DNA from: Paraglaciecola marina
Lineage (GTDB): Bacteria; Pseudomonadota; Gammaproteobacteria; Enterobacterales; Alteromonadaceae
Direction: 5' to 3'
DNA: 64,000 nt
Assembly (NCBI RefSeq): GCF_004360155.1
Contig: NZ_SAIS01000008.1
Location: forward strand, 1 to 64,000
Below are positions 1-64,000 of this stretch, in pieces (the first letter of the stretch is position 1; each line of letters opens with the position of its first letter). The position numbers were made by a program, and so were the translations under genes. Under the pieces are notes generated by a model. The model was not told the DNA's origin, did no database searches, and worked only from the letters and a program-made list of their open reading frames with translations.

Positions 1-304
1 TTATTATCGAGCATGTCGTATATGTAACTTCTCGATTTGATATAAATTATCGCCATTTTCAGCACTTACCTTTTGATTTTATTAATTATTTTTAACCTTC
101 ATGCTATAAAAACTACAAAGAGTTACAAAAGCAAAAGGAGACCTGACTTTAACGATACTTATCCGCTTTCTATTAAAAACTATGTGAAAAATATTTTCCA
201 CAATTAAATTAACAACTTAGCGTTTATGGGAAAAACAAAGCGAGATATCAAAAATTTACATAATAGGAAGTGATATTGGCAATATATTAAAAAGTGAATT
301 ATAC
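1..304. other. AT-rich non-coding stretch upstream of the integron integrase
   Basis: No convincing gene is visible. In an integron this is where attI and the first cassette would lie, because intI is transcribed away from its cassettes, so any array would extend leftward out of the window. I looked for the 7-base attC core in the orientation expected here (RYYYAAC) and found none. The stretch may hold attI, but I cannot point to a crossover site. Confidence 0.4.
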
Positions 305-320
305 CTGTATTTATGTACAG
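305..320 (+). promoter_or_regulatory. LexA (SOS) box of the integron integrase
   Basis: The 16 bases CTGTATTTATGTACAG are an exact match to the gammaproteobacterial LexA consensus CTGT-N8-ACAG, with an alternating A/T-rich centre as in strong SOS boxes. The site ends 23 bases before the ATG of the integrase, so bound LexA would cover the promoter or the start of transcription. LexA control of integron integrases is established for Vibrio and class 1 integrons; its use here is inferred from the sequence. Confidence 0.85.
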
Positions 321-343
321 TTTTTGGTTTGGGAGGAATTATT

Positions 344-1303
344 ATGCCAAAATCACCTTTTATAGAATCTATACGATTTATTTTGCGGACTAAAAGGTAT
401 AGCTTGAAAACAGAAAAGGCTTATCTTCACTGGATTCGACGATTTATTTATTTCAACGGAAAGCGTCATCCTAAAGATATGGGGGAGTTGGAGGTTGAGC
501 AGTTTTTAACACATCTTGCTATAACACTAAAAGTCTCACCATCGACTCAAAATCAAGCTTTGTGCGCCGTTATTTTTATGTATCGGCATGTGCTAGAAAA
601 GGACTTAACCAACATAAATTTTACGTTTGCTAAGACACCTGTTCGAGTGCCTGAAGTATTAAGTCATTGTGATGCAATTGCTATAATCGATAAGTTACGA
701 GGAGTTCATCATACTATTGGCACACTTATGTACGGTGGAGGATTTCGCATATCAGAGGTGTTGAGGTTACGTATAAAAGACTTTGATTTTGACCGAAACA
801 CTATTTTTATTTTTCGTTCAAAAGGCCAAAAAGACCGCGTAACTATGTTTCCAGAATTAGCCAAGACTGATATTTTTAAACAAATTCAAAAAGTAGAGAG
901 TATCCATCAAAAAGATATGGATGAAGGGTGTGGGTTGTCTTCACTTCCACCTTCTCTAATTCGTAAGTACGGAAAAGCGGCAACTAACTTATCTTGGCAA
1001 TATATATTTCCTTCAACCACACGATGTGTTCACCCTTACGATGGTTATATATGTCGCCACCACCTTCATCAAACTGGATTTCGTAAGGGGTTAAAAAAAG
1101 CAGTGCAAGAGGCGGGTGTTTTGAAGCGAGTTACCTCACATACCTTTCGGCATAGTTTCGCAACGCGATTACTTGAAACAGGGCATGACATCAGAGTAGT
1201 ACAAGAGTTATTGGGGCATGATGATGTTAAAACCACGCAAATTTATACCCACGTCTTGGGTAAGCATAAATCCGGTGCAATTAGCCCTATGGATTCTCGG
1301 TGA
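344..1303 (+). CDS. intI: Integron integrase (IntI family tyrosine recombinase)
   Basis: This 319-residue site-specific recombinase should insert and excise gene cassettes at attI/attC sites. The N-terminal SAM-like DNA-binding domain spans about residues 5-90. The catalytic domain keeps all active-site residues: Arg135 (FRISE), His266 and Arg269 (HTFRH), His292 (LGHDD) and nucleophile Tyr301 (IYTHV). The segment at about 200-245 (LPPSLIRKY then CRHHLHQ) matches the extra domain that separates IntI from XerC/XerD and binds the folded attC hairpin. I chose the ATG at 344 because GGGAGG lies 7 bases upstream; a TTG at 329 in frame is less likely. The gene looks intact and has a LexA box directly upstream. 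No cassette is visible downstream, as expected from the orientation. Confidence 0.93.
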   Translation: MPKSPFIESIRFILRTKRYSLKTEKAYLHWIRRFIYFNGKRHPKDMGELEVEQFLTHLAITLKVSPSTQNQALCAVIFMYRHVLEKDLTNINFTFAKTPVRVPEVLSHCDAIAIIDKLRGVHHTIGTLMYGGGFRISEVLRLRIKDFDFDRNTIFIFRSKGQKDRVTMFPELAKTDIFKQIQKVESIHQKDMDEGCGLSSLPPSLIRKYGKAATNLSWQYIFPSTTRCVHPYDGYICRHHLHQTGFRKGLKKAVQEAGVLKRVTSHTFRHSFATRLLETGHDIRVVQELLGHDDVKTTQIYTHVLGKHKSGAISPMDSR

Positions 1304-1451
1304 AGTATCAACTGTATTAGTATGCCGCTTTAGACACACTATAGAATGTCTCCAATGTCTGATCGGCATACATTTCTATAGTTAGCTATTGTTTATTTAG
1401 TATCTAGGTCTATCCCAATATCTATTTTTATAAACCCACTTTTTAAGAAAG

Positions 1452-1495
1452 TGACATTTGTCATAGCGAACTAGTGACAATAGACAATATTGTCA
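1452..1495. promoter_or_regulatory. Two operator-like inverted repeats upstream of the alpha/beta hydrolase
   Basis: Two nearby inverted repeats share the half-site TGACA/TGTCA. One is TGACA-TT-TGTCA at 1452-1463. The other is TGACAATA-GACAA-TATTGTCA at 1475-1495, with perfect 8-base arms. They lie 50-93 bases before the hydrolase ATG. This is the pattern of a dimeric repressor or activator site; the regulator is not identifiable from this window. Confidence 0.45.
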
Positions 1496-1544
1496 TTTGA
1501 GTAAGAGACGTAAAGTTAAGCCTCAAATCATTTAGGGGATAACC

Positions 1545-2417
1545 ATGAAACTTACTACTCTTTTAACCTTATGCTGCATCTGTTTAGTTAAGCCATTACT
1601 CGTTAGTGCACAAAGTGCAAGTTCTGTCACTCAGGTTAACCAAACATACCAAGCATTTAATGTCTCGGTTGTAGGCAGCGGTCAACCTATTGTTTTAATT
1701 CCAGGTGTTTCTTCTTCGGCGGCGGTTTGGAAGCGTACTATTGAGGCATTGTCTGACAGGTATCAATTGCATGCCTTATCATTGGCGGGATTTGCTGGGG
1801 TGAAACCCGCAGCACCAAGATTGGTTGGCGCTAATTATCTTGAATTTCAAAAAAATGCGATTGCAGAATATATTCGTGTAAATCAGTTAGAAGAGGTTGT
1901 GATTATTGGTCACTCGTTAGGGGGAACCTTAGGTTTGTGGTTAGCTACCGAGCAGCACCCACAAATATCTGCGGTAATTAACATTGATGGCTTACCAGCC
2001 TTGGGTGCCTTACTTGGCAGTCAGCAAGCTTCGAGTAGTGATGCGCCTCGTTCATTTGATCCTAAAAGTATGGTGAAGTCTATGGCCAATAATGAGGCTT
2101 GGCATGAGCAAATGCTTAAAGACATGATGACGTCGGACCCTATGACATCAGGGCGCGCTTTTGGTGAACTGATGCAACTTGATATTAGAGATGATCTTAG
2201 TCAAATTGAGTACCCAGTGCTTACCATAGGCGCACCTGCCCAGGCTGCACCTTATGCAAGTTTTGAAGCAGCCAAAAACAACTACTTGACCCAACTGGCA
2301 AACATACCTGAAAAATTCAAGCATATGGCTTATGCAAAAACGGCTAAACATTTTGTTATGGCAGACGAACCTGAATGGATGATTGAGCAAATAGAGTTAT
2401 TTCTTAAAGTGAATTAA
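1545..2417 (+). CDS. Exported alpha/beta-fold hydrolase
   Basis: This 290-residue hydrolase of unknown substrate starts with a signal peptide (hydrophobic residues about 5-22, likely cut near LVSA-QSA), so it probably acts in the periplasm. The fold is supported by the oxyanion region LIPGVSSS (about 51-58), the nucleophile elbow GHSLGG with Ser124, and a C-terminal catalytic His in TAKHFVM (about 269). The usual Asp after strand 6/7 is not obvious in PVLTIGAPAQ, so the acid may sit elsewhere. The ATG at 1545 is preceded by AGGGGAT. It stands alone behind two operator-like palindromes and ends at a strong hairpin. An esterase or lactonase is as likely as any more specific guess. Confidence 0.75.
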   Translation: MKLTTLLTLCCICLVKPLLVSAQSASSVTQVNQTYQAFNVSVVGSGQPIVLIPGVSSSAAVWKRTIEALSDRYQLHALSLAGFAGVKPAAPRLVGANYLEFQKNAIAEYIRVNQLEEVVIIGHSLGGTLGLWLATEQHPQISAVINIDGLPALGALLGSQQASSSDAPRSFDPKSMVKSMANNEAWHEQMLKDMMTSDPMTSGRAFGELMQLDIRDDLSQIEYPVLTIGAPAQAAPYASFEAAKNNYLTQLANIPEKFKHMAYAKTAKHFVMADEPEWMIEQIELFLKVN

Positions 2418-2422
2418 ACGCC

Positions 2423-2469
2423 CCAAATAACATAACGCTAAGTTTTATACTTAGCGTTTTGTTATTTGG
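2423..2469 (+). terminator. Long hairpin after the alpha/beta hydrolase
   Basis: Arms of about 20 bases (2423-2442 and 2450-2469), reading CCAAATAACA..AACGCTAAG and the reverse, close over a 7-base loop with one mismatch. It lies 6 bases after the hydrolase stop codon. The run of T after the stem is short, so this may block exonucleases as well as stop transcription. Confidence 0.6.
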
Positions 2470-2602
2470 TTATCGGCTTTGAATTACCTGTGGGGCAGGT
2501 TTGGTTGATATCGGAAAGGTTGAATTGCCGCACGTTGGATTAAAATAAACTAACATCAGTTATTCGCTTTTATTGTTTGGGTGAACATAAACATACTTAT
2601 AC

Positions 2603-3508
2603 TTATACTACGTCAATCTGCTCTACCAAAAAGTCAACGAATGCTCTGATTCTGAGAGGGAGTATTCCGCCTTGGCCAACGTAAACTGCGTAGATGCTTT
2701 CGGTGTAACGATTAGTAAAGCTATCCATTAAAATTTTTAACTTTCCTGATTCGATGTCGTCTTTAACCTGAAAGTAAGCCAACCTGCCAATACCTGTGCC
2801 TGAAAGTACCAAATCTCGTAAGGAGTCTCCATCACTTACTTTTATATTGCCATTAGGTGAAACTGTAAGTTCTTTATTTTCAATATGAAACGGCCACTCA
2901 CGTACTGAACGCAAAAATGTAAAGCTCAGCAGGTTATGATTTGTATAGTCCTCTATACATTTAGGCTCTCCATAATGTTTTAGATATTCTGGTGAGGCAA
3001 CAACGACCATTCGAGATGTACCAAGCATTCGAGATATCAAACTAGAATCCTGAAGTTTTCCTGATCTGATAGCAATATCTGTACGTTCCTCAAGCAAGTT
3101 TACAACTTGGTCTGTTAGCTCTATGTCTAAGGTAACATCTGGGTATTTTTCCAGAAACTTAGGAAGTAATGGGAGAATGTACTTTTTACCAAAGGGTATA
3201 TTGCAGTTAACTCTAATTCTTCCCGTTGGTGATTTTTGCAGACAAACTAATTGCTCTGCTTCATTTAAATCAGCAATTATTCGTACGCCACGTTCATAGA
3301 ATGTACAGCCTTCACTGGTCAACTCAAGAGACCGAGTAGAACGATTAAATAGTCTGGCTCCTAGTCTTTGCTCTAGCCTTGTTATGGTCTTGCTGATCGA
3401 TGACGGAGTTAAGTTTAGGTGCCGTGCAGCAGCTGAGAAACTACCTTGCTCTACAACCTTTACAAAAGTTTCTAGTTCAGCTGACCTATTGTATTCACCC
3501 TTTGCCAC
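2603..3508 (-). CDS. LysR-family transcriptional regulator
   Basis: This 301-residue regulator has an N-terminal winged helix-turn-helix at about 8-67 (FVKVVEQGSFSAAARHLN, then TPSSISKTITRLEQRLG) and a C-terminal periplasmic-binding-like effector domain from about 95. The length is normal for the family. The start is GTG with GAGG 6 bases upstream. It is transcribed away from the SGNH esterase/ene-reductase pair at 3620, the usual LysR arrangement, so it probably controls that pair. The subgroup resembles LysRs found next to Old Yellow Enzyme genes. The effector is unknown. Confidence 0.85.
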   Translation of the reverse strand: MAKGEYNRSAELETFVKVVEQGSFSAAARHLNLTPSSISKTITRLEQRLGARLFNRSTRSLELTSEGCTFYERGVRIIADLNEAEQLVCLQKSPTGRIRVNCNIPFGKKYILPLLPKFLEKYPDVTLDIELTDQVVNLLEERTDIAIRSGKLQDSSLISRMLGTSRMVVVASPEYLKHYGEPKCIEDYTNHNLLSFTFLRSVREWPFHIENKELTVSPNGNIKVSDGDSLRDLVLSGTGIGRLAYFQVKDDIESGKLKILMDSFTNRYTESIYAVYVGQGGILPLRIRAFVDFLVEQIDVV

Positions 3509-3542
3509 TCTTTACCTCATCTGTGAATATAAAGAACAAATC

Positions 3543-3560
3543 ATATTCCATGATGAATAT
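3543..3560. promoter_or_regulatory. Interrupted palindrome between divergent LysR and esterase genes
   Basis: ATATTC-CATGAT-GAATAT is a perfect 6-base inverted repeat with a 6-base spacer. It is centred between the LysR start (3508) and the esterase start (3620), where a LysR operator is expected. Assignment to the neighbouring LysR is inferred from position alone. Confidence 0.45.
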
Positions 3561-3619
3561 TTTTCACAGTGATTAAATCGGGATAATAGCTATTTAAACT
3601 ACATCTAGAGATATTATCC

Positions 3620-4924
3620 ATGAATAAAAATGTAAACATAAACTTAAGCCGGATTATTGGTGCAATTATTTTATCAGTGAATTCCCCCACATTATTTGGG
3701 CAGGAACACTTGAATACTGAATTCGTCACAACATGGACAGCAAGCCCTCAAGCAGTTTGGGATGACAGTTTTATATTTCCTCCCAATATACCAAAACTAC
3801 TAGAGGATCAAACCGTTCGACAAGCCATAAAAGTAAGCCTAGGTGGAGATAAGATACAAATTGAGTTATCCAATGCGCATGGTGATTCTGCGGTTAACTT
3901 AAGGAGCGTTACGGTTGGGATACCAATTTCAAGTGAGCATTCTTATGCACTGAATAAAATCGTAAACGTTACTTTTGACGGTAAGCAATCTGCCACTATT
4001 TTACCGGGCTCTTCCTTGCTAAGTGATGAGTTAACACTTGCTGTAGACGATCTGTCAGAGCTAGTTATTTCTTTTTATATTCCTGACCGAGTTAAAGTTG
4101 AAACATTTCATTGGGATGGCCGACAGACTAACTACATTGCAAGTGGCAATCAAGCACAGTCGCAAAATCTGAGTGGAGAGCTTTACGAAACGACAGCTCG
4201 TTTATTTGTTAGTGGTATATATGTTGGGCGCCAAGGAGCCACAACTTTAGCGGTTATCGGTGATTCAATTACTGATGGAGCCACTGCAAGCTTGAATAAA
4301 AATGCTCGATGGACAGACTTTCTGGCAAAGCGCCTTAAGCCACTGGATATGGCAGTAATTAATGCGGGTATTTCTGGAGCCAGATTACTCTCAGATGGAA
4401 TGGGGAGTAACGCTATTAGCAGATTACAACGCGATGTTTTGTCAAAACCTGGGGTTAGCTCACTGATTGTACTCTTGGGTATCAATGATATTTCTTGGCC
4501 AGGTACTCTGTTCGCGCCTGATCAGGAATTGCCTGATATAGAACAATTGAAGGCTGGTTTAATTCAGCTGGTTAAACAGGCAAATTTACAAGGAGTTAGT
4601 GTTATTGGTGCGACACTCCCTCCTTTTGAGGGAGCACTGCAGGACACACCAATTAAACATTATTACAGTGATGCAAAAAACCAATTACGGTTAACGCTAA
4701 ATGATTGGATTAAGAATAGTTTAGCCTTTGATGAGGTTATTGATTTCGATAGTATTTTGCGGGATCCCAAGGATTTTAATCGCATAAATCCAGCATATGA
4801 CTCCGGTGACCATCTTCACCCTGGAGATGCGGGAAACAAAGCCATGGCTTATGGGATTGAAATCAAAAAGCTAAATGCTACTTCTCAAAAGAAAGTGAAA
4901 TATCAAACTAAGAGGGGTAACTAA
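3620..4924 (+). CDS. SGNH/GDSL-family hydrolase (esterase-like), probably exported
   Basis: This 434-residue SGNH hydrolase carries block I GDSITDG with nucleophile Ser216, block II with Gly253 in NAGISGA, block III GIND with Asn289, and block V SGDHLHP with Asp397 and His400. A hydrophobic N-terminus (about 10-27) suggests export. The roughly 170-residue region before the catalytic domain opens with TTWTASPQAVW, typical of the secreted subgroup that acts on esters of carbohydrates or lipids. The TAA stop touches the ATG of the ene-reductase, so the two are almost certainly co-transcribed. The substrate is unknown. Confidence 0.82.
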   Translation: MNKNVNINLSRIIGAIILSVNSPTLFGQEHLNTEFVTTWTASPQAVWDDSFIFPPNIPKLLEDQTVRQAIKVSLGGDKIQIELSNAHGDSAVNLRSVTVGIPISSEHSYALNKIVNVTFDGKQSATILPGSSLLSDELTLAVDDLSELVISFYIPDRVKVETFHWDGRQTNYIASGNQAQSQNLSGELYETTARLFVSGIYVGRQGATTLAVIGDSITDGATASLNKNARWTDFLAKRLKPLDMAVINAGISGARLLSDGMGSNAISRLQRDVLSKPGVSSLIVLLGINDISWPGTLFAPDQELPDIEQLKAGLIQLVKQANLQGVSVIGATLPPFEGALQDTPIKHYYSDAKNQLRLTLNDWIKNSLAFDEVIDFDSILRDPKDFNRINPAYDSGDHLHPGDAGNKAMAYGIEIKKLNATSQKKVKYQTKRGN

Positions 4925-6049
4925 ATGCTTTTTACCCCATACAAAGGAAATGGTTTCTCACTCCCTAATCGAATAGTTATGCCCCCAATGACGAGAGCAA
5001 GAGCAGGAAGTGGTAATGTTGCTACTTCATTAATGGCTGAGTATTACGCTCAAAGGGCTTCCGCGGGATTAATTATTTCGGAAGGTACGCAAATTAGTCA
5101 ACAAGGGCAGGGCTATGCTTGGACTCCCGGAATATATACTTCCGAACAGGTAGAAGGTTGGAAGCTAGTCACTCAAGCTATCCACAATGCAGGCGGCAGA
5201 GTGTATGCCCAACTTTGGCATGTCGGCCGTGTATCACATTTTTCATTACAGCCTAATAATGCTTTACCCATTTCGTCATCGGCACTTCAAGCAAAAGGCG
5301 TGAAGGTATTTATAGATCCTGATAGTAATGGCCCTGAAAACGGAGTCGGTCAGATGGTTCAACATTCAATGCCACGAGCAATGTCTGTAAATGAAGTAGA
5401 TTTAGTAATAGAGGAGTTTAGGCTAGGGGCAAGAAACGCAAAGCTAGCCGGATTTAACGGTGTAGAGCTACATGCTGCAAACGGCTACCTAATTAACCAA
5501 TTTATTGATTCTGGATCTAACATTAGACATGACCAGTATGGCGGTAATCTTGAAAATCGCCTGCGTTTTTTAAAAGAGGTAGTGATAGCTGTAAAATCTG
5601 AGCTCCCTATTGAAAATATAGGGATCAGAATAGCGCCACTTACAAAGTTGCAAGGAACAGAAGATAAAACTCCCGAAGCAACCTACTTAGCTGTAGCGAA
5701 TCTTTTAGACAAACTAGGTGTTGGTTACATACATGTAGCTGAGGCTGATTGGGAAGATGCCCCAATTATGACAAACGGATTTAAGGAGGCGCTACGATTA
5801 ATCTTTGGGGGAACGTTGATTTACTCAGGTAAATATAATTTGCAAAAAGCACAAATAGCACTGCAAAATAATTGGGCCGATCTTATTGGGTTCGGTCGGC
5901 CTTTTATTGCTAACCCTGACTTACCGTTTAAGCTTGCTCACGGGGTGCCTTTAACTGAGCCCATAAGTGAGCATTTTTTTGGAGGTACCAGAATCGGATA
6001 TACAGACTACCCTAAAGTCGCTCATTATAATTTATCAGGCAAAATATAA
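4925..6049 (+). CDS. Alkene reductase of the Old Yellow Enzyme family (NemA-like)
   Basis: This 374-residue FMN-dependent oxidoreductase should reduce activated C=C bonds, and possibly nitro groups or nitrate esters, with NAD(P)H. The TIM-barrel features of the NemA/PETN reductase branch are visible: N-terminal LFTPYKG and PNRIVMPPMTRARA, YAQLWHVGRVSH, the substrate-binding pair His183/Asn186 with Tyr188 in HAANGYL, then QYGGNLENR, and the phosphate-binding end IGFGRPFIANPDL. The length is typical. It starts directly after the esterase stop. Two LysR genes flank the pair, so reductive detoxification induced by an electrophile is plausible but inferred. Confidence 0.9.
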   Translation: MLFTPYKGNGFSLPNRIVMPPMTRARAGSGNVATSLMAEYYAQRASAGLIISEGTQISQQGQGYAWTPGIYTSEQVEGWKLVTQAIHNAGGRVYAQLWHVGRVSHFSLQPNNALPISSSALQAKGVKVFIDPDSNGPENGVGQMVQHSMPRAMSVNEVDLVIEEFRLGARNAKLAGFNGVELHAANGYLINQFIDSGSNIRHDQYGGNLENRLRFLKEVVIAVKSELPIENIGIRIAPLTKLQGTEDKTPEATYLAVANLLDKLGVGYIHVAEADWEDAPIMTNGFKEALRLIFGGTLIYSGKYNLQKAQIALQNNWADLIGFGRPFIANPDLPFKLAHGVPLTEPISEHFFGGTRIGYTDYPKVAHYNLSGKI

Positions 6050-6075
6050 TAAGTACGGTAGTGCTAATCTAGTGA

Positions 6076-6978
6076 TTAAGCATGTCCTTCAATTTCTGCC
6101 TTCAGAAAATCTACGAAAATACGCACTTTTGACGGTAAGTAAGCGCGGCTTGGGTAAACTAACCAAGCTGCGGTATCAAAGTCTGTTGCAGTACATTGGT
6201 AATCCGGAAACAAATCGATAAGTAAGCCATTGTTAATTTCATCACGGCATAACCAGTCTGGTAGCAGCGCAGGTCCGAGCCCTGATATGGCACAGGCTGT
6301 CATTGTAAGTCCATGGGATACTAGTAGATGCCCTGAAACAGGCACTTTAATATCGACATTGGATTGGTTGCGAAATTTCCAAGAGCTACGATACCCAGGC
6401 ATTGAAAATAACAGACAATCAAGGTTTTCTAGGTCACTAGGGTGAGAAGGGGCTCCCAGCTTTTTAACGTAAGCAGGGCTTGCACAAACGTGAAATCGCC
6501 TTGGTACGAGTTTGCTTGATACAAAATCGCCTTCGGGGCGTTTTCCAAATCGTACGGCAATATCTATATTCTCTTCAACAAGATCAACATGATGATCCAT
6601 TAAAACCAGATCTAAGGTTAAATTAGGGTACTGACTTCGCAATTTGGGGAGAATAGGGGCTAAAACTCGTTGCCCGAATGAGGTACAGGCTGTTACTCGT
6701 AATGTGCCCGTTGGAAGACTAACTAGGTCTAATGCGGCTTCACTTGCGCGGTCAAATTCGCCAATTAGGTTTTGGACACGCTGATAATATTCATTGCCAG
6801 CTTCAGTTGGAGACAGCTTTCGTGTTGTTCTTTGAAACAAGCGGAATCCGAGTTGCGACTCTAGGCCTGATATTGAACGTGAAATAGACGAGGGGTCCAT
6901 ATTACGTTGACGGGCTGCTGCGGCAAAACTACCATGTTTCATTACCTCAACAAAAACTCTAACTGAGTCGAAATCCAT
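6076..6978 (-). CDS. LysR-family transcriptional regulator
   Basis: This 300-residue LysR protein has a winged HTH at about 1-60 (FVEVMKHGSFAAAARQRN, then DPSSISRSISGLESQLG) and an effector domain from about 88. An upstream in-frame start at 7053 would add 25 residues with a Cys-rich stretch. I prefer the ATG at 6978 because GGAG lies 7 bases upstream and the length then fits the family. Its 3' end meets the ene-reductase tail to tail, and it diverges from the cupin gene at 7107, its likely target. It is related to the LysR at 2603 in the same cluster. Confidence 0.85.
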   Translation of the reverse strand: MDFDSVRVFVEVMKHGSFAAAARQRNMDPSSISRSISGLESQLGFRLFQRTTRKLSPTEAGNEYYQRVQNLIGEFDRASEAALDLVSLPTGTLRVTACTSFGQRVLAPILPKLRSQYPNLTLDLVLMDHHVDLVEENIDIAVRFGKRPEGDFVSSKLVPRRFHVCASPAYVKKLGAPSHPSDLENLDCLLFSMPGYRSSWKFRNQSNVDIKVPVSGHLLVSHGLTMTACAISGLGPALLPDWLCRDEINNGLLIDLFPDYQCTATDFDTAAWLVYPSRAYLPSKVRIFVDFLKAEIEGHA

Positions 6979-7106
6979 TCGTGCGCTCCATACATTAAAG
7001 TCATGAGTATACAGGCGTTTATCTAAGCAGCAACAGTGGTTAACATCATTCATCTTGAATAGGTGTTGTATTTGCTTTGTGCTTTCAATTATTAAGGAAA
7101 AATATT

Positions 7107-7460
7107 ATGGCGCTTCAATTTTATTCTGACTTTTTTAAATCTACTGCTGACGTACTCGAAGATGTGATCAAAAACGATACTTGGCCAACTACATTTGTAT
7201 CTGGGCCTTCCGAAGGCCTTCATGTTCATTGGCATTTAGACGAAGTACATGCCTATATTATGGAAGGTGAAACTGACTTTTTAGATGCAAAAAGTGGGAT
7301 TAGAACACCAGTTAAGGCAGGTGATAAAATAGTAGTGCCTGCTAGAACATTACATGCCGAAGGAGCTGTTTTGAAACGGGTTGTGTATATTTTAGCACTG
7401 CCACAACCTTTGCCTCCCGAAGAGTTTCTTGCCATGCATGAGCCGGATACACTAAATTGA
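7107..7460 (+). CDS. Small single-domain cupin protein
   Basis: This 117-residue protein has one cupin fold. The metal-binding pattern is partly visible: HVHWHLDEVHAYIMEGETDF in motif 1 (His, His, Glu-like spacing), then GDKIVVPARTLHAEG in motif 2. The ATG at 7107 has AAGGAAA upstream; an in-frame start at 7077 would add 10 residues without a ribosome site. It is transcribed away from the LysR at 6978. The role may be binding or isomerising a small metabolite, or protecting from it; no specific substrate can be read. Confidence 0.7.
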   Translation: MALQFYSDFFKSTADVLEDVIKNDTWPTTFVSGPSEGLHVHWHLDEVHAYIMEGETDFLDAKSGIRTPVKAGDKIVVPARTLHAEGAVLKRVVYILALPQPLPPEEFLAMHEPDTLN

Positions 7461-7579
7461 GAAGCACTTTAAATTGATTTCGCCCCCAAATAGGTAAAAC
7501 TAAGGGCTTAACCAAAAGCATTGCATAGGCTAACTAGAACCTTTATTGTTTTTACTCAATATCAAGGAAGGTCTGGCCC

Positions 7580-8917
7580 ATGAAAACGAATGTTTACCTA
7601 TTTTTACTTATTTGTTTGTTCAGTGTTTCTACTCAGAGCTTTGAAAAAGCCAAACTTGATCAATATCTAGATGTCTTAGACACAAACCAAAAGGCAATGC
7701 TTAGTTTAGCCATTGTAAAAGACGGCAAGCCTGCTTATCAAAGGTCTATCGGCTATACAGATGTTGCAAGTAAGCAACAAGCCAACAAAGATACCCAATA
7801 TCACATTGGCTCAATCACCAAAGTGTTTACCTCTACTATGATTTTTCAATTGATTGATGAAGGTAGGCTTTCACTAGATACCAAGTTGGCAAGCTATTAT
7901 CCTAAGGTCAAAAATGCCGACAAAGTTACTATCTCTATGTTGTTAAACCATAGAAGTGGTATTTTTAATTTCACCAATGCAAAAGACTACTCAGAGTATA
8001 TGGAGCAAGGTAAAACTAAAGCTGAAATGGTCAACCTGATCGAGGAGTTAGGTAGTGATTTTGAGCCTGACAGTAAAGCTAGCTATTCAAATAGTGCCTA
8101 TGTACTGCTGGGTTTTATTATAGAAGATGTCACTCAAGACTCATACGCAAGTCAACTGCAAAACCGTATTACGGCTAGGTTGAACCTTAAGAGAACCATG
8201 TTCGCCGGACCTATTGACGTTAAAGCTAACCAAGCCAAATCTTATACTTATGAGTCTGAATATTGGGTGCCCGCTACCCAGACAGATATGAGTATTCCCT
8301 TTAGTGCTGGCGCGATTATTTCAACGCCTTCAGAAGTAGGCCTGTTTTTAACTGGGCTTTTTAACGGTAAGTTAATTTCTGCCAATTCATTAGATAAAAT
8401 GAAAGAGATTAATCAAGGCTATGGACGAGGATTGTTTAAGTTTCCGTTTTACGAAAAAGAGATTTATGGCCATACCGGTGGAATAGATGGCTTTGTGTCA
8501 CAAGCCGGTTATTTTCCAGCCGATAATGTAGCTTTTACACTCACTTCAAATGGTTTGAATTACAAACTGAACGACATCAGTATTGGTCTGTTAAGTATTT
8601 ATTATGGCCGACCTTTTGATATACCTGATTTTACTCAAAAGCCGATTAGCCTTTCAGAAAAAAATCTCCTTAAGTATGAAGGGGTGTTTTCTTCTAATGA
8701 CATTCCCCTTAAAATCACTTTAACGTTTCGTGAAGGTCAGCTCACTGCTCAAGCTACAGGGCAAGGTCCCCTCAACCTCACACCATTTTCAATTTCAGAG
8801 TTTCGTTTTGAACCAGCTGGAATTGTGATGCTTTTTGGTACGGATGGCGACAAGATTGATTACACTAAGTTTCGACTTAAGCAGGGTGGAGGTAATTATA
8901 AATTTACTAAAGAATAA
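7580..8917 (+). CDS. Exported serine hydrolase, class C beta-lactamase/DD-peptidase fold
   Basis: This 445-residue protein has a signal peptide (about 1-20, cut near TQS-FEK). The penicillin-binding catalytic motifs are present: SxxK as Ser78-Ile-Thr-Lys81, YSN in KASYSNSAY (about 166), and HTGG in the KTG position (about 310). A C-terminal lipocalin-like region follows from about 355. Such proteins are usually esterases, D-amino-peptidases or peptidoglycan-related enzymes rather than true beta-lactamases. The gene appears to be monocistronic. Resistance to beta-lactams should not be assumed. Confidence 0.82.
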   Translation: MKTNVYLFLLICLFSVSTQSFEKAKLDQYLDVLDTNQKAMLSLAIVKDGKPAYQRSIGYTDVASKQQANKDTQYHIGSITKVFTSTMIFQLIDEGRLSLDTKLASYYPKVKNADKVTISMLLNHRSGIFNFTNAKDYSEYMEQGKTKAEMVNLIEELGSDFEPDSKASYSNSAYVLLGFIIEDVTQDSYASQLQNRITARLNLKRTMFAGPIDVKANQAKSYTYESEYWVPATQTDMSIPFSAGAIISTPSEVGLFLTGLFNGKLISANSLDKMKEINQGYGRGLFKFPFYEKEIYGHTGGIDGFVSQAGYFPADNVAFTLTSNGLNYKLNDISIGLLSIYYGRPFDIPDFTQKPISLSEKNLLKYEGVFSSNDIPLKITLTFREGQLTAQATGQGPLNLTPFSISEFRFEPAGIVMLFGTDGDKIDYTKFRLKQGGGNYKFTKE

Positions 8918-8940
8918 TAAATTTTTTACGGAGTGAAGTA

Positions 8941-9573
8941 TTGCACAATCTAGATTTATTCGCTGAGCCAGAGTCCACACCTATTAATGTGATTGATTAC
9001 GATGGGCTGGTGGAATACCACGGATTGCTTATTCCTGCTCAAGAGGCTAATCAATACTTTGATGCTTTACTTCAAAAAATAGAGTGGCAGAGTGACCAAG
9101 CTAATATTTTTGGAAAACAGATTTTAACTAAGCGAAAGGTGGCTTGGTATGGTGATAAACCCTTTAGTTATACCTATTCGAATTCTACAAAAATGGCGCT
9201 GCCTTGGATTGATGAACTAGTCACACTCAAAGGTATTGTTGAAGACAAAACTGGCACTAAATTCAACTCTTGTTTGCTCAACCTATATCACACTGGTGAA
9301 GAGGGCATGGCTTGGCACAGTGATGGTGAAAAAGACTTACTTAAAAACGGTGCTATTGGCTCGTTAAGCTTTGGTGCAGAGCGTAAGTTCTCTTTTAAAC
9401 ATAAGCGCACTCAAAAAACGCTATCGGTATCATTGCAACATGGCAGTTTGCTTGTGATGAAAGGGGAAACCCAAAGCCACTGGTTACATAGATTACCCCC
9501 TACTAAAAAAGTAGACACCCCTAGGGTGAATCTAACCTTTAGAACCATTGATGGGAGTCAAACAAGATTATAA
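8941..9573 (+). CDS. AlkB-like 2-oxoglutarate/Fe(II)-dependent dioxygenase
   Basis: This 210-residue protein should remove alkyl groups from N1-methyladenine or N3-methylcytosine in DNA by oxidative demethylation. Iron ligands His126 and Asp128 (WHSDGE) and His183 (HWLHRLP), and the 2-oxoglutarate-binding Arg195/Arg201 (RVNLTFR), are all present. GTKFNSCLLNLYHTGEEGM and SFGAERKF are typical of the AlkB branch closer to ALKBH2/3 than to E. coli AlkB. The start is TTG, 23 bases after the serine hydrolase stop, with a GGAG ribosome site. I see no LexA box or Ada signal upstream. Confidence 0.87.
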   Translation: MHNLDLFAEPESTPINVIDYDGLVEYHGLLIPAQEANQYFDALLQKIEWQSDQANIFGKQILTKRKVAWYGDKPFSYTYSNSTKMALPWIDELVTLKGIVEDKTGTKFNSCLLNLYHTGEEGMAWHSDGEKDLLKNGAIGSLSFGAERKFSFKHKRTQKTLSVSLQHGSLLVMKGETQSHWLHRLPPTKKVDTPRVNLTFRTIDGSQTRL

Positions 9574-9614
9574 GTGGTTTTTTAACTAAGATGACTTAGA
9601 GTTTTGATTTGATA

Positions 9615-9645
9615 CAAGCTAAAAGCTTATAAAGCCTTTAGCTTG
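9615..9645. terminator. Candidate bidirectional terminator between convergent genes
   Basis: CAAGCTAAA and TTTAGCTTG form a 9-base perfect stem around a 13-base loop, between the convergent AlkB-like and roxA genes. The flanking T or A runs are weak, so the call rests on position and symmetry. Confidence 0.4.
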
Positions 9646-9702
9646 ATTGGGTTAATGCTGGTTAATGAGAAGGAAGAGTAAAGTAATAGGTAACATCCAA
9701 AC

Positions 9703-10866
9703 CTACTCTCCTATATACCAATGACCTTTATTCACAAGCAAAGTTAATAATGGAGCGAATTCTGGGTGTTGGCCGCCATGGTCGGCTAAAAACTCTTCAG
9801 TAATAAATGGCTTTGATAAAAAATTTTTCACTAATTCAGCTGATTCGATTGGGCCGGAGTATGCTTCGCCTAATATGTAAAATGTAAAGTTATCTTCTCC
9901 ATGTTTATCACTATTACCTGGTTCAACGAATAATGGCTTTATTCCTGGGGCTCGGTAAAAGTATTCGCCATTTTGTAACATTTCCATCATGGCTTGCTCA
10001 GAAAACTCTTCGATTTGTTGGTTTGACTCGTCTCCTGCTTTTTTATTGTCACTTAAGAATATCGGTAGCCACTTTTCAAATGCTTCACCTTGCAAGGTTT
10101 CGGCAAGTAAAGCTTTAAACTGAGCTACTTCTTGTTGTTTGATTTCCCCCGAGAATTTGCGGGGTGATAATGCTCGATCTTTGAAGCGTTTGCTAAGTAG
10201 ATTGTTATCTATGGCGTAATCTGCGAAAGACGATAGCATTTCTTGTTGTGAGGGAGCTCTAAAGCCTACTGAATAATTCATACATGGCTCTAGTGCTACG
10301 CCATTATGAGGATGATTGGCTGGAATATAAATAATATCACCAGGGTTGAGTACCTCATCTATGACGGGCGTAAACCCTGTAATTTGAGACAAATCACAAT
10401 GAGGCCTTACCGCCTCGTATTGATCAGGTAGGCCTACTTGCCAACGTCTACTGCCTTTACCTTGAATGATAAATACATCGTATTGGTCAAGATGAGGGCC
10501 AACACCAGCTCCTGCATTAGAGTAACTAACCATAAGGTCATCCATACGCCATACAGGGATAAAATCAAAGGTATTCATTAGGCTATCGGCGGCCGGTACA
10601 TAATGATCAACAGACTGTACAAGGAGGCTCCACTGGCCTAAACAATGACTATTAATGTCGTCATAAGGGCCGTGAGCAACTGTCCATTTGCCATTATGAT
10701 TACTGACAATACGAGAGTCTACTGAGTCTTCTTCAGTTAAACCTGCAAGCTCATGCTCATCGATTGGATCTTCAAAATCCGTCAATCCTTGGCGAATTAA
10801 AAGTGGTTTTTTTTGCCAGTATTCTTTAAGAAAAACGTCTGTATTTATATTTTGTAATCTGTACAT
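9703..10866 (-). CDS. roxA: Ribosomal protein uL16 arginine hydroxylase (RoxA/YcfD, JmjC cupin)
   Basis: This 387-residue 2-oxoglutarate- and Fe(II)-dependent oxygenase matches E. coli YcfD, which hydroxylates an arginine of 50S protein uL16. The iron ligands fall at the same numbers as in YcfD: His125 and Asp127 (GPHLDQYD) and His187 (NHPHNGV). GKGSRRWQVG and NPGDIIYIP are the usual cupin strands. A dimerisation and winged-helix region fills the C-terminus from about 230. It begins 11 bases after the cyclase gene on the same strand and may be co-transcribed with it. The start ATG (MYRLQN) gives normal length. Confidence 0.9.
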   Translation of the reverse strand: MYRLQNINTDVFLKEYWQKKPLLIRQGLTDFEDPIDEHELAGLTEEDSVDSRIVSNHNGKWTVAHGPYDDINSHCLGQWSLLVQSVDHYVPAADSLMNTFDFIPVWRMDDLMVSYSNAGAGVGPHLDQYDVFIIQGKGSRRWQVGLPDQYEAVRPHCDLSQITGFTPVIDEVLNPGDIIYIPANHPHNGVALEPCMNYSVGFRAPSQQEMLSSFADYAIDNNLLSKRFKDRALSPRKFSGEIKQQEVAQFKALLAETLQGEAFEKWLPIFLSDNKKAGDESNQQIEEFSEQAMMEMLQNGEYFYRAPGIKPLFVEPGNSDKHGEDNFTFYILGEAYSGPIESAELVKNFLSKPFITEEFLADHGGQHPEFAPLLTLLVNKGHWYIGE

Positions 10867-10877
10867 CTTTATCCAAT

Positions 10878-12101
10878 TTATTGTTTGCGACCCGTAAGCC
10901 AGTATGTGGTGACTGGGCCAATACCTTTTACGTTAATTTTGCCACGCATAGTAAAATCAAATGAACTGCTTGTTAGTTTATAGGTGGATTCTGTGATCTG
11001 AATTTTATTTGATTGGCCGTGGCTTTCCATTCTTGAAGCTAAGTTTACCGCTTCTCCCCACATGTCGTAACTAAATTTACTTTTTCCGATGATGCCAGCG
11101 ACGACTTCTCCGCAACCAATGCCTATTCGTAGACCTATGTCGAGATTTTGAGCTTTGCAAATACGTTTAAATTCGTGTTGCATGTCTAATGCACAATAAC
11201 AACATTGAATAGCATGCTGTGCGGTTGCAACGGGCAGCCCCCCAGCAGCCATATAGCCATCGCCACTGGTTTTTATTTTTTCTAATCCGTATTTAATGGA
11301 CAACTCATCAAAACGACAAAATATTTCGTTTAAAATTTTGAACAATTGCTGTGGCGTACGTTTTTTACAAAGAGGAGTGAAGTCTTGAATGTCTGCAAAT
11401 AAAATACTGGCTTGTGCAAAATAGTCTGCAATGGGCTCATTTGAGTTTTTTAATCTTTGGGCAATGGTATTTGGCAATATATTTAATAGTAGTTGTTCAG
11501 ATCGCTTACGCTCATGGGCGAGCTTTTTCCAACTTTTACTGACATTTTTCTGAATGTGATAGCTACATAAAATGCTAGCTAGGGCTAATAGACAGGCGCT
11601 TGCAAACTTAAAGCTTTGTTGCGCTGCGTCGTAATTTTGTTGCAAATAAATTTGATAGTAAGTTTCTGTAAAAAGGAACAAGCCACAAAATAGTATTGAA
11701 AAACTCCATTTATAAGTGCTCTCTCGTTCGGTGAAAAAGAACGGACAACAAATTACCGCAAGCAAATAGAAAAAGTGAATATATAAATCTAGCTCCCATA
11801 ATACGCAGGTAGTAATTAGGTTAGTGATATAAACAGTGATTAACCACATTTTAGCGGCTAGATACCAAGCATTATGATTGAGTATGGGTACCCAAATTAG
11901 TGAAGAAATAGTTAAGCAGGTAATGAGTAATTGAAGTGCTCCTTGACCTTGCCAAAACCAGATGGCGCTGGGTATTTGTAATACAGATACCAAAATTACA
12001 ATAAAGGCAATAATATTGGTTATGCGAACAGGAGTGAAATATTCATTTGGGTAACGAGCAATGCCTGCCCAAACCCATAGCTTTAAGAAACGTCTTAACA
12101 T
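10878..12101 (-). CDS. Membrane-anchored class III adenylate cyclase
   Basis: The 407-residue protein has an N-terminal membrane region of about six helices (residues 25-185) and a C-terminal cyclase homology domain (about 210-405). Metal-binding Asp residues lie in LFADIQDFT and SGDGYMAAGG. The transition-state Asn and Arg lie in WGEAVNLASRME. The purine-selecting pair appears to be Lys (LEKIKT) and Asp (YDMWG), which favours ATP over GTP. A short linker after the membrane (SWKKLAHERKRSEQLL) looks like a coiled signalling helix. The sensory input is unknown. Gammaproteobacteria usually make cAMP with CyaA, so this would be an additional enzyme. Confidence 0.85.
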   Translation of the reverse strand: MLRRFLKLWVWAGIARYPNEYFTPVRITNIIAFIVILVSVLQIPSAIWFWQGQGALQLLITCLTISSLIWVPILNHNAWYLAAKMWLITVYITNLITTCVLWELDLYIHFFYLLAVICCPFFFTERESTYKWSFSILFCGLFLFTETYYQIYLQQNYDAAQQSFKFASACLLALASILCSYHIQKNVSKSWKKLAHERKRSEQLLLNILPNTIAQRLKNSNEPIADYFAQASILFADIQDFTPLCKKRTPQQLFKILNEIFCRFDELSIKYGLEKIKTSGDGYMAAGGLPVATAQHAIQCCYCALDMQHEFKRICKAQNLDIGLRIGIGCGEVVAGIIGKSKFSYDMWGEAVNLASRMESHGQSNKIQITESTYKLTSSSFDFTMRGKINVKGIGPVTTYWLTGRKQ

Positions 12102-12195
12102 TTTTAAATCCTTTTAAAAATCAGAGTGAGTAGTTAAGCTCTAATAGAGATTAAGTATAGTTCACTCCAATTTTTATAAAGGATTTAAGGTGAGT

Positions 12196-13578
<1,383 letters not shown>

Positions 13579-14226
13579 CTAATTGAGTGTGCTTATTTGG
13601 TTTAAAGTGTGTTTAGCGCTGTTTAAAATTTGTGTTCTATTTAACAATATTTGTCTGCGTTTACCGCCTACTTGCCGCCATAATACCGCGGATCTTACAC
13701 CTGCTAGTAATGCGGCTCTTACCCGGTGCTGACATTCTGGACGCTGTAATATTTTAGGATCGCCCGCTACTTGAATTTTTCGCGAAATCGGACTGATGAC
13801 ATCTGAATATATACTGTCTAAATTACTTAGCATTTGGCCATCTGATAAATCTAAATGTGATTTTTGGCGTTGAATATTGGCAATACGCTCACCCAATACA
13901 GCCATTGTTTTTTTATTAGAACTGAGCTTGCGTTCTATGGATAACAAGTTAGCAATATATCGAGTGACTTCAACATCTTTGACTTTTGATTGATTACCTA
14001 GCTGCTTAAGAATGGTTTCGTAGCCCAGTTTCAATTGTTTTATATCACCAAATACTTGCTCAGTACTTTCGCTTTCAGTTACCGAAATACTATTCAATGA
14101 TGTATTTAAGGCTTGTTCGCTGTAATCAGCCCCTCGGGCGATTTGTTTTACTAGGGCTGCAGCTTGGCATACACCGGCAAGTGCAATATTACTTTCATAA
14201 AAGCGCATGTTTTGTTTATTACTCAT
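13579..14226 (-). CDS. hflD: High-frequency-lysogenization protein homologue HflD
   Basis: The 215-residue, mostly helical protein belongs to the HflD family: peripheral inner-membrane proteins that in E. coli bind lambda CII and lower lysogeny. The host role is unclear. QAAALVKQIARG near the N-terminus and the C-terminal RAALLAGVRSAVLWRQVGGKRRQILLNR are family features. I start it at the ATG at 14226, which overlaps the mnmA stop by one base and gives the E. coli length; an upstream start at 14265 would run deeper into mnmA. The overlap points to translational coupling with mnmA. Confidence 0.92.
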   Translation of the reverse strand: MSNKQNMRFYESNIALAGVCQAAALVKQIARGADYSEQALNTSLNSISVTESESTEQVFGDIKQLKLGYETILKQLGNQSKVKDVEVTRYIANLLSIERKLSSNKKTMAVLGERIANIQRQKSHLDLSDGQMLSNLDSIYSDVISPISRKIQVAGDPKILQRPECQHRVRAALLAGVRSAVLWRQVGGKRRQILLNRTQILNSAKHTLNQISTLN

Positions 14227-15356
14227 TAACGAATGTAGTTCTCTATAATGCCGCCACCTAAGCAAACGGCGTCTTGATAAAATACTGCTGACTGTCCTGG
14301 CGTAACTGCTTTTTGAGGCTCATCGAATTCAACCAGTATAGTGCCGTCTTCTTTAGGAGTGACTAAGCAAGGGATATCTTGTTGGCGATAACGAGTTTTG
14401 ACCGCGCATTTAATTGCTTCTTGTGGTCCTAAGCGGTCAACCCAATGTAGTTGGTTGGCTACCAAACCCTTAGAGTAAAGCCTTGGATGATTAGCACCTT
14501 GTCCTACAATTAACACATTACGCTGTACGTCTTTATCAACCACATACCAAGGATCTTCACCAAACTCTTTCATGCCGCCAATAAGTAAACCCTTACGCTG
14601 GCCTAGAGTGTGATACATCAAACCATCATGTTTACCAATTACTTGGCCTTCGGCTGTCTCTATTTCACCGGGCTGTGCCGGTAAATATTGCGCTAAAAAG
14701 TCTTTGAATTTGCGTTCACCGATAAAACAAATTCCGGTGCTGTCTTTTTTATCGTGGGTCACTAAGTCTTGCGCAAGGGCAATTTCTCGGACTTTCGGTT
14801 TTTCTAAATGCCCAATCGGGAATAAAGTTTGTGCTACATGCTTTTCAGCTAAGGTATATAAAAAATAACTTTGATCTTTGTTGCCATCTAAGCCACGAAG
14901 CATTTGCCACTTACCCGATTCGTTGGAGCGCTGCACATAATGCCCAGTGGCGATATAATCAGCGTTAAGCTCTTCAGCGGCAAACTCTAGAAAGGCCTTA
15001 AATTTAATTTCTTTGTTGCACATTATATCGGGGTTAGGTGTCCGTCCCGCTTTGTATTCTTCTAAAAAATACTCAAATACATTGTCCCAATATTCAGCTG
15101 CGAAGTTGATGGTGTGTAAGGTCATTCCGAGTTTATCAGCTACCGCTTGTGCATCTTTTAAGTCGTCTGCTGCTGCACAGTACTCATCATTGTCGTCTTC
15201 TTCCCAGTTTTTCATAAACAAGCCTTCGACTTGATAGCCTTGTTGTTTAAGAAGATAAGCCGAAACCGAAGAGTCAACCCCACCAGACATTCCAACCACG
15301 ACTTTAATTCGGCTGTTATCTTGAGTTTGATCTGTTGATTGAGATTGTTGGGTCAT
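14226..15356 (-). CDS. mnmA: tRNA-specific 2-thiouridylase MnmA
   Basis: The 376-residue enzyme thiolates U34 of tRNA-Lys, -Glu and -Gln at the wobble position, using sulfur relayed from IscS and the Tus proteins. The PP-loop GMSGGVDSS (about 22-30), the first catalytic Cys in [10 protein letters not shown] and the second in [11 protein letters not shown] are present, as is the C-terminal beta-barrel with LGQRKG. About 15 residues precede the conserved start. It is the first gene of the minus-strand mnmA-hflD-purB operon. Confidence 0.96.
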
Positions 15357-15677
15357 ATGCAGAAAATGTATTGTTGTGTGCTAAAAAATGGAGCCGAAGT
15401 TTACCAGTTCTAATATGGGAAAGCATTAGCTTAATAAGTGGTTCTAAGTATATTCAATCGTTGAGAGTAATATATCGAGAGATTGAGGTTTCGCAATTCA
15501 AGATTGAAACCTCAATAAGGGTACTGTTAATGCTTTTTAAGTTCATTTTGCACCTTTTCTTAAAAACATATATAAAAGAGTCACATAACGATTAAATACA
15601 ATTTATTAGTAACGTTATGGTGGAGTTATTTGGCTAAGTAAGTGGACTTAAGTACCTAGAAAGCAGGAGTATTATTA
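15357..15677. other. Divergent intergenic region (mnmA / RDD gene) with an inverted repeat
   Basis: This 321-base gap must hold the promoters of mnmA (leftward) and of the RDD gene (rightward). The only clear structure is a perfect 11-base inverted repeat, ATTGAGGTTTC at 15482-15492 and GAAACCTCAAT at 15506-15516, with a 13-base loop and no T run. No coding region is convincing. Confidence 0.5.
15482..15516. repeat. 11-base perfect inverted repeat
   Basis: Arms ATTGAGGTTTC and GAAACCTCAAT surround 13 bases. It lacks a terminator tail in either direction and lies about 160 bases before the RDD gene. It may be an operator or a remnant of a small mobile repeat. Confidence 0.5.
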
Positions 15678-16181
15678 ATGAGTGAAAACCTATTTACACC
15701 GCCAGAGTCAAAGTTGGTGGATGAAACCCAAAGTAACCTTGAATCAGTTCTAGCGTCTCGATGGAGAAGATTAGGGGCATCGCTTATAGATTCGTTTATT
15801 ATGATGTTGTTTGTTATACCTATTATGTACTTTTTTGGTTGGTTTGAGTTCATCACAAATGGCGAAGATCCACCCTTCATGTATTCAATAGGTATGGGGC
15901 TAATGGGGATCCTATTTTTTATTCTGCTCAACTTTAAATTACTAATAAAAAATGGACAAACTATCGGTAAAAAGCTGTTAAATATAAAAATAGTCGATAT
16001 GAACGGTAATCAAGCTGATTTAAAAAAACATTTATTAAAAAGGTACGGGACATACTTTATTCCTAACCAAGTTCCTATTGCTGGAGGTATTTTTCAATTG
16101 ATTAATATATTGTTTATTTTCAGAAAGGATAAAAGATGTATTCATGATCTAGCGGGAGGAACACAAGTCGTGTATTGCTAG
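15678..16181 (+). CDS. RDD-family membrane protein
   Basis: The 167-residue inner-membrane protein has an RDD domain beginning ASRWRRLGASLIDSFIM (about 26-42), with Arg and Asp in the family positions, and three hydrophobic segments (about 38-58, 70-93, 130-150). It ends with the conserved RKDKRCIHDLAGGTQVV. GQTIGKKLLNIKIVDMNG is the typical mid-domain motif. Function in this family is mostly unknown; ion or compatible-solute transport has been suggested for some. It starts at ATG 15678 with an AGCAGGAG ribosome site and is a single-gene unit. Confidence 0.85.
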   Translation: MSENLFTPPESKLVDETQSNLESVLASRWRRLGASLIDSFIMMLFVIPIMYFFGWFEFITNGEDPPFMYSIGMGLMGILFFILLNFKLLIKNGQTIGKKLLNIKIVDMNGNQADLKKHLLKRYGTYFIPNQVPIAGGIFQLINILFIFRKDKRCIHDLAGGTQVVYC

Positions 16182-16421
16182 TAAATCAAAGTGTGATGAC
16201 AAACGTAGGTTTTTAGTTGTCGCACTTTATCTATCCTTTGAAAGCGTATTATTCTAGTTTTTGATTAAATTAATTGTCCTCCTCTCTATTTTCATTTCAC
16301 CCATAAATTTTAGTTGTTAGCAATATTATCCACTTTTAAATATAACCTTCATAAATCTTTTATCTTTCTGTTACATAACCTAAATAAAATTCCTTTTTTC
16401 AATATTTACAGGAAGTTAATC

Positions 16422-17987
16422 ATGTTCAAAAAAGAAATGGCGTCGTTAAGTATTTTAGCCTTATTAGCCTCTTGTTCTGGGGATGATGGGTCTGATGGTG
16501 TGAATGGTAATGATGGCTTAAATAGTTTACTCAACCATGAAACACTTGTATTTGGAGATAGTGAATGTTCTTTCGGTGGTTTTAGAATCAATTCAGGCTT
16601 AGATGCTGATTCAGATGGTGCTTTATCTGATAATGAAGTTAATAATACAAGCTACGATTGTGAAGCTAATACTGTTGGCTCTGAAGGAGCTATTTTACCT
16701 TATTCTGTTTTACGAAATGATATAGAAGATGGTGCCAAGCAAGGTGCTTATTTTGAAATTCGTAACGGTGGTTATGGGTCAGATATGGTTAAACACCCAA
16801 CTAATGCTAGTCAGTTTTACGCATTAACTGATCGTGGACCTAACGCTGTTTATACTGGTGAGCATGGTACAGGAAAGATATTTCCTGTTGCTGACTATAC
16901 CCCTCGTATAGGATTATTTGAAATTCAAGATAATGGGGATGTAAAAAAACTTGAAGATATTTTATTGAAGCGTCCAGATGGCTCTTTAATCACTGGTTTG
17001 CCTAATAGTTCTTCTCTCGGGGGAACCGGTGAAACACCTTATGCTGTATTGGATGATGGTACAATTGAAGTGCTGCGTGAAGACATGAGCCTAGCTTATG
17101 ATGAAACGAGTAACCCAATTAAACTAGATGATTATGGTTTAGATGGTGAGGGCTTGGTTGCTTTGTCTGATGGCACATTTTGGGTGAGTGATGAATACGG
17201 CCCACATATGGTACATTTTGACGCAGATGGAGTTGAGATTGAGCGTATAAATGCATTTACTGATGATGCTCGCGTTACATTTAACTTACCGGCTGAATTT
17301 GCTAATCGACGTGCTAATCGCGGTATGGAAGGTTTAGCAGTTACCCCAGATGAGAAAACCCTAGTGGGCATTATGCAGTCTACTATGTATAACCCTAGCA
17401 GTGCTGTGAAAGCATTGGACCTTGTGCGTATTGTAACTATTGACTTAGAAACAGGTAATGTATCTCAATTTTTGTATCAACAAGAAAAAACACAAAATTC
17501 TCAATCTGGAATCTTCGCATTAAGTGCTACTGAGTTTGTCGTTATTGAGCGTGATGGAGCCTTTTTTGCCTCAGATGTTGATGCCATGAAACACCTGTAT
17601 AAGATAGATATTAGTGACGCTACGGATCTTGAAACAATAACTGACTCTGGTGCTTGGGTGCAAGATGAAGTACTTGGATTAACGAAGAATGGACTAACTA
17701 TTGAGGAAGTAGTACTTAACGAAAGTTGGGATGGGTTAACTAATATTACGCCTGTAACTAAGACTTTTCTTGTAGATTTAGTCGCTGAAGTTCAATACCC
17801 CCATGACAAGCTTGAAGGTATGTGGTTTATTAATGAGTCTACCATTGGCGTAATAAATGATGATGATTTTGCTACATGGTCTACTAGCAGAGTACTAGAG
17901 CAAAAATATTTAGATGCGGGCCAAACTGACATTGACAGTAATACTCTATATATTATTGAAGATTTAGATCTTGTACTTTATTTATAA
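16422..17987 (+). CDS. Lipoprotein with esterase-like/phytase-like propeller domain
   Basis: This 521-residue protein starts at ATG 16422 (AGGAAG upstream) with a lipoprotein signal ending at the lipobox LLASC, so the mature protein is anchored to a membrane by its Cys. A short Gly-Asp repeat follows (DGSDGVNGNDG), then a calcium-loop-like DADSDGALSDNE near 55-70. From about residue 95 the protein fits the esterase-like activity of phytase family: TDRGPNAVY, GLDGEGLVALSDGTFWVSDEYGPH, NRGMEGLAVTPD, EGMWFINEST. These are beta-propeller proteins proposed to hydrolyse phosphate or carboxyl esters. The gene stands alone; a phosphate-scavenging role is speculative. Confidence 0.78.
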   Translation: MFKKEMASLSILALLASCSGDDGSDGVNGNDGLNSLLNHETLVFGDSECSFGGFRINSGLDADSDGALSDNEVNNTSYDCEANTVGSEGAILPYSVLRNDIEDGAKQGAYFEIRNGGYGSDMVKHPTNASQFYALTDRGPNAVYTGEHGTGKIFPVADYTPRIGLFEIQDNGDVKKLEDILLKRPDGSLITGLPNSSSLGGTGETPYAVLDDGTIEVLREDMSLAYDETSNPIKLDDYGLDGEGLVALSDGTFWVSDEYGPHMVHFDADGVEIERINAFTDDARVTFNLPAEFANRRANRGMEGLAVTPDEKTLVGIMQSTMYNPSSAVKALDLVRIVTIDLETGNVSQFLYQQEKTQNSQSGIFALSATEFVVIERDGAFFASDVDAMKHLYKIDISDATDLETITDSGAWVQDEVLGLTKNGLTIEEVVLNESWDGLTNITPVTKTFLVDLVAEVQYPHDKLEGMWFINESTIGVINDDDFATWSTSRVLEQKYLDAGQTDIDSNTLYIIEDLDLVLYL

Positions 17988-18075
17988 GGCTTTTAATTAA
18001 GATTAAGGCCATTTAATTGTACATTTTCACATTGCATATCTTAGGGGAGAGCGTAAGTTATGCAGTGTGATACTT

Positions 18076-18675
18076 CTAAAGCTCTATATATTCACCATTA
18101 GCAATTCCATCTATAGTCCAATTGCCAATACGATAGCGTATTAACCTAAGGGTTGGGTAACCAATATGAGCTGTCATACGTCTTACCTGGCGATTTTTGC
18201 CCTCCGAAATGGTGATAGATAACCAACTGGTGGGCTTGTTTTGTCGAAATCTTACTGGCGGATTACGAGGCCAAAGGGAAGGTTCCTCTATTTGCTCTAC
18301 TTTTGCCGGCCGTGTCATTCCATCCTTCAATTCGACGCCATTTCTTAATTTTTCTATTTCTGATTGTTCAGGTTGACCTTCAACCTGTACCCAGTAGGTC
18401 TTACTAGTTTTGTGTTTTGGTGAAGCAAGCCTGTTTTGTAGTTTACCGTCATTCGTTAATACCAGTAATCCTTCGCTGTCTTTATCTAATCTGCCAGCAG
18501 CATAGATATCAGGGATCGGAATAAAGTCTTTTAGAGTTTGCCTGCCATCTTGGTCGGTAAATTGTGTTAACACATTGAAAGGCTTATTAAATAATACAAC
18601 TTTTTTAGGTGCGTTAGATTCAGGTAGATTAGCTTTATTTTTATTGTGGTTGTGAGAGTAAAACGGGTTAGTCAT
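18076..18675 (-). CDS. rluE: 23S rRNA pseudouridine(2457) synthase RluE
   Basis: The 199-residue RsuA/RluB-type pseudouridine synthase converts U2457 of 23S rRNA. The catalytic Asp lies in [13 protein letters not shown] (about 60-72), followed by KTYWVQVEG and the C-terminal [22 protein letters not shown]. The N-terminal S4 domain is absent, as in RluE. It lies divergent from icd, the same neighbourhood as in E. coli (rluE/icd), which supports the subtype. Confidence 0.93.
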
Positions 18676-18885
18676 AGTAAGCTATAAAATAAAAGTATTA
18701 TAAAAAATGCACTGATAGGTAGATGGAAGTGTGATTTACAGAATATAATATGCAAGCAAAACTTGTATTTATTTAATTTACCCATATATATTTTGCTGTC
18801 TAATTTACGTTAGATAATTTTAAAACTTCGGTAAATAACACCAGTTCATAGTGCCACACTGTAGTGGATTAAAGAGTTTTGTTAA

Positions 18886-21159
<2,274 letters not shown>

Positions 21160-21207
21160 TATGAATAGTAATACGCTTTATACTTTATAGAGTGTGTTTT
21201 GCTGGTA

Positions 21208-21236
21208 TAAAAAAGCAGACGTTAGTCTGCTTTTTT
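21208..21236. terminator. Bidirectional terminator between icd and cspD
   Basis: AAAAAGCAGAC-GTTA-GTCTGCTTTTTT is a perfect stem with an A tract before and a T tract after, between convergent icd and cspD. Confidence 0.9.
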
Positions 21237-21277
21237 ATTACGAGTGATTCGTTGAGCTGTTAAAGCTCGGTGATCAT

Positions 21278-21496
21278 CTATCGTTCTGGCTCCCCACTGA
21301 AATCTATGTTTTCAGCATGTAAGCCTTTAGGCCCCTGTTGCACCTCGTACTTGACTTCTTGTCCTGCTTTTAACGAGCGGTAACCTTCCATCTGTATCGT
21401 CGAGTAATGAGCGAAAATATCTTCTCCGCCATCATCAGGTACAATAAAGCCAAACCCTTTTGCATTGTTGAACCATTTTACTTTGCCGACTGCCAT
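21278..21496 (-). CDS. cspD: Cold-shock-domain protein CspD
   Basis: The 72-residue single-stranded nucleic-acid binding protein carries RNP1 KGFGFI and RNP2 DIFAHYSTI. Position next to clpS-clpA and the C-terminal [14 protein letters not shown] identify CspD, which in E. coli accumulates in stationary phase and inhibits replication. It is divergent from clpS, as in E. coli. The start is ATG with an AGGAAG ribosome site. Confidence 0.94.
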
Positions 21497-21726
21497 GCTT
21501 CTGCTTCCTTAAATCCCTTGAACTAATACCACTTTGACCCCACACTTACTATGAAGGGGGGAGACGTGTTAACTACTCAATATAACCGCCCAATTAAAAT
21601 GTAGGTTTTTTAAGCTGTTTTTGTCAAGTCGAATTTTTAATTTTAGATAATGAAAATAGGCTAAAACCAAGGTAGTTGCTAAACATTGAGATTTTATCTG
21701 TAATTTTTGGACCAAATAATTAAGTT

Positions 21727-22047
21727 ATGAGTAAAGATAATACTATAGATATAGAACGCCAAAAAAGCAGGGAAGAGCAAAGAAAGAAAGCGGCTCCACC
21801 ACCCATGTACAAAGTGATTCTTAATAATGATGACTACACACCAATGGACTTTGTCGTTGATGTGTTGATGCGCTTTTTTAACCTAGAGGGAGAAAAGGCA
21901 CAACAAATAATGTTAACGGTGCACTACCAAGGCAGAGCAGTTTGTGGCATATATACAGCAGAGATAGCTGAAACGAAAGTAATGCAGGTCAGTAGGTACG
22001 CTAAAGAAAATCAACATCCATTAATGTGTACTATGGAACAAGCATGA
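21727..22047 (+). CDS. clpS: ClpA adaptor protein ClpS
   Basis: The 106-residue adaptor recognises N-degrons (N-terminal Leu, Phe, Tyr, Trp) and delivers them to ClpAP. The binding pocket motifs [18 protein letters not shown] and [20 protein letters not shown] are intact, after a flexible charged N-terminus (about 1-25). It lies 51 bases upstream of clpA in the same direction. Both aminoacyl transferases that create these N-degrons (bpt, aat) are encoded about 3 kb away. Confidence 0.96.
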
Positions 22048-22098
22048 TAGTGACGTTAACAAATCTATCTTATACGCTAGCAGTCAGAGGGCATTCTT

Positions 22099-24372
22099 AT
22101 GTTAAATAAAGATTTAGAGCAGACGCTAAACGATGCGTTTATTTTTGCTAGAGAGCATCGTCATGAGTTTATGACAGTAGAACATTTATTGCTTGCCCTA
22201 TTAGATAATAGTGCCGCTAAAGAGGCCTTAAAGGCATGTGGCGCTGATATTGAAGCGATAAAGCAAGAGCTTACCGATTTTGTCAAAGATACCACTCCTT
22301 TGTTGTTAGATGAGCAAGGAAATGAACGTGAAACTCAACCCACTTTAGGTTTTCAACGAGTTCTTCAAAGAGCGGTTTTCCATGTACAGTCCTCTGGTAA
22401 AGAAGAGGTGACAGGTGCCAATGTACTAGTGGCTATTTTCAGTGAACAAGAATCACAAGCTGTATATATTCTGAAAAAGTCCGATGTGACTCGATTAGAC
22501 GTAGTTAATTTTATATCTCATGGTGTATCTAAAGTGGATGACGAATCAGCTTCAGCTGGTGAAACAGAACATGAACCTGAGCAGGAAGAGTCAGTATCTG
22601 TTCTAGATAAATATTCTACAAATCTTAATATCAGTGCTAAAGAAGGCAAGATCGATCCTTTAATAGGTCGAGATAAAGAGCTTGAACGCAGTATTCAAGT
22701 GTTATGTCGTCGTCGAAAGAATAATCCACTTTTAGTGGGAGAAGCTGGCGTTGGTAAAACTGCTATCGCTGAAGGTTTAGCCTATCGAATCGTTAATAAT
22801 GATGTGCCAGAGGTAATCGCAGATGCAACGGTTCACTCTTTAGATATGGGAGCATTATTAGCAGGCACTAAATACCGAGGCGATTTCGAAAAGCGCCTCA
22901 AAGGTATTTTGAAAGAGTTATCAGAAAAACCTGATGCCATCCTATTTATTGATGAAATTCACACCATTATAGGGGCAGGGGCTGCGTCTGGCGGCGTTAT
23001 GGATGCGTCTAACTTGCTTAAACCAAAATTGAGTAGTGGCGAACTTCGTTGTATTGGATCTACGACCTATCAAGAGTATCAAGGTATTTTTGAAAAAGAC
23101 CGTGCATTAGCTCGTCGATTCCAAAAAGTAGATGTGGTTGAGCCGACGGTCGGTGATACTACTAAAATACTTATGGGGTTGAAGTCTCGTTATGAAGAAC
23201 ACCATAGTGTGCGTTTCACTCATAAAGCCATCCGTGCTGCTGCTGAGCTGTCTGCTAAATACATTAACGAACGTCATTTGCCTGATAAGGCCATTGATGT
23301 AATTGATGAGGCAGGGGCAAGCCAACGCTTATTACCAGCATCAAAACGGAAGAAAACAATTGGAGTAACTGACATTGAACAGATTATTTCAAAAATTGCG
23401 CGTATCCCAGAAAAATCAGTTTCAGCTTCAGATAAAGAAGTGCTCCAGAATTTAGATCGTGACCTTAAACTAGTGGTATTTGGTCAAGATGAAGCAATAG
23501 TAACCTTGACCGATGCAATACGTTTATCACGTTCAGGTTTAGGAAATGAGACTAAGCCCATAGGCAACTTTTTGTTTGCTGGACCAACAGGTGTCGGAAA
23601 AACAGAGGTGTCTGCTCAGTTAGCTAAAATTATGGGAGTTGAGTTGGTTCGCTTTGACATGTCTGAATATATGGAACGCCATGCAATTAGTCGTCTTATC
23701 GGGGCCCCACCCGGGTATGTTGGCTTTGATCAAGGTGGCCTGTTAACGGACGCAGTTATCAAACAACCCTACTCTGTGGTGTTACTTGATGAAATTGAAA
23801 AGGCCCATAGTGATATCTATAACATATTATTGCAGGTTATGGACCACGGTACCTTGACCGACAATAATGGTCGTAAGGTTGATTTTAGAAATGTAGTTTT
23901 AATAATGACCACGAATGCAGGTGTTCAAGAGACTATTCGTAACTCTATTGGATTTAAGCAGCAAGACCATAGTCATGACGCTATGTCTGAAATTAAAAAG
24001 TTATTTACACCTGAGTTCAGAAACAGGTTGGATGCGACAGTATGGTTTAATCATCTTGATAAAGACGTGATCCTGCAGGTGGTTGATAAATTCATTGTTG
24101 AATTACAAGTACAGTTGGATAATAAGGGGGTTTCCTTAGAGGTGACTACGCAGGCTCGCGAGTGGTTAGCCGATAAAGGGTATGACAAAAATATGGGCGC
24201 TCGCCCAATGGGACGTGTAATCCAGCAAGAAGTGAAAAAAGAATTAGCAAATGAGCTATTGTTTGGTCAACTGAGTCAAGGTGGCAGTGTTAAAATTGGT
24301 CTCAAAAAAGGCGAGCTAAGCTTTGAGTTCTTTTCTGACAGTAAAGAAAAACCTGAAGCCCTTAATTCTTAA
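22099..24372 (+). CDS. clpA: ATP-dependent Clp protease ATP-binding subunit ClpA
   Basis: The 757-residue Hsp100 unfoldase has an N-domain (about 1-145) that binds ClpS, and two AAA+ modules. Walker A motifs are GEAGVGKT (about 214) and GPTGVGKT (about 495). Walker B motifs are LFIDEIHT and VLLDEIEKAH. The arginine-finger region RRFQKVDV is present, and the ClpP-docking loop lies in the IGFKQQ region (about 616). The length matches E. coli ClpA. With ClpP it degrades N-degron and SsrA-tagged proteins. It is followed by a strong terminator. Confidence 0.97.
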   Translation: MLNKDLEQTLNDAFIFAREHRHEFMTVEHLLLALLDNSAAKEALKACGADIEAIKQELTDFVKDTTPLLLDEQGNERETQPTLGFQRVLQRAVFHVQSSGKEEVTGANVLVAIFSEQESQAVYILKKSDVTRLDVVNFISHGVSKVDDESASAGETEHEPEQEESVSVLDKYSTNLNISAKEGKIDPLIGRDKELERSIQVLCRRRKNNPLLVGEAGVGKTAIAEGLAYRIVNNDVPEVIADATVHSLDMGALLAGTKYRGDFEKRLKGILKELSEKPDAILFIDEIHTIIGAGAASGGVMDASNLLKPKLSSGELRCIGSTTYQEYQGIFEKDRALARRFQKVDVVEPTVGDTTKILMGLKSRYEEHHSVRFTHKAIRAAAELSAKYINERHLPDKAIDVIDEAGASQRLLPASKRKKTIGVTDIEQIISKIARIPEKSVSASDKEVLQNLDRDLKLVVFGQDEAIVTLTDAIRLSRSGLGNETKPIGNFLFAGPTGVGKTEVSAQLAKIMGVELVRFDMSEYMERHAISRLIGAPPGYVGFDQGGLLTDAVIKQPYSVVLLDEIEKAHSDIYNILLQVMDHGTLTDNNGRKVDFRNVVLIMTTNAGVQETIRNSIGFKQQDHSHDAMSEIKKLFTPEFRNRLDATVWFNHLDKDVILQVVDKFIVELQVQLDNKGVSLEVTTQAREWLADKGYDKNMGARPMGRVIQQEVKKELANELLFGQLSQGGSVKIGLKKGELSFEFFSDSKEKPEALNS

Positions 24373-24395
24373 TTGGAATAACAGGGTTAAGGTAT

Positions 24396-24429
24396 AAAAA
24401 AACCGATATCGTAAGATATCGGTTTTTTT
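24396..24429. terminator. Bidirectional terminator between clpA and infA
   Basis: The stem AACCGATATC / GATATCGGTT with a 4-base loop GTAA is flanked by A and T tracts. It serves convergent clpA and infA. Confidence 0.92.
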
Positions 24430-24479
24430 GTGTCTCTTCATATAGCTTCTTGGGTTTATGAAAAAGCTATTATATCCTT

Positions 24480-24698
<219 letters not shown>

Positions 24699-24770
24699 CT
24701 AACTATGCTACCTCTAATCAATAAAATAAGTGTCAAAAAATGCCGCGCAGATTTTGCCCAATAAGCAGGT

Positions 24771-24790
24771 CAGTGTAAAGCTTTACACTG
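24771..24790. repeat. 20-base perfect palindrome at the end of bpt
   Basis: CAGTGTAAAGCTTTACACTG is self-complementary without a loop and covers the bpt stop codon (24783-24785). On the minus strand it could fold into a short hairpin after bpt, but no T run follows. It could also be a protein-binding site in front of infA. Confidence 0.5.
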
Positions 24791-25487
24791 AACTTTTTGC
24801 AAATAGATGCCATTTATCTTCAAAAAAACGTTCATTGGGTAGAAAATTCTGTTTATAGCGCATTTTTTGACAGTTATCTATCTGGTAACCCAGATACAAA
24901 AACTCTTTATTCATGGACTTGGCTATCTCTATTTGCTTCAAAATTGCAAAGATGCCTAATGAACGCTTTTCTTCGCCTGGTTTAAAATAGGTATACATGG
25001 CTGATAATGATCTAAATAGATTGTCGGTAATGGCTACCGCAATTAACTCCTGTTGGTCATGAAATTCTATGAATAAAGTGTCTCCCCAAGGGCTAGGTAC
25101 AAAACCTTGATACTGTTCTTCACTCGGTGGATACATACTGCCGTCTGCATGACGTTGGTTTATGTATGATGCAAACAAATCATAATATTCTGGCTTATCC
25201 AGCTCACTTATCTCTATTCGCAGGTCTTGATTGCGTTTAGCTATCCGTTTTTGACTTTTGGAAGGTTCAAATAAGGCGACAGGTAAGCGGATAGGCTCAC
25301 ATGCTTTACAAGTTTGACAGTGTGGGCGATAAACTTGTCCACCGCTGCGCCTAAAGCCCATACTAATTAAATAATCATATTGATGACGAGTTGGGGAGTT
25401 ATCTGAGACTAAAACCAATATCTGCTCTTTTTCATCAGGCAAATAACTACATTGGTTTGGTTGAGTAATACCAAATTTCATATTCAT
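24783..25487 (-). CDS. bpt: Aspartate/glutamate leucyltransferase Bpt
   Basis: The 234-residue aminoacyl-tRNA-protein transferase adds Leu from Leu-tRNA to proteins with N-terminal Asp or Glu, creating ClpS-recognised N-degrons. The GNAT-like fold has an N-terminal Cys motif in VYRPHCQTCKACEPIRLPV and GRRSGGQ-type residues (FRRSGGQ). LGYQIDNCQKMRYKQNFLPNE near the C-terminus is diagnostic. Its ATG overlaps the aat stop by 4 bases, implying coupling. Confidence 0.95.
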   Translation of the reverse strand: MNMKFGITQPNQCSYLPDEKEQILVLVSDNSPTRHQYDYLISMGFRRSGGQVYRPHCQTCKACEPIRLPVALFEPSKSQKRIAKRNQDLRIEISELDKPEYYDLFASYINQRHADGSMYPPSEEQYQGFVPSPWGDTLFIEFHDQQELIAVAITDNLFRSLSAMYTYFKPGEEKRSLGIFAILKQIEIAKSMNKEFLYLGYQIDNCQKMRYKQNFLPNERFFEDKWHLFAKSSV

Positions 25488-26194
25488 GACTCAGTCCCTA
25501 AGAACCTAGGGATCCATTCACTTTCATGCATCCTCTTTTTGCTATCTTTTTCTAGTAGCTTCAAAAATTCACTTCGTGGGACTTCAATACATCCAAGGCT
25601 TTCTAAATGTGGATTTTGCATTTGGCAATCTATAAAGTTGCACTGGTTTGCTTGTAGCAACTTGACTAAGTTCATAAAAGCTAATTTAGATGCATTCGTT
25701 GCACGATGAAACATAGATTCACCACAAAAAACCTTACCAACTAAGACTCCGTATAGACCACCAACTAGATTTTGCTGTTGATCCCATACCTCAATTGAGT
25801 GGGCGTGCCCCTCCGTGTGAAGAAGTTTATAGGCATTTACCATTTGCTGTGTTATCCATGTACCTGAGTCATTTCTGGGAGTTGTAGCGCAGGCGTCTAT
25901 TACTTCATTAAAATTTTTATTGACTGAAACGGCATAGCTGCAATTACGAGCAAATTTAGCTAAGCTTTTGCTACAGTTAAATTTGTCGAGTGGCAATACA
26001 CCTCTTGGGTTAGGAGACCACCACATGATTGGTTCGTCTTGACTAAACCAAGGAAAAATTCCCTGTGAATATGCAAGTAGCAATCTCTTGGGGGATAAGT
26101 CACCACCAAAAGCTAATAAACCATTGGGGTCTTCCAGCGCAAAATCAGTATTTGGAAACTGTAATTTTGAGTTTAATTTAGTTAGCGTTAACAT
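25484..26194 (-). CDS. aat: Leucyl/phenylalanyl-tRNA-protein transferase Aat
   Basis: The 236-residue enzyme adds Leu or Phe to proteins with N-terminal Lys or Arg. Characteristic segments are FPWFSQDEPIMWWSPNPRGVL, TWITQQMVNAYKLLHTEGHAHSIEVW, GGLYGVLVGKVFCGESMFHR and FIDCQMQNPHLESLGC. It precedes bpt with a 4-base overlap. Together with clpS-clpA this provides both bacterial branches of the N-degron pathway, the Aat branch of E. coli and the Bpt branch of Vibrio. Confidence 0.96.
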   Translation of the reverse strand: MLTLTKLNSKLQFPNTDFALEDPNGLLAFGGDLSPKRLLLAYSQGIFPWFSQDEPIMWWSPNPRGVLPLDKFNCSKSLAKFARNCSYAVSVNKNFNEVIDACATTPRNDSGTWITQQMVNAYKLLHTEGHAHSIEVWDQQQNLVGGLYGVLVGKVFCGESMFHRATNASKLAFMNLVKLLQANQCNFIDCQMQNPHLESLGCIEVPRSEFLKLLEKDSKKRMHESEWIPRFLGTES

Positions 26195-26217
26195 TTTCTA
26201 AAGTATTTTCTCCCAAC

Positions 26218-26245
26218 AAAAAAAGGCCTCGTAAGAGGCCTTTAA
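26218..26245 (-). terminator. Terminator after trxB
   Basis: Stem AAAGGCCTC / GAGGCCTTT with loop TTAC (minus strand), followed by a run of seven T, 20 bases after the trxB stop. Confidence 0.9.
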
Positions 26246-26264
26246 GATAGCGCTTAAGAAGATA

Positions 26265-27269
<1,005 letters not shown>

Positions 27270-27278
27270 CTATGTGGG

Positions 27279-27298
27279 TAGACATGAGGGCATGTCTA
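27279..27298. promoter_or_regulatory. Inverted repeat in the trxB/yfbV divergent region
   Basis: TAGACATG-AGGG-CATGTCTA has perfect 8-base arms, about 60 bases upstream of trxB and 160 upstream of yfbV. No terminator tail follows. It is operator-like by position only. Confidence 0.35.
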
Positions 27299-27458
27299 TT
27301 ACTTTCAATGTTGCTTTAAAAAGTAATTACTATATTTAATTGTTTTTCTTATATTCTAGGACTAATAATCATTATGCCATTCTATATAACTTGAATGTGT
27401 TAGCAGATCGTTAATTAACTAGTTAAACTGCATTACCAACTATATAAGGAGCGTTACT

Positions 27459-27905
27459 TTGGCTCACACAATTAGTTCTATGCTTAAAGATGGTCAACAG
27501 TATTTGCAAACTTGGCCTATGCAAAAACAGTTGTATACAATGTTTCCTGAATGTCGTGTTATTTCTGCAACTAAATTATCAATTAAGGTTATGCCTGCAT
27601 TAGCAGTGTTAACTGTTGCTACCCTAATTAATGTGCAAGGGTATGAAATGTTACCGCAAGCTTTAGCATTAGGTGCATTTTTTATGTCTCTACCGATGCA
27701 AGGACTGTTTTGGTTAGGGCATCGTGCTAATCAACCTTTGCCACCATCACTTAATTCTTGGTATTTAGATATCCATCATAAAATGCAGTTACATGGTTGC
27801 GCTTTACAAAGCCCAAGAGCAAAACCCCAATATAAAGAATTAGCTCGATTATTAAAAACAGCCTTTGATGAATTAGATAAAACCTTCGTTAAACGTTGGT
27901 TTTAA
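27459..27905 (+). CDS. yfbV: YfbV family membrane protein (UPF0208)
   Basis: The 148-residue inner-membrane protein has two transmembrane helices (about 45-65 and 68-88). GQQYLQTWPMQKQLYTMFPE, FFMSLPMQGLFWLGHRANQPLPPSL and FDELDKTFVKRWF align with E. coli YfbV. E. coli YfbV helps MatP insulate the Ter macrodomain; conservation of that role here is an inference. It starts at TTG 27459, with AAGGAGCG upstream. It converges with sprT. Confidence 0.88.
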   Translation: MAHTISSMLKDGQQYLQTWPMQKQLYTMFPECRVISATKLSIKVMPALAVLTVATLINVQGYEMLPQALALGAFFMSLPMQGLFWLGHRANQPLPPSLNSWYLDIHHKMQLHGCALQSPRAKPQYKELARLLKTAFDELDKTFVKRWF

Positions 27906-27920
27906 AGGCTTCTAATTAAA

Positions 27921-28412
27921 CTAAGACTTTCGGAGAGTATTTTTACAACGCCTACAAATATAATTTTGTTTACCTTTTACCACTTTGTTGTGGCGTCTAA
28001 TGCTTAATTCCACTGGGCCGCACTGACAATGATATAAGAATGTTTTCCCTGTGACTTTAGTAACATCCATTTGATGGCGTGTATTAGGCTGTAACTTGAA
28101 TACATCAATCATAATAGATTGCCATTCTTTACCATGAGGTTTAACTCGACCAAATAGAGAATAGGTTAGTAGATGAGAGACTTCATGAGGGATCACCTCA
28201 TTTATAAACGTATCCTGATTGTCCTTCAACAATACAGGGTTAAAACGCAACTCATTAGTTTGTAATCTAGCACTACCTGCTATTTTCCCCCTCTGGTTAA
28301 AGCGAATAGTGGGGCGTTCAAAGGAGCAGTTAAAATAGTCAGTAGCCGTTAAGTAACATTGCTCGATTTTTTGTATTACTAAACTATCAATATTTTGTGT
28401 TGATGTAGTCAA
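27921..28412 (-). CDS. sprT: SprT-family zinc metalloprotease-like protein
   Basis: The 163-residue protein has the zincin motif HEVSHLLTYSLFGRVKPHGKEW (His-Glu-x-x-His at about 76-80). A C-terminal zinc ribbon has Cys pairs in YHCQCG and YICRRCK. The family is related to the eukaryotic DNA-protein crosslink protease SPRTN, but the role of bacterial SprT is not well defined. The length is typical. It lies tail to tail with yfbV, with a 15-base gap. Confidence 0.88.
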   Translation of the reverse strand: MTTSTQNIDSLVIQKIEQCYLTATDYFNCSFERPTIRFNQRGKIAGSARLQTNELRFNPVLLKDNQDTFINEVIPHEVSHLLTYSLFGRVKPHGKEWQSIMIDVFKLQPNTRHQMDVTKVTGKTFLYHCQCGPVELSIRRHNKVVKGKQNYICRRCKNTLRKS

Positions 28413-28636
28413 GGTAGCTAATGATTTTTCTTTCTTACTTTAAATGCTAATTATTGAATATTATTCACTCGTAACCTACTGTTTTTTTATATCGCGGCTT
28501 CAGCTTCTATACCTAATGTGTGAAATACTTTGTATTCCCCAAGCCGTAATTCTTTGTAAATTAATTTAATCAGTTAGGTACCTATATTTACTCTTGCATA
28601 ATAGTTCTAAATCCGTACAATACGGCGGCCTTTTAT

Positions 28637-28654
28637 CTGGCTTGGAACAGCCAG
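28637..28654 (+). promoter_or_regulatory. Hairpin in the rpsP leader
   Basis: CTGGCT-TGGAAC-AGCCAG forms a 6-base stem about 50 bases before the rpsP start, in the 294-base gap that must contain the operon promoter. It may be a leader structure for translational or transcriptional control; no further support is visible. Confidence 0.35.
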
Positions 28655-28706
28655 TTATAGAGGTAAAATAAGTTAACGTTAACGCTACAACGAGTTTGAG
28701 GCATAT

Positions 28707-28958
28707 ATGGTTACTATTCGTTTACAGCGTGGTGGCGCTAAAAAGCGTCCATTTTATCAAGTAGTGGTTGCAGACAGCCGTCGTTCACGCGATGGTCGTT
28801 TTATTGAAAACATTGGTTTTTTCAATCCAACAGCACAGGGCAGAGAAGAGCGTTTACGCTTAGACCTTGATCGTGTTGATCATTGGGTTGGGGTAGGCGC
28901 AGGCTTATCAGACCGTGTTGCACGCTTGGTAAAAGATGCACAAAAAGCAGCGGCTTAA
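28707..28958 (+). CDS. rpsP: 30S ribosomal protein bS16
   Basis: The 83-residue protein begins [25 protein letters not shown]-like, matching bS16 over its full length, including [14 protein letters not shown]. It is the first gene of the classical rpsP-rimM-trmD-rplS operon, 27 bases before rimM. Confidence 0.98.
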
Positions 28959-28985
28959 TTGCAGTTGCAGAAAAGGGTTTAAGAA

Positions 28986-29528
28986 ATGAGTCATGCGTCT
29001 GATACGTCAGTAGACACATTAGTGATTGGCAAAATCGGTGCACCGTATGGTGTTAAAGGTTGGGTTAAAATCACCTCTTATACCCATGATTTAGACGGCG
29101 TGTTTGCTTACACTCCTTGGCTATTGGGTCAGGTGCAAGAAAGCAAAGAGTATGTCGTAGACCAGTGGCGAACCCACAATAAAGGTTTAGTTGCCAAACT
29201 GGTTGGGGTAGATACCCGAGATGATGCCGAGAGTATCAAAAATCTTGAGATTTCTATTAAAGCAGCAATGCTACCTCAATTAGATGATAACGACGTTTAT
29301 TGGCGTGAATTAGTCGGCATGCAAGTTATTACCGATAAAGGTTATAACTTAGGTGTTATTAAAGAGTTATTCGAAACTGGCGCTAATGACGTTATGTTAG
29401 TCAAAGCTAATTTGAATGATGCTTTTGGTCAAAAAGAACGCATGATCCCTTATTTGATAGAGCAAGTGATCAAAAAAGTGGACCGGCAGGCGAAAACGGT
29501 CACAGTTGATTGGGATCCTGCATTTTAA
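28986..29528 (+). CDS. rimM: Ribosome maturation factor RimM
   Basis: The 180-residue protein helps assemble the 30S head around uS19. The N-terminal RimM barrel carries [15 protein letters not shown] (about 15-29) and the C-terminal PRC-barrel carries [19 protein letters not shown]. It overlaps trmD by one base (TAATG). Confidence 0.97.
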
Positions 29529-30307
29529 TGCAAGAACCTAATAGGGAGCCGAGTCGTTGGTTTGGTGTAATAAGTTTGTTTCCAGAAATGTTTCAAACGT
29601 TTACCCAGCAGGGAGTAGTAGGGCGAGCCGTGAAAAACGGACTGTTGCAAGTAGAGTGTTTTAATCCAAGAGACTTTACCCACGACAAACATCGCACTGT
29701 TGACGACCGACCATATGGTGGCGGACCCGGTATGCTGATGATGGTGCAGCCATTGACAGACGCTATTCTGGCAGCTAAACAAGCTGCAGGAAGAAAAACA
29801 AAAGTGATTTACCTTTCTCCCCAAGGGAAAAAGCTAGATCAAGCTGGTGTGAAGCAGCTTTCTGAAAATGAAAGTATGATTCTAGTTGCTGGTCGATATG
29901 AAGGTATCGATGAACGGGTAATACAAACGCAAGTTGACGAGGAATGGTCAATTGGTGATTACGTGTTAAGTGGCGGCGAATTACCTGCGATGATCTTAAT
30001 GGATGCAGTATCAAGGTTTGTACCCGGTGTATTGGGCCATGAACAATCTGCTGAGCAAGACTCTTTTTGTCAAGGCTTATTGGATTGTCCGCACTATACC
30101 CGGCCAGAAAACTTGAACGGTGAGCTGGTTCCTAAGGTGTTATTGAGTGGTGATCACGAAAAAATCAGGCAGTGGCGTTTACAACAGTCGTTAGGTAGAA
30201 CCTGGCAACGACGCCCTGAATTATTAAACGATCTAGCTCTGACTGAGGAGCAGCAAAAATTGTTAGATTTATATCTACAAACTTTGCCGCGGCATGATGA
30301 CAGTTAA
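29528..30307 (+). CDS. trmD: tRNA (guanine37-N1)-methyltransferase TrmD
   Basis: The 259-residue SPOUT methyltransferase makes m1G37 in tRNAs reading CNN codons and prevents frameshifting. The trefoil-knot AdoMet site is [12 protein letters not shown] (about 116), [15 protein letters not shown] and the flexible [12 protein letters not shown] segment. The start is the ATG overlapping the rimM stop; reading from 29510 would duplicate the rimM end. It is 16 bases before rplS. Confidence 0.97.
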
Positions 30308-30323
30308 TCTAGGATGAGAGGAT

Positions 30324-30686
30324 ATGATGACTAAAGTAAATCAAGATATCATCAAGAAAATTGAAGAAGCGCAGCTAAAAACTGACGTTCCAGCATTCGG
30401 TGCTGGTGACACAGTAGTTGTGCAAGTACGCGTTAAAGAAGGCGAAAAAGAACGTCTTCAGGCCTACGAAGGCGTTGTAATCGCTAAACGTAACCGTGGC
30501 CTACACTCTGCTTTTACAGTTCGTAAGATTTCTAACGGCGAAGGTGTTGAGCGTATATTCCAAACACACAGCCCGGCAATCAGTTCTATTGAAGTGAAAC
30601 GTCGTGGTGCTGTTCGTCGCGCTAAACTTTACTACTTGCGTGAACGCTCTGGTCGTTCTGCACGTATTAAAGAGAAGCTAGGTTAA
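30324..30686 (+). CDS. rplS: 50S ribosomal protein bL19
   Basis: The 120-residue protein has the bL19 core [47 protein letters not shown] and C-terminal [20 protein letters not shown]. Start is ATGATG, so either Met may be used. It is the last gene of the operon before a strong terminator. Confidence 0.98.
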
Positions 30687-30717
30687 TTTAATTTTTGCGT
30701 TACCGTTAACTTATAAG

Positions 30718-30743
30718 AAAACCCGCCTTTTGGCGGGTTTTTG
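30718..30743 (+). terminator. Terminator of the rpsP operon
   Basis: AAAACCCGCC-TTTT-GGCGGGTTTTT is a classical intrinsic terminator 31 bases after rplS. Confidence 0.95.
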
Positions 30744-30779
30744 CTTTTTAATAAGGTTACTAATCTTAAAGGTCTCATT

Positions 30780-31691
30780 TTGCCCCATAATCGAAACTTA
30801 CATAAAAATGGTTACCCTATGGCACAACTTGTTGAGTCCTACCCAAGACTGAAAAAGTTTATAAAGAACAAAACTGATGGTGTACAGACCATTCAGTTTT
30901 CAGATCCTGACGCAGTAAAGGCTTTAAATGCCGCTTTATTGGCTCATTACTATCAAATACCAAACTGGGATATACCAACAGGCTATTTATGTCCTCCCAT
31001 ACCAGGTAGAGCAGACTATATTCATCATATTGCAGATTTACTTGCAGAAGGTCATGGTAATGAAGTTCCGACCGGTAAGGCCGTTCGAGGACTGGATATA
31101 GGGACAGGAGCAAACTTGATTTATCCTATGATAGGCGTTTCGGAGTACGACTGGCAATGGGTTGCTGCGGACATTGATGCGTTATCTATTAAAAGTGCAA
31201 GGGCAATAATTGATTCAAACTCTTCTTTAACAAGTTATATAGAGGTGCGTAAACAATCTAACGCATCAAATATCTTTTCTGGTGTTGTTCAACCCGGAGA
31301 GCATTATGCGTTTTGTATGTGTAACCCTCCTTTTCATAAAAGCGCAGCAGAAGCAGCGAAAGGGTCTGCACGCAAAAACTACAATCTAAACAAGCACAGT
31401 AATAAACGAGGCTCATCCCTTTCACAAAACACAATGACTCGACAGTTGAACTTTGCTGGGCAATCAAATGAGTTGTGGTGTGATGGCGGAGAGTTAAAGT
31501 TTATTCAAAGTATGATTAAACAGAGTACTGACTTTAAAACTCAAATAGAGTGGTTTACATGCTTAGTATCGAAAAAAGAACATCTAAATAAAATTAAGTT
31601 AAATTTAAAAAAAGCATATATTACAGATAGTAAGGTGATAAATATGTCACAAGGTCAAAAAATCAGTCGCTTCATCGCGTGGCGTTTTTGA
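30780..31691 (+). CDS. rlmF: 23S rRNA (adenine1618-N6)-methyltransferase RlmF
   Basis: The 303-residue class I methyltransferase modifies A1618 of 23S rRNA. The protein matches E. coli RlmF: ALLAHYYQIPNWDIPTGYLCPP, GRADYIHHIADLLAE, AdoMet-binding LDIGTGANLIYPMIG, catalytic NPPFHKSA (about 191) and the C-terminal SQGQKISRFIAWRF. I use TTG 30780 (AAAGG upstream, aligning the N-terminus PHNRN); starting at 30741 would overlap the rplS terminator, and an ATG at 30819 is an alternative. A 20-base extra loop, KNYNLNKHSNKRGSSLSQNT, is longer than in E. coli. Confidence 0.92.
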   Translation: MPHNRNLHKNGYPMAQLVESYPRLKKFIKNKTDGVQTIQFSDPDAVKALNAALLAHYYQIPNWDIPTGYLCPPIPGRADYIHHIADLLAEGHGNEVPTGKAVRGLDIGTGANLIYPMIGVSEYDWQWVAADIDALSIKSARAIIDSNSSLTSYIEVRKQSNASNIFSGVVQPGEHYAFCMCNPPFHKSAAEAAKGSARKNYNLNKHSNKRGSSLSQNTMTRQLNFAGQSNELWCDGGELKFIQSMIKQSTDFKTQIEWFTCLVSKKEHLNKIKLNLKKAYITDSKVINMSQGQKISRFIAWRF

Positions 31692-31712
31692 GCAAGCTAA
31701 AGGAAGTACATA

Positions 31713-32270
31713 ATGGCTGAGTTAACCGAAAAGCAAAAAATGTTATTGGGTGATGAATATTTTCCAAGTAATAAAGATTTACAGAAGGAGAGGGCGTTTG
31801 CGAAGCGTATATGTCACCAATTTAATCACCATGATATAGATGACCGAAAAGGTAGCCGTAAGCTAATTAAACAATTGTTTGGCGTTTGTGAAGGAGCTTG
31901 GATAGAACCCACCTTTTTTTGTGATTACGGTTATAACATTTCAACGGGAAGAAATTTTTATGCTAATCATGGTTTAGTGATTTTAGATGCCGCTACCGTA
32001 ACAATTGGTGAAGATGTAATGATAGGTCCAGGGGTATTAATATCTACAGCCACCCATCCTCTAGACCCTGAGAAGCGAAAGCACGGAATTGAAATTGCAC
32101 GCCCTATCAGTATTGGAAATAATGTCTGGATAGGCATGGGGGCAAAGATTTTAGATGGAGTGCAAATAGGTGATAACGCTGTCATTGCCGCTGGGGCGGT
32201 TGTAAATAAGAATATAACAGCAAACTCTCTAGTTGCCGGTGTCCCTGCAAAGTTGATTAAAAAACTATAA
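31713..32270 (+). CDS. Sugar O-acetyltransferase (Maa/LacA family)
   Basis: The 185-residue left-handed beta-helix transferase moves acetyl from acetyl-CoA to a sugar hydroxyl. The N-terminal Mac domain ([16 protein letters not shown]) and hexapeptide repeats ([38 protein letters not shown]) are present. The catalytic His lies in [12 protein letters not shown] (about 112), and the end is [13 protein letters not shown]. It lies 21 bases after rlmF and may share its transcript. The acceptor (maltose, galactoside or other) cannot be told. Confidence 0.87.
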
Positions 32271-32389
32271 AGTCGCTAGAAACGCCTGAAAAACAGACAC
32301 TTTTAAGGATGTTAACAATTAAAGCTTGTTGTTGATTTCAATAGCTGTTAAAAAGTCAATAATTCATAGTGAAATAAATTTTATTCTTG

Positions 32390-32407
32390 TGTAAATATAA
32401 GTGTACA
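32390..32407 (+). promoter_or_regulatory. TyrR-like box upstream of aroF-tyrA
   Basis: TGTAAA-TATAAG-TGTACA matches the TyrR consensus TGTAAA-N6-TTTACA at 11 of 12 defined positions, keeping the essential G and C pair. It lies 87 bases upstream of the aroF start. TyrR repression of aroF-tyrA is established in E. coli. Confidence 0.65.
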
Positions 32408-32494
32408 GTGTTTTTGCTACTGATTAATTTGTATTGAGTTGGTAAATTTCGTTACTCAGTATTACCGTTATTTATATTTAAAAAGAGCCTAGTC

Positions 32495-33583
32495 ATGTTA
32501 AGAGATAGCATAAACAACATAAACGTATCTTCTGAGGAGGTTTTAGTTACACCTCAAGCATTAAAAAATGAGCTTCCCGTAAGTCAGTCTGCTTTAGAAG
32601 TGATTCAATCTTCTAGAAAAGTAATTAGTGATATTTTGCATCGTGAAGATCATCGCTTTTTGGTTATCTGTGGACCTTGCTCAATTCATGATATCGAAGC
32701 AGCCAAAGAATATGCGTTAAAGCTAAAAGAGCTTCACGAAAGCTGTAAAGATACCTTGTATATAGTTATGAGAGTGTATTTTGAAAAACCAAGAACGACT
32801 GTAGGTTGGAAAGGATTAATTAATGACCCGCATATCAATGGGACTTTTGATATAGATGCGGGGCTTCGTAAGGCTAGAGAGCTCCTTATTTGGCTAGCTG
32901 AGTTAGAGCTACCAGTAGCAACGGAGGCTTTGGACCCAATTAGCCCCCAATACCTAGCAGAGTTATTCAGTTGGTCGGCTATTGGTGCTCGTACTTCTGA
33001 GTCACAAACCCATAGAGAGATGGCGAGTGGCTTATCAATGCCCGTAGGTTTTAAAAACGGAACTGATGGCAGTTTAGGGATTGCGATTAACGCTTTGCAA
33101 TCAGCCGCATCAGGTCATAGCTTTATGGGAATAAATGGGGACGGCCAAGTTAGTGTTATAACTACTCAAGGTAATCCTGATGGACATGTTATTTTGCGAG
33201 GTGGCAAGCAACCTAATTACGATTCAGTATGTGTAGCTGATTGTGAGCAAGAGCTTGCGGATGCTAATTTAGATGCTGCTCTTGTAGTTGACTGCAGCCA
33301 TGCAAACTCTAGTAAAGACTTTAAGCGTCAACCATTAGTCGCTCAGAACGTAGTTAATCAAATTCTAGAGGGTAACCGGTCTATTTTAGGAATAATGCTT
33401 GAGAGTCATTTAAATCATGGTAACCAAAGTAGCAATGGTAGAACCCCTGAAGAGCTCGATTATGGTGTATCTATTACAGATGGATGTATAAATTGGCCAA
33501 CAACAGAAGAATTAATTAACCATATGCGAGATAAATTGATTACAGTACTACCCATGCGTTTAAATAAAGTGGACAACACTTAG
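32495..33583 (+). CDS. aroF: 3-deoxy-7-phosphoheptulonate synthase (DAHP synthase, AroF/G/H type)
   Basis: The 362-residue class I enzyme condenses phosphoenolpyruvate and erythrose-4-phosphate, the first step of the shikimate pathway. Active-site segments are CGPCSIHD (metal-binding Cys), MRVYFEKPRTTVGWKGLINDP, ALDPISPQY, GARTSESQTHREMASGLSMP, GFKNGTDGS and VDCSHANSSKD. Pairing with tyrA (13 bases downstream) and the upstream TyrR-like box suggest the tyrosine-controlled isozyme, hence the symbol; feedback specificity cannot be read with certainty. Confidence 0.94.
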   Translation: MLRDSINNINVSSEEVLVTPQALKNELPVSQSALEVIQSSRKVISDILHREDHRFLVICGPCSIHDIEAAKEYALKLKELHESCKDTLYIVMRVYFEKPRTTVGWKGLINDPHINGTFDIDAGLRKARELLIWLAELELPVATEALDPISPQYLAELFSWSAIGARTSESQTHREMASGLSMPVGFKNGTDGSLGIAINALQSAASGHSFMGINGDGQVSVITTQGNPDGHVILRGGKQPNYDSVCVADCEQELADANLDAALVVDCSHANSSKDFKRQPLVAQNVVNQILEGNRSILGIMLESHLNHGNQSSNGRTPEELDYGVSITDGCINWPTTEELINHMRDKLITVLPMRLNKVDNT

Positions 33584-33596
33584 CAGTAGGACATGT

Positions 33597-34739
33597 ATGC
33601 CAGAGTTACCAAATCAGATAGATGAATTAAATGAAAGTATAGAAGTAATAGATAAACAGCTCGTTGAGCTTTTGGCGAAACGAGCTGAAATTACTACAAA
33701 GATTGGCGAGTATAAAAGTAAAGCTGGTTCCCCAATTTATGTAGCTGAAGCAGAAGCCCAAATCATTACTAACCGTAAAAGTGAAGCTAAAAGACAGGGG
33801 GTTTCTCCTGTCTTAATTGAAGATTTAATGCGTCGCATCATCCGGGAGTCCTACCATACACAAAGTGTAGAGTTTTTATGTACCAACCCAAGCATCAGAA
33901 AAGTGGTTATTGTGGGTGGGGCTGGTGCACTAGGTCGGATATTTGTAGATTTATTTGAACGCAGTGGTTATAAGGTCGCAGTCTTAGAACATAGTGACTG
34001 GGACAGGTCTGATACTATTTTAGAAAATGCTGGCTTAGTGCTCGTGGCTGTTCCCATTAAATTAACTGAAAGTGTTATAGCTCGTTTAACAAACCTGCCT
34101 GAAAATTGTATTTTGGCTGATATTACTAGTACAAAGCAGAAACCCTTAAACGCCATGCTAAATGCGCATCAAGGCCCTGTGGTTGGGCTGCATCCAATGT
34201 TTGGACCTGATGTGCCAAGTTTGGTTAAACAAGTCGTAGTAGTGTGTCACGGAAGAGAGTCAAAGCAGTATGAGTGGTTATTGCAACAAGTTAGAAATTG
34301 GGGGGGGGTATTACAACAGTGTGACGCTAAGGAACATGATGATGCTATGGTTTTTATACAAGTGATGCGACACTTCTGTAGTTTTGTATTTGGTTCTCAC
34401 TTAGCCGGAGAAAATCCAGATTTGCAAAAATTAATTTCTTTGAGCTCACCAATATATAGACTAGAGTTAGCCATGGTTGGGAGATTATTTGCTCAAGCTC
34501 CTGCATTATATGCCGATATAATTTTTGATAATAAAGATAGTGTGGCCATGCTGACAGAATTTAGCGTGAAATTTAATCATGCTTTAGCTTTAGTAGAAAA
34601 CAGTGATAAAGAAAAGTTCATTCAACAATTTACTAAAGTTAGTTCTTGGTTTGGTGACTATGCAAAACAAAGCCTTATTGATAGCAAACAGTTTTTATTA
34701 AAAGCTGACGATGGTCGTACATTAATTGAAAACTGCTAA
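33597..34739 (+). CDS. tyrA: Bifunctional chorismate mutase/prephenate dehydrogenase
   Basis: The 380-residue enzyme converts chorismate through prephenate to 4-hydroxyphenylpyruvate for tyrosine. The AroQ chorismate mutase domain (about 7-92; DELNESIEVIDKQLVELLAKR) is followed by a Rossmann dehydrogenase from about 103 (VVIVGGAGALGRIF), with GLHPMFGPDVPSL and HDDAMVFIQVMRH in the catalytic region. The length and fusion match enteric TyrA. It is the second gene of aroF-tyrA. A run of eight G at about 34300 lies in frame. Confidence 0.96.
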   Translation: MPELPNQIDELNESIEVIDKQLVELLAKRAEITTKIGEYKSKAGSPIYVAEAEAQIITNRKSEAKRQGVSPVLIEDLMRRIIRESYHTQSVEFLCTNPSIRKVVIVGGAGALGRIFVDLFERSGYKVAVLEHSDWDRSDTILENAGLVLVAVPIKLTESVIARLTNLPENCILADITSTKQKPLNAMLNAHQGPVVGLHPMFGPDVPSLVKQVVVVCHGRESKQYEWLLQQVRNWGGVLQQCDAKEHDDAMVFIQVMRHFCSFVFGSHLAGENPDLQKLISLSSPIYRLELAMVGRLFAQAPALYADIIFDNKDSVAMLTEFSVKFNHALALVENSDKEKFIQQFTKVSSWFGDYAKQSLIDSKQFLLKADDGRTLIENC

Positions 34740-34828
34740 ACTTTAAAACTTATTTTCATAACTATCTTTCAGTATAAAAGTTGTTTTTAATAGTGTTAGC
34801 GCACATCACCTTCAAAGGGGGAGACCTG

Positions 34829-37150
34829 ATGTCTCTAAAGTTACGATTATTACTAGCCACAATCTCATTAGTATTATGCTCTATCGTGTTGATGGGCGTT
34901 ATTTCGGTCAATGTAGCGGTGCGAGAAGCTAACATAGCATTAACTGATTCTGCTAAGAACCGGTTGACCTCACAAAATGTGCAAACAGTTGAGGCGCTTG
35001 ATGAATATTTCGATTTTATTACTTCACAAATTAAAACCAAGGCTTTTAACCTTTCTTTAGTTGAAGCCGCAGAAGCGTTTATCCCAGCTTACAATCAATA
35101 TGCTTCAGATAGGGGGGAAGTTAATAGTGTTCAGTTTGAGCAGTTATCAAATTATTATTTATCTGATTTTACTAAGCAATATAATACCAGTAATTTAAAT
35201 CCAATTATTAATGCTGCTGATGCGCTAAGTGAACTGAATAAAAACGCTTTAGCATTACAATATGATTTTATAGCTGCATCATCCTTTCCTTTAGGAGAAA
35301 AGGATGGGTTAACCAACCTAGGTAATAGCTCTGCTTATAGTCAAGTACATAGTAAATATCATCCTGATCTGCATAACTTTTTACAAGAATTTGGCTACTA
35401 CGATATTTTTATAGCTGATATCAATAACGGTAATATTGTATACAGTGTTTTTAAAGAACTTGATTATGGAACGAGTATTAAAAATGGACCATATGCAAAT
35501 TCTGGGATTGGATATGTATTTGATAAAGCTGTAAAAGCGACAGAGCCCGGTCAGGTTTTTTATAGTGATCTTAAAAAGTACAGGCCATCTTATGATGCCA
35601 TTGCTGGTTTTGCTTCAACACCAATATTCTCTGATGGTAAACCTATCGCAGTGTTAATTTTTCAAATGCCTCTTGAGAAAATTAATGGTGTCTTGACTCA
35701 CCATGAAAGTTGGGAAAAAAATGGGTTTGGTAAAACGGGGGAGACATATCTACTGAATAAAGAAGGCTATTTATTAAGTGAAAGTAGGTCCTTTATTGAA
35801 AACCAAAAGTACTACATAGAAAAGCTGAAGAAGACATCTCCTAGCGTTGCTAAAGAAATGGAAGCAAAAGGCACGACAGTAGGTTTACAGCCAGCAGAAT
35901 CTGAAGCATCTCAAAGGGCCTTTGCTGGTGAGCGGGGGTTCGATAGGATGATTGATTATCATGATGTTGAAGTATTTTCATATTATTCACCAATAAAAAT
36001 TGGAGAATTTAACTTTGCACTTTTGGCCGAAATGGAAGTGGAAGAAGCGTTAAAGTCGATTCCAATCGTTAAGAGTCATTTAATTACATCTACTTTAATC
36101 GAAAGTGTAGTAATTTTAGGCTTATCAATATTGGTTATACTTTGGTTTGCATCTAGGTTAATTAAACCGTTAGAAGAGCTGGGGAATACTTGTGAAGAGT
36201 TATCAGCGGGTGAAGGAGATTTAACTATTCAGCTTAAGGCTTCGGGCATTCCTGAAGTGGATAGAATTTCAGATGGTTTTAACACCTTTGTTCGACAAAT
36301 TAGAGATATTATTGCGCAGATTAAAATTGATGCTGATAGTCTTTCTTCTGCATCTCAAGAGCTAACTGTTATAACTTCTGAAAGTTCAGATAAAACACAA
36401 CACCAGCGAGACCAAACTCATATGGTTTCAACCGCCATGAAGCAGCTCAGTGAGGCTGTATCAGATGTAAGCAAGTCAACCCTCAAGACAAGTCAACAAA
36501 GTATTGATGCGCAATCTAGTTTACATGAAAATATGGAAAGAGCTGATTTAGCTGCCGACAATATTAAGTTATTGGTACAACTAATTGACGACTCAAGTTC
36601 CGTTATTTTCAACCTAAAAGATGAAGTAAATCAGATAACAACAGTATTAAATGTGATTACAAGTATTGCAGACCAAACTAACTTGTTAGCTCTAAACGCT
36701 GCTATTGAAGCCGCTCGGGCAGGAGAGGCAGGGCGCGGATTTTCAGTGGTCGCTGATGAAGTAAGGGCGTTGGCTACACGCTCTCGAGAAAGTACCATTG
36801 AAATATCTAATTTGGTCGAAGTAATGAATCAGTCTGCTAATAAATCAGTAAATTCAATGGAGCGAGCAACCGAAGCTGCGAGTGGAGGTATCCACTTAGT
36901 TGATTTGGTAACAATCGCATTAGATGAGTTATCAGAAAACCTTAAACAGGTATTGCAACTAACTGATACGGTTGCCACTGCGACTGAAGAGCAGTCTCAT
37001 GCTTCTGCATCAGTCGTTCAAAGTGTTGAAAGCATCAGTGAACTGGCTAAAGATGTTGAATCAGGTTCTGAACAGACAAGTGAAGCCGCGCAAAGCCTAG
37101 CCAAAATTGCTGAGCAAACTAGAGAGTTGGTCGCTAGATTTAAAGTTTAA
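34829..37150 (+). CDS. Methyl-accepting chemotaxis protein with large periplasmic sensor
   Basis: This 773-residue chemoreceptor has a first membrane helix at about 7-28 and a long periplasmic region (about 29-410, apparently double Cache-like, with the [21 protein letters not shown] motif). A second helix at about 412-436, a HAMP domain and a cytoplasmic signalling region follow. The conserved tip [33 protein letters not shown] is intact. The ATG at 34829 has GGGGGAG 5 bases upstream; an in-frame start at 34781 would add 16 residues. No C-terminal CheR-docking pentapeptide is seen. It lies between tyrA and pheA without an evident functional tie. Confidence 0.93.
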
Positions 37151-37170
37151 ACTTTATAATTGTTATAGAA

Positions 37171-37200
37171 AAGCCTGATGATTAATCGTCAGGCTTTTTT
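37171..37200 (+). terminator. Terminator after the chemoreceptor gene
   Basis: AAGCCTGA at 37171-37178 pairs with TCAGGCTT at 37189-37196, followed by T residues, 20 bases after the stop codon. Confidence 0.85.
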
Positions 37201-37208
37201 GTTAACAC

Positions 37209-37838
37209 TGTCCCGTCCTGAAATACGTTGACATAAAGAGGACTTCTTTATAGAAACATCAAATAATAAATACGCTAGACGCTCTATTTACTCAAAGATA
37301 AAACACCTAAGAGACCTGAAGAGGTCTTCGTTAGTGATATAACCTATGTGTAATCAAATGAAGGAGTCCATTATCTATCATTGGTCACAGATGCCTTCTC
37401 ACGCAAAATCATAGGTTATCACTTGAGTAATGAAATGAAGGCTTCTGATGTCGTTAAAGCCCTCAATATGGCGATTAAAAATAGGCAGTATGACCATGAT
37501 GCAATTCACCATTCTGACCGAGGATTGCAATACTGCTCTGCATTATATCAATCAGTCCTTGAGGCAAATAACATTAAGCCGTCGATGACAGATGGATATG
37601 ATTGCTATCAAAATGCACTAGCCGAAAGAATAAACGGGATACTTAAACAAGAGTTCTTACTTTATCAATGTAATACACTTGATGAGCTAAAAGTATTGGT
37701 AAGAGAATCGATAAGCATCTACAACGAGATGAGGCCGCACTTGAGTTTAGATATGAACACACCTAGCAATGTGCATGTAATAGAAAGCCAGCAAAAAATG
37801 CTGGCTTAAAAACCGTCAACTTATTCTAGGACGGGACA
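37209..37838 (+). mobile_element. Internally deleted IS3-family element (630 bp)
   Basis: Terminal inverted repeats of about 25 bases (37209-37233 and the complement of 37814-37838) begin TGTCCCGTCCT and match at 21 of 25 positions. Between them lies only a short left-end piece and the C-terminal half of an IS3-type transposase. A full element would be about 1.2-1.3 kb with orfA and orfB, so roughly half is lost. I see no clean 3-4 base target duplication at the ends. It is non-autonomous; it could be mobilised only by a full copy elsewhere. Confidence 0.85.
37293..37809 (+). pseudogene. Remnant of IS3-family transposase OrfB (rve integrase core)
   Basis: The frame reads RPEEVFVSDITYV (first catalytic Asp of the DDE triad), then a TAA stop at about 37351. 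It continues in the same frame as SNEGVHYLSLVTDAFSRKIIGYH, with the second Asp in HHSDRGLQYCS and the Glu in QNALAERINGILKQEFL. The stop looks like a point mutation of an AAA Lys codon. The N-terminal part of orfB and all of orfA are missing. The open part, 37381-37809, could make a 142-residue fragment but not an active transposase. Confidence 0.85.
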
Positions 37839-37875
37839 ACAGTTTGATTTACAAAGCGGTAGCTACAAGTAGTAA

Positions 37876-39066
37876 TTACTCAGCTAATGCTGTAACTGCT
37901 GCAACCTTTGTAGGGCTTACTTCTTCGCTAGGGTAACACCCTAATACTTTGAAATAACGCGTCATTGACTGCAAGGTTTCCAATACACTTTGCATTGGGC
38001 CATCCTGTATATTACCTTCAACATCTAGATAAAACATCTCTTCCCAAGGATTGCCTGTAATTGGTCTTGATTCCAGCTTAGTCATATTGATATTGTTATC
38101 TCGCAGTACCATAAGCGCTTCTACTAATGAGCCTGGCTTTTGTACGGTAGACATAACTAAGGTTGTTTTCGCTGGTACTTGTAATGGTACATTGACACTT
38201 TTTCTAGCGACTACAAAAAATCTACTGTGGTTTTCTTTTTGGTTGGCAAGGTTGGACTGAATTGCATGTAACCCATATAATCTTCCCCCGGTTTCACTCC
38301 CCATAGCGGCCGCATTTTCTGACTTAAGTTCCGCCACTCTTAACATAGCTGCAGAAGTGCTGTCACAAGGTTTTACTTCAACATTGCCCAGTTCTGCCAA
38401 AAAGTGGCTACATTGCGCGAAAACCTGTGGGTGCGCATAAAGGGTTTTTATGTTACTTATATCAGTATCGGTAGACACCAATAACGCATGGTTTATAGGG
38501 TGTGTGAGCTCACCAATAATAGATAAATTGGTATGTTGTAATTGGTCGTATACTTCATTGATACTGCCTGATGAAGTGTTTTCTATTGGAAGTACAGCAT
38601 AATCAGCTTCGTTAGTTTCTACTTTGGAAATGATCTCAGAAAAACTGTGGCAACCAATCTCTAATAGCTCACCTGGTCGTCTAGAAAAATATTTTTGTGT
38701 TGCTAAATAACTGTATGAACCTTTATCGCCCAAGAATGCAACTCTGTTTAAAGGAAGTGTACTTCCTGGGTTGGCTCTTGCGGCTAATAAGGCTTGCTGA
38801 TTTAAAACTGAATCTTCAATGATTACATGGAAAAGCTGGGTCACATAGTGAGCATCCAGTCCATTTTTTTTGCCTTCTTTTATTAGTCTAATCAAAAGCT
38901 GTTCTTCCCGTTTTTGATCTCGTACCGGGATATGGTTTTTAATTTTTGTTTCTGCAACTTGGTTAGTATATTTTTGACGCGTTGCCAAAAAAGTTAACAA
39001 TTGGGTGTCAAGTTCAGTGATTTTGATTCTAAGTTCTTCTAATTCTGATGATGGCATAGTGCTCAC
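37876..39066 (-). CDS. pheA: Bifunctional chorismate mutase/prephenate dehydratase
   Basis: The 396-residue enzyme makes phenylpyruvate from chorismate for phenylalanine. An AroQ mutase domain at about 5-95 (LRIKITELDTQLLTFLATRQKY) is followed by a prephenate dehydratase domain from about 110 (VAFLGDKGSYSYLA, ENTSSGSINEVYDQL, and the Thr-rich TLVMSTVQ boundary). A C-terminal ACT domain carries ESRPITGNPWEEMFYLD and should mediate Phe feedback. It faces tyrA tail to tail, as in E. coli, but the chemoreceptor gene and an IS remnant lie between. No obvious Phe-rich leader peptide is visible upstream. Confidence 0.96.
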   Translation of the reverse strand: MSTMPSSELEELRIKITELDTQLLTFLATRQKYTNQVAETKIKNHIPVRDQKREEQLLIRLIKEGKKNGLDAHYVTQLFHVIIEDSVLNQQALLAARANPGSTLPLNRVAFLGDKGSYSYLATQKYFSRRPGELLEIGCHSFSEIISKVETNEADYAVLPIENTSSGSINEVYDQLQHTNLSIIGELTHPINHALLVSTDTDISNIKTLYAHPQVFAQCSHFLAELGNVEVKPCDSTSAAMLRVAELKSENAAAMGSETGGRLYGLHAIQSNLANQKENHSRFFVVARKSVNVPLQVPAKTTLVMSTVQKPGSLVEALMVLRDNNINMTKLESRPITGNPWEEMFYLDVEGNIQDGPMQSVLETLQSMTRYFKVLGCYPSEEVSPTKVAAVTALAE

Positions 39067-39237
39067 TTGTTTATTTCGAAAAATAACCCCGGTTCAGGCT
39101 AATCATCTTGCTACTAGACTCTTCGATGTAGATGACAAATAACGTTGTTTTATGGAGTGGAGATAGAGATATTTCCCATAAATTTACAAAATTTATCTAA
39201 TATAAGTCAATCTTTTACTTAAGGTTAATTTTGTGTT

Positions 39238-39274
39238 TTTTGATGATTTGAGAATAACGCTCAAATCATCAAAA
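39238..39274. repeat. Perfect 15-base inverted repeat between pheA and the double-receiver gene
   Basis: TTTTGATGATTTGAG and CTCAAATCATCAAAA flank the 7-base loop AATAACG. The T tract is on the wrong side for an intrinsic terminator in either direction: T before the stem, A after it. It lies 19 bases after the stop of the double-receiver gene and about 170 bases upstream of pheA, so it could stop transcription by another route, protect the mRNA end, or bind a protein. Confidence 0.6.
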
Positions 39275-39292
39275 TGTAGTTAACACTTAGCA

Positions 39293-40093
39293 TTAATTAT
39301 TTAATAAAGAAGCCAACATTGAGCGAACCTCATTTACCTCAAAAGGTTTATCACATAACGCGTTTACACCTGTTTGATGGATATTGGCCATATGTAAGCT
39401 CGATGTAGATTCACTAGTAACCATGATAATAGGGATATGTGCTGTATCTGGATTGAAACGAATAAATTCTGACAGTTCTCGGCCATCCATTTCTGGCATA
39501 TTATAATCGGTTACCACTAAGTCAAAAGTATTGTCCTTTAGTAAGGTTAGAGCTTGAGCTCCGTTTTCAGCCTGTTCAATTTTTTGTAACCCTAGGCTAT
39601 TTAGCACTCGACAAATGTGATTTCTGGCCAGTTTACTATCATCTACTAGAAGGACTCGTACCTCGTGAATATCAAACAGCTCTAAATCCAATTCTTCTGA
39701 GTTGATTAAATCGAGGGATGCGTTTAATGCTTTTGATAAATTTTCTGGAGTAAATGGCTTCGGAAGAATAGCAGCGACACCTGATTGTTTAAACTCTTCG
39801 AGCTTTTCAACTCTATTTTCACTGGATATCAACATAAAAGGAATAGATGCTAATGATTCATCACTTTTGATTTGTTTAATAATATCTAAGCCTGAGCCAT
39901 CTTCGAAGTACATTGCACTAACTACTAAGTCTGCACCGTGTTTAGAGACTGCTTCCATTGCTTCCTTAACACAACTAACAGCTTCTACTTGCAGAATATC
40001 TGCCGCTGCCAATTGCTTGGTGATTATTTTTCGTTGTGTATCTGAAGGCTCTACTAGAATTATACTGACCTCTGATAAAGATATGTTATACAT
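39293..40093 (-). CDS. Double receiver-domain protein with degenerate first receiver
   Basis: The 266-residue protein has two CheY-like receivers and no output domain. The second (about 145-265) is canonical: acidic pair in LLVDDSK, phospho-acceptor Asp in VVTDYNMPEMDG, Thr/Ser in MVTSES and Lys in CDKPF. The first (about 8-125) is degenerate: the acidic pair is Glu15-Pro16, and the acceptor position aligns with Ala60 (DLVVSAMYFEDGSG), though Lys in LPKPF remains. It probably works by protein contact, for instance as a phosphate sink or adaptor. It runs away from the partner-switching pair, with yciH upstream on the same strand. Confidence 0.88.
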   Translation of the reverse strand: MYNISLSEVSIILVEPSDTQRKIITKQLAAADILQVEAVSCVKEAMEAVSKHGADLVVSAMYFEDGSGLDIIKQIKSDESLASIPFMLISSENRVEKLEEFKQSGVAAILPKPFTPENLSKALNASLDLINSEELDLELFDIHEVRVLLVDDSKLARNHICRVLNSLGLQKIEQAENGAQALTLLKDNTFDLVVTDYNMPEMDGRELSEFIRFNPDTAHIPIIMVTSESTSSLHMANIHQTGVNALCDKPFEVNEVRSMLASLLNN

Positions 40094-40115
40094 TGATACT
40101 CCAATTAATTATAGG

Positions 40116-40436
40116 TTAACCGCCTGCTAGCTTTACATTATGACCTAGTTGTTCAAGGCTTGTCTTTATTTTATCCCTATTATCTCCTTGAATTTCAATA
40201 ACCCCTTCTTTTACCGCTCCTCCAGTGCCACACATTTTTTTCAATTTAGTACACAGGGCTTTAATTTCTTCTGTGGATAGTGGTAATCCACTAATTGTAG
40301 TTACCCCTTTTCCTTTTCTACCTTTTGTTTCTCTGCGTATACGTACTACCCCGTCAGTTTTTAGTGGCGTTTTATTTGTGGGTTGCGTGGAAATTCGTCC
40401 GGTTTCTGTACTATAAACTAGGTTATTATTACTCAT
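40116..40436 (-). CDS. yciH: SUI1/eIF1-like translation factor YciH
   Basis: The 106-residue protein has an eIF1/SUI1 domain at about 30-100: VRIRRETKGRKGKGVTTISGL, then LCTKLKKMCGTGGAVKEGVIEIQGD. E. coli YciH can promote start-codon fidelity and translation inhibition under stress; the physiological role is unsettled. It is 22 bases upstream of the double-receiver gene on the same strand, so co-transcription is likely. Confidence 0.92.
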   Translation of the reverse strand: MSNNNLVYSTETGRISTQPTNKTPLKTDGVVRIRRETKGRKGKGVTTISGLPLSTEEIKALCTKLKKMCGTGGAVKEGVIEIQGDNRDKIKTSLEQLGHNVKLAGG

Positions 40437-40563
40437 GCAATTAATATCTCATGTTGTTTTTTAGTTATTTTATAAAAAAAATGTTATTGATTGTAGGAAA
40501 AGCTGGAAAACTATTATTTAATGACCTTGTAGGGTTTAGCCTTTAAAAGTAACGGAGTTTTAT

Positions 40564-40869
40564 ATGAGTTTAGAACGTGAGTTCTCAGAGGATAAAAAGC
40601 AGTTAACTATAATGATGAGCGAAAGGTTTGATTTTAGCCTAGTACAGGAGTTTAGGTCTGCCTATTCAAACGATACTGATACTGTAAACGCCATAGTCGT
40701 TGATTTACAAGTTACTGAATATATGGACAGTTCAGCGCTAGGGATGTTATTAAATATGCAAAAAGTCCTAGATAAACAGGTCTCAAGTTACAAAATTACA
40801 AACTGTCGGCCGCAAGTCCTTAAAATATTGAGAATTGCTCGGTTCAGTAAAAAATTCAATATTTGTTAA
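40564..40869 (+). CDS. STAS-domain anti-sigma factor antagonist (CrsA-like)
   Basis: The 101-residue single STAS domain contains the regulatory motif YMDSSALGMLL, where Ser56/Ser57 corresponds to the phosphorylated Ser of SpoIIAA. It lies 6 bases upstream of a receiver-PP2C-kinase protein. This pairing matches CrsA-CrsR of Shewanella, which controls RpoS by partner switching, and HsbA-HsbR of Pseudomonas. The likely role is to bind its anti-sigma partner when dephosphorylated. The partner sigma factor cannot be known from this window. Confidence 0.85.
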   Translation: MSLEREFSEDKKQLTIMMSERFDFSLVQEFRSAYSNDTDTVNAIVVDLQVTEYMDSSALGMLLNMQKVLDKQVSSYKITNCRPQVLKILRIARFSKKFNIC

Positions 40870-40875
40870 TCTAAT

Positions 40876-42522
40876 ATGCGTATTTTAGTTGTAGATGATG
40901 ACTCCTTAAATAGGTTTCTGTTGATGCATATGCTTGAGCAGCAAGGCTATACGGATACACTTGAGGCTGCAGACGGCATAACTGCTATTAAGCTCGCAGA
41001 GCAGTTTCAACCTGATCTTATTTTATTAGACGTTATCATGCCCGGTATGGACGGCTATGAGGTAGCTAAAATATTAAAACATGAAGCCGGTGATATTTAT
41101 CTTCCTATTATTTTCATTACTGGATTAGACAATGAATCTGCATTAGTTAAATGTCTAGAAGTAGGTGGAGACGACTTTGTTGCTAAACCTTTTGATAAAG
41201 TAGTTTTGTCAGCAAAAATTCGTGCTCATGCCAGAACACGTCAATTAAGTAGAAAAGCCTACGAGCAAAATAAACAGTTAACATTTTACCAGAATGCCAT
41301 CGAACGAGAACACCAAATAGTAGAACATATATTCAGTAATGCTTTGGCTACAGATGAGTTTTATACTGACTATATTGATCATTGCCTTGAACCTGCAACT
41401 GACTTTAATGGCGATTTATTTTTAGCTTGCGCTAGTCCTACAGGAGGGTTTTATTTTTTAATAGGTGACTTTACTGGTCATGGATTAGCATCTGCTATCG
41501 GCGCAATACCTGTTTCTCAAGCTTTCCAAGCAATGTCTAGGAAAGGTTTGTCATTGATGGAAATGGCTGAAACAATTAATAAAATCTTATTGTCATTGCT
41601 ACCGGATGAAATGTTTTTTGCTGCATTAATCGTCGAAGTCAGCTGTACTGGTAAGCATATCGACGTATGGAATGGGGGAATGCCAGCCTTACTATTACAA
41701 GATACTAACGGTGATATTGTAAACCGCTATGAGTCAAGGCACATGGCGTTAGGTATTTTAGAAGTGCACGAATTTGAATCAGAAGTTGAGCGTAGTGAAA
41801 TTAGCTATGGACAAAGATTAATTGGCTTTAGTGATGGGATTGTTGAGTTGCAAACACCTTCAGGTGAGATGTTAGGGGAGTCTGGTTTTGAAACTTGGTT
41901 AGTCGAGAAACCAGGTATAGATATCAAAGAGCTGTTAACTAAAGCTGATTGCTTTTTGGCTGGGGAAGAGCGAAAAGATGATGTCACTATGGTCATTTAT
42001 ACTAGTCAAATGCTAGAACCAGTTACTAGAGTCGCTGACGAGTCTAAGCTACCAATAAAGATTACTAGTAAAATTCCCCCCGAATACATGAAAATTTCCG
42101 ACCCAATTATTGAATTGGTTAATATTGTTACAAATGAATTAGGTCTGTTTGGTATCCACTCTGAGTTGTTTACGATTTTAAGCGAGTTGTATAACAATGC
42201 TTTGGAACATGGGCTATTGAATTTAGACTCTAGCCTTAAACAAAGTGAAGATGGATTTTTAGAATACTATAGTTTACGTGAGCAAAAGCTTGCATCTCTT
42301 GAAAATGCATTTATTGAAATCACCATAGAGTACTTTCCTGAGCACAAAAAGCTGGGTTTGCAAATAGTGGATTCAGGGAAAGGTTTTGATCATGCAAAAA
42401 CAACAGAGGTAACTTCAGTTGAAAATGCATACGGGCGCGGTATTTCGTTAGTAAAAGAGTTATGTGAGTCGGTAAAATATAGTAATCACGGTAATACCGT
42501 AGATGTAATGTTTGCACTCTAA
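40876..42522 (+). CDS. Receiver-PP2C phosphatase-HATPase kinase switch protein (CrsR-like)
   Basis: The 548-residue protein has three parts. An N-terminal receiver (about 1-120; acidic triplet VVDDDS, acceptor Asp52 in LLDVIMPGMDG, Lys in AKPF) comes first. A central SpoIIE-type PP2C phosphatase (about 165-385) carries DFNGDLFL, GDFTGHGLASAIG, GFSDGIVEL and RKDDVTMVI. The C-terminal GHKL kinase domain (about 410-545) has N-box SELYNNALEHGLL, G1 DSGKGFD and G2 GRGISLV. Such proteins both phosphorylate and dephosphorylate their STAS partner, here the gene just upstream, depending on receiver phosphorylation. The cognate histidine kinase is not adjacent. Confidence 0.9.
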   Translation: MRILVVDDDSLNRFLLMHMLEQQGYTDTLEAADGITAIKLAEQFQPDLILLDVIMPGMDGYEVAKILKHEAGDIYLPIIFITGLDNESALVKCLEVGGDDFVAKPFDKVVLSAKIRAHARTRQLSRKAYEQNKQLTFYQNAIEREHQIVEHIFSNALATDEFYTDYIDHCLEPATDFNGDLFLACASPTGGFYFLIGDFTGHGLASAIGAIPVSQAFQAMSRKGLSLMEMAETINKILLSLLPDEMFFAALIVEVSCTGKHIDVWNGGMPALLLQDTNGDIVNRYESRHMALGILEVHEFESEVERSEISYGQRLIGFSDGIVELQTPSGEMLGESGFETWLVEKPGIDIKELLTKADCFLAGEERKDDVTMVIYTSQMLEPVTRVADESKLPIKITSKIPPEYMKISDPIIELVNIVTNELGLFGIHSELFTILSELYNNALEHGLLNLDSSLKQSEDGFLEYYSLREQKLASLENAFIEITIEYFPEHKKLGLQIVDSGKGFDHAKTTEVTSVENAYGRGISLVKELCESVKYSNHGNTVDVMFAL

Positions 42523-42535
42523 TGGAGAATAATAA

Positions 42536-42982
42536 TTGTCAAATTTTGAATTGAGAGTATCGAAGGTCACAGACTTATCGACTTTGGTTGAATTTAATCA
42601 AATGATGGCCTTTGAAACAGAGCAGAAGAAACTGGATGAAGCCACACTTAAAAAAGGTGTAGCGGCACTTTTGGAGGATAACAGCAAGGGGTTTTATCTT
42701 GTCGCTGAACAAGCCGGAAAAGTCGTCGCAAGTCTTATGGTAACTACTGAGTGGAGCGACTGGCGTAATAGCACTTTTTGGTGGATACAAAGTGTTTATG
42801 TGATACCTGAAGCAAGACGGCAGGGTTTATATTCTGCTCTATATAATCAAGTAAAGAAACTTGCCAAAGAACAACAGGTGTGTGGTTTTAGATTGTATGT
42901 TGAGAAAGAAAATAAAGTTGCTCAAAAAACCTATGAGTCTCTCGGTATGAGCGAGAGTCATTATTTGATGTTTGAAGAATAG
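42536..42982 (+). CDS. GNAT-family N-acetyltransferase
   Basis: The 148-residue acetyltransferase has the acetyl-CoA pyrophosphate loop in SVYVIPEARRQGLYSALYNQ (about 90-109) and the C-terminal LYVEKENKVAQKTYESLGM. Start is TTG with GGAG 8 bases upstream, 13 bases after the crsR-like gene. This TTG start and spacing suggest the same transcript. The substrate is unknown. Confidence 0.85.
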   Translation: MSNFELRVSKVTDLSTLVEFNQMMAFETEQKKLDEATLKKGVAALLEDNSKGFYLVAEQAGKVVASLMVTTEWSDWRNSTFWWIQSVYVIPEARRQGLYSALYNQVKKLAKEQQVCGFRLYVEKENKVAQKTYESLGMSESHYLMFEE

Positions 42983-42993
42983 TCAAATCTTTA

Positions 42994-43010
42994 TTGAGAA
43001 TGATTCTCAA
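42994..43010 (+). promoter_or_regulatory. Fur box of the iron transporter operon
   Basis: TTGAGAATGATTCTCAA is a perfect palindrome fitting the 7-1-7 Fur site (TGAxAATxATTxTCA). It lies 52 bases upstream of the iron-binding protein gene, in the promoter position. Iron-dependent repression by Fur is the expected consequence. Confidence 0.88.
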
Positions 43011-43062
43011 CTAGATTAAAGTTATTGATAATAAATAGTTTTAGTGAATTTAAAGGTATCTC

Positions 43063-44076
43063 TTGAAAAAAATTATAGCCAGTATTTTTGTTGTTTCGTC
43101 TATCATGTCACCACTCGTTTTAGCTGAGCAAGTTAATCTATACTCTGCACGCAAAGAAGCCTTGATTAAACCCTTATTAGATAAGTTTACTGAAGAAACA
43201 GGTATCTCAGTTAATTTAGTAACAGGTAAAGCAGACAATCTCATCACTAGGCTGGCTAAAGAAGGTAAATACAGCCCTGCTGATTTATTATTGACCACGG
43301 ATGTAGGTCGCTTATATAGAGCTAAGCAACAAGGGCTAACTCAGACCATCAATTCAACAGATGCTATTGCCTCTGTGCCAAATAATTTTCGTGACTCACA
43401 GGGCCATTGGGTAGGCTTATCTTTACGAGCTAGACCTATTATGGTTTCTACTGAAAGGCTCGATGCCAGTGCAATTAAAAGTATTGAAGATCTTATTAAG
43501 CCTGAATGGAAAGGGCGCATATGTATTCGTAGTTCTAACAATATCTATAACCAGTCTATGGTTGCATCACTAATTAGTCAGTTGGGTGAAGAGCAAACCC
43601 AAGCTTGGGTCGATCAATTTGTTAAAAATTTTGCTCGACCGCCTCAAGGTGGTGACAGGGATCAAATTAAAGCTGTAGCTGCTGGTCAATGTGACCTAGC
43701 TATTGCTAATACTTATTACTTAGCTGGAATGTTGACTTCCAATGATGAAGCCACAAAGGTGCAGGCTCAAAAAGTCGAAGTTGTGTGGCCAAATCAGAGT
43801 GACCGAGGTGCACATATTAATATTTCTGGTGTAGCGTTAGCGAAATATGCCCCTAACGCCAAGGCTGCTTTAAAGTTAGTTGACTTTTTGCTAAGTGCTC
43901 AGTCTCAGCAGTGGTACGCTATGACTAACCATGAGTATCCAATTTTACCAAATGTAACATGGAGTGACGTATTGAAAAATTTTGGTGATTTTAAAATGGA
44001 ACAAGTACCTATGACTCAATTAGGTGAGTTGAATACTGAAGCCGTGAAAATTATGGACCGTGCTGGGTGGAAATAA
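43063..44076 (+). CDS. Periplasmic ferric iron-binding protein (FbpA/FutA-type)
   Basis: The 337-residue solute-binding protein has a signal peptide cut near VLA-EQV. QVNLYSARKEALIKPLLDKFTEETG is the typical mature N-terminus. A Tyr pair in ANTYYLAGML (about 217-218) matches the iron-binding tyrosines of FbpA/FutA1, and TTDVGRLYRAKQQGL lies in the hinge region. The start is TTG 43063 (AAAGG 6 bases upstream). It overlaps the permease start and follows a Fur box, so it should deliver Fe(III) to the transporter encoded next. Confidence 0.92.
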   Translation: MKKIIASIFVVSSIMSPLVLAEQVNLYSARKEALIKPLLDKFTEETGISVNLVTGKADNLITRLAKEGKYSPADLLLTTDVGRLYRAKQQGLTQTINSTDAIASVPNNFRDSQGHWVGLSLRARPIMVSTERLDASAIKSIEDLIKPEWKGRICIRSSNNIYNQSMVASLISQLGEEQTQAWVDQFVKNFARPPQGGDRDQIKAVAAGQCDLAIANTYYLAGMLTSNDEATKVQAQKVEVVWPNQSDRGAHINISGVALAKYAPNAKAALKLVDFLLSAQSQQWYAMTNHEYPILPNVTWSDVLKNFGDFKMEQVPMTQLGELNTEAVKIMDRAGWK

Positions 44077-45757
44077 GCATTATTCATTTTTGCGAAGCCA
44101 TACCAACTTTTGTTATTTTGTGAGTCAATTTCAGTGGAGTAGTCCTTGGATTTGGGGGATTGGATTTAGTAGTTTAATTCTAGCAATGCCAACTGGTTTG
44201 GTATTTGCCAGTTTTATTTACCCTCAATTCGATGTCTGGCAACATCTTTTTAATACCGTTCTGAGTGATTATGTATTTAATTCACTTTGCCTTGCATTTG
44301 GCGTTGGGGCTTTGGTTATTCTGATTGGGACGCCATTAGCATGGTGTATTTCTCGCTATGATTTTGTTGGACGTAAACATCTACAATGGCTAGTGCTACT
44401 GCCAATGTCCATGCCAGCTTACATTATTGCTTATACATATACAGGAATGCTTGATTTTGCTGGGCCCACCCAATCTTGGTTACGAAGTCAGTTTAATTGG
44501 GAGTATGGCGATTACTATTTCCCAGAAATACGCTCCTTAACTGGCGCTATTTTAATGTTAGCTTTAGTTTTGTATCCATATGTCTATTTGCTAGCTAGAA
44601 CGGCATTCAATGAACAACCTAGGAGTTTAGAAGATACAGCAAAAAGCTTAGGGGTATCTTCATATACTTATTGGTTTAAAGTCGTTTTGCCTTTGGCTAG
44701 ACCGGCAATACTTATGGGGACTGCCCTAGCAATGATGGAAGCATTTGCTGATTATGGTACGGTTCAATATTTTGGGGTTAGCACTTTTACAACTGGGATA
44801 TTTCGAACCTGGTTTGGCTTAAATAATGGTATGGCTGCGGCCCAATTAGCGGCAATGTTAACTGGCTTTGTGATTTTACTTTTGTTTGTAGAATACTTTT
44901 CTCGACGTAAGGTTAAATATTATTTCCAAAGTCAAGTGGCCAAAACGAAGCAAAGGGTTAAGCTTAATAATGGTGCGGGTTTAGTCGTCTTTGTCTTATG
45001 TTTTATCCCCGTGATATTAGGGTTTTTATTACCCTTTGTTCAGCTAATGAACTGGGCAATAGATACTTTCCATGAGCAGTTTAACCAAAGCTTTTTAAAA
45101 TTAGCCTGGAATAGCTTTATTTTAGCCTCTATAGCTTCAATGGTAGCAGTATCGATAGCACTATTATTTGGTTATGGAAAAAGACTAAATCAATTTAAGT
45201 TTATTCAGGTATTAGTTGGAATGGTAAGTTTAGGATATGCCGTGCCAGGTACAGTGATCGCAATAGGCGCATTAATTTCATTAAGTTGGTTAGATTTACG
45301 ATTAAATGAAGTGACAGAAAGCTTGTTTAACATAAGTGTTGGTTTGGTACTTTCAGGGTCCCTGTTTTCTTTAATCTTGGTTTACAGTAGCCGGTTTTTG
45401 GCCGTAGCCTTACATAATATTGAAACCGGTTTGGCTAGAATAAAGCCTAGTATGGATGATGCAGCTCGCTCTTTAGGTTATAAGCCAATACTCATTCTTA
45501 AAACTATACATATCCCCTTGCTCAAAACTAGTGTGTTAAGTGCATTATTGTTAGTTTTTGTTGATGTACTTAAAGAGTTACCGGCAACCTTAATTTTAAG
45601 ACCATTTAACTTTAATACCTTATCTATAAAAGCGTTTGAGCTTGCATCGGATGAACGCTTGGCTGATGCAGCTTTGCCAGCTTTAGCGATTGTTTTAGTG
45701 GGTGTTTTGCCGGTCATTTTGTTAACAAAAATTATTGATAAACCCGTCCATGATTAA
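44060..45757 (+). CDS. Ferric iron ABC transporter permease (FbpB-type)
   Basis: The 565-residue inner-membrane protein has two fused permease halves with about 12 helices. Each half carries the EAA loop: EQPRSLEDTAKSLGVSSYTYWFKVVLPLARP (about 194-224) and IKPSMDDAARSLGYKPILILKTIHIPLLK (about 456-485). PATLILRPFNFNTLS near the C-terminus is typical. The start is uncertain: GTG 44060 overlaps the previous gene, whereas GTG 44120 would give MSQFQWSS directly before the first helix. It is the middle gene of the Fur-controlled operon. Confidence 0.9.
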   Translation: MLGGNKHYSFLRSHTNFCYFVSQFQWSSPWIWGIGFSSLILAMPTGLVFASFIYPQFDVWQHLFNTVLSDYVFNSLCLAFGVGALVILIGTPLAWCISRYDFVGRKHLQWLVLLPMSMPAYIIAYTYTGMLDFAGPTQSWLRSQFNWEYGDYYFPEIRSLTGAILMLALVLYPYVYLLARTAFNEQPRSLEDTAKSLGVSSYTYWFKVVLPLARPAILMGTALAMMEAFADYGTVQYFGVSTFTTGIFRTWFGLNNGMAAAQLAAMLTGFVILLLFVEYFSRRKVKYYFQSQVAKTKQRVKLNNGAGLVVFVLCFIPVILGFLLPFVQLMNWAIDTFHEQFNQSFLKLAWNSFILASIASMVAVSIALLFGYGKRLNQFKFIQVLVGMVSLGYAVPGTVIAIGALISLSWLDLRLNEVTESLFNISVGLVLSGSLFSLILVYSSRFLAVALHNIETGLARIKPSMDDAARSLGYKPILILKTIHIPLLKTSVLSALLLVFVDVLKELPATLILRPFNFNTLSIKAFELASDERLADAALPALAIVLVGVLPVILLTKIIDKPVHD

Positions 45758-46823
45758 ACTATCTTCTGAGAACGCAATGTTAAACCTCCATCATGCTAGT
45801 GTTGCATATAAAAATGAAGTGGTTGTGGATAACGTTAGTATAAATCTGTTAGCAGGACAAATTGGTTGCTTATTAGGCCCTTCAGGTTGCGGTAAAACCT
45901 CTATATTAAGAGCTATAGCTGGATTTGAAAGGCTCTCATCTGGCAGCCTAGCTTTACGAGATACAGTGGTAAGTGATACTCATGTTATGGTGCCAGCAGA
46001 AGCTCGTAAAGTTGGTGTTGTGTTTCAAGATTATGCATTGTTTCCTCACCTTACAGTTGCTGAAAATATTACTTTTGGTTTGCATCAACAACAAAAAGCA
46101 CTCAAACAACAACGAATGTTGGAACTATTAAAGTTAGTGGGGTTATTTGGCTATGAAAATCGTCGTCCTCATGAATTATCTGGTGGCCAACAACAAAGAG
46201 TTGCATTAGCAAGAGCGATGGCTCCTAAACCAGATTTATTATTGTTGGATGAACCTTTTTCAAGTTTAGATGCCGAATTACGAGATGATCTTGCAAAAGA
46301 TATACGTAGCATATTAAAGCATGAAAATACTACTGCACTTATGGTTACCCACGATCAGCATGAAGCCTTCGCTATGGCTGATCTTATTGGCGTGATGTCG
46401 GCAGGGCAGATATTTCAATGGTCTAATGCATATAGTTTGTATCACAAACCGGTGAATAAGTTTGTGGCTAGCTTTATCGGTGATGGCGTCTTTTTAAAGG
46501 CCCAAGCGCAACCCCATAATATGATAGAGAGTGATTTGGGAGAGTTTGAGCTTAGCTCTGAGTATTCTTTTAAGGTGGGGAGCAGATTAGAGTTTCTGGT
46601 GCGTCCTGACGATGTTATACACGATGATAGCAGTAATACTTTGGCTAAAGTGGTTTCGAGGTCTTTTCAGGGCTCGCATATTTTGTATGAGTTAGAGCTG
46701 CAAGTTGAAAGTAAACAAATAGTGTTATGTCTAGCTCTTAGCCATCATGACCATAGGGTCGACGAAATGTTTGGTATTCGCTTAGATATTGAGCATTTAA
46801 TTGTATTTACAACTGACATTTGA
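45750..46823 (+). CDS. Ferric iron ABC transporter ATPase (FbpC-type)
   Basis: The ATPase has Walker A GPSGCGKTS, the Q-loop FQDYALFPHLTVAENI, signature LSGGQQQRVALARA, Walker B LLLLDEPFSSLD and the H-loop THDQHEAFAMAD, followed by a C-terminal TOBE-like domain from about 245. This matches FbpC-type importers. The ATG at 45750 overlaps the permease stop; a TTG at 45735 and an ATG at 45777 are also possible. Third gene of the operon. Confidence 0.91.
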   Translation: MIKLSSENAMLNLHHASVAYKNEVVVDNVSINLLAGQIGCLLGPSGCGKTSILRAIAGFERLSSGSLALRDTVVSDTHVMVPAEARKVGVVFQDYALFPHLTVAENITFGLHQQQKALKQQRMLELLKLVGLFGYENRRPHELSGGQQQRVALARAMAPKPDLLLLDEPFSSLDAELRDDLAKDIRSILKHENTTALMVTHDQHEAFAMADLIGVMSAGQIFQWSNAYSLYHKPVNKFVASFIGDGVFLKAQAQPHNMIESDLGEFELSSEYSFKVGSRLEFLVRPDDVIHDDSSNTLAKVVSRSFQGSHILYELELQVESKQIVLCLALSHHDHRVDEMFGIRLDIEHLIVFTTDI

Positions 46824-46910
46824 AGCGAGTATAGAGCAGTCGAAATTGGGTCCGAGAAGGGCAAATTTCTATGATAGTAAACATATAAAACCAACCTACT
46901 TGAGGCCAAC

Positions 46911-47354
46911 ATGTTATCAGCAATAAATAAGTGGTTTACACAGCAGTTAGAGCTTAACGAACAATCAAACAAACCAAGTATAGAGCTAGCAACAGCCGTT
47001 TTGTTATATGAAGTAATGCGCGCTGACCATAAATTTGAACAAAGTGAGGTTAACAACTACCAAACGCAATTGAACAAGCACTTTTCCTTGTCCGAATCAG
47101 ATTTAACTGCTTTATGTGAATTGACTAAGATAGAGGCGGAAGATGCGATTGACTACCAACAGTTTACGCGGGTATTGAATGATTTTTATGGGCCAGATGA
47201 AAAACGAAACGTATTAGACTCTTTGTGGTCAATAGCCTACGCAGACCACGAATTGAGTCCCGATGAAGAATACACTATCCGAAAAATTGCAGATTTGTTG
47301 TATATCCCACATAGAGAGTTTATACAAAGTAAACTAGCTTCTAAATCATTGTAA
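46911..47354 (+). CDS. TerB-family (tellurite resistance protein-like) protein
   Basis: The 147-residue, all-helical soluble protein has the TerB/DjlA-like fold. IELATAVLLYEVMRADHKFEQSE and the repeated-style SLWSIAYADHELSPDEEYTIRKIADLLYIP carry the Asp/Glu pattern that may bind metal. The family name comes from plasmid tellurite resistance, but chromosomal copies like this are mostly of unknown function. It starts 87 bases after the iron transporter operon and may be separate from it. Confidence 0.82.
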   Translation: MLSAINKWFTQQLELNEQSNKPSIELATAVLLYEVMRADHKFEQSEVNNYQTQLNKHFSLSESDLTALCELTKIEAEDAIDYQQFTRVLNDFYGPDEKRNVLDSLWSIAYADHELSPDEEYTIRKIADLLYIPHREFIQSKLASKSL

Positions 47355-47877
47355 TATTCCGTGATTCTTTGTGATGTCTGCAATATACAACAGCTTTATA
47401 GTCTTTAAATTTGAATATTTTTTTGGATATTCAGTATCAATGAAATGGATGTTTTAAGTTATTAGTCTTCGAGTCTTGCCTAAATTGATAGTTCTCTAGG
47501 CTTTAGGTATTAAAACGATTTAATTGAATTAAGTTATCAGTCCAAAATTACAAATTTTAAGTGTCTTCAGAATGAAACATTTTTGACTTGAAAGTTGAAT
47601 ATTTTATTTTTTTTATTTTTAAGTTGTTGAATATTAAAAGTAATATATCTTTGGCATGATCTATGAATTGTGTTTTGAGATAATCATACTCAACTTGAAT
47701 TGGTTCCTCGGGTACATTTATGGATTGAGAGTATGGTGAAGAGAATTAGTGTATTTATATAAATATTGACTGCATTGGCGTTTGCAAACGATAGCATTAG
47801 TTCTTTTTAATTAACCAAGGTTAATTTAATTTTGGCACGGATGCCTTATTTTAAAGTGAATTACATAGGTAAAAGGA
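47355..47877 (+). promoter_or_regulatory. 523-base non-coding region with GlrR-like sites and a candidate sigma-54 promoter
   Basis: No gene is visible. Two elements read TGTC-N10-AACA (47375-47392 and 47562-47579), one base away from the GlrR activator site TGTC-N10-GACA. An A/T tract (about 47600-47635) is followed by TGGCAT-GATCT-ATGAA at 47652-47667, which has GG and G at the correct spacing of a sigma-54 promoter but GA instead of GC at -12. A GlrK/GlrR-like operon lies 0.6 kb downstream. If real, the transcript would begin near 47680 with a leader of about 200 bases, or encode a small RNA. The match is suggestive, not proven. Confidence 0.4.
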
Positions 47878-48153
47878 ATGAGAAATGCTAATCGTGTAAC
47901 TGAAATTTTTTTCTTGGCTTGGTGTTTAATATTAGTTTTTTCTAGGCCAGTTCTAGCAACAAATGTATTAATTGAAAAACTTGATCTGGATAAAGATGGT
48001 CATATAACACTCAGAGAGTCAGTGGTTGAACCCAAAATCCTTGCAGCTTTTGGAACAATTGATTGCAATAATGATGGTAAAATTAGTAAAACTGAACTTA
48101 AGAAAGCCAAAATTACTATCGTGCAGAAAGCAAGCACGGTAGAGTCTGACTGA
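47878..48153 (+). CDS. Small exported EF-hand protein
   Basis: The 91-residue protein has a signal peptide (about 8-26, cut near VLA-TNV) and two EF-hand loops, DLDKDGHITLRE (about 37-48) and DCNNDGKISKTE (about 62-73), with acidic residues at the Ca2+-binding positions. It probably binds Ca2+ in the periplasm or outside. The ATG at 47878 has AAAAGGA upstream. It has its own terminator and precedes the GlrK-like kinase gene; a calcium-sensing link with the kinase is speculation. Confidence 0.78.
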   Translation: MRNANRVTEIFFLAWCLILVFSRPVLATNVLIEKLDLDKDGHITLRESVVEPKILAAFGTIDCNNDGKISKTELKKAKITIVQKASTVESD

Positions 48154-48178
48154 AAAAATAACTAAACGAATAACTTAT

Positions 48179-48209
48179 GTAAAAAGGCCGAAGAACTCGG
48201 CCTTTTTAC
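48179..48209 (+). terminator. Terminator after the EF-hand gene
   Basis: GTAAAAAGGCCGA and TCGGCCTTTTTAC form a 13-base stem around AGAAC, 25 bases after the stop codon. It separates the EF-hand gene from the kinase operon. Confidence 0.9.
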
Positions 48210-48247
48210 ATAAATGGCTAATTAAAAATTAATTTAAGGATATGGTT

Positions 48248-49657
48248 ATGCAACTTAGCTCGTTACGACAACTTACATTTGTAAGTTTTGTAGTGGTGTT
48301 AGTGCCCTTAGCCATGTTGGTTGGCTACAGTCAACTCACCTTTGGTGAAATAGGTGAAATTGCTAACGATGAAGCAGAGTATTCTGTCAATTTAGTTCGT
48401 CGAGTAAGCAAAATGGAAAATTTGTCTATCGATATAGAAAGATTGGTTCGACAGTACAATATACTAGAAAAGAAAGCGTTGAAGGACTTAATTGATAAGT
48501 CTGTAACTCGTTTCGTAGATTATAAGGATTACATTTGCCAGCAAGTAATCGAACAACAAAATTGTGTGGCTTTAGATGAAAGATTAGGTTGGATTGTTAA
48601 TTTTTCAGCCGACGAAGATCAGCTTTTGTTGGATGCACAATTTGCAGAGTTTAGAAATCGGCAGTCAGACTTAGTGGTTCAAATAGATGCGCAATTAGAT
48701 GAACGTATTCATGAACAGCAGTTGTATGTGAGTTCTGTAAGGCAAACTCAATTTTGGCTCACTGCATTTTTAGTGAGCATATCATTTATATTAATTGTGA
48801 TTGGTATAAACACTATTTTAAAACCAGTGATTAAGCTAGAGGAAGTGATTAGCGCGATTGCAAGTCAAGATGAAAACTTACCCAATGTTTCTAAATCTGG
48901 CCCCAAAGAGCTTATTTCACTGGAGCATAAACTCCATGGTTTAGCGTCAAGGTTATCGCAGTTGGAAAGTCTTCGTCATGCTTTATTGCGCCACGCATCC
49001 CACGAATTAAAAACCCCTTTAGCTAGTATAAAAGAAGGGTGCTCATTATTAACAGAAGAAGTGGTGGGGGCTTTAAACGAACAGCAAAAAGAAGTTTTAC
49101 AGTTACTAAACAGCAGTACAGACAGACTGAATCTATTGATCGTGCAATTACTCGATTACAATATTTTATTGCAACAATCTAAGCCAGTATTTTGTGAGTT
49201 TGATACACAGACTTTTTTTAATGATTTTATTACAGATAATAGGTTGGCGATTCAGCAGCATGGTAATGAAATTAATATGCAACTAGATATTTCAGTTTTA
49301 TTTGCCGATGAAAAGTTGTACCGGAGGATAGTTGATAACTTATTGTCTAATGCTATTGCCCATGGAAGTAAAGGTAGACCAATTGATATTCGTATTTATA
49401 GTGATGGAGATATGCAAATATTGGACTTCTCTAACAGAGGGACGCCAATTGAACCAGAACAAAGAAGTTTGCTGTTTCAACCATTTAGTCGTGGTGAAGG
49501 GGTACGCAATGATCGTGTTACGGGCTCTGGCTTAGGGTTATCTATTGTATCTGACTGTGCCAAAATGATGTTCGGTAAAGCATTAATGGTTGATGTTGAT
49601 TACGCGGATGTGTGTATTAGAGTGCAAATACCAAATAATAAAGAAGTGAGTGTATGA
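48248..49657 (+). CDS. Sensor histidine kinase, GlrK (QseE)-like
   Basis: The 469-residue inner-membrane kinase has membrane helices at about 10-28 and 172-192 around a mostly helical periplasmic sensor with coiled-coil character. HAMP and HisKA domains follow (phospho-His in LRHASHELKTPLASIKEG, about 250), then an HATPase with N-box DNLLSNAIAHGS, FQPFSRG and TGSGLGLSIV. Gene order with a QseG-like lipoprotein and a sigma-54 response regulator identifies it as GlrK-like. The ATG 48248 is preferred over 48242 because AAGGA is 7 bases upstream. It overlaps the next gene by ATGA. Confidence 0.88.
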   Translation: MQLSSLRQLTFVSFVVVLVPLAMLVGYSQLTFGEIGEIANDEAEYSVNLVRRVSKMENLSIDIERLVRQYNILEKKALKDLIDKSVTRFVDYKDYICQQVIEQQNCVALDERLGWIVNFSADEDQLLLDAQFAEFRNRQSDLVVQIDAQLDERIHEQQLYVSSVRQTQFWLTAFLVSISFILIVIGINTILKPVIKLEEVISAIASQDENLPNVSKSGPKELISLEHKLHGLASRLSQLESLRHALLRHASHELKTPLASIKEGCSLLTEEVVGALNEQQKEVLQLLNSSTDRLNLLIVQLLDYNILLQQSKPVFCEFDTQTFFNDFITDNRLAIQQHGNEINMQLDISVLFADEKLYRRIVDNLLSNAIAHGSKGRPIDIRIYSDGDMQILDFSNRGTPIEPEQRSLLFQPFSRGEGVRNDRVTGSGLGLSIVSDCAKMMFGKALMVDVDYADVCIRVQIPNNKEVSV

Positions 49658-50232
49658 AGTTAAATTTTCTATTTGTTTCATTGCTGTTTTTAATAAGTAG
49701 TTGTGAACTTTTACTAACTAATCAAACAGTTAGTCAACCAAAAAATACGCAGACCTATTGTATATGGGAAGTAAAACATACCAATATTGATTGTGATATT
49801 CATTATTGGCTAGGGTATTGGGCGGATATTGAAAGCATCGACTGGCCGGAGCGCAGAGCTAAAATAGACGCATTAGGCGAAACGGATGCTGATATCTTGA
49901 GAAAAGTATTACTTAGTCAGGGGAAAAGTACTCCTTATCAAAACCGTTTGAGAGCGCAGATGTGGGCTGATGTTGTTTTCCCAAAATTAAATGATGGTAT
50001 GAGAGAATTTTTAAAAGTGGCTTTGTATACACCGAGTCAGAGTTTATTGGAATTGGAGTCTGCCCTGGTGACATTAAGTAAGATCAATACTCAAAAAGTA
50101 GAGAGTATTGAAGAATGGCGTTTACGATTAGAACAACAAAAGCTGAAATTGGAAGAGCAACAAAATCAAATTGAGCAATTGTTAAATATTGAGGCGTCGA
50201 TGTTAAAAAATGGGCAAGAGGACAAACAATGA
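49654..50232 (+). CDS. QseG-like lipoprotein
   Basis: The 192-residue protein begins with a lipoprotein signal ending at LLFLISSC (Cys17). IWEVKHTNIDCDIHYWLGYWADIESIDWPERRAKID is the recognisable QseG-like part, and a glutamine-rich coiled coil (about 150-185) closes the protein. In enteric bacteria QseG is an outer-membrane lipoprotein that stimulates GlrK. It overlaps both neighbours by 4 bases, so all three genes are translationally coupled. Confidence 0.78.
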   Translation: MKLNFLFVSLLFLISSCELLLTNQTVSQPKNTQTYCIWEVKHTNIDCDIHYWLGYWADIESIDWPERRAKIDALGETDADILRKVLLSQGKSTPYQNRLRAQMWADVVFPKLNDGMREFLKVALYTPSQSLLELESALVTLSKINTQKVESIEEWRLRLEQQKLKLEEQQNQIEQLLNIEASMLKNGQEDKQ

Positions 50233-51575
50233 GTCAATCCAATGAATTAGATCCAAGTGTACTGTTAGTGGATGATGATGAAAATTTATTAAGATTAATG
50301 ACAATCAGGCTACAAGGGGAAGGATATAACGTACAAAGTGCATCTGGGGGGAAGGAAGCATTAAAATTGATAAGCGCACAAAACTTTGATGTAGTACTCA
50401 GTGATTTACGAATGCCGGGCCTAGATGGGCTAAGCTTATTTGAAGAGATGATGGCGCTAAGGAAAGATATCCCGGTCATTTTAATGACAGCTCATGGCAC
50501 CATTCAAGATGCCGTTGAAGCCACGCAAAGAGGGGTATTTGGTTTTCTTGCAAAACCAATAGATCATGATGAGTTGCGTACTTTAATGACAAAGGCAGTG
50601 AGTCAGAAGTCTACCCTTCAAAAGGAACCATGGTGTGAGAGTATTATTACTCGCTCCATGCAGATGGAGCAACTTTTAGATCAATCCTTTCGTGTTGCCC
50701 AAAGAGATGTCAGTGTACTAATAAGTGGTGCCAGTGGAACAGGAAAGGAGTTATTAGCTGGCGCTATTCATAAGGCGAGTAAAAGAGCAGACAAAGCTTT
50801 TGTAGCAATTAATTGTGGAGCCTTACCTGAAAACCTCCTTGAATCAGAGTTATTTGGCCATGCTAAAGGAGCCTTTACTGGTGCTATCAATGAACATAAA
50901 GGTCTCTTTAGAGAAGCTGATGGTGGAACGTTATTTTTAGATGAAATCGGCGATATGCCAATACCATTACAGGTAAAATTATTAAGAGCACTTCAAGAAC
51001 AAATGATACGTCCTGTGGGGGGAAATAAACAAATTCCTATTGATGTTAGAGTGATTTCTGCTACTCATAAAAATTTAAATAAAGAGATGGCAGATGGGAA
51101 CTTTAGAGAAGATTTATATTACCGTTTAAATGTTGTAAATCTCACACTACCTACATTGAGAGAGCGTTCAGAAGATATTCCATTGTTAGCAAGACATTTG
51201 TTAAAAAGTAGTGCGGCTAGGCACCAAGTTAAGGTAAGTCGCTTTTCAGATGATGCATTACAAATATTGACTACATCACAGTGGCCCGGAAATGTTAGGC
51301 AGCTAGTGAATGTTGTTGAGCAATGCGTTGCTTTAACGCATACGCCTGTGATTGCATCTCATTTAGTGGAGCAAGCTTTATCGGCAACAGATAAAAAATG
51401 GCCAACATTAACTGAAGCTCGAGATGCGTTTGAACATCAATACTTACTTAAATTATTAAAAATGACTGATGGTAACGTGACTCGCTCTGCAGAAATTGCA
51501 GGCAGAAATCGTACCGATATGCACAAGTTAATGAAAAAGCATGACTTGCAATCAGCTGACTTTAAGAGAGCCTAA
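50229..51575 (+). CDS. Sigma-54-dependent response regulator, GlrR (QseF)-like
   Basis: The 448-residue activator has a receiver (about 8-125; acceptor Asp in VVLSDLRMPGLDG) and an AAA+ domain (about 140-375) with Walker A GASGTGKE and the sigma-54-contacting GAFTGA in GHAKGAFTGAINEHKG. Walker B GGTLFLDEIG and a Fis-type HTH at the C-terminus (VTRSAEIAGRNRTDMHKLM) are also present. In E. coli GlrR activates glmY and rpoE from sites reading TGTC-N10-GACA. Similar elements lie upstream of the EF-hand gene here. Confidence 0.92.
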   Translation: MSQSNELDPSVLLVDDDENLLRLMTIRLQGEGYNVQSASGGKEALKLISAQNFDVVLSDLRMPGLDGLSLFEEMMALRKDIPVILMTAHGTIQDAVEATQRGVFGFLAKPIDHDELRTLMTKAVSQKSTLQKEPWCESIITRSMQMEQLLDQSFRVAQRDVSVLISGASGTGKELLAGAIHKASKRADKAFVAINCGALPENLLESELFGHAKGAFTGAINEHKGLFREADGGTLFLDEIGDMPIPLQVKLLRALQEQMIRPVGGNKQIPIDVRVISATHKNLNKEMADGNFREDLYYRLNVVNLTLPTLRERSEDIPLLARHLLKSSAARHQVKVSRFSDDALQILTTSQWPGNVRQLVNVVEQCVALTHTPVIASHLVEQALSATDKKWPTLTEARDAFEHQYLLKLLKMTDGNVTRSAEIAGRNRTDMHKLMKKHDLQSADFKRA

Positions 51576-51688
51576 TACCATAGGGAATTAAAGCATTTGT
51601 TTAATTGTTTTCTGATTAGTAAAAATCACTGTATTTTGAAGCTAACTTCCTTACAATACGCGCAATTTTGTTGAGGTAGCAGGCATTA

Positions 51689-52474
51689 ATGCGAATTGCT
51701 TTGGGTATTGAATATAACGGGGCTCCCTACCATGGGTGGCAGCGACAACAGAGCGTAACCAGTGTGCAACAGCATGTTGAGGAAGCTTTATCTAAGATAG
51801 CTGACGAGCCAATTAATATTGTGTGTGCTGGGCGCACAGATGCAGGTGTGCATGCGACTTGCCAGGTTGTTCATTTTGATACTCTTTGTCAACGCCCTGA
51901 TAAAGCGTGGACAATAGGGATTAATCGTTATTTACCTGATTCAATCGCAGCAAAATGGGTTCAAACCATGGATGAGAGTTTTCATGCAAGGTTTTCTGCC
52001 ACTGCTAGGCGTTATCGTTACATAATTTATAATAATCGTATGCGTAATAGTATCTTGGCTAAGGGGGTGACGCATATTCATGCTGATCTTGATTCTCAAT
52101 TAATGCATGATGCAGCGCAATTTTTAGTGGGTAAGCATGATTTTAGTGCATTTAGAGCCGTCAATTGTCAAGCAAATACGCCGGTCAGGAGCTTAACGTA
52201 TATCAGTGTTAAGCGTTTTGGAGACTATATTGTAATTGATGTCCAAGCTAATGCATTTTTGCACCATATGGTACGCAACATTACAGGTTCTTTATTGGTT
52301 ATTGGTCAGAAAGAACAGCCAGTTACTTGGATGAAAACAATATTAGAGGGTAGAGATCGAACTAAGGCTGCTGCTACAGCAAAACCCCACGGTTTATATT
52401 TAGTTCATGTTACCTATCCAGAAGAGTTTACTTTGCCAAATCACCCATTAGGGCCACTTTTTATGGCTGACTAA
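51689..52474 (+). CDS. truA: tRNA pseudouridine(38-40) synthase TruA
   Basis: The 261-residue enzyme isomerises U38, U39 and U40 in the anticodon arm. The catalytic Asp is in [19 protein letters not shown] (about 52), with [17 protein letters not shown] at the N-terminus, and [10 protein letters not shown] and [11 protein letters not shown] following. The length is typical. A 112-base gap separates it from glrR, and accD follows after 171 bases. Confidence 0.97.
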
Positions 52475-52645
52475 ACTTCTAAGACCAGTTTAAGTTTCGT
52501 GATAATTGTAGGATGTGATTTAATAGTGGCTCTTTTGATCTAATGATCAACCATGACGCTCTCGAATAGAAACAAAAAATGCGTTGTATATTATCTAAAT
52601 AGTTTCAATTTGTTTTTCGGACAGATTGTAAAGTAGGGTTTTGAA

Positions 52646-53494
52646 ATGAGTTGGATAGAAAAAATACTACCGCGGACTAAGTCCTCTACCAAAAGTAATG
52701 TTCCAGAAGGTATCTGGACTAAGTGTGGAGAATGTGATGCCGTTTTATATAAAACTGAGCTAGAAAAGCAGCTTGGCGTATGCCCAAAATGTGATCACCA
52801 CATGAGAATTACAGCACGTGCTCGCATCAATAGTTTTCTTGATCAAGGTGAGCGTCTGGAGTTAGGGGCTGAATTTGAACCACAAGATATTCTCAAGTTT
52901 AAAGACTCAAAAAAATATAAGGATCGTATCAGCGCAGCTCAGAAAAAGACTAATGAAAAAGATGCATTAGTTGTAATGCAAGGTAAGCTGCAAGGTATGC
53001 CAGTAGCAGTGGCCGTATTTGAGTTTGCCTTCATGGGAGGCTCTATGGCGTCTGTGGTAGGTGCTAGGTTTGTTAAAGCTGTAGAAGCTTGTTTAGAACA
53101 TAACATGCCGCTTATTTGTTTTTCTACAAGTGGTGGGGCGCGAATGCAAGAAGCATTACTGTCTTTAATGCAAATGGCAAAAACAAGTGCTGCCTTGGCT
53201 AAAATGAGCGAAAAAGGTTTACCTTACATTTCAGTGTTGACAGACCCTACTATGGGAGGAGTTTCAGCTAGTTTAGCCATGTTAGGTGATGTCAATGTGG
53301 CAGAACCAAAAGCATTGATCGGTTTCGCTGGCCCTCGAGTAATTGAACAAACGGTTAGAGAAACTTTACCAGAAGGTTTTCAAAGAAGTGAGTTTTTGTT
53401 AGAAAAAGGTGCCATCGACATCATTGTTGATCGTCGTGAGATGCGTGATAAAATATTTAATATATTATCTAAACTCCATCATCAGCATCATTAA
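52646..53494 (+). CDS. accD: Acetyl-CoA carboxylase carboxyltransferase subunit beta
   Basis: The 282-residue subunit carries the N-terminal Cys4 zinc ribbon ([13 protein letters not shown] then GVCPKCDHH, about 26-50). The crotonase-fold carboxyltransferase follows, with [39 protein letters not shown] and [14 protein letters not shown]. With AccA it moves the carboxyl group from biotin to acetyl-CoA. Its TAA overlaps the folC ATG by one base. Confidence 0.97.
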
Positions 53495-54786
53495 TGTCCG
53501 ATATCTCTACTCCGACACGTTTAGAACAACACACCTGGAATTTGGAGACTTGGCTAAAATATTTAGAGTCGATTCACCCTAGTAATATAGAGCTAGGGTT
53601 AGATCGTGTTTCCCAAGTCTTTAAAAACCTGAACCTTAGTTTTAGTGATAAAACAGTAATTACCGTTGCAGGAACAAATGGTAAAGGCACAACCTGTGCC
53701 TTTATTGAACAAGCATTATTATCAAAAAAACATTCGGTTGCAGTATTTAGCTCTCCACATCTAATTGACTATCGTGAACGTGTTCGAATTCAGAATAAAA
53801 TGTTACCAGAAGCGAGTCATTGCCTTAGCTTTATGCAAGTAGAGATAGCCCGTAAGGATATTGCTCTAACCTATTTTGAGTTTGGTACCCTTGCAGCTTT
53901 GTACTTAATGTCACAATCAGATGCCGACTATATTTTGTTAGAAGTTGGGTTAGGGGGGAGGTTAGATGCTGTAAACATTATCGATCCTGATTTAGCCGTT
54001 ATTACGAGTATTGGTTTAGATCACCAAGATTGGTTAGGTGAAACTAGAGAAGAAATTGCCATCGAGAAAGCGGGCATTTTTCGTTATAACATAGATGTAG
54101 TAATAGGTGAGCCTGAGCCACCAAAGACCTTACTTGACGAAGTGAAAAGATTTCAAGTTAAAGCTTATTGGCAATCAATAGATTTTGAATATTTCGTTGA
54201 TAATAAAGGGTTTCATTGGGAAGACAATGTAAAGCAGCATCAAGGTATTTCTAAACCTATGATACCGGCACAGAATGTTTCAACAGGTTTAAAAGCATTA
54301 GCATTATTAGGTCAAACATTTAACGACGAGCAACTTTCAAAAATAATTTTAAAAACAAAGGTGATGGGTAGAAAACACATTATACAATCTGCGCCTACTG
54401 TATTACTTGATGTCGCTCACAACCCTCAAGCTACAGCTTTGTTGGCTAAGGAAATTGAGGAATTAGGGACTGGTTATAACCGTGTTATCGCAGTTATTGC
54501 TATGTTGGCTGATAAGGATATTAAGGCTAGCTTAAGGCCAATGGAAGATACTGTTACAAGTTGGTATTGTGCAGATTTAAACGTTCCAAGAGGGGCATCA
54601 GCAAATGTCATTGCATCTCACTTAACATCGAATAAAAAAGTGGTAAACTTTGATTCCGTTATTGAAGCTTATAAAAGTGCTCTAGACTATGCACAACAAG
54701 AAGATTTGGTTGTTGTGTTCGGTTCGTTTTTCACTGTGGCTGAAATATTGAATTTAAAGGGGCTTTCCCTTATTGAAGAGGCGTAA
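53494..54786 (+). CDS. folC: Bifunctional dihydrofolate synthase/folylpolyglutamate synthase
   Basis: The 430-residue Mur-ligase-like enzyme adds glutamate to dihydropteroate and then to folates. The ATP-binding VAGTNGKGTTCAF (about 57-69) is present, with VFSSPHLIDYRERVRI, LLEVGLGGRLDAVNIIDPDL and LLDVAHNPQA downstream. Gene order accD-folC-dedD-cvpA-purF matches E. coli. Confidence 0.96.
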   Translation: MSDISTPTRLEQHTWNLETWLKYLESIHPSNIELGLDRVSQVFKNLNLSFSDKTVITVAGTNGKGTTCAFIEQALLSKKHSVAVFSSPHLIDYRERVRIQNKMLPEASHCLSFMQVEIARKDIALTYFEFGTLAALYLMSQSDADYILLEVGLGGRLDAVNIIDPDLAVITSIGLDHQDWLGETREEIAIEKAGIFRYNIDVVIGEPEPPKTLLDEVKRFQVKAYWQSIDFEYFVDNKGFHWEDNVKQHQGISKPMIPAQNVSTGLKALALLGQTFNDEQLSKIILKTKVMGRKHIIQSAPTVLLDVAHNPQATALLAKEIEELGTGYNRVIAVIAMLADKDIKASLRPMEDTVTSWYCADLNVPRGASANVIASHLTSNKKVVNFDSVIEAYKSALDYAQQEDLVVVFGSFFTVAEILNLKGLSLIEEA

Positions 54787-54790
54787 CCAA

Positions 54791-55471
54791 TTGACTTCGG
54801 CATTACAAAACCGGCTGGTAGGCACGATCATTGTCGTGGCAATAGCAGTAATATTTCTACCGGATTTGTTAGACGGTAAAAAGCAAACGACACAAAGTTC
54901 GTTTGTAGAACTCCCCCCTACACCAGCAGCTCACAAAGTAGAAGTTCCAAGTGATATAGATGTTGACAGAATTAAAGGCATTGCAACTCGAAAAGTTGAG
55001 GTCGTGTCAGAGCAAGCGTTAGATGATCCTCAAAACGAAAATGTGCCGGTGAAAACAACCAACCTAGGGATTAATAAATCTCAAGATTTAAAAGCAGTAA
55101 AACAGAAAAATAATAAAAGTGAACTTGAATCTGAACCTAACACCACTCCAGCTAAGGATAAAGCTATCGAGTTAGGGCGATTAGAAAAGGATACGATTGT
55201 TGAAGAAAGCTCGAAAACCTCCAAGGTAAGTGCAGGTTGGGTGGTACAACTAGGTAGTTTTCGCCATAAGAAAAATGTTAATGATTTACTCAATGTACTA
55301 GAAAAAGCGGGATATCGCGCATTTAGCCGCCCTGTTACTACTAGTTCAGGGGTTTTGACTAAGGTTTTTGTCGGCCCAGATTTACAAAAAAGTAAATTAG
55401 AAGAGTCATTGTCACATTTAAAAGAAGTGACCAAATTACAAGGCAGAGTGACTCCGTTTACTGTTCAGTAA
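54791..55471 (+). CDS. dedD: SPOR-domain cell division protein DedD
   Basis: The roughly 226-residue inner-membrane protein has one N-terminal helix (LVGTIIVVAIAVIFLPDLLDG), a Pro/charged periplasmic linker and a C-terminal SPOR domain (about 150-225; GWVVQLGSFRHKKNVNDLLNVLEKAG), which binds denuded septal peptidoglycan. I start it at TTG 54791, where MTSALQNRLVG aligns with E. coli DedD and GAAGAGG lies upstream; TTG 54773 is an alternative that overlaps folC. It lies between folC and cvpA, as in E. coli. Confidence 0.9.
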   Translation: MTSALQNRLVGTIIVVAIAVIFLPDLLDGKKQTTQSSFVELPPTPAAHKVEVPSDIDVDRIKGIATRKVEVVSEQALDDPQNENVPVKTTNLGINKSQDLKAVKQKNNKSELESEPNTTPAKDKAIELGRLEKDTIVEESSKTSKVSAGWVVQLGSFRHKKNVNDLLNVLEKAGYRAFSRPVTTSSGVLTKVFVGPDLQKSKLEESLSHLKEVTKLQGRVTPFTVQ

Positions 55472-55607
55472 TCTAACAGTAAAATTAGTAGGATTTTCAT
55501 TTATCCTTTTGATAGAATGCGCGCGATTTTAATTCTTTGATTTATAAACTAATTTATTGACTAAATGGTCTATATTTCATGCCTACAGAGCAATTTTAAA
55601 GAATCTT

Positions 55608-56102
55608 ATGAATTGGATAGACTACACCATTATTGGTGTGATTATACTCTCCGCTGTTATTAGCTTGATCAGGGGCTTTGTTAAGGAAGCGATTTCCCTC
55701 GCAATCTGGTTTAGTGCTTTTTTTATTGCTAGTCAATTTTATGCTGACCTTGCAACATATTTAACTCGGTTCGAGGATGATATGATCCGCAACGGTATTG
55801 CAATCGCCATCCTTTTCGTTGCAACCTTGATTGTGGGGGGGTTAGTTAATTATCTTATTTCACAGCTTGTGCAGTTCACAGGGCTGGGCGGGACGGATAG
55901 AGCACTTGGCTTGGTTTTTGGCGGCTTAAGAGGCGTGTTAATTGTTAGCGCCTTGCTATTCTTTTTAGATACATTTACACCCTTATCTGATTCTGATTCT
56001 GATTGGTGGGGGGCATCAATTCTTATTCCAGAGTTTAGTTTAATTATTGAGTGGTTTTTTGAGTACTTACAAAACAACTCTAGTTTTATAAAGCCCATAT
56101 AA
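55608..56102 (+). CDS. cvpA: Colicin V production protein family, CvpA
   Basis: The 164-residue inner-membrane protein has four hydrophobic segments: [55 protein letters not shown] and [18 protein letters not shown]. It aligns with E. coli CvpA along its length, with the [15 protein letters not shown] motif. The ATG at 55608 gives the normal length; an upstream start at 55557 would add 17 residues. In E. coli CvpA is needed for colicin V export and bile tolerance. purF follows 13 bases later. Confidence 0.94.
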
Positions 56103-56115
56103 AAAGGTAAATCGC

Positions 56116-57633
56116 ATGTGTGGTATTGTCGGGATCGTGGGTAAAAGCCCTGTTAATCAGGCCTTATACGATGGATTAACTGTTCTACAGCATAGAGGGC
56201 AAGACGCTGCAGGCATTGTAACTGTTGATAATGGCGTATTTCACTTACGTAAAGATAACGGCCTTGTGAGGGATGTTTTTCATACGCGTCATATGAAAAG
56301 GCTCACTGGACAATTTGGTATCGGCCATGCTCGTTACCCAACCGCTGGTAGCTCTAGTTCTGCTGAAGCTCAACCATTTTATGTTAATTCACCTTTTGGG
56401 ATTGCCTTCGCTCATAATGGTAATTTAACCAATGCACATGAACTTAAAGATGAAGTGGCTCAAGTTGCAAGACGACATATTAATACAACATCTGACTCCG
56501 AGCTTTTATTAAATATTATTGCCCACGAGTTACAAAATTGTGCTGGGTTACATTTAACGCCTGAAGAAGTTTTTACCGCAGTTTCAGCGGTGCATAAAAA
56601 AATTAGAGGCGCATATGCCGTTGTTGCGGCCATAATTGGCAATGGCATGTTAGCATTTAGAGACCCATTTGGGATACGGCCATTAGCACTAGGGAAACGT
56701 AAAACCGAATTTGGTGATGAATATATGGTGGCGTCTGAAAGCGTAGCTCTAGATGCTGTCGGGTTTACCTTTATTCGCGACGTAGAACCTGGTGAAGCTA
56801 TTTATGTTACAGAGGCGGGTGAATTGCATACACAGCAATGTGCAGACAACCCAGTTAATGCTCCTTGTATCTTTGAGTTTGTTTACTTTGCACGACCAGA
56901 CTCTTTTATTGATGGAATATCTGTGTATGCTTCTCGGGTTAATATGGGGCGTAAGTTAGGCCAAAAAATTGCTAAAGAGTGGGCCGATAAAGAAATAGAT
57001 GTTGTCATCCCTATCCCAGAAACCTCTACAGATGTTGCATTACAAATAGCCATTGAATTGGATAAACCTTATCGACAGGGGTTTGTTAAGAACCGTTATA
57101 TTGGCCGAACGTTTATCATGCCCGGACAAACTATGCGTCGTAAATCTGTACGCCGTAAGTTGAACGCTATACCGTCCGAATTCAAAGGTAAAAGTGTGCT
57201 TTTGGTAGATGATTCTATTGTTCGTGGAACCACCTCAGAGCAAATAATAGAAATGGCAAGAGAGTCTGGGGCTAAGAAAGTATACTTCGCGTCAGCCGCA
57301 CCTGAAATTCGTTTTCCAAATGTTTACGGTATTGACATGCCCTCCGTTAATGAATTAATTTCATATGGCCGTGAAATACATCAGATTAGTGAACTGATTA
57401 GAGCTGATGGTTTGATCTTTCAAGATATTAGTGATTTGGTTGAGGCGGTTCGTGAGTTAAACCCAAATATTAAACGTTTTGAGACATCTGTATTTGACGG
57501 TAACTACATTACTGGAGATGTTGATCACCATTACTTACAGCGTATTGATGATATGCGAAATGAAGGGGCTAAAAATAAAGGTATTCAAACTGAATTGAGT
57601 AACTTAGAAATGTACAATATGAGTCAAGATTAA
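56116..57633 (+). CDS. purF: Amidophosphoribosyltransferase
   Basis: The 505-residue enzyme makes 5-phosphoribosylamine from PRPP and glutamine, the first committed step of purine synthesis. Cys2 after Met (MCGIVGIVG) is the nucleophile of the glutaminase domain. [22 protein letters not shown] and AHNGNLTN follow, and the PRPP-binding site is [16 protein letters not shown] (about 358). Together with purB this is the second purine gene in the window. I see no clear PurR site upstream of cvpA. Confidence 0.97.
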
Positions 57634-57666
57634 CGGCTGTTAAGTTGCTGTTATCTGCCATTTTAG

Positions 57667-57695
57667 AAGGCCACTTCATTTGAAGTGGCTTTTTA
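57667..57695 (+). terminator. Terminator after purF
   Basis: GGCCACTTCA-TT-TGAAGTGGCTTTTT forms a stem with a T tail about 35 bases after purF. Confidence 0.88.
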
Positions 57696-57732
57696 GTTTA
57701 AGGATTTATTAGGAGATATCGCTATATATGAA

Positions 57733-58332
57733 TTAGCCCGAATAAACGGGGCCCATACCTAAACTCCATAAAATAACAGAAGCGGCCATTAAAATAGCTA
57801 ATAAGACTAAACCACAGGTCACCACTGAACTGGCGTATATAAACCCTTTGCCCTCAGGAATGTGCATTAATATGGGTGTACCTGTATAGAGTAAATAAAC
57901 AGAATAAGCTAACCCTACCAATCCAATGACCATGACAAACCAAAGTACCGGATAAAATGCAGCGAAGCCAACCATAAATAGTGGAGTTGCAGTGTAAGCA
58001 GCAAGTTCTAAAGATTGAGTATAGGATGGATTCGCATCAAAAGTTTTAGCTAATTCATGAATTAGAATTGCCAATGCAATAACACCTATCATTAAACCAA
58101 AATACATACCTATACTCATAAATGCAGCGCTTTTTTGAGTTAGTTTAATAACGTCTCCGACACCAATGCTCCAACCTAAATGGGCAGATGAGTAATAACT
58201 CATTAAGGCGGGTATTAGTGAAATGATCGCTATGTGACTTAAGCTGTAAAAATAACTCTCGTGGCGATCATCAATTGAATGCCATTCTTCATTAGGGTGA
58301 GCATAAATACCCCATAGGTGGTTTAAAATCAT
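57733..58332 (-). CDS. Yip1-family inner-membrane protein
   Basis: The 199-residue protein has five predicted membrane helices (about 30-47, 70-93, 112-125, 126-148, 165-190) after a short cytoplasmic N-terminus beginning HLWGIYAHPNEEWHSID, typical of bacterial Yip1-domain proteins. The function is unknown in bacteria. It is on the same strand as the borosin-like operon, but the preceding gap of 185 bases contains no obvious promoter, so whether it belongs to the operon is unclear. Confidence 0.8.
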   Translation of the reverse strand: MILNHLWGIYAHPNEEWHSIDDRHESYFYSLSHIAIISLIPALMSYYSSAHLGWSIGVGDVIKLTQKSAAFMSIGMYFGLMIGVIALAILIHELAKTFDANPSYTQSLELAAYTATPLFMVGFAAFYPVLWFVMVIGLVGLAYSVYLLYTGTPILMHIPEGKGFIYASSVVTCGLVLLAILMAASVILWSLGMGPVYSG

Positions 58333-58517
58333 ACAATTACCTCTTTGATGTTATCGGAGACAAAACAATTAAACAAAAAATATACATTTAATTAACATTT
58401 ATTGTGTTTGAGTAAAGTTTAACCGTCAACCTTTTTTATTGATTTGTTTGTATGTTTTTTGAACGTGGGGTAATTGAGAGTATAGATTTTTAGGTAACTA
58501 GCAGAAAATTCTTACAG

Positions 58518-59231
58518 CTAGTATTTATACAAGACTGCATTTATGAGAGTTTCTTCACGAGATCTTGGGTCTTCAGTTTTACCTGTTAATGTTTCCCAAA
58601 GCCCTAAATCTGCCCGTGACCACCATAAAAAGGGTCTAGATATTTGTTGTTCCTGAATATTGAAGCCAGTCTTTTCAAGCAAGCTTAAATACTCTAAGTC
58701 TGTTTTTTGTACATGCATAGGATGTCGAAATAACACTCTAATGACCATTGAATGGATATACCTGCGGCAGGACTCAGCAAACATTAAGCAGCCACCAGGT
58801 TTGAGCACTCTGTAGATTTCTTTAATGGCAGACTCTTGATCAACTATATGATGGAAAGTTTGATGACAAAACACCATATCCACCGAATGCTCATCCAGGT
58901 CAATTTGTGCCGCATTGTTAATTAAAAATTGAATATTAGATTTGCACTTTTTAGCATTAACATCCGCTTTGTTTATTAAATCCGGGTCCACGTCTAAACT
59001 AATAATAGTATCTGGAGAGAAACGAGCATCTAACTCAACAAGGGAATGCCCAAACCCTGAACCGATATCTAAAATAGTGTCAAATTCTTTAGGTTTATCT
59101 GCTGGAATAAGTGTTTGCAAATCATTGAGAGCCCTTTGTAAAACATGAATCAACCAAGTATCAGTATTCAGAAACCAGTCTCCAAATTTGGTTTCTCTAA
59201 CCCATGCTTTTTTTATATCTACTTTTGCCAA
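58518..59231 (-). CDS. Class I SAM-dependent methyltransferase
   Basis: The 237-residue Rossmann methyltransferase of the UbiE/Methyltransf_11 type has motif I TILDIGSGFGHSLVELD (about 50-66), an acidic loop ISLDVDPDLI, and motif IV VDMVFCHQTFHHI (about 118). It ends with VLKPGGCLMFAE-like strand 6. It starts 15 bases after the hybrid kinase, and so probably belongs to the same transcript as the borosin-like genes. It may methylate a different substrate, such as a peptide side chain, lipid or small molecule; nothing in the sequence identifies it. Confidence 0.82.
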   Translation of the reverse strand: MAKVDIKKAWVRETKFGDWFLNTDTWLIHVLQRALNDLQTLIPADKPKEFDTILDIGSGFGHSLVELDARFSPDTIISLDVDPDLINKADVNAKKCKSNIQFLINNAAQIDLDEHSVDMVFCHQTFHHIVDQESAIKEIYRVLKPGGCLMFAESCRRYIHSMVIRVLFRHPMHVQKTDLEYLSLLEKTGFNIQEQQISRPFLWWSRADLGLWETLTGKTEDPRSREETLINAVLYKY

Positions 59232-59246
59232 AGTTAAGTCCTATAT

Positions 59247-62200
59247 TTATGAGGTTTTGAGTTTTAATGTTTTGGTAACTTCGAGGGCTGCTTTGTGAAA
59301 TTCGATAACTAATTCCATTGTGCTAGCTGTTAATTTTACTTCTTTCTCTCGTAATATATCTAGGACTTGATTAGCTAGATTTGCGAGCTGATTAGCACCA
59401 ATGTAGGCAAGAGACGGGCTATATAAGTGTATGATTTTATTTATTTTATCTATATCACTATCTTTAATAGCTTCAGTAAGCTGATGTAGACTGCTTTCTA
59501 ATTTAATAAAATCATTGACTAGTTCCCAATAGGAGTGATCATCTAATCTCAGTTGTTGTTTGGCTACGGCGAAGTCAACGTGCGTTAGAGACAGAGCTTT
59601 GAAGTGTGAAGCGCTAACTTTAAGTGGCGTAAAGTTAGTGACTTCACTTTTAGCTGATAATACGTTAATTAATACTTTATATAAGTAGTCTGGATCGATC
59701 GGCTTAGTAATGTGAGCATTCATGCCCGCATCTAAGCTTTTATTAATATCACCAGCCATTGCATGGGCTGTCATGGCGATAATAGGTGTTTTTAGGTGTA
59801 ATTCATTGCGTATTTTGTAAGTTACCGTCAACCCATCCATTACGGGCATTTGAATATCCATTAAGATCAATCCATATCGCAAAGGTGCCTCTTTGAGCAT
59901 TTGTAAAGCAATTTGGCCATTTTCAGCCACTGCAATATCAGCATTAGTGTCAGCTAAAAAGCCTTTAGCAACCTTACGGTTTAATTCATTATCTTCAACC
60001 AATAAAATATTTATATCACAAAGGTTAGGAATTTTTGGGGCCCCTATCTTTTTGGTAGAGGGTATTTTCTGGATTTTATTGGTTAATCTAAGAATCGCAT
60101 TCAACAAATTACTGCTGTTAATTGGCTTTTGTAAATAAGCGTCAAGGCCGAGAGGTTTACCTAATTCTTGTAGGGTATCCATATCGTAAGCGGAGAGCAT
60201 TATTATCTGCGGTTTGGGGGAAAATGATTGTTTAATAATTGATGCTACTTCGATACCATCAATGTCTGGCATTTTCCAATCCAAAATTATTAATTGATAT
60301 GGAGAGTTTTCTTCAACGGCTGAACGGATTTTGTTTATTGCTTGGGTTCCATTTTCCGCAACATCGGGAGTTATATCTAATCTGAATAAAGCATTGGAAG
60401 CCGCCTGTCTAGAAAGCTCAACATCATCCACTAATAACACCTTCATCATGGATAAGTGTTCTTCAGATAGGCTTTTGGTTTGTTCTCCATGAATTGCTTC
60501 TGTTACTTTTATTGTAAAATAAAATGTTGAGCCTTGACCTAATAGGCTTTCTGCCCAAATCTCTCCCCCCATTAATTCTACTAATTGTTTACTTATGGTT
60601 AGACCTAACCCAGTTCCGCCAAAGCGCCGAGTGGTAGACTCATCTGCTTGTGTAAAAGGGTCAAATAGTGTGTCAAGGTGAGATGACTTGATACCAATGC
60701 CCGTATCTTTTACTGCAAATTCAAGTAAAACTTTAGACTCTGAATACTTTTTGTTTACTGACACAGACACCACGCCATGATGAGTAAATTTGACTGCGTT
60801 ACTAAGTAAGTTGTTGAGTACTTGTTGAATACGCAAGGCGTCACCTTTTAATAAGAGGGGCACATCTCTGGCAATGTATTCAATTAGTTCAAGGTCTTTT
60901 TTTTGTGCTTTAAGAGTGAGTAAGCGCATGGCTTGATTGACCACTTTGTCTAATTCAAATTCGACACTCTCAATATGCAAATGACCAGCTTCAATTTTTG
61001 AAAAGTCTAAAATATCGTTAATTACTACTAGTAAAGTATTAGAAGACTCTTCTATTTGTTGCAAATTGGTATCTTTTTGATGCTGACTTAAGGATGGTTT
61101 TCGGTTTAACTTTGTTAAGCCAATAATAGCATTAATAGGAGTGCGAATTTCATGGCTCATTCGAGCTAAAAATTCTGATTTGGCTTCCGAAGCTTGTTTG
61201 AGGTTAGACGAGTACTCTCGTAGCACACGTTTTTGCTTGCTAGAACGCCAATACATAAATAGGAGCAAAATGATAATAGCGCTGCTGAGTCCAATAAAAA
61301 TTAGCTGATAGATATGTTGTTGCTGGTGTAATTGTTGAGATAGCTCCAAATCAGAGATTTGTTTATCTTTCTGCGCAAGCTCTAAACTCGCACGGCTGAA
61401 GGCCAGTTGTTCAGCTTGTATAGCATTAAAACTTTTTTCTTTGAGGGCTTCATACTGTTTGAAATATTTAAGAGCCATGCTTGGTTCTGATATCATTTCA
61501 TAATAGTTGGCTAGCCCTTTAAGTGCTCGTCCTTGATAGTTACTGAAATTGTACTTATTTGCCTGAATCAGTGCTTGTTGAAAAAGAGGTAAGGCTATAG
61601 TTTTTTGATTATCCTTTAATAAAATTTCCGCTTTTAAGAGGCGAAAGTGTAGCTTACCAAGTGTAGTAACATTGCTCTTCGTTAATTCAAGTTGCTTATT
61701 TATATAAGATAAAGCAACTTTGTAGTTTTTTAATTTTGATTCAGCAAGAGCTGCATAAGAATATATATCGACACGTTCTTCTTCTGGGGTGTTTAGTATT
61801 TGCAGTATTTTAGTCGCACGTACACTGGCTTCTTTGTAGCTCCCTTGTTTGATTAAGCCTGAAATAACAAAGCTATAACCTTGCTCTTCATAATATAGAT
61901 TTTTCTGGACGAGTGCTTTTTGTACTAGAGTTTGGCCTATATCAATTAAACTGTCAGCCCAATCATCATTTTTTGCATACACATTCCCAATGGCTTGTAG
62001 GTTATGAAGTACATATTTGCTATTAAGCTGTTCGTGTAATGTCAAGCTCTTTGTTAATAACGCCAAAGCATCAGCATCAAAATCTAACAAAAAATTAATA
62101 ATACCTTGTTTCCGAAAGGCTTCAGCGAGCTGTAATTGGTTATCAGTGTTAAGGGCTAATTTTTCGGCTTTTTTTGCTTTAGCGTAGGCGTCGTTTAAAT

Positions 62201-62447
62201 TATGGTTGAGGAGGTCTACGTGGGCTTGTAGGTTTAGCAGACGAGATTCTTGGTTATTATTTCCTGCTTTTTTTATTAATATTGTTACTTCAGATAATAA
62301 ACTTTCTGCCAAGCTGATATTTACTAATAAATTAATTTCGGCTTTATCTAACAAGGCTTTAACTTCAGCATCATTTGCAAAGGCTGGTAGACAGTTTAAT
62401 ACCGACCCTAGTAGACATAAGACTACTAGGTATCTAAATTTATTCAT
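59247..62447 (-). CDS. Exported-sensor hybrid histidine kinase with TPR domain, two receivers and a degenerate Hpt
   Basis: The 1066-residue protein has a signal peptide (cut near AFA-NDA, residue 25), a periplasmic array of TPR-like helices (about 30-375), one membrane helix (381-400) and a HisKA domain with His432 (MSHEIRTP). The HATPase (about 535-648) has [11 protein letters not shown] and GGTGLGL. Receiver 1 (about 668-790) has Asp723 and receiver 2 (about 812-930) has Asp864. The C-terminal Hpt-like domain (about 955-1060) keeps His1007 but reads HLYSP where HxxKG is usual. It starts 24 bases after the precursor gene on the same strand, so it is likely co-expressed with the borosin-like genes. 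Its ligand and output regulator are unknown. Confidence 0.92.
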
Positions 62448-62471
62448 AAGCTGTGGTGGTTAAAGTTAATA

Positions 62472-62681
62472 CTAATTAGCGTGAGATATTTGTATGGAGT
62501 CTGCTCCTTCAGCTTCTGCCCTTTGAGCCATTGCTTTTGTGTCATTTTTTACACATATTGCAACGTCTTCTGGTGTCAAACCACAACTTTCAGCCACAGC
62601 TTGCGGGTCGGCTAAATATTTCTGTTTTAAAGCTTCATCTTTATCTAATTCTATTAAAAATGCGATTAAAGGATCTGTCAT
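62472..62681 (-). CDS. Borosin-like RiPP precursor peptide (SonA-like)
   Basis: The 69-residue peptide is a candidate substrate of the methyltransferase encoded 0.2 kb upstream. Its first ~50 residues form a helical leader or binding domain with the pattern ALKQKYLADPQAVAES-CGLTPEDVA, as in the borosin-binding domain of SonA from Shewanella. A short linker (QRAEAEGADS) leads to the tail IQISHAN, close to the xISHGN-type core that SonM backbone-methylates in SonA. I use the ATG at 62681 (GGAG 6 bases upstream); an in-frame ATG at 62693 lies upstream of that site. The sites of N-methylation would be the hydrophobic residues of the tail, by inference. The codon pattern looks native. Confidence 0.85.
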   Translation of the reverse strand: MTDPLIAFLIELDKDEALKQKYLADPQAVAESCGLTPEDVAICVKNDTKAMAQRAEAEGADSIQISHAN

Positions 62682-62697
62682 TTTATTCTCCATTGAT

Positions 62698-62848
62698 TTA
62701 ATGTATTAACGATTGCGATAGGTTTTGTTCTTTTTCATTAGCTGTTAAGCCAAAATCTTGTGCCACACTTTTTAGATCTGCCATATTTTTGTCTTAACAC
62801 ATCATTTTTATCGATTGCTATCAAGGATGCGATTAAAGGGTCATTCAT
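62698..62848 (-). pseudogene. Decayed second copy of the borosin-like precursor
   Basis: Starting at ATG 62848 the frame reads MNDPLIASLIAIDKNDVLRQKY, close to the intact copy (MTDPLIAFLIELDKDEALKQKY). A net loss of two bases near 62780 then shifts the frame. In the shifted frame the similarity resumes as ADLKSVAQDFGLTANE, matching ADPQAVAESCGLTPED, but it ends at SLIH without any tail resembling the core. The unshifted frame stops after 36 codons. It is a frameshifted, core-less relic of a tandem duplication, lying between the methyltransferase and the intact precursor. Confidence 0.85.
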
Positions 62849-62881
62849 AATATTATCCAGTGATTAATATATTAACGATTG
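62698..62881. repeat. Direct repeat bracketing the decayed precursor copy
   Basis: The 18-base sequence TTAATGTATTAACGATTG at 62698-62715 recurs as TTAATATATTAACGATTG at 62864-62881, one base different, 166 bases apart. The similarity continues into the ribosome site and start codon of each precursor copy. It marks the unit of tandem duplication. Confidence 0.85.
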
Positions 62882-62900
62882 TTATTGGGGTTGCTTTTTA

Positions 62901-63725
62901 TTAGCCGTTGTCTGCGGATAATTCTTGTTTAAAGGTATCTGGTGTTAGGCCAAATTTTGCCATAGTTTCAGTATCATATTCTGGTAAACCCAAGCCCGGA
63001 ACCACTAGGGTACTGATGGTATTAGGCACAATATGGCCGAGTTCATTTAAAGGTATTTCATCAATTCGCGGCGCTACCAAGGGAATAGTCGCGGCCTCGT
63101 AAACAATCACTTTGTGATCAGCCGGGTAATACTTAAGTAACTCATCCATTAATACAGCTAAACCCGGGTGTTCGGTTTTATTTTCAGGATGATTAAACTC
63201 TGCGATACAGCCAATCTGCCAGATTATTTGTAACATATGTGGGTCAATTGAATAACGACGGAATAAAAATTGAGTCGCTTCGTAAGACTGACAACCAAAA
63301 CGAGCTGGGTCTAGTCCTAAGTCGGCTACAAGGCAGTCTTCGGCTGATATTCCCGGTAACATTCTTACGCTAAACCCTTTATTACGGAGTTCATTAATAG
63401 CATCATGGGAAGGGTCAACAAATACCCCAGGGTGGCCATAGAAAGCTGCGACCACTCTTTTACCTGATTCTACTTCATCGACGATACGCTGTTTCATTTT
63501 CTGGTAAGTGACTAAACGTGAAGTATTAACGTCATAGAGGTCTCGTAACGAGATGGTGTTGCTATTAATATTTTTTAAATTGATAAACGCAGACTGAGTA
63601 ACTACAGACAATACGATATCAGCATTTTTAAGGACACTTTCTGTGATGAGAGTCATTTGCCCTGAGAGAGTAATTCCCGTGCCTACAATCGTTAATGAGC
63701 CTTGTTTGTTAGGGCTGTCTGCCAT
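62901..63725 (-). CDS. Borosin-type peptide alpha-N-methyltransferase (SonM-like, tetrapyrrole-methylase fold)
   Basis: This 274-residue SAM-dependent methyltransferase should methylate backbone amides of the adjacent precursor. The N-terminal LTIVGTGITLSGQMTLITE is the tetrapyrrole-methylase start. The active-site region matches borosin enzymes such as OphMA and SonM: Tyr64, Arg70 and Tyr74 in DLYDVNTSRLVTY, then AAFYGHPGVFVDPSHDAI with Tyr96. GISAEDCLVADLGLDPARFGCQSYEA follows, and TISTLVVPGLGLPEYD ends the second domain. The length fits a split enzyme without fused core. The last 20 residues (AKFGLTPDTFKQ) resemble the precursor's GLTPEDV segment. It is the first gene of the minus-strand operon. 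Confidence 0.9.
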   Translation of the reverse strand: MADSPNKQGSLTIVGTGITLSGQMTLITESVLKNADIVLSVVTQSAFINLKNINSNTISLRDLYDVNTSRLVTYQKMKQRIVDEVESGKRVVAAFYGHPGVFVDPSHDAINELRNKGFSVRMLPGISAEDCLVADLGLDPARFGCQSYEATQFLFRRYSIDPHMLQIIWQIGCIAEFNHPENKTEHPGLAVLMDELLKYYPADHKVIVYEAATIPLVAPRIDEIPLNELGHIVPNTISTLVVPGLGLPEYDTETMAKFGLTPDTFKQELSADNG

Positions 63726-63907
63726 CTTTGTGTGACCTTTATATATGAAATGAAGTGAAGTGAGATATTATTTTACCAATGTAATCAGTAAATTAACGCT
63801 AATGCAAGAAGTTATAAAGAATCGTTATTAAACTAGGACATTTTTGTTTTCTAATGGAATTGCGCGCATCAATTTGTTAAGTCTTTGAGCAATCGTTAAG
63901 TGAGGTA

Positions 63908-63947
63908 GCTAGCGTTGTAAATGATTTTCAACTATGGCAACGCTAGC
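63908..63947. repeat. 10-base inverted repeat upstream of the borosin-like operon
   Basis: GCTAGCGTTG and CAACGCTAGC flank a 20-base loop, followed rightward by GGTGTTTTATT. It lies about 180 bases upstream of the methyltransferase start. It could be a weak terminator for a rightward transcript or an operator; no gene in the window ends here. Confidence 0.45.
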
Positions 63948-64000
63948 GGTGTTTTATTAAATAAAGATAAGCCTTATTATCAATACCTATTTATTACTTT

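Follow-up and report, generated by a model that had tools for sequence, protein, structure and literature searches.

A 64,000-nt stretch of Paraglaciecola marina DNA (contig NZ_SAIS01000008.1, positions 1 to 64,000; here called the window) carries what, judged by sequence, is almost certainly a split borosin pair of enzyme and precursor, followed directly by a gene for a TPR hybrid sensor histidine kinase that is very probably a functional member of the same borosin unit. The original prediction had placed a split borosin locus at 62472-63725; its enzyme and precursor stood, and the third gene, the sensor kinase lying just outside those limits, had been overlooked. Type IV split borosins are a known kind, and the recurrent sensor gene is new in organisation. 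The three-gene unit has its observed basis in gene identities, gene order, recurrence, co-occurrence and co-variation, and we lean slightly towards reading the N-methylated C-terminal peptide as the sensor's ligand, a peptide signal whose output can be exchanged. The order on the minus strand is SonM-type gene (63725-62901), precursor (62681 or 62693 to 62472) and kinase (62447-59247), with the following features:

62901-63725, minus strand: SonM-type peptide backbone alpha-N-methyltransferase, 274 aa, active site Y64, R70, Y74, Y96
62738-62848, minus strand: decayed second precursor copy (its first reading frame), between the SonM gene and the intact precursor
62472-62693, minus strand: SonA-like precursor, 73-aa ORF, likely start 62681 giving 69 aa, core IQISHAN at the C-terminus
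59247-62447, minus strand: TPR hybrid sensor histidine kinase, 1066 aa, beginning 24 bp past the precursor; layout: signal-like segment 4-20, helical TPR sensor, transmembrane segment 382-398, HisKA, HATPase, two receivers, weak Hpt

The enzyme and its precursor

A search against borosin methyltransferases, which had been proposed as a check, gave SonM as the best PDB sequence match of the 274-residue enzyme (7ltc_A, E-value 1.4e-60), with the fungal OphM and MroM enzymes at 1e-44 to 1e-49. SonM residues Y58, R67, Y71 and Y93 aligned with Y64, R70, Y74 and Y96 of the window enzyme, which also has the YGHPG motif, and this alignment confirmed the initial description of a tetrapyrrole-methylase-fold enzyme with a borosin active site. 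Mutating these four SonM residues is described as lowering activity or SAM binding (PMC8429565). Pfam assigned the window enzyme to TP_methylase (E-value 1.5e-18), which could be taken to favor an ordinary siroheme or cobalamin methylase beside a chance small ORF, but the fold is common to both groups and we find that alternative scarcely credible. The enzyme scored far under the curated cut-offs of the specific tetrapyrrole models (YabN, 47.3 bits against 525; CysG, 29.8 against 400; CobA/CysG C-terminal, 22.4 against 185), so a CysG/CobA-type identity was rejected and no placement among the cobalamin or siroheme methylases, the outcome that would have counted against the original prediction, was obtained. 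The searches already contradict this alternative, as CysG matched at only 2.9e-7 against 1.4e-60 for SonM, the borosin residues are conserved, and the profile of the adjoining precursor matches SonA.

The precursor, reported beforehand as a 69-residue peptide with an IQISHAN tail adjoining the enzyme, was present at that place, and the second ATG (62681) is the better start since GGAG lies just upstream and the same Met occurs in 20 of 22 aligned relatives, the other two (L004 and L015) having been trimmed by hand. As a single sequence the precursor matched SonA weakly (E-value 0.011), and a profile built from 23 precursors matched SonA at 2e-11. In the tail alignment IQISHAN of the window corresponds to LVISHGN of SonA, as expected from the claim that the core differs from that of SonA, and the two core Ile residues are numbers 63 and 65 of the 69-residue form, the same numbers as L63 and I65, which are the methylated residues of SonA (PMC8429565). 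By this analogy N-methyl sites are predicted at Ile63 and Ile65. AlphaFold modeled the precursor as five helices with a disordered tail (mean pLDDT 80), which together with the profile match is what a five-helix borosin binding domain would show; SonA chains were the top-ranked PDB structures for this model, but with Foldseek E-values of 0.15 or worse and VIA Z-scores of at most 7.0, and these modest structural scores make the sequence profile the stronger evidence for SonA kinship. We saw no signal peptide in the window precursor. Elsewhere, one related locus (L031, 5982-7451) encodes a precursor in which a single leader precedes many tandem copies of an AAIIKGYAPD-type core, a candidate multi-core borosin.

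Between the SonM gene and the intact precursor, the ORF at 62738-62848 matched the intact precursor by phmmer with an E-value of 2.4e-4, and aligned as DNA the two scored 115, against a highest score of 49 in 300 shuffles. This copy has lost 2 bp, which shifts the frame, and there is no core after the shift. Searches of the window genome found a single SonM-type enzyme and one clear precursor match, all other precursor matches having E-values of 0.029 or worse.

Enzyme and precursor are thus separately encoded and adjacent, which is how type IV split borosins are defined (PMC8429565). Taken together, the enzyme match, the conserved active site and the precursor profile lend the proposed SonM/SonA-type pair good support, and backbone N-methylation of the core would be expected in the window species. 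Two lesser remarks of the original prediction also agreed with what we found: the ORFs around the locus include no obvious protease or exporter, and a Glaciecola-like bacterium fits the genus Paraglaciecola.

A TPR sensor gene recurs behind the precursor

The third gene has the HisKA, HATPase_c and receiver domains of a hybrid histidine kinase. Its sensor was modeled as a confident TPR superhelix (pLDDT 91.4) whose nearest solved folds were LGN (Z-score 28) and the peptide quorum sensors NprR (24.8) and Rap (24), scores to be read with the tendency of repeat folds to score high and with the fact that TPR folds have many uses, so that having one in common shows no function. By hydropathy, the TPR part sits between two hydrophobic segments in the kinase of the window, as it does in 60 of 71 sensors; with the signal-like segment 4-20 and the transmembrane segment 382-398 on either side, the TPR part of the window kinase is likely periplasmic.

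When the window was compared with related loci L002-L027, the only genes recurring at the enzyme were SonM, the precursor and the large kinase, other matches being distant paralogues, and the genes flanking the precursor-kinase units changed from locus to locus. All 21 of the loci L002-L022 had a TPR-like hybrid kinase 4-132 bp after the precursor and in the same orientation. Two further neighbors in the window were considered as operon partners and rejected, each being absent from the cassette in L002-L027: a class I methyltransferase behind the kinase (58518-59231), with homologues in five other congener genomes at other places, and a quinone-oxidoreductase-like gene before SonM, for which we saw no shared site across congeners.

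The wider set comprised the best 80 of at least 585 relatives, and leans towards the kin of the window because only the best matches were kept. We classed these 80 loci by their record titles as 53 gammaproteobacterial (including L043, L069 and L071, which are labeled Proteobacteria only), three alphaproteobacterial, 13 cyanobacterial and 11 others, and counted sensors with local HMMs on stop-to-stop frames, using TPR models built from the cassette sensors. Of the 53 gammaproteobacterial loci, 41 had a TPR-like sensor with an output domain on the strand of the enzyme and no more than 2.5 kb away (25 with histidine kinase output, the HK form, and 16 with GGDEF output); four others had a TPR gene with no recognized output, three of them at contig ends, and eight had no sensor gene, some of these with the precursor ahead of the enzyme. 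By the same criteria of distance and strand, one of the three alphaproteobacterial loci had the HK or GGDEF form, and none of the 13 cyanobacterial or 11 other loci did. A sensor was found within 600 bp of 39 of 80 SonM genes vs two of 317 control genes from the same loci (Fisher p 4e-29; the control excludes sensors, anchors less than 500 bp from the enzyme and sensors less than 2.5 kb from the enzyme, and the loci are non-independent).

In Shewanella, all six loci examined (L114-L119) have a GGDEF-form gene directly behind the precursor, encoding proteins of 580-598 aa in which Pfam GGDEF was confirmed for L114, L117 and L119; the SonM of L114 is 98% identical to the solved SonM, on which the assignment of these loci to Shewanella is based. 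The GGDEF form also occurs in several Alteromonadaceae and Xanthomonadales-type loci. Across 14 GGDEF-type sensors, C156 and C186 (numbering of the L114 segment) were invariant (14/14) and could form a disulfide. With one locus taken per genus from 20 family genera, a same-strand sensor within 2.5 kb was found in 18, the exceptions being L140, where the precursor-sensor pair is divergent, and L136, which has none; the precursor model recognized a precursor in 12 of these 20 loci. The Pfam TPR cut-off was reached by 11 of 20 scanned sensor proteins, with the other nine weaker and L103 having no TPR match, while the output domains of the scanned proteins were Pfam-confirmed. At L082 (4000-6200), promoter-like sites fell below the shuffled mean and no terminator-like site split the unit. 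No exporter, protease or immunity gene recurred around the units in the neighborhoods compared.

Several related loci had other arrangements. In L145 (6388-10496) a single SonM-like gene comes first, then five ORFs that match the precursor model, and a lone TPR-GGDEF gene last, and L015 and L017 have two tandem SonM-like genes ahead of one precursor and one kinase. In L097 and L098 SonM is directly preceded by a gene for a 2200-aa Ser/Thr kinase-AAA-GAF-histidine kinase, with TPR hybrid kinase and response-regulator-like genes behind the precursor. In the cyanobacterial loci L028, L034 and L062 a large Ser/Thr kinase and AAA protein is encoded behind the precursor, and L034 and L062 also encode a TPR protein after the enzyme. 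In L036 (1383-3185) a precursor resembling the borosin binding domain is fused to the end of a protein starting with a GGG-type FAD-binding motif, and a separate gene of similar appearance stands ahead of the precursor in L048 and L052 (motif read by eye).

Distribution and history of the unit

Nine of 22 Paraglaciecola genomes have a SonM-like enzyme, six of them of the window type, and the full-length kinase was found in exactly those six (Fisher p 1.3e-5, a test that ignores kinship); kinase matches in the remaining genus genomes covered the catalytic half only. Within the family, 20 of 295 genomes have a window-type enzyme (E-value 1e-75 or better), and a full-length kinase occurred, among the matches listed and with two candidates per genome scored, in 18 genomes, of which 17 also have the window-type enzyme. 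In the other three genomes with a window-type enzyme (G060, G099 and G260) the kinase encoded at the locus (L094-L096) is a diverged one. Genome G249 has a precursor and full-length kinase (L093), and no SonM gene was found in that genome.

A tree of 112 enzyme sequences, made by a quick method with eight near-copies omitted, contains an 81-row clade (SH-aLRT 96) that holds all 70 rows labeled HK or GGDEF together with six labeled 'none' and five 'TPR only'; the other 31 rows of the tree have none. The HK label needs four changes within this clade (at least three on starred branches only), so the sensor output appears to have been exchanged more than once. The window enzyme clusters with two Alteromonas enzymes and one Aliiglaciecola enzyme (support 100), apart from the Paraglaciecola enzymes, a position that fits transfer or old paralogy. 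When searched against the window genome, the profile of GGDEF-type sensors matched the borosin kinase at an E-value of only 0.037 and another protein better (2.7e-13), which leaves common descent of the two sensor types without support; the HK and GGDEF sensor profiles do align over 350 columns (hhalign E-value 4e-29), as any two TPR domains may.

Precursor and sensor stay together and vary together

The precursor and sensor genes remained adjacent where the enzyme had been relocated, namely in L014 (order precursor-kinase-enzyme), L079 and L120 (the last carrying the genus code of a Kangiella genome), and the precursor-sensor pair was doubled behind a single enzyme in L076, L081 and L133; L043 was left out of the latter list owing to overlapping pieces, and L125 was treated as the same record as L076, and L094 as L014.

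In 20 HK-type loci the core was the most variable part of the unit, median identities being 10% for the core, 23% for the sensor, 37% for the leader, 53% for SonM and 63% for the kinase domain. Core distance correlated with sensor distance once SonM and kinase distance had been removed (r 0.47-0.52, p 0.0005, 20 loci; r 0.33-0.36, p 0.004-0.014, in a set thinned to 12 loci), and no correlation of core with kinase distance was seen after removing SonM and sensor distance. Leader and sensor also co-varied (r 0.45, p 0.001). Given leader distance, the core-sensor co-variation was gone in the thinned set (p 0.14-0.20), and the co-variation may therefore stem from the whole precursor.

Proposed function and alternatives

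In the mechanism that we propose, the SonM-type enzyme would bind the helical leader of the precursor and N-methylate backbone amides of the core, at Ile63 and Ile65 by analogy with SonA; the short methylated tail would be released, reach the periplasm and bind the TPR superhelix of the adjacent hybrid kinase, altering the output of the phosphorelay. Methylation in this species, release, export, binding and the direction of the response are steps that we infer, and export is the weak point of the model, as the sensor looks periplasmic, no signal peptide was seen in the precursor and no exporter or protease recurs. Because sister loci pair the precursor with a TPR-like sensor ending in GGDEF, peptide and sensor would be the constant part of the unit and the output its exchangeable part. 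We are evenly divided on a broader proposition, that gammaproteobacterial split borosins are backbone-N-methylated peptide signals and not antibiotics, each with its own TPR receptor whose output has been swapped between phosphorelay and c-di-GMP more than once, in which case SonM/SonA would form the ligand side of a c-di-GMP signaling unit.

Regulator genes often adjoin biosynthetic genes, and the sensor gene belongs to one run with those of the enzyme and precursor, so the kinase or cyclase might instead sense some other cue and only control production of a peptide that acts elsewhere. We consider this fairly unlikely, since the output switches between HK and GGDEF while the TPR-like sensor and precursor stay paired, reordered loci keep precursor and sensor together, doubled units double exactly that pair, and the co-variation of precursor with sensor exceeds what enzyme and kinase account for. 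A peptide aimed at some other cellular protein or at a competitor, with the kinase as a self-protection or stress gene, seems quite unlikely to us. One borosin, that of Lee 2024, reportedly inhibits a peptidase. The fungal omphalotin is described as nematocidal (PMC11285071), which also counts for such a target, but the outputs here are signal enzymes, the nearest genes are not common to the units, and no exporter or immunity gene recurs in the neighborhoods compared.

The peptide tail need not be the active part: the borosin binding domain, or the complex of SonM with the precursor, might act on the signaling protein, for example from the cytosolic side. Export would not then be needed, and the co-variation of leader with sensor, from which the effect of the core is inseparable in the thinned set, speaks for such an arrangement; the hydrophobic segments on either side of the TPR part, seen in the window kinase and most other sensors, would put that part outside, however, and we regard this reading as very unlikely.

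If the preferred reading, in which the methylated peptide is the ligand of the sensor, is true, then a modification valued by drug designers, backbone N-methylation, would be part of a bacterial signal, and receptors could be read from the genome beside each peptide. No type IV pathway had yet been tied to a final natural product according to PMC8429565, and the recurrence of a sensor behind the precursor, Shewanella included, suggests a concrete role as peptide ligand and receptor.

Comparison with known systems

In the open-licence PMC literature searched we found no account of a linkage between borosins and sensors and no co-mention of borosins with diguanylate cyclases or tetratricopeptides, and borosins and histidine kinases were mentioned together in one paper, in unrelated passages; Imani 2022, Cho 2022 and Lee 2024 lie beyond that literature and may mention neighbors. 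The words 'diguanylate', 'GGDEF' and 'operon' are absent from the main text of PMC8429565.

Rap and NprR, the RRNPP receptors of Bacillus, resemble the window kinase in having a TPR superhelix as sensor (for the model, NprR Z-score 24.8, rmsd 4.5, 310 residues aligned) and, as we interpret it, a short peptide ligand encoded beside the receptor. RRNPP receptors reside in the cytosol, and their peptides are unmodified and re-imported. The window sensor differs in that hydrophobic N-terminal and transmembrane segments flank its TPR part, it forms part of a kinase, and its peptide would be backbone-methylated. A plausible template for the borosin sensor is RcbAB of Vibrio vulnificus, in which the TPR part of a TPR-GGDEF protein is described as repressing the cyclase and a partner protein as relieving this (PMC12282931); the partner in that case is itself a TPR protein instead of a RiPP precursor. 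OphMA and dbOphMA of fungi belong to the same methyltransferase family (E-value about 1e-49) and have a helical clasp like the precursor leader, but they combine enzyme and core in one protein.

The closest known system is SonM/SonA of Shewanella oneidensis (PMC8429565), which shares with the window locus the separate adjacent enzyme and precursor, the four active-site residues, the five-helix leader and a similar core (I-x-I-S-H in the window, L-x-I-S-H in SonA), and Shewanella loci likewise have a TPR-like signaling gene behind the precursor. The enzymes are only about 42% identical and the cores differ, and the sensor gene of the window encodes a hybrid histidine kinase, that of Shewanella a GGDEF cyclase.
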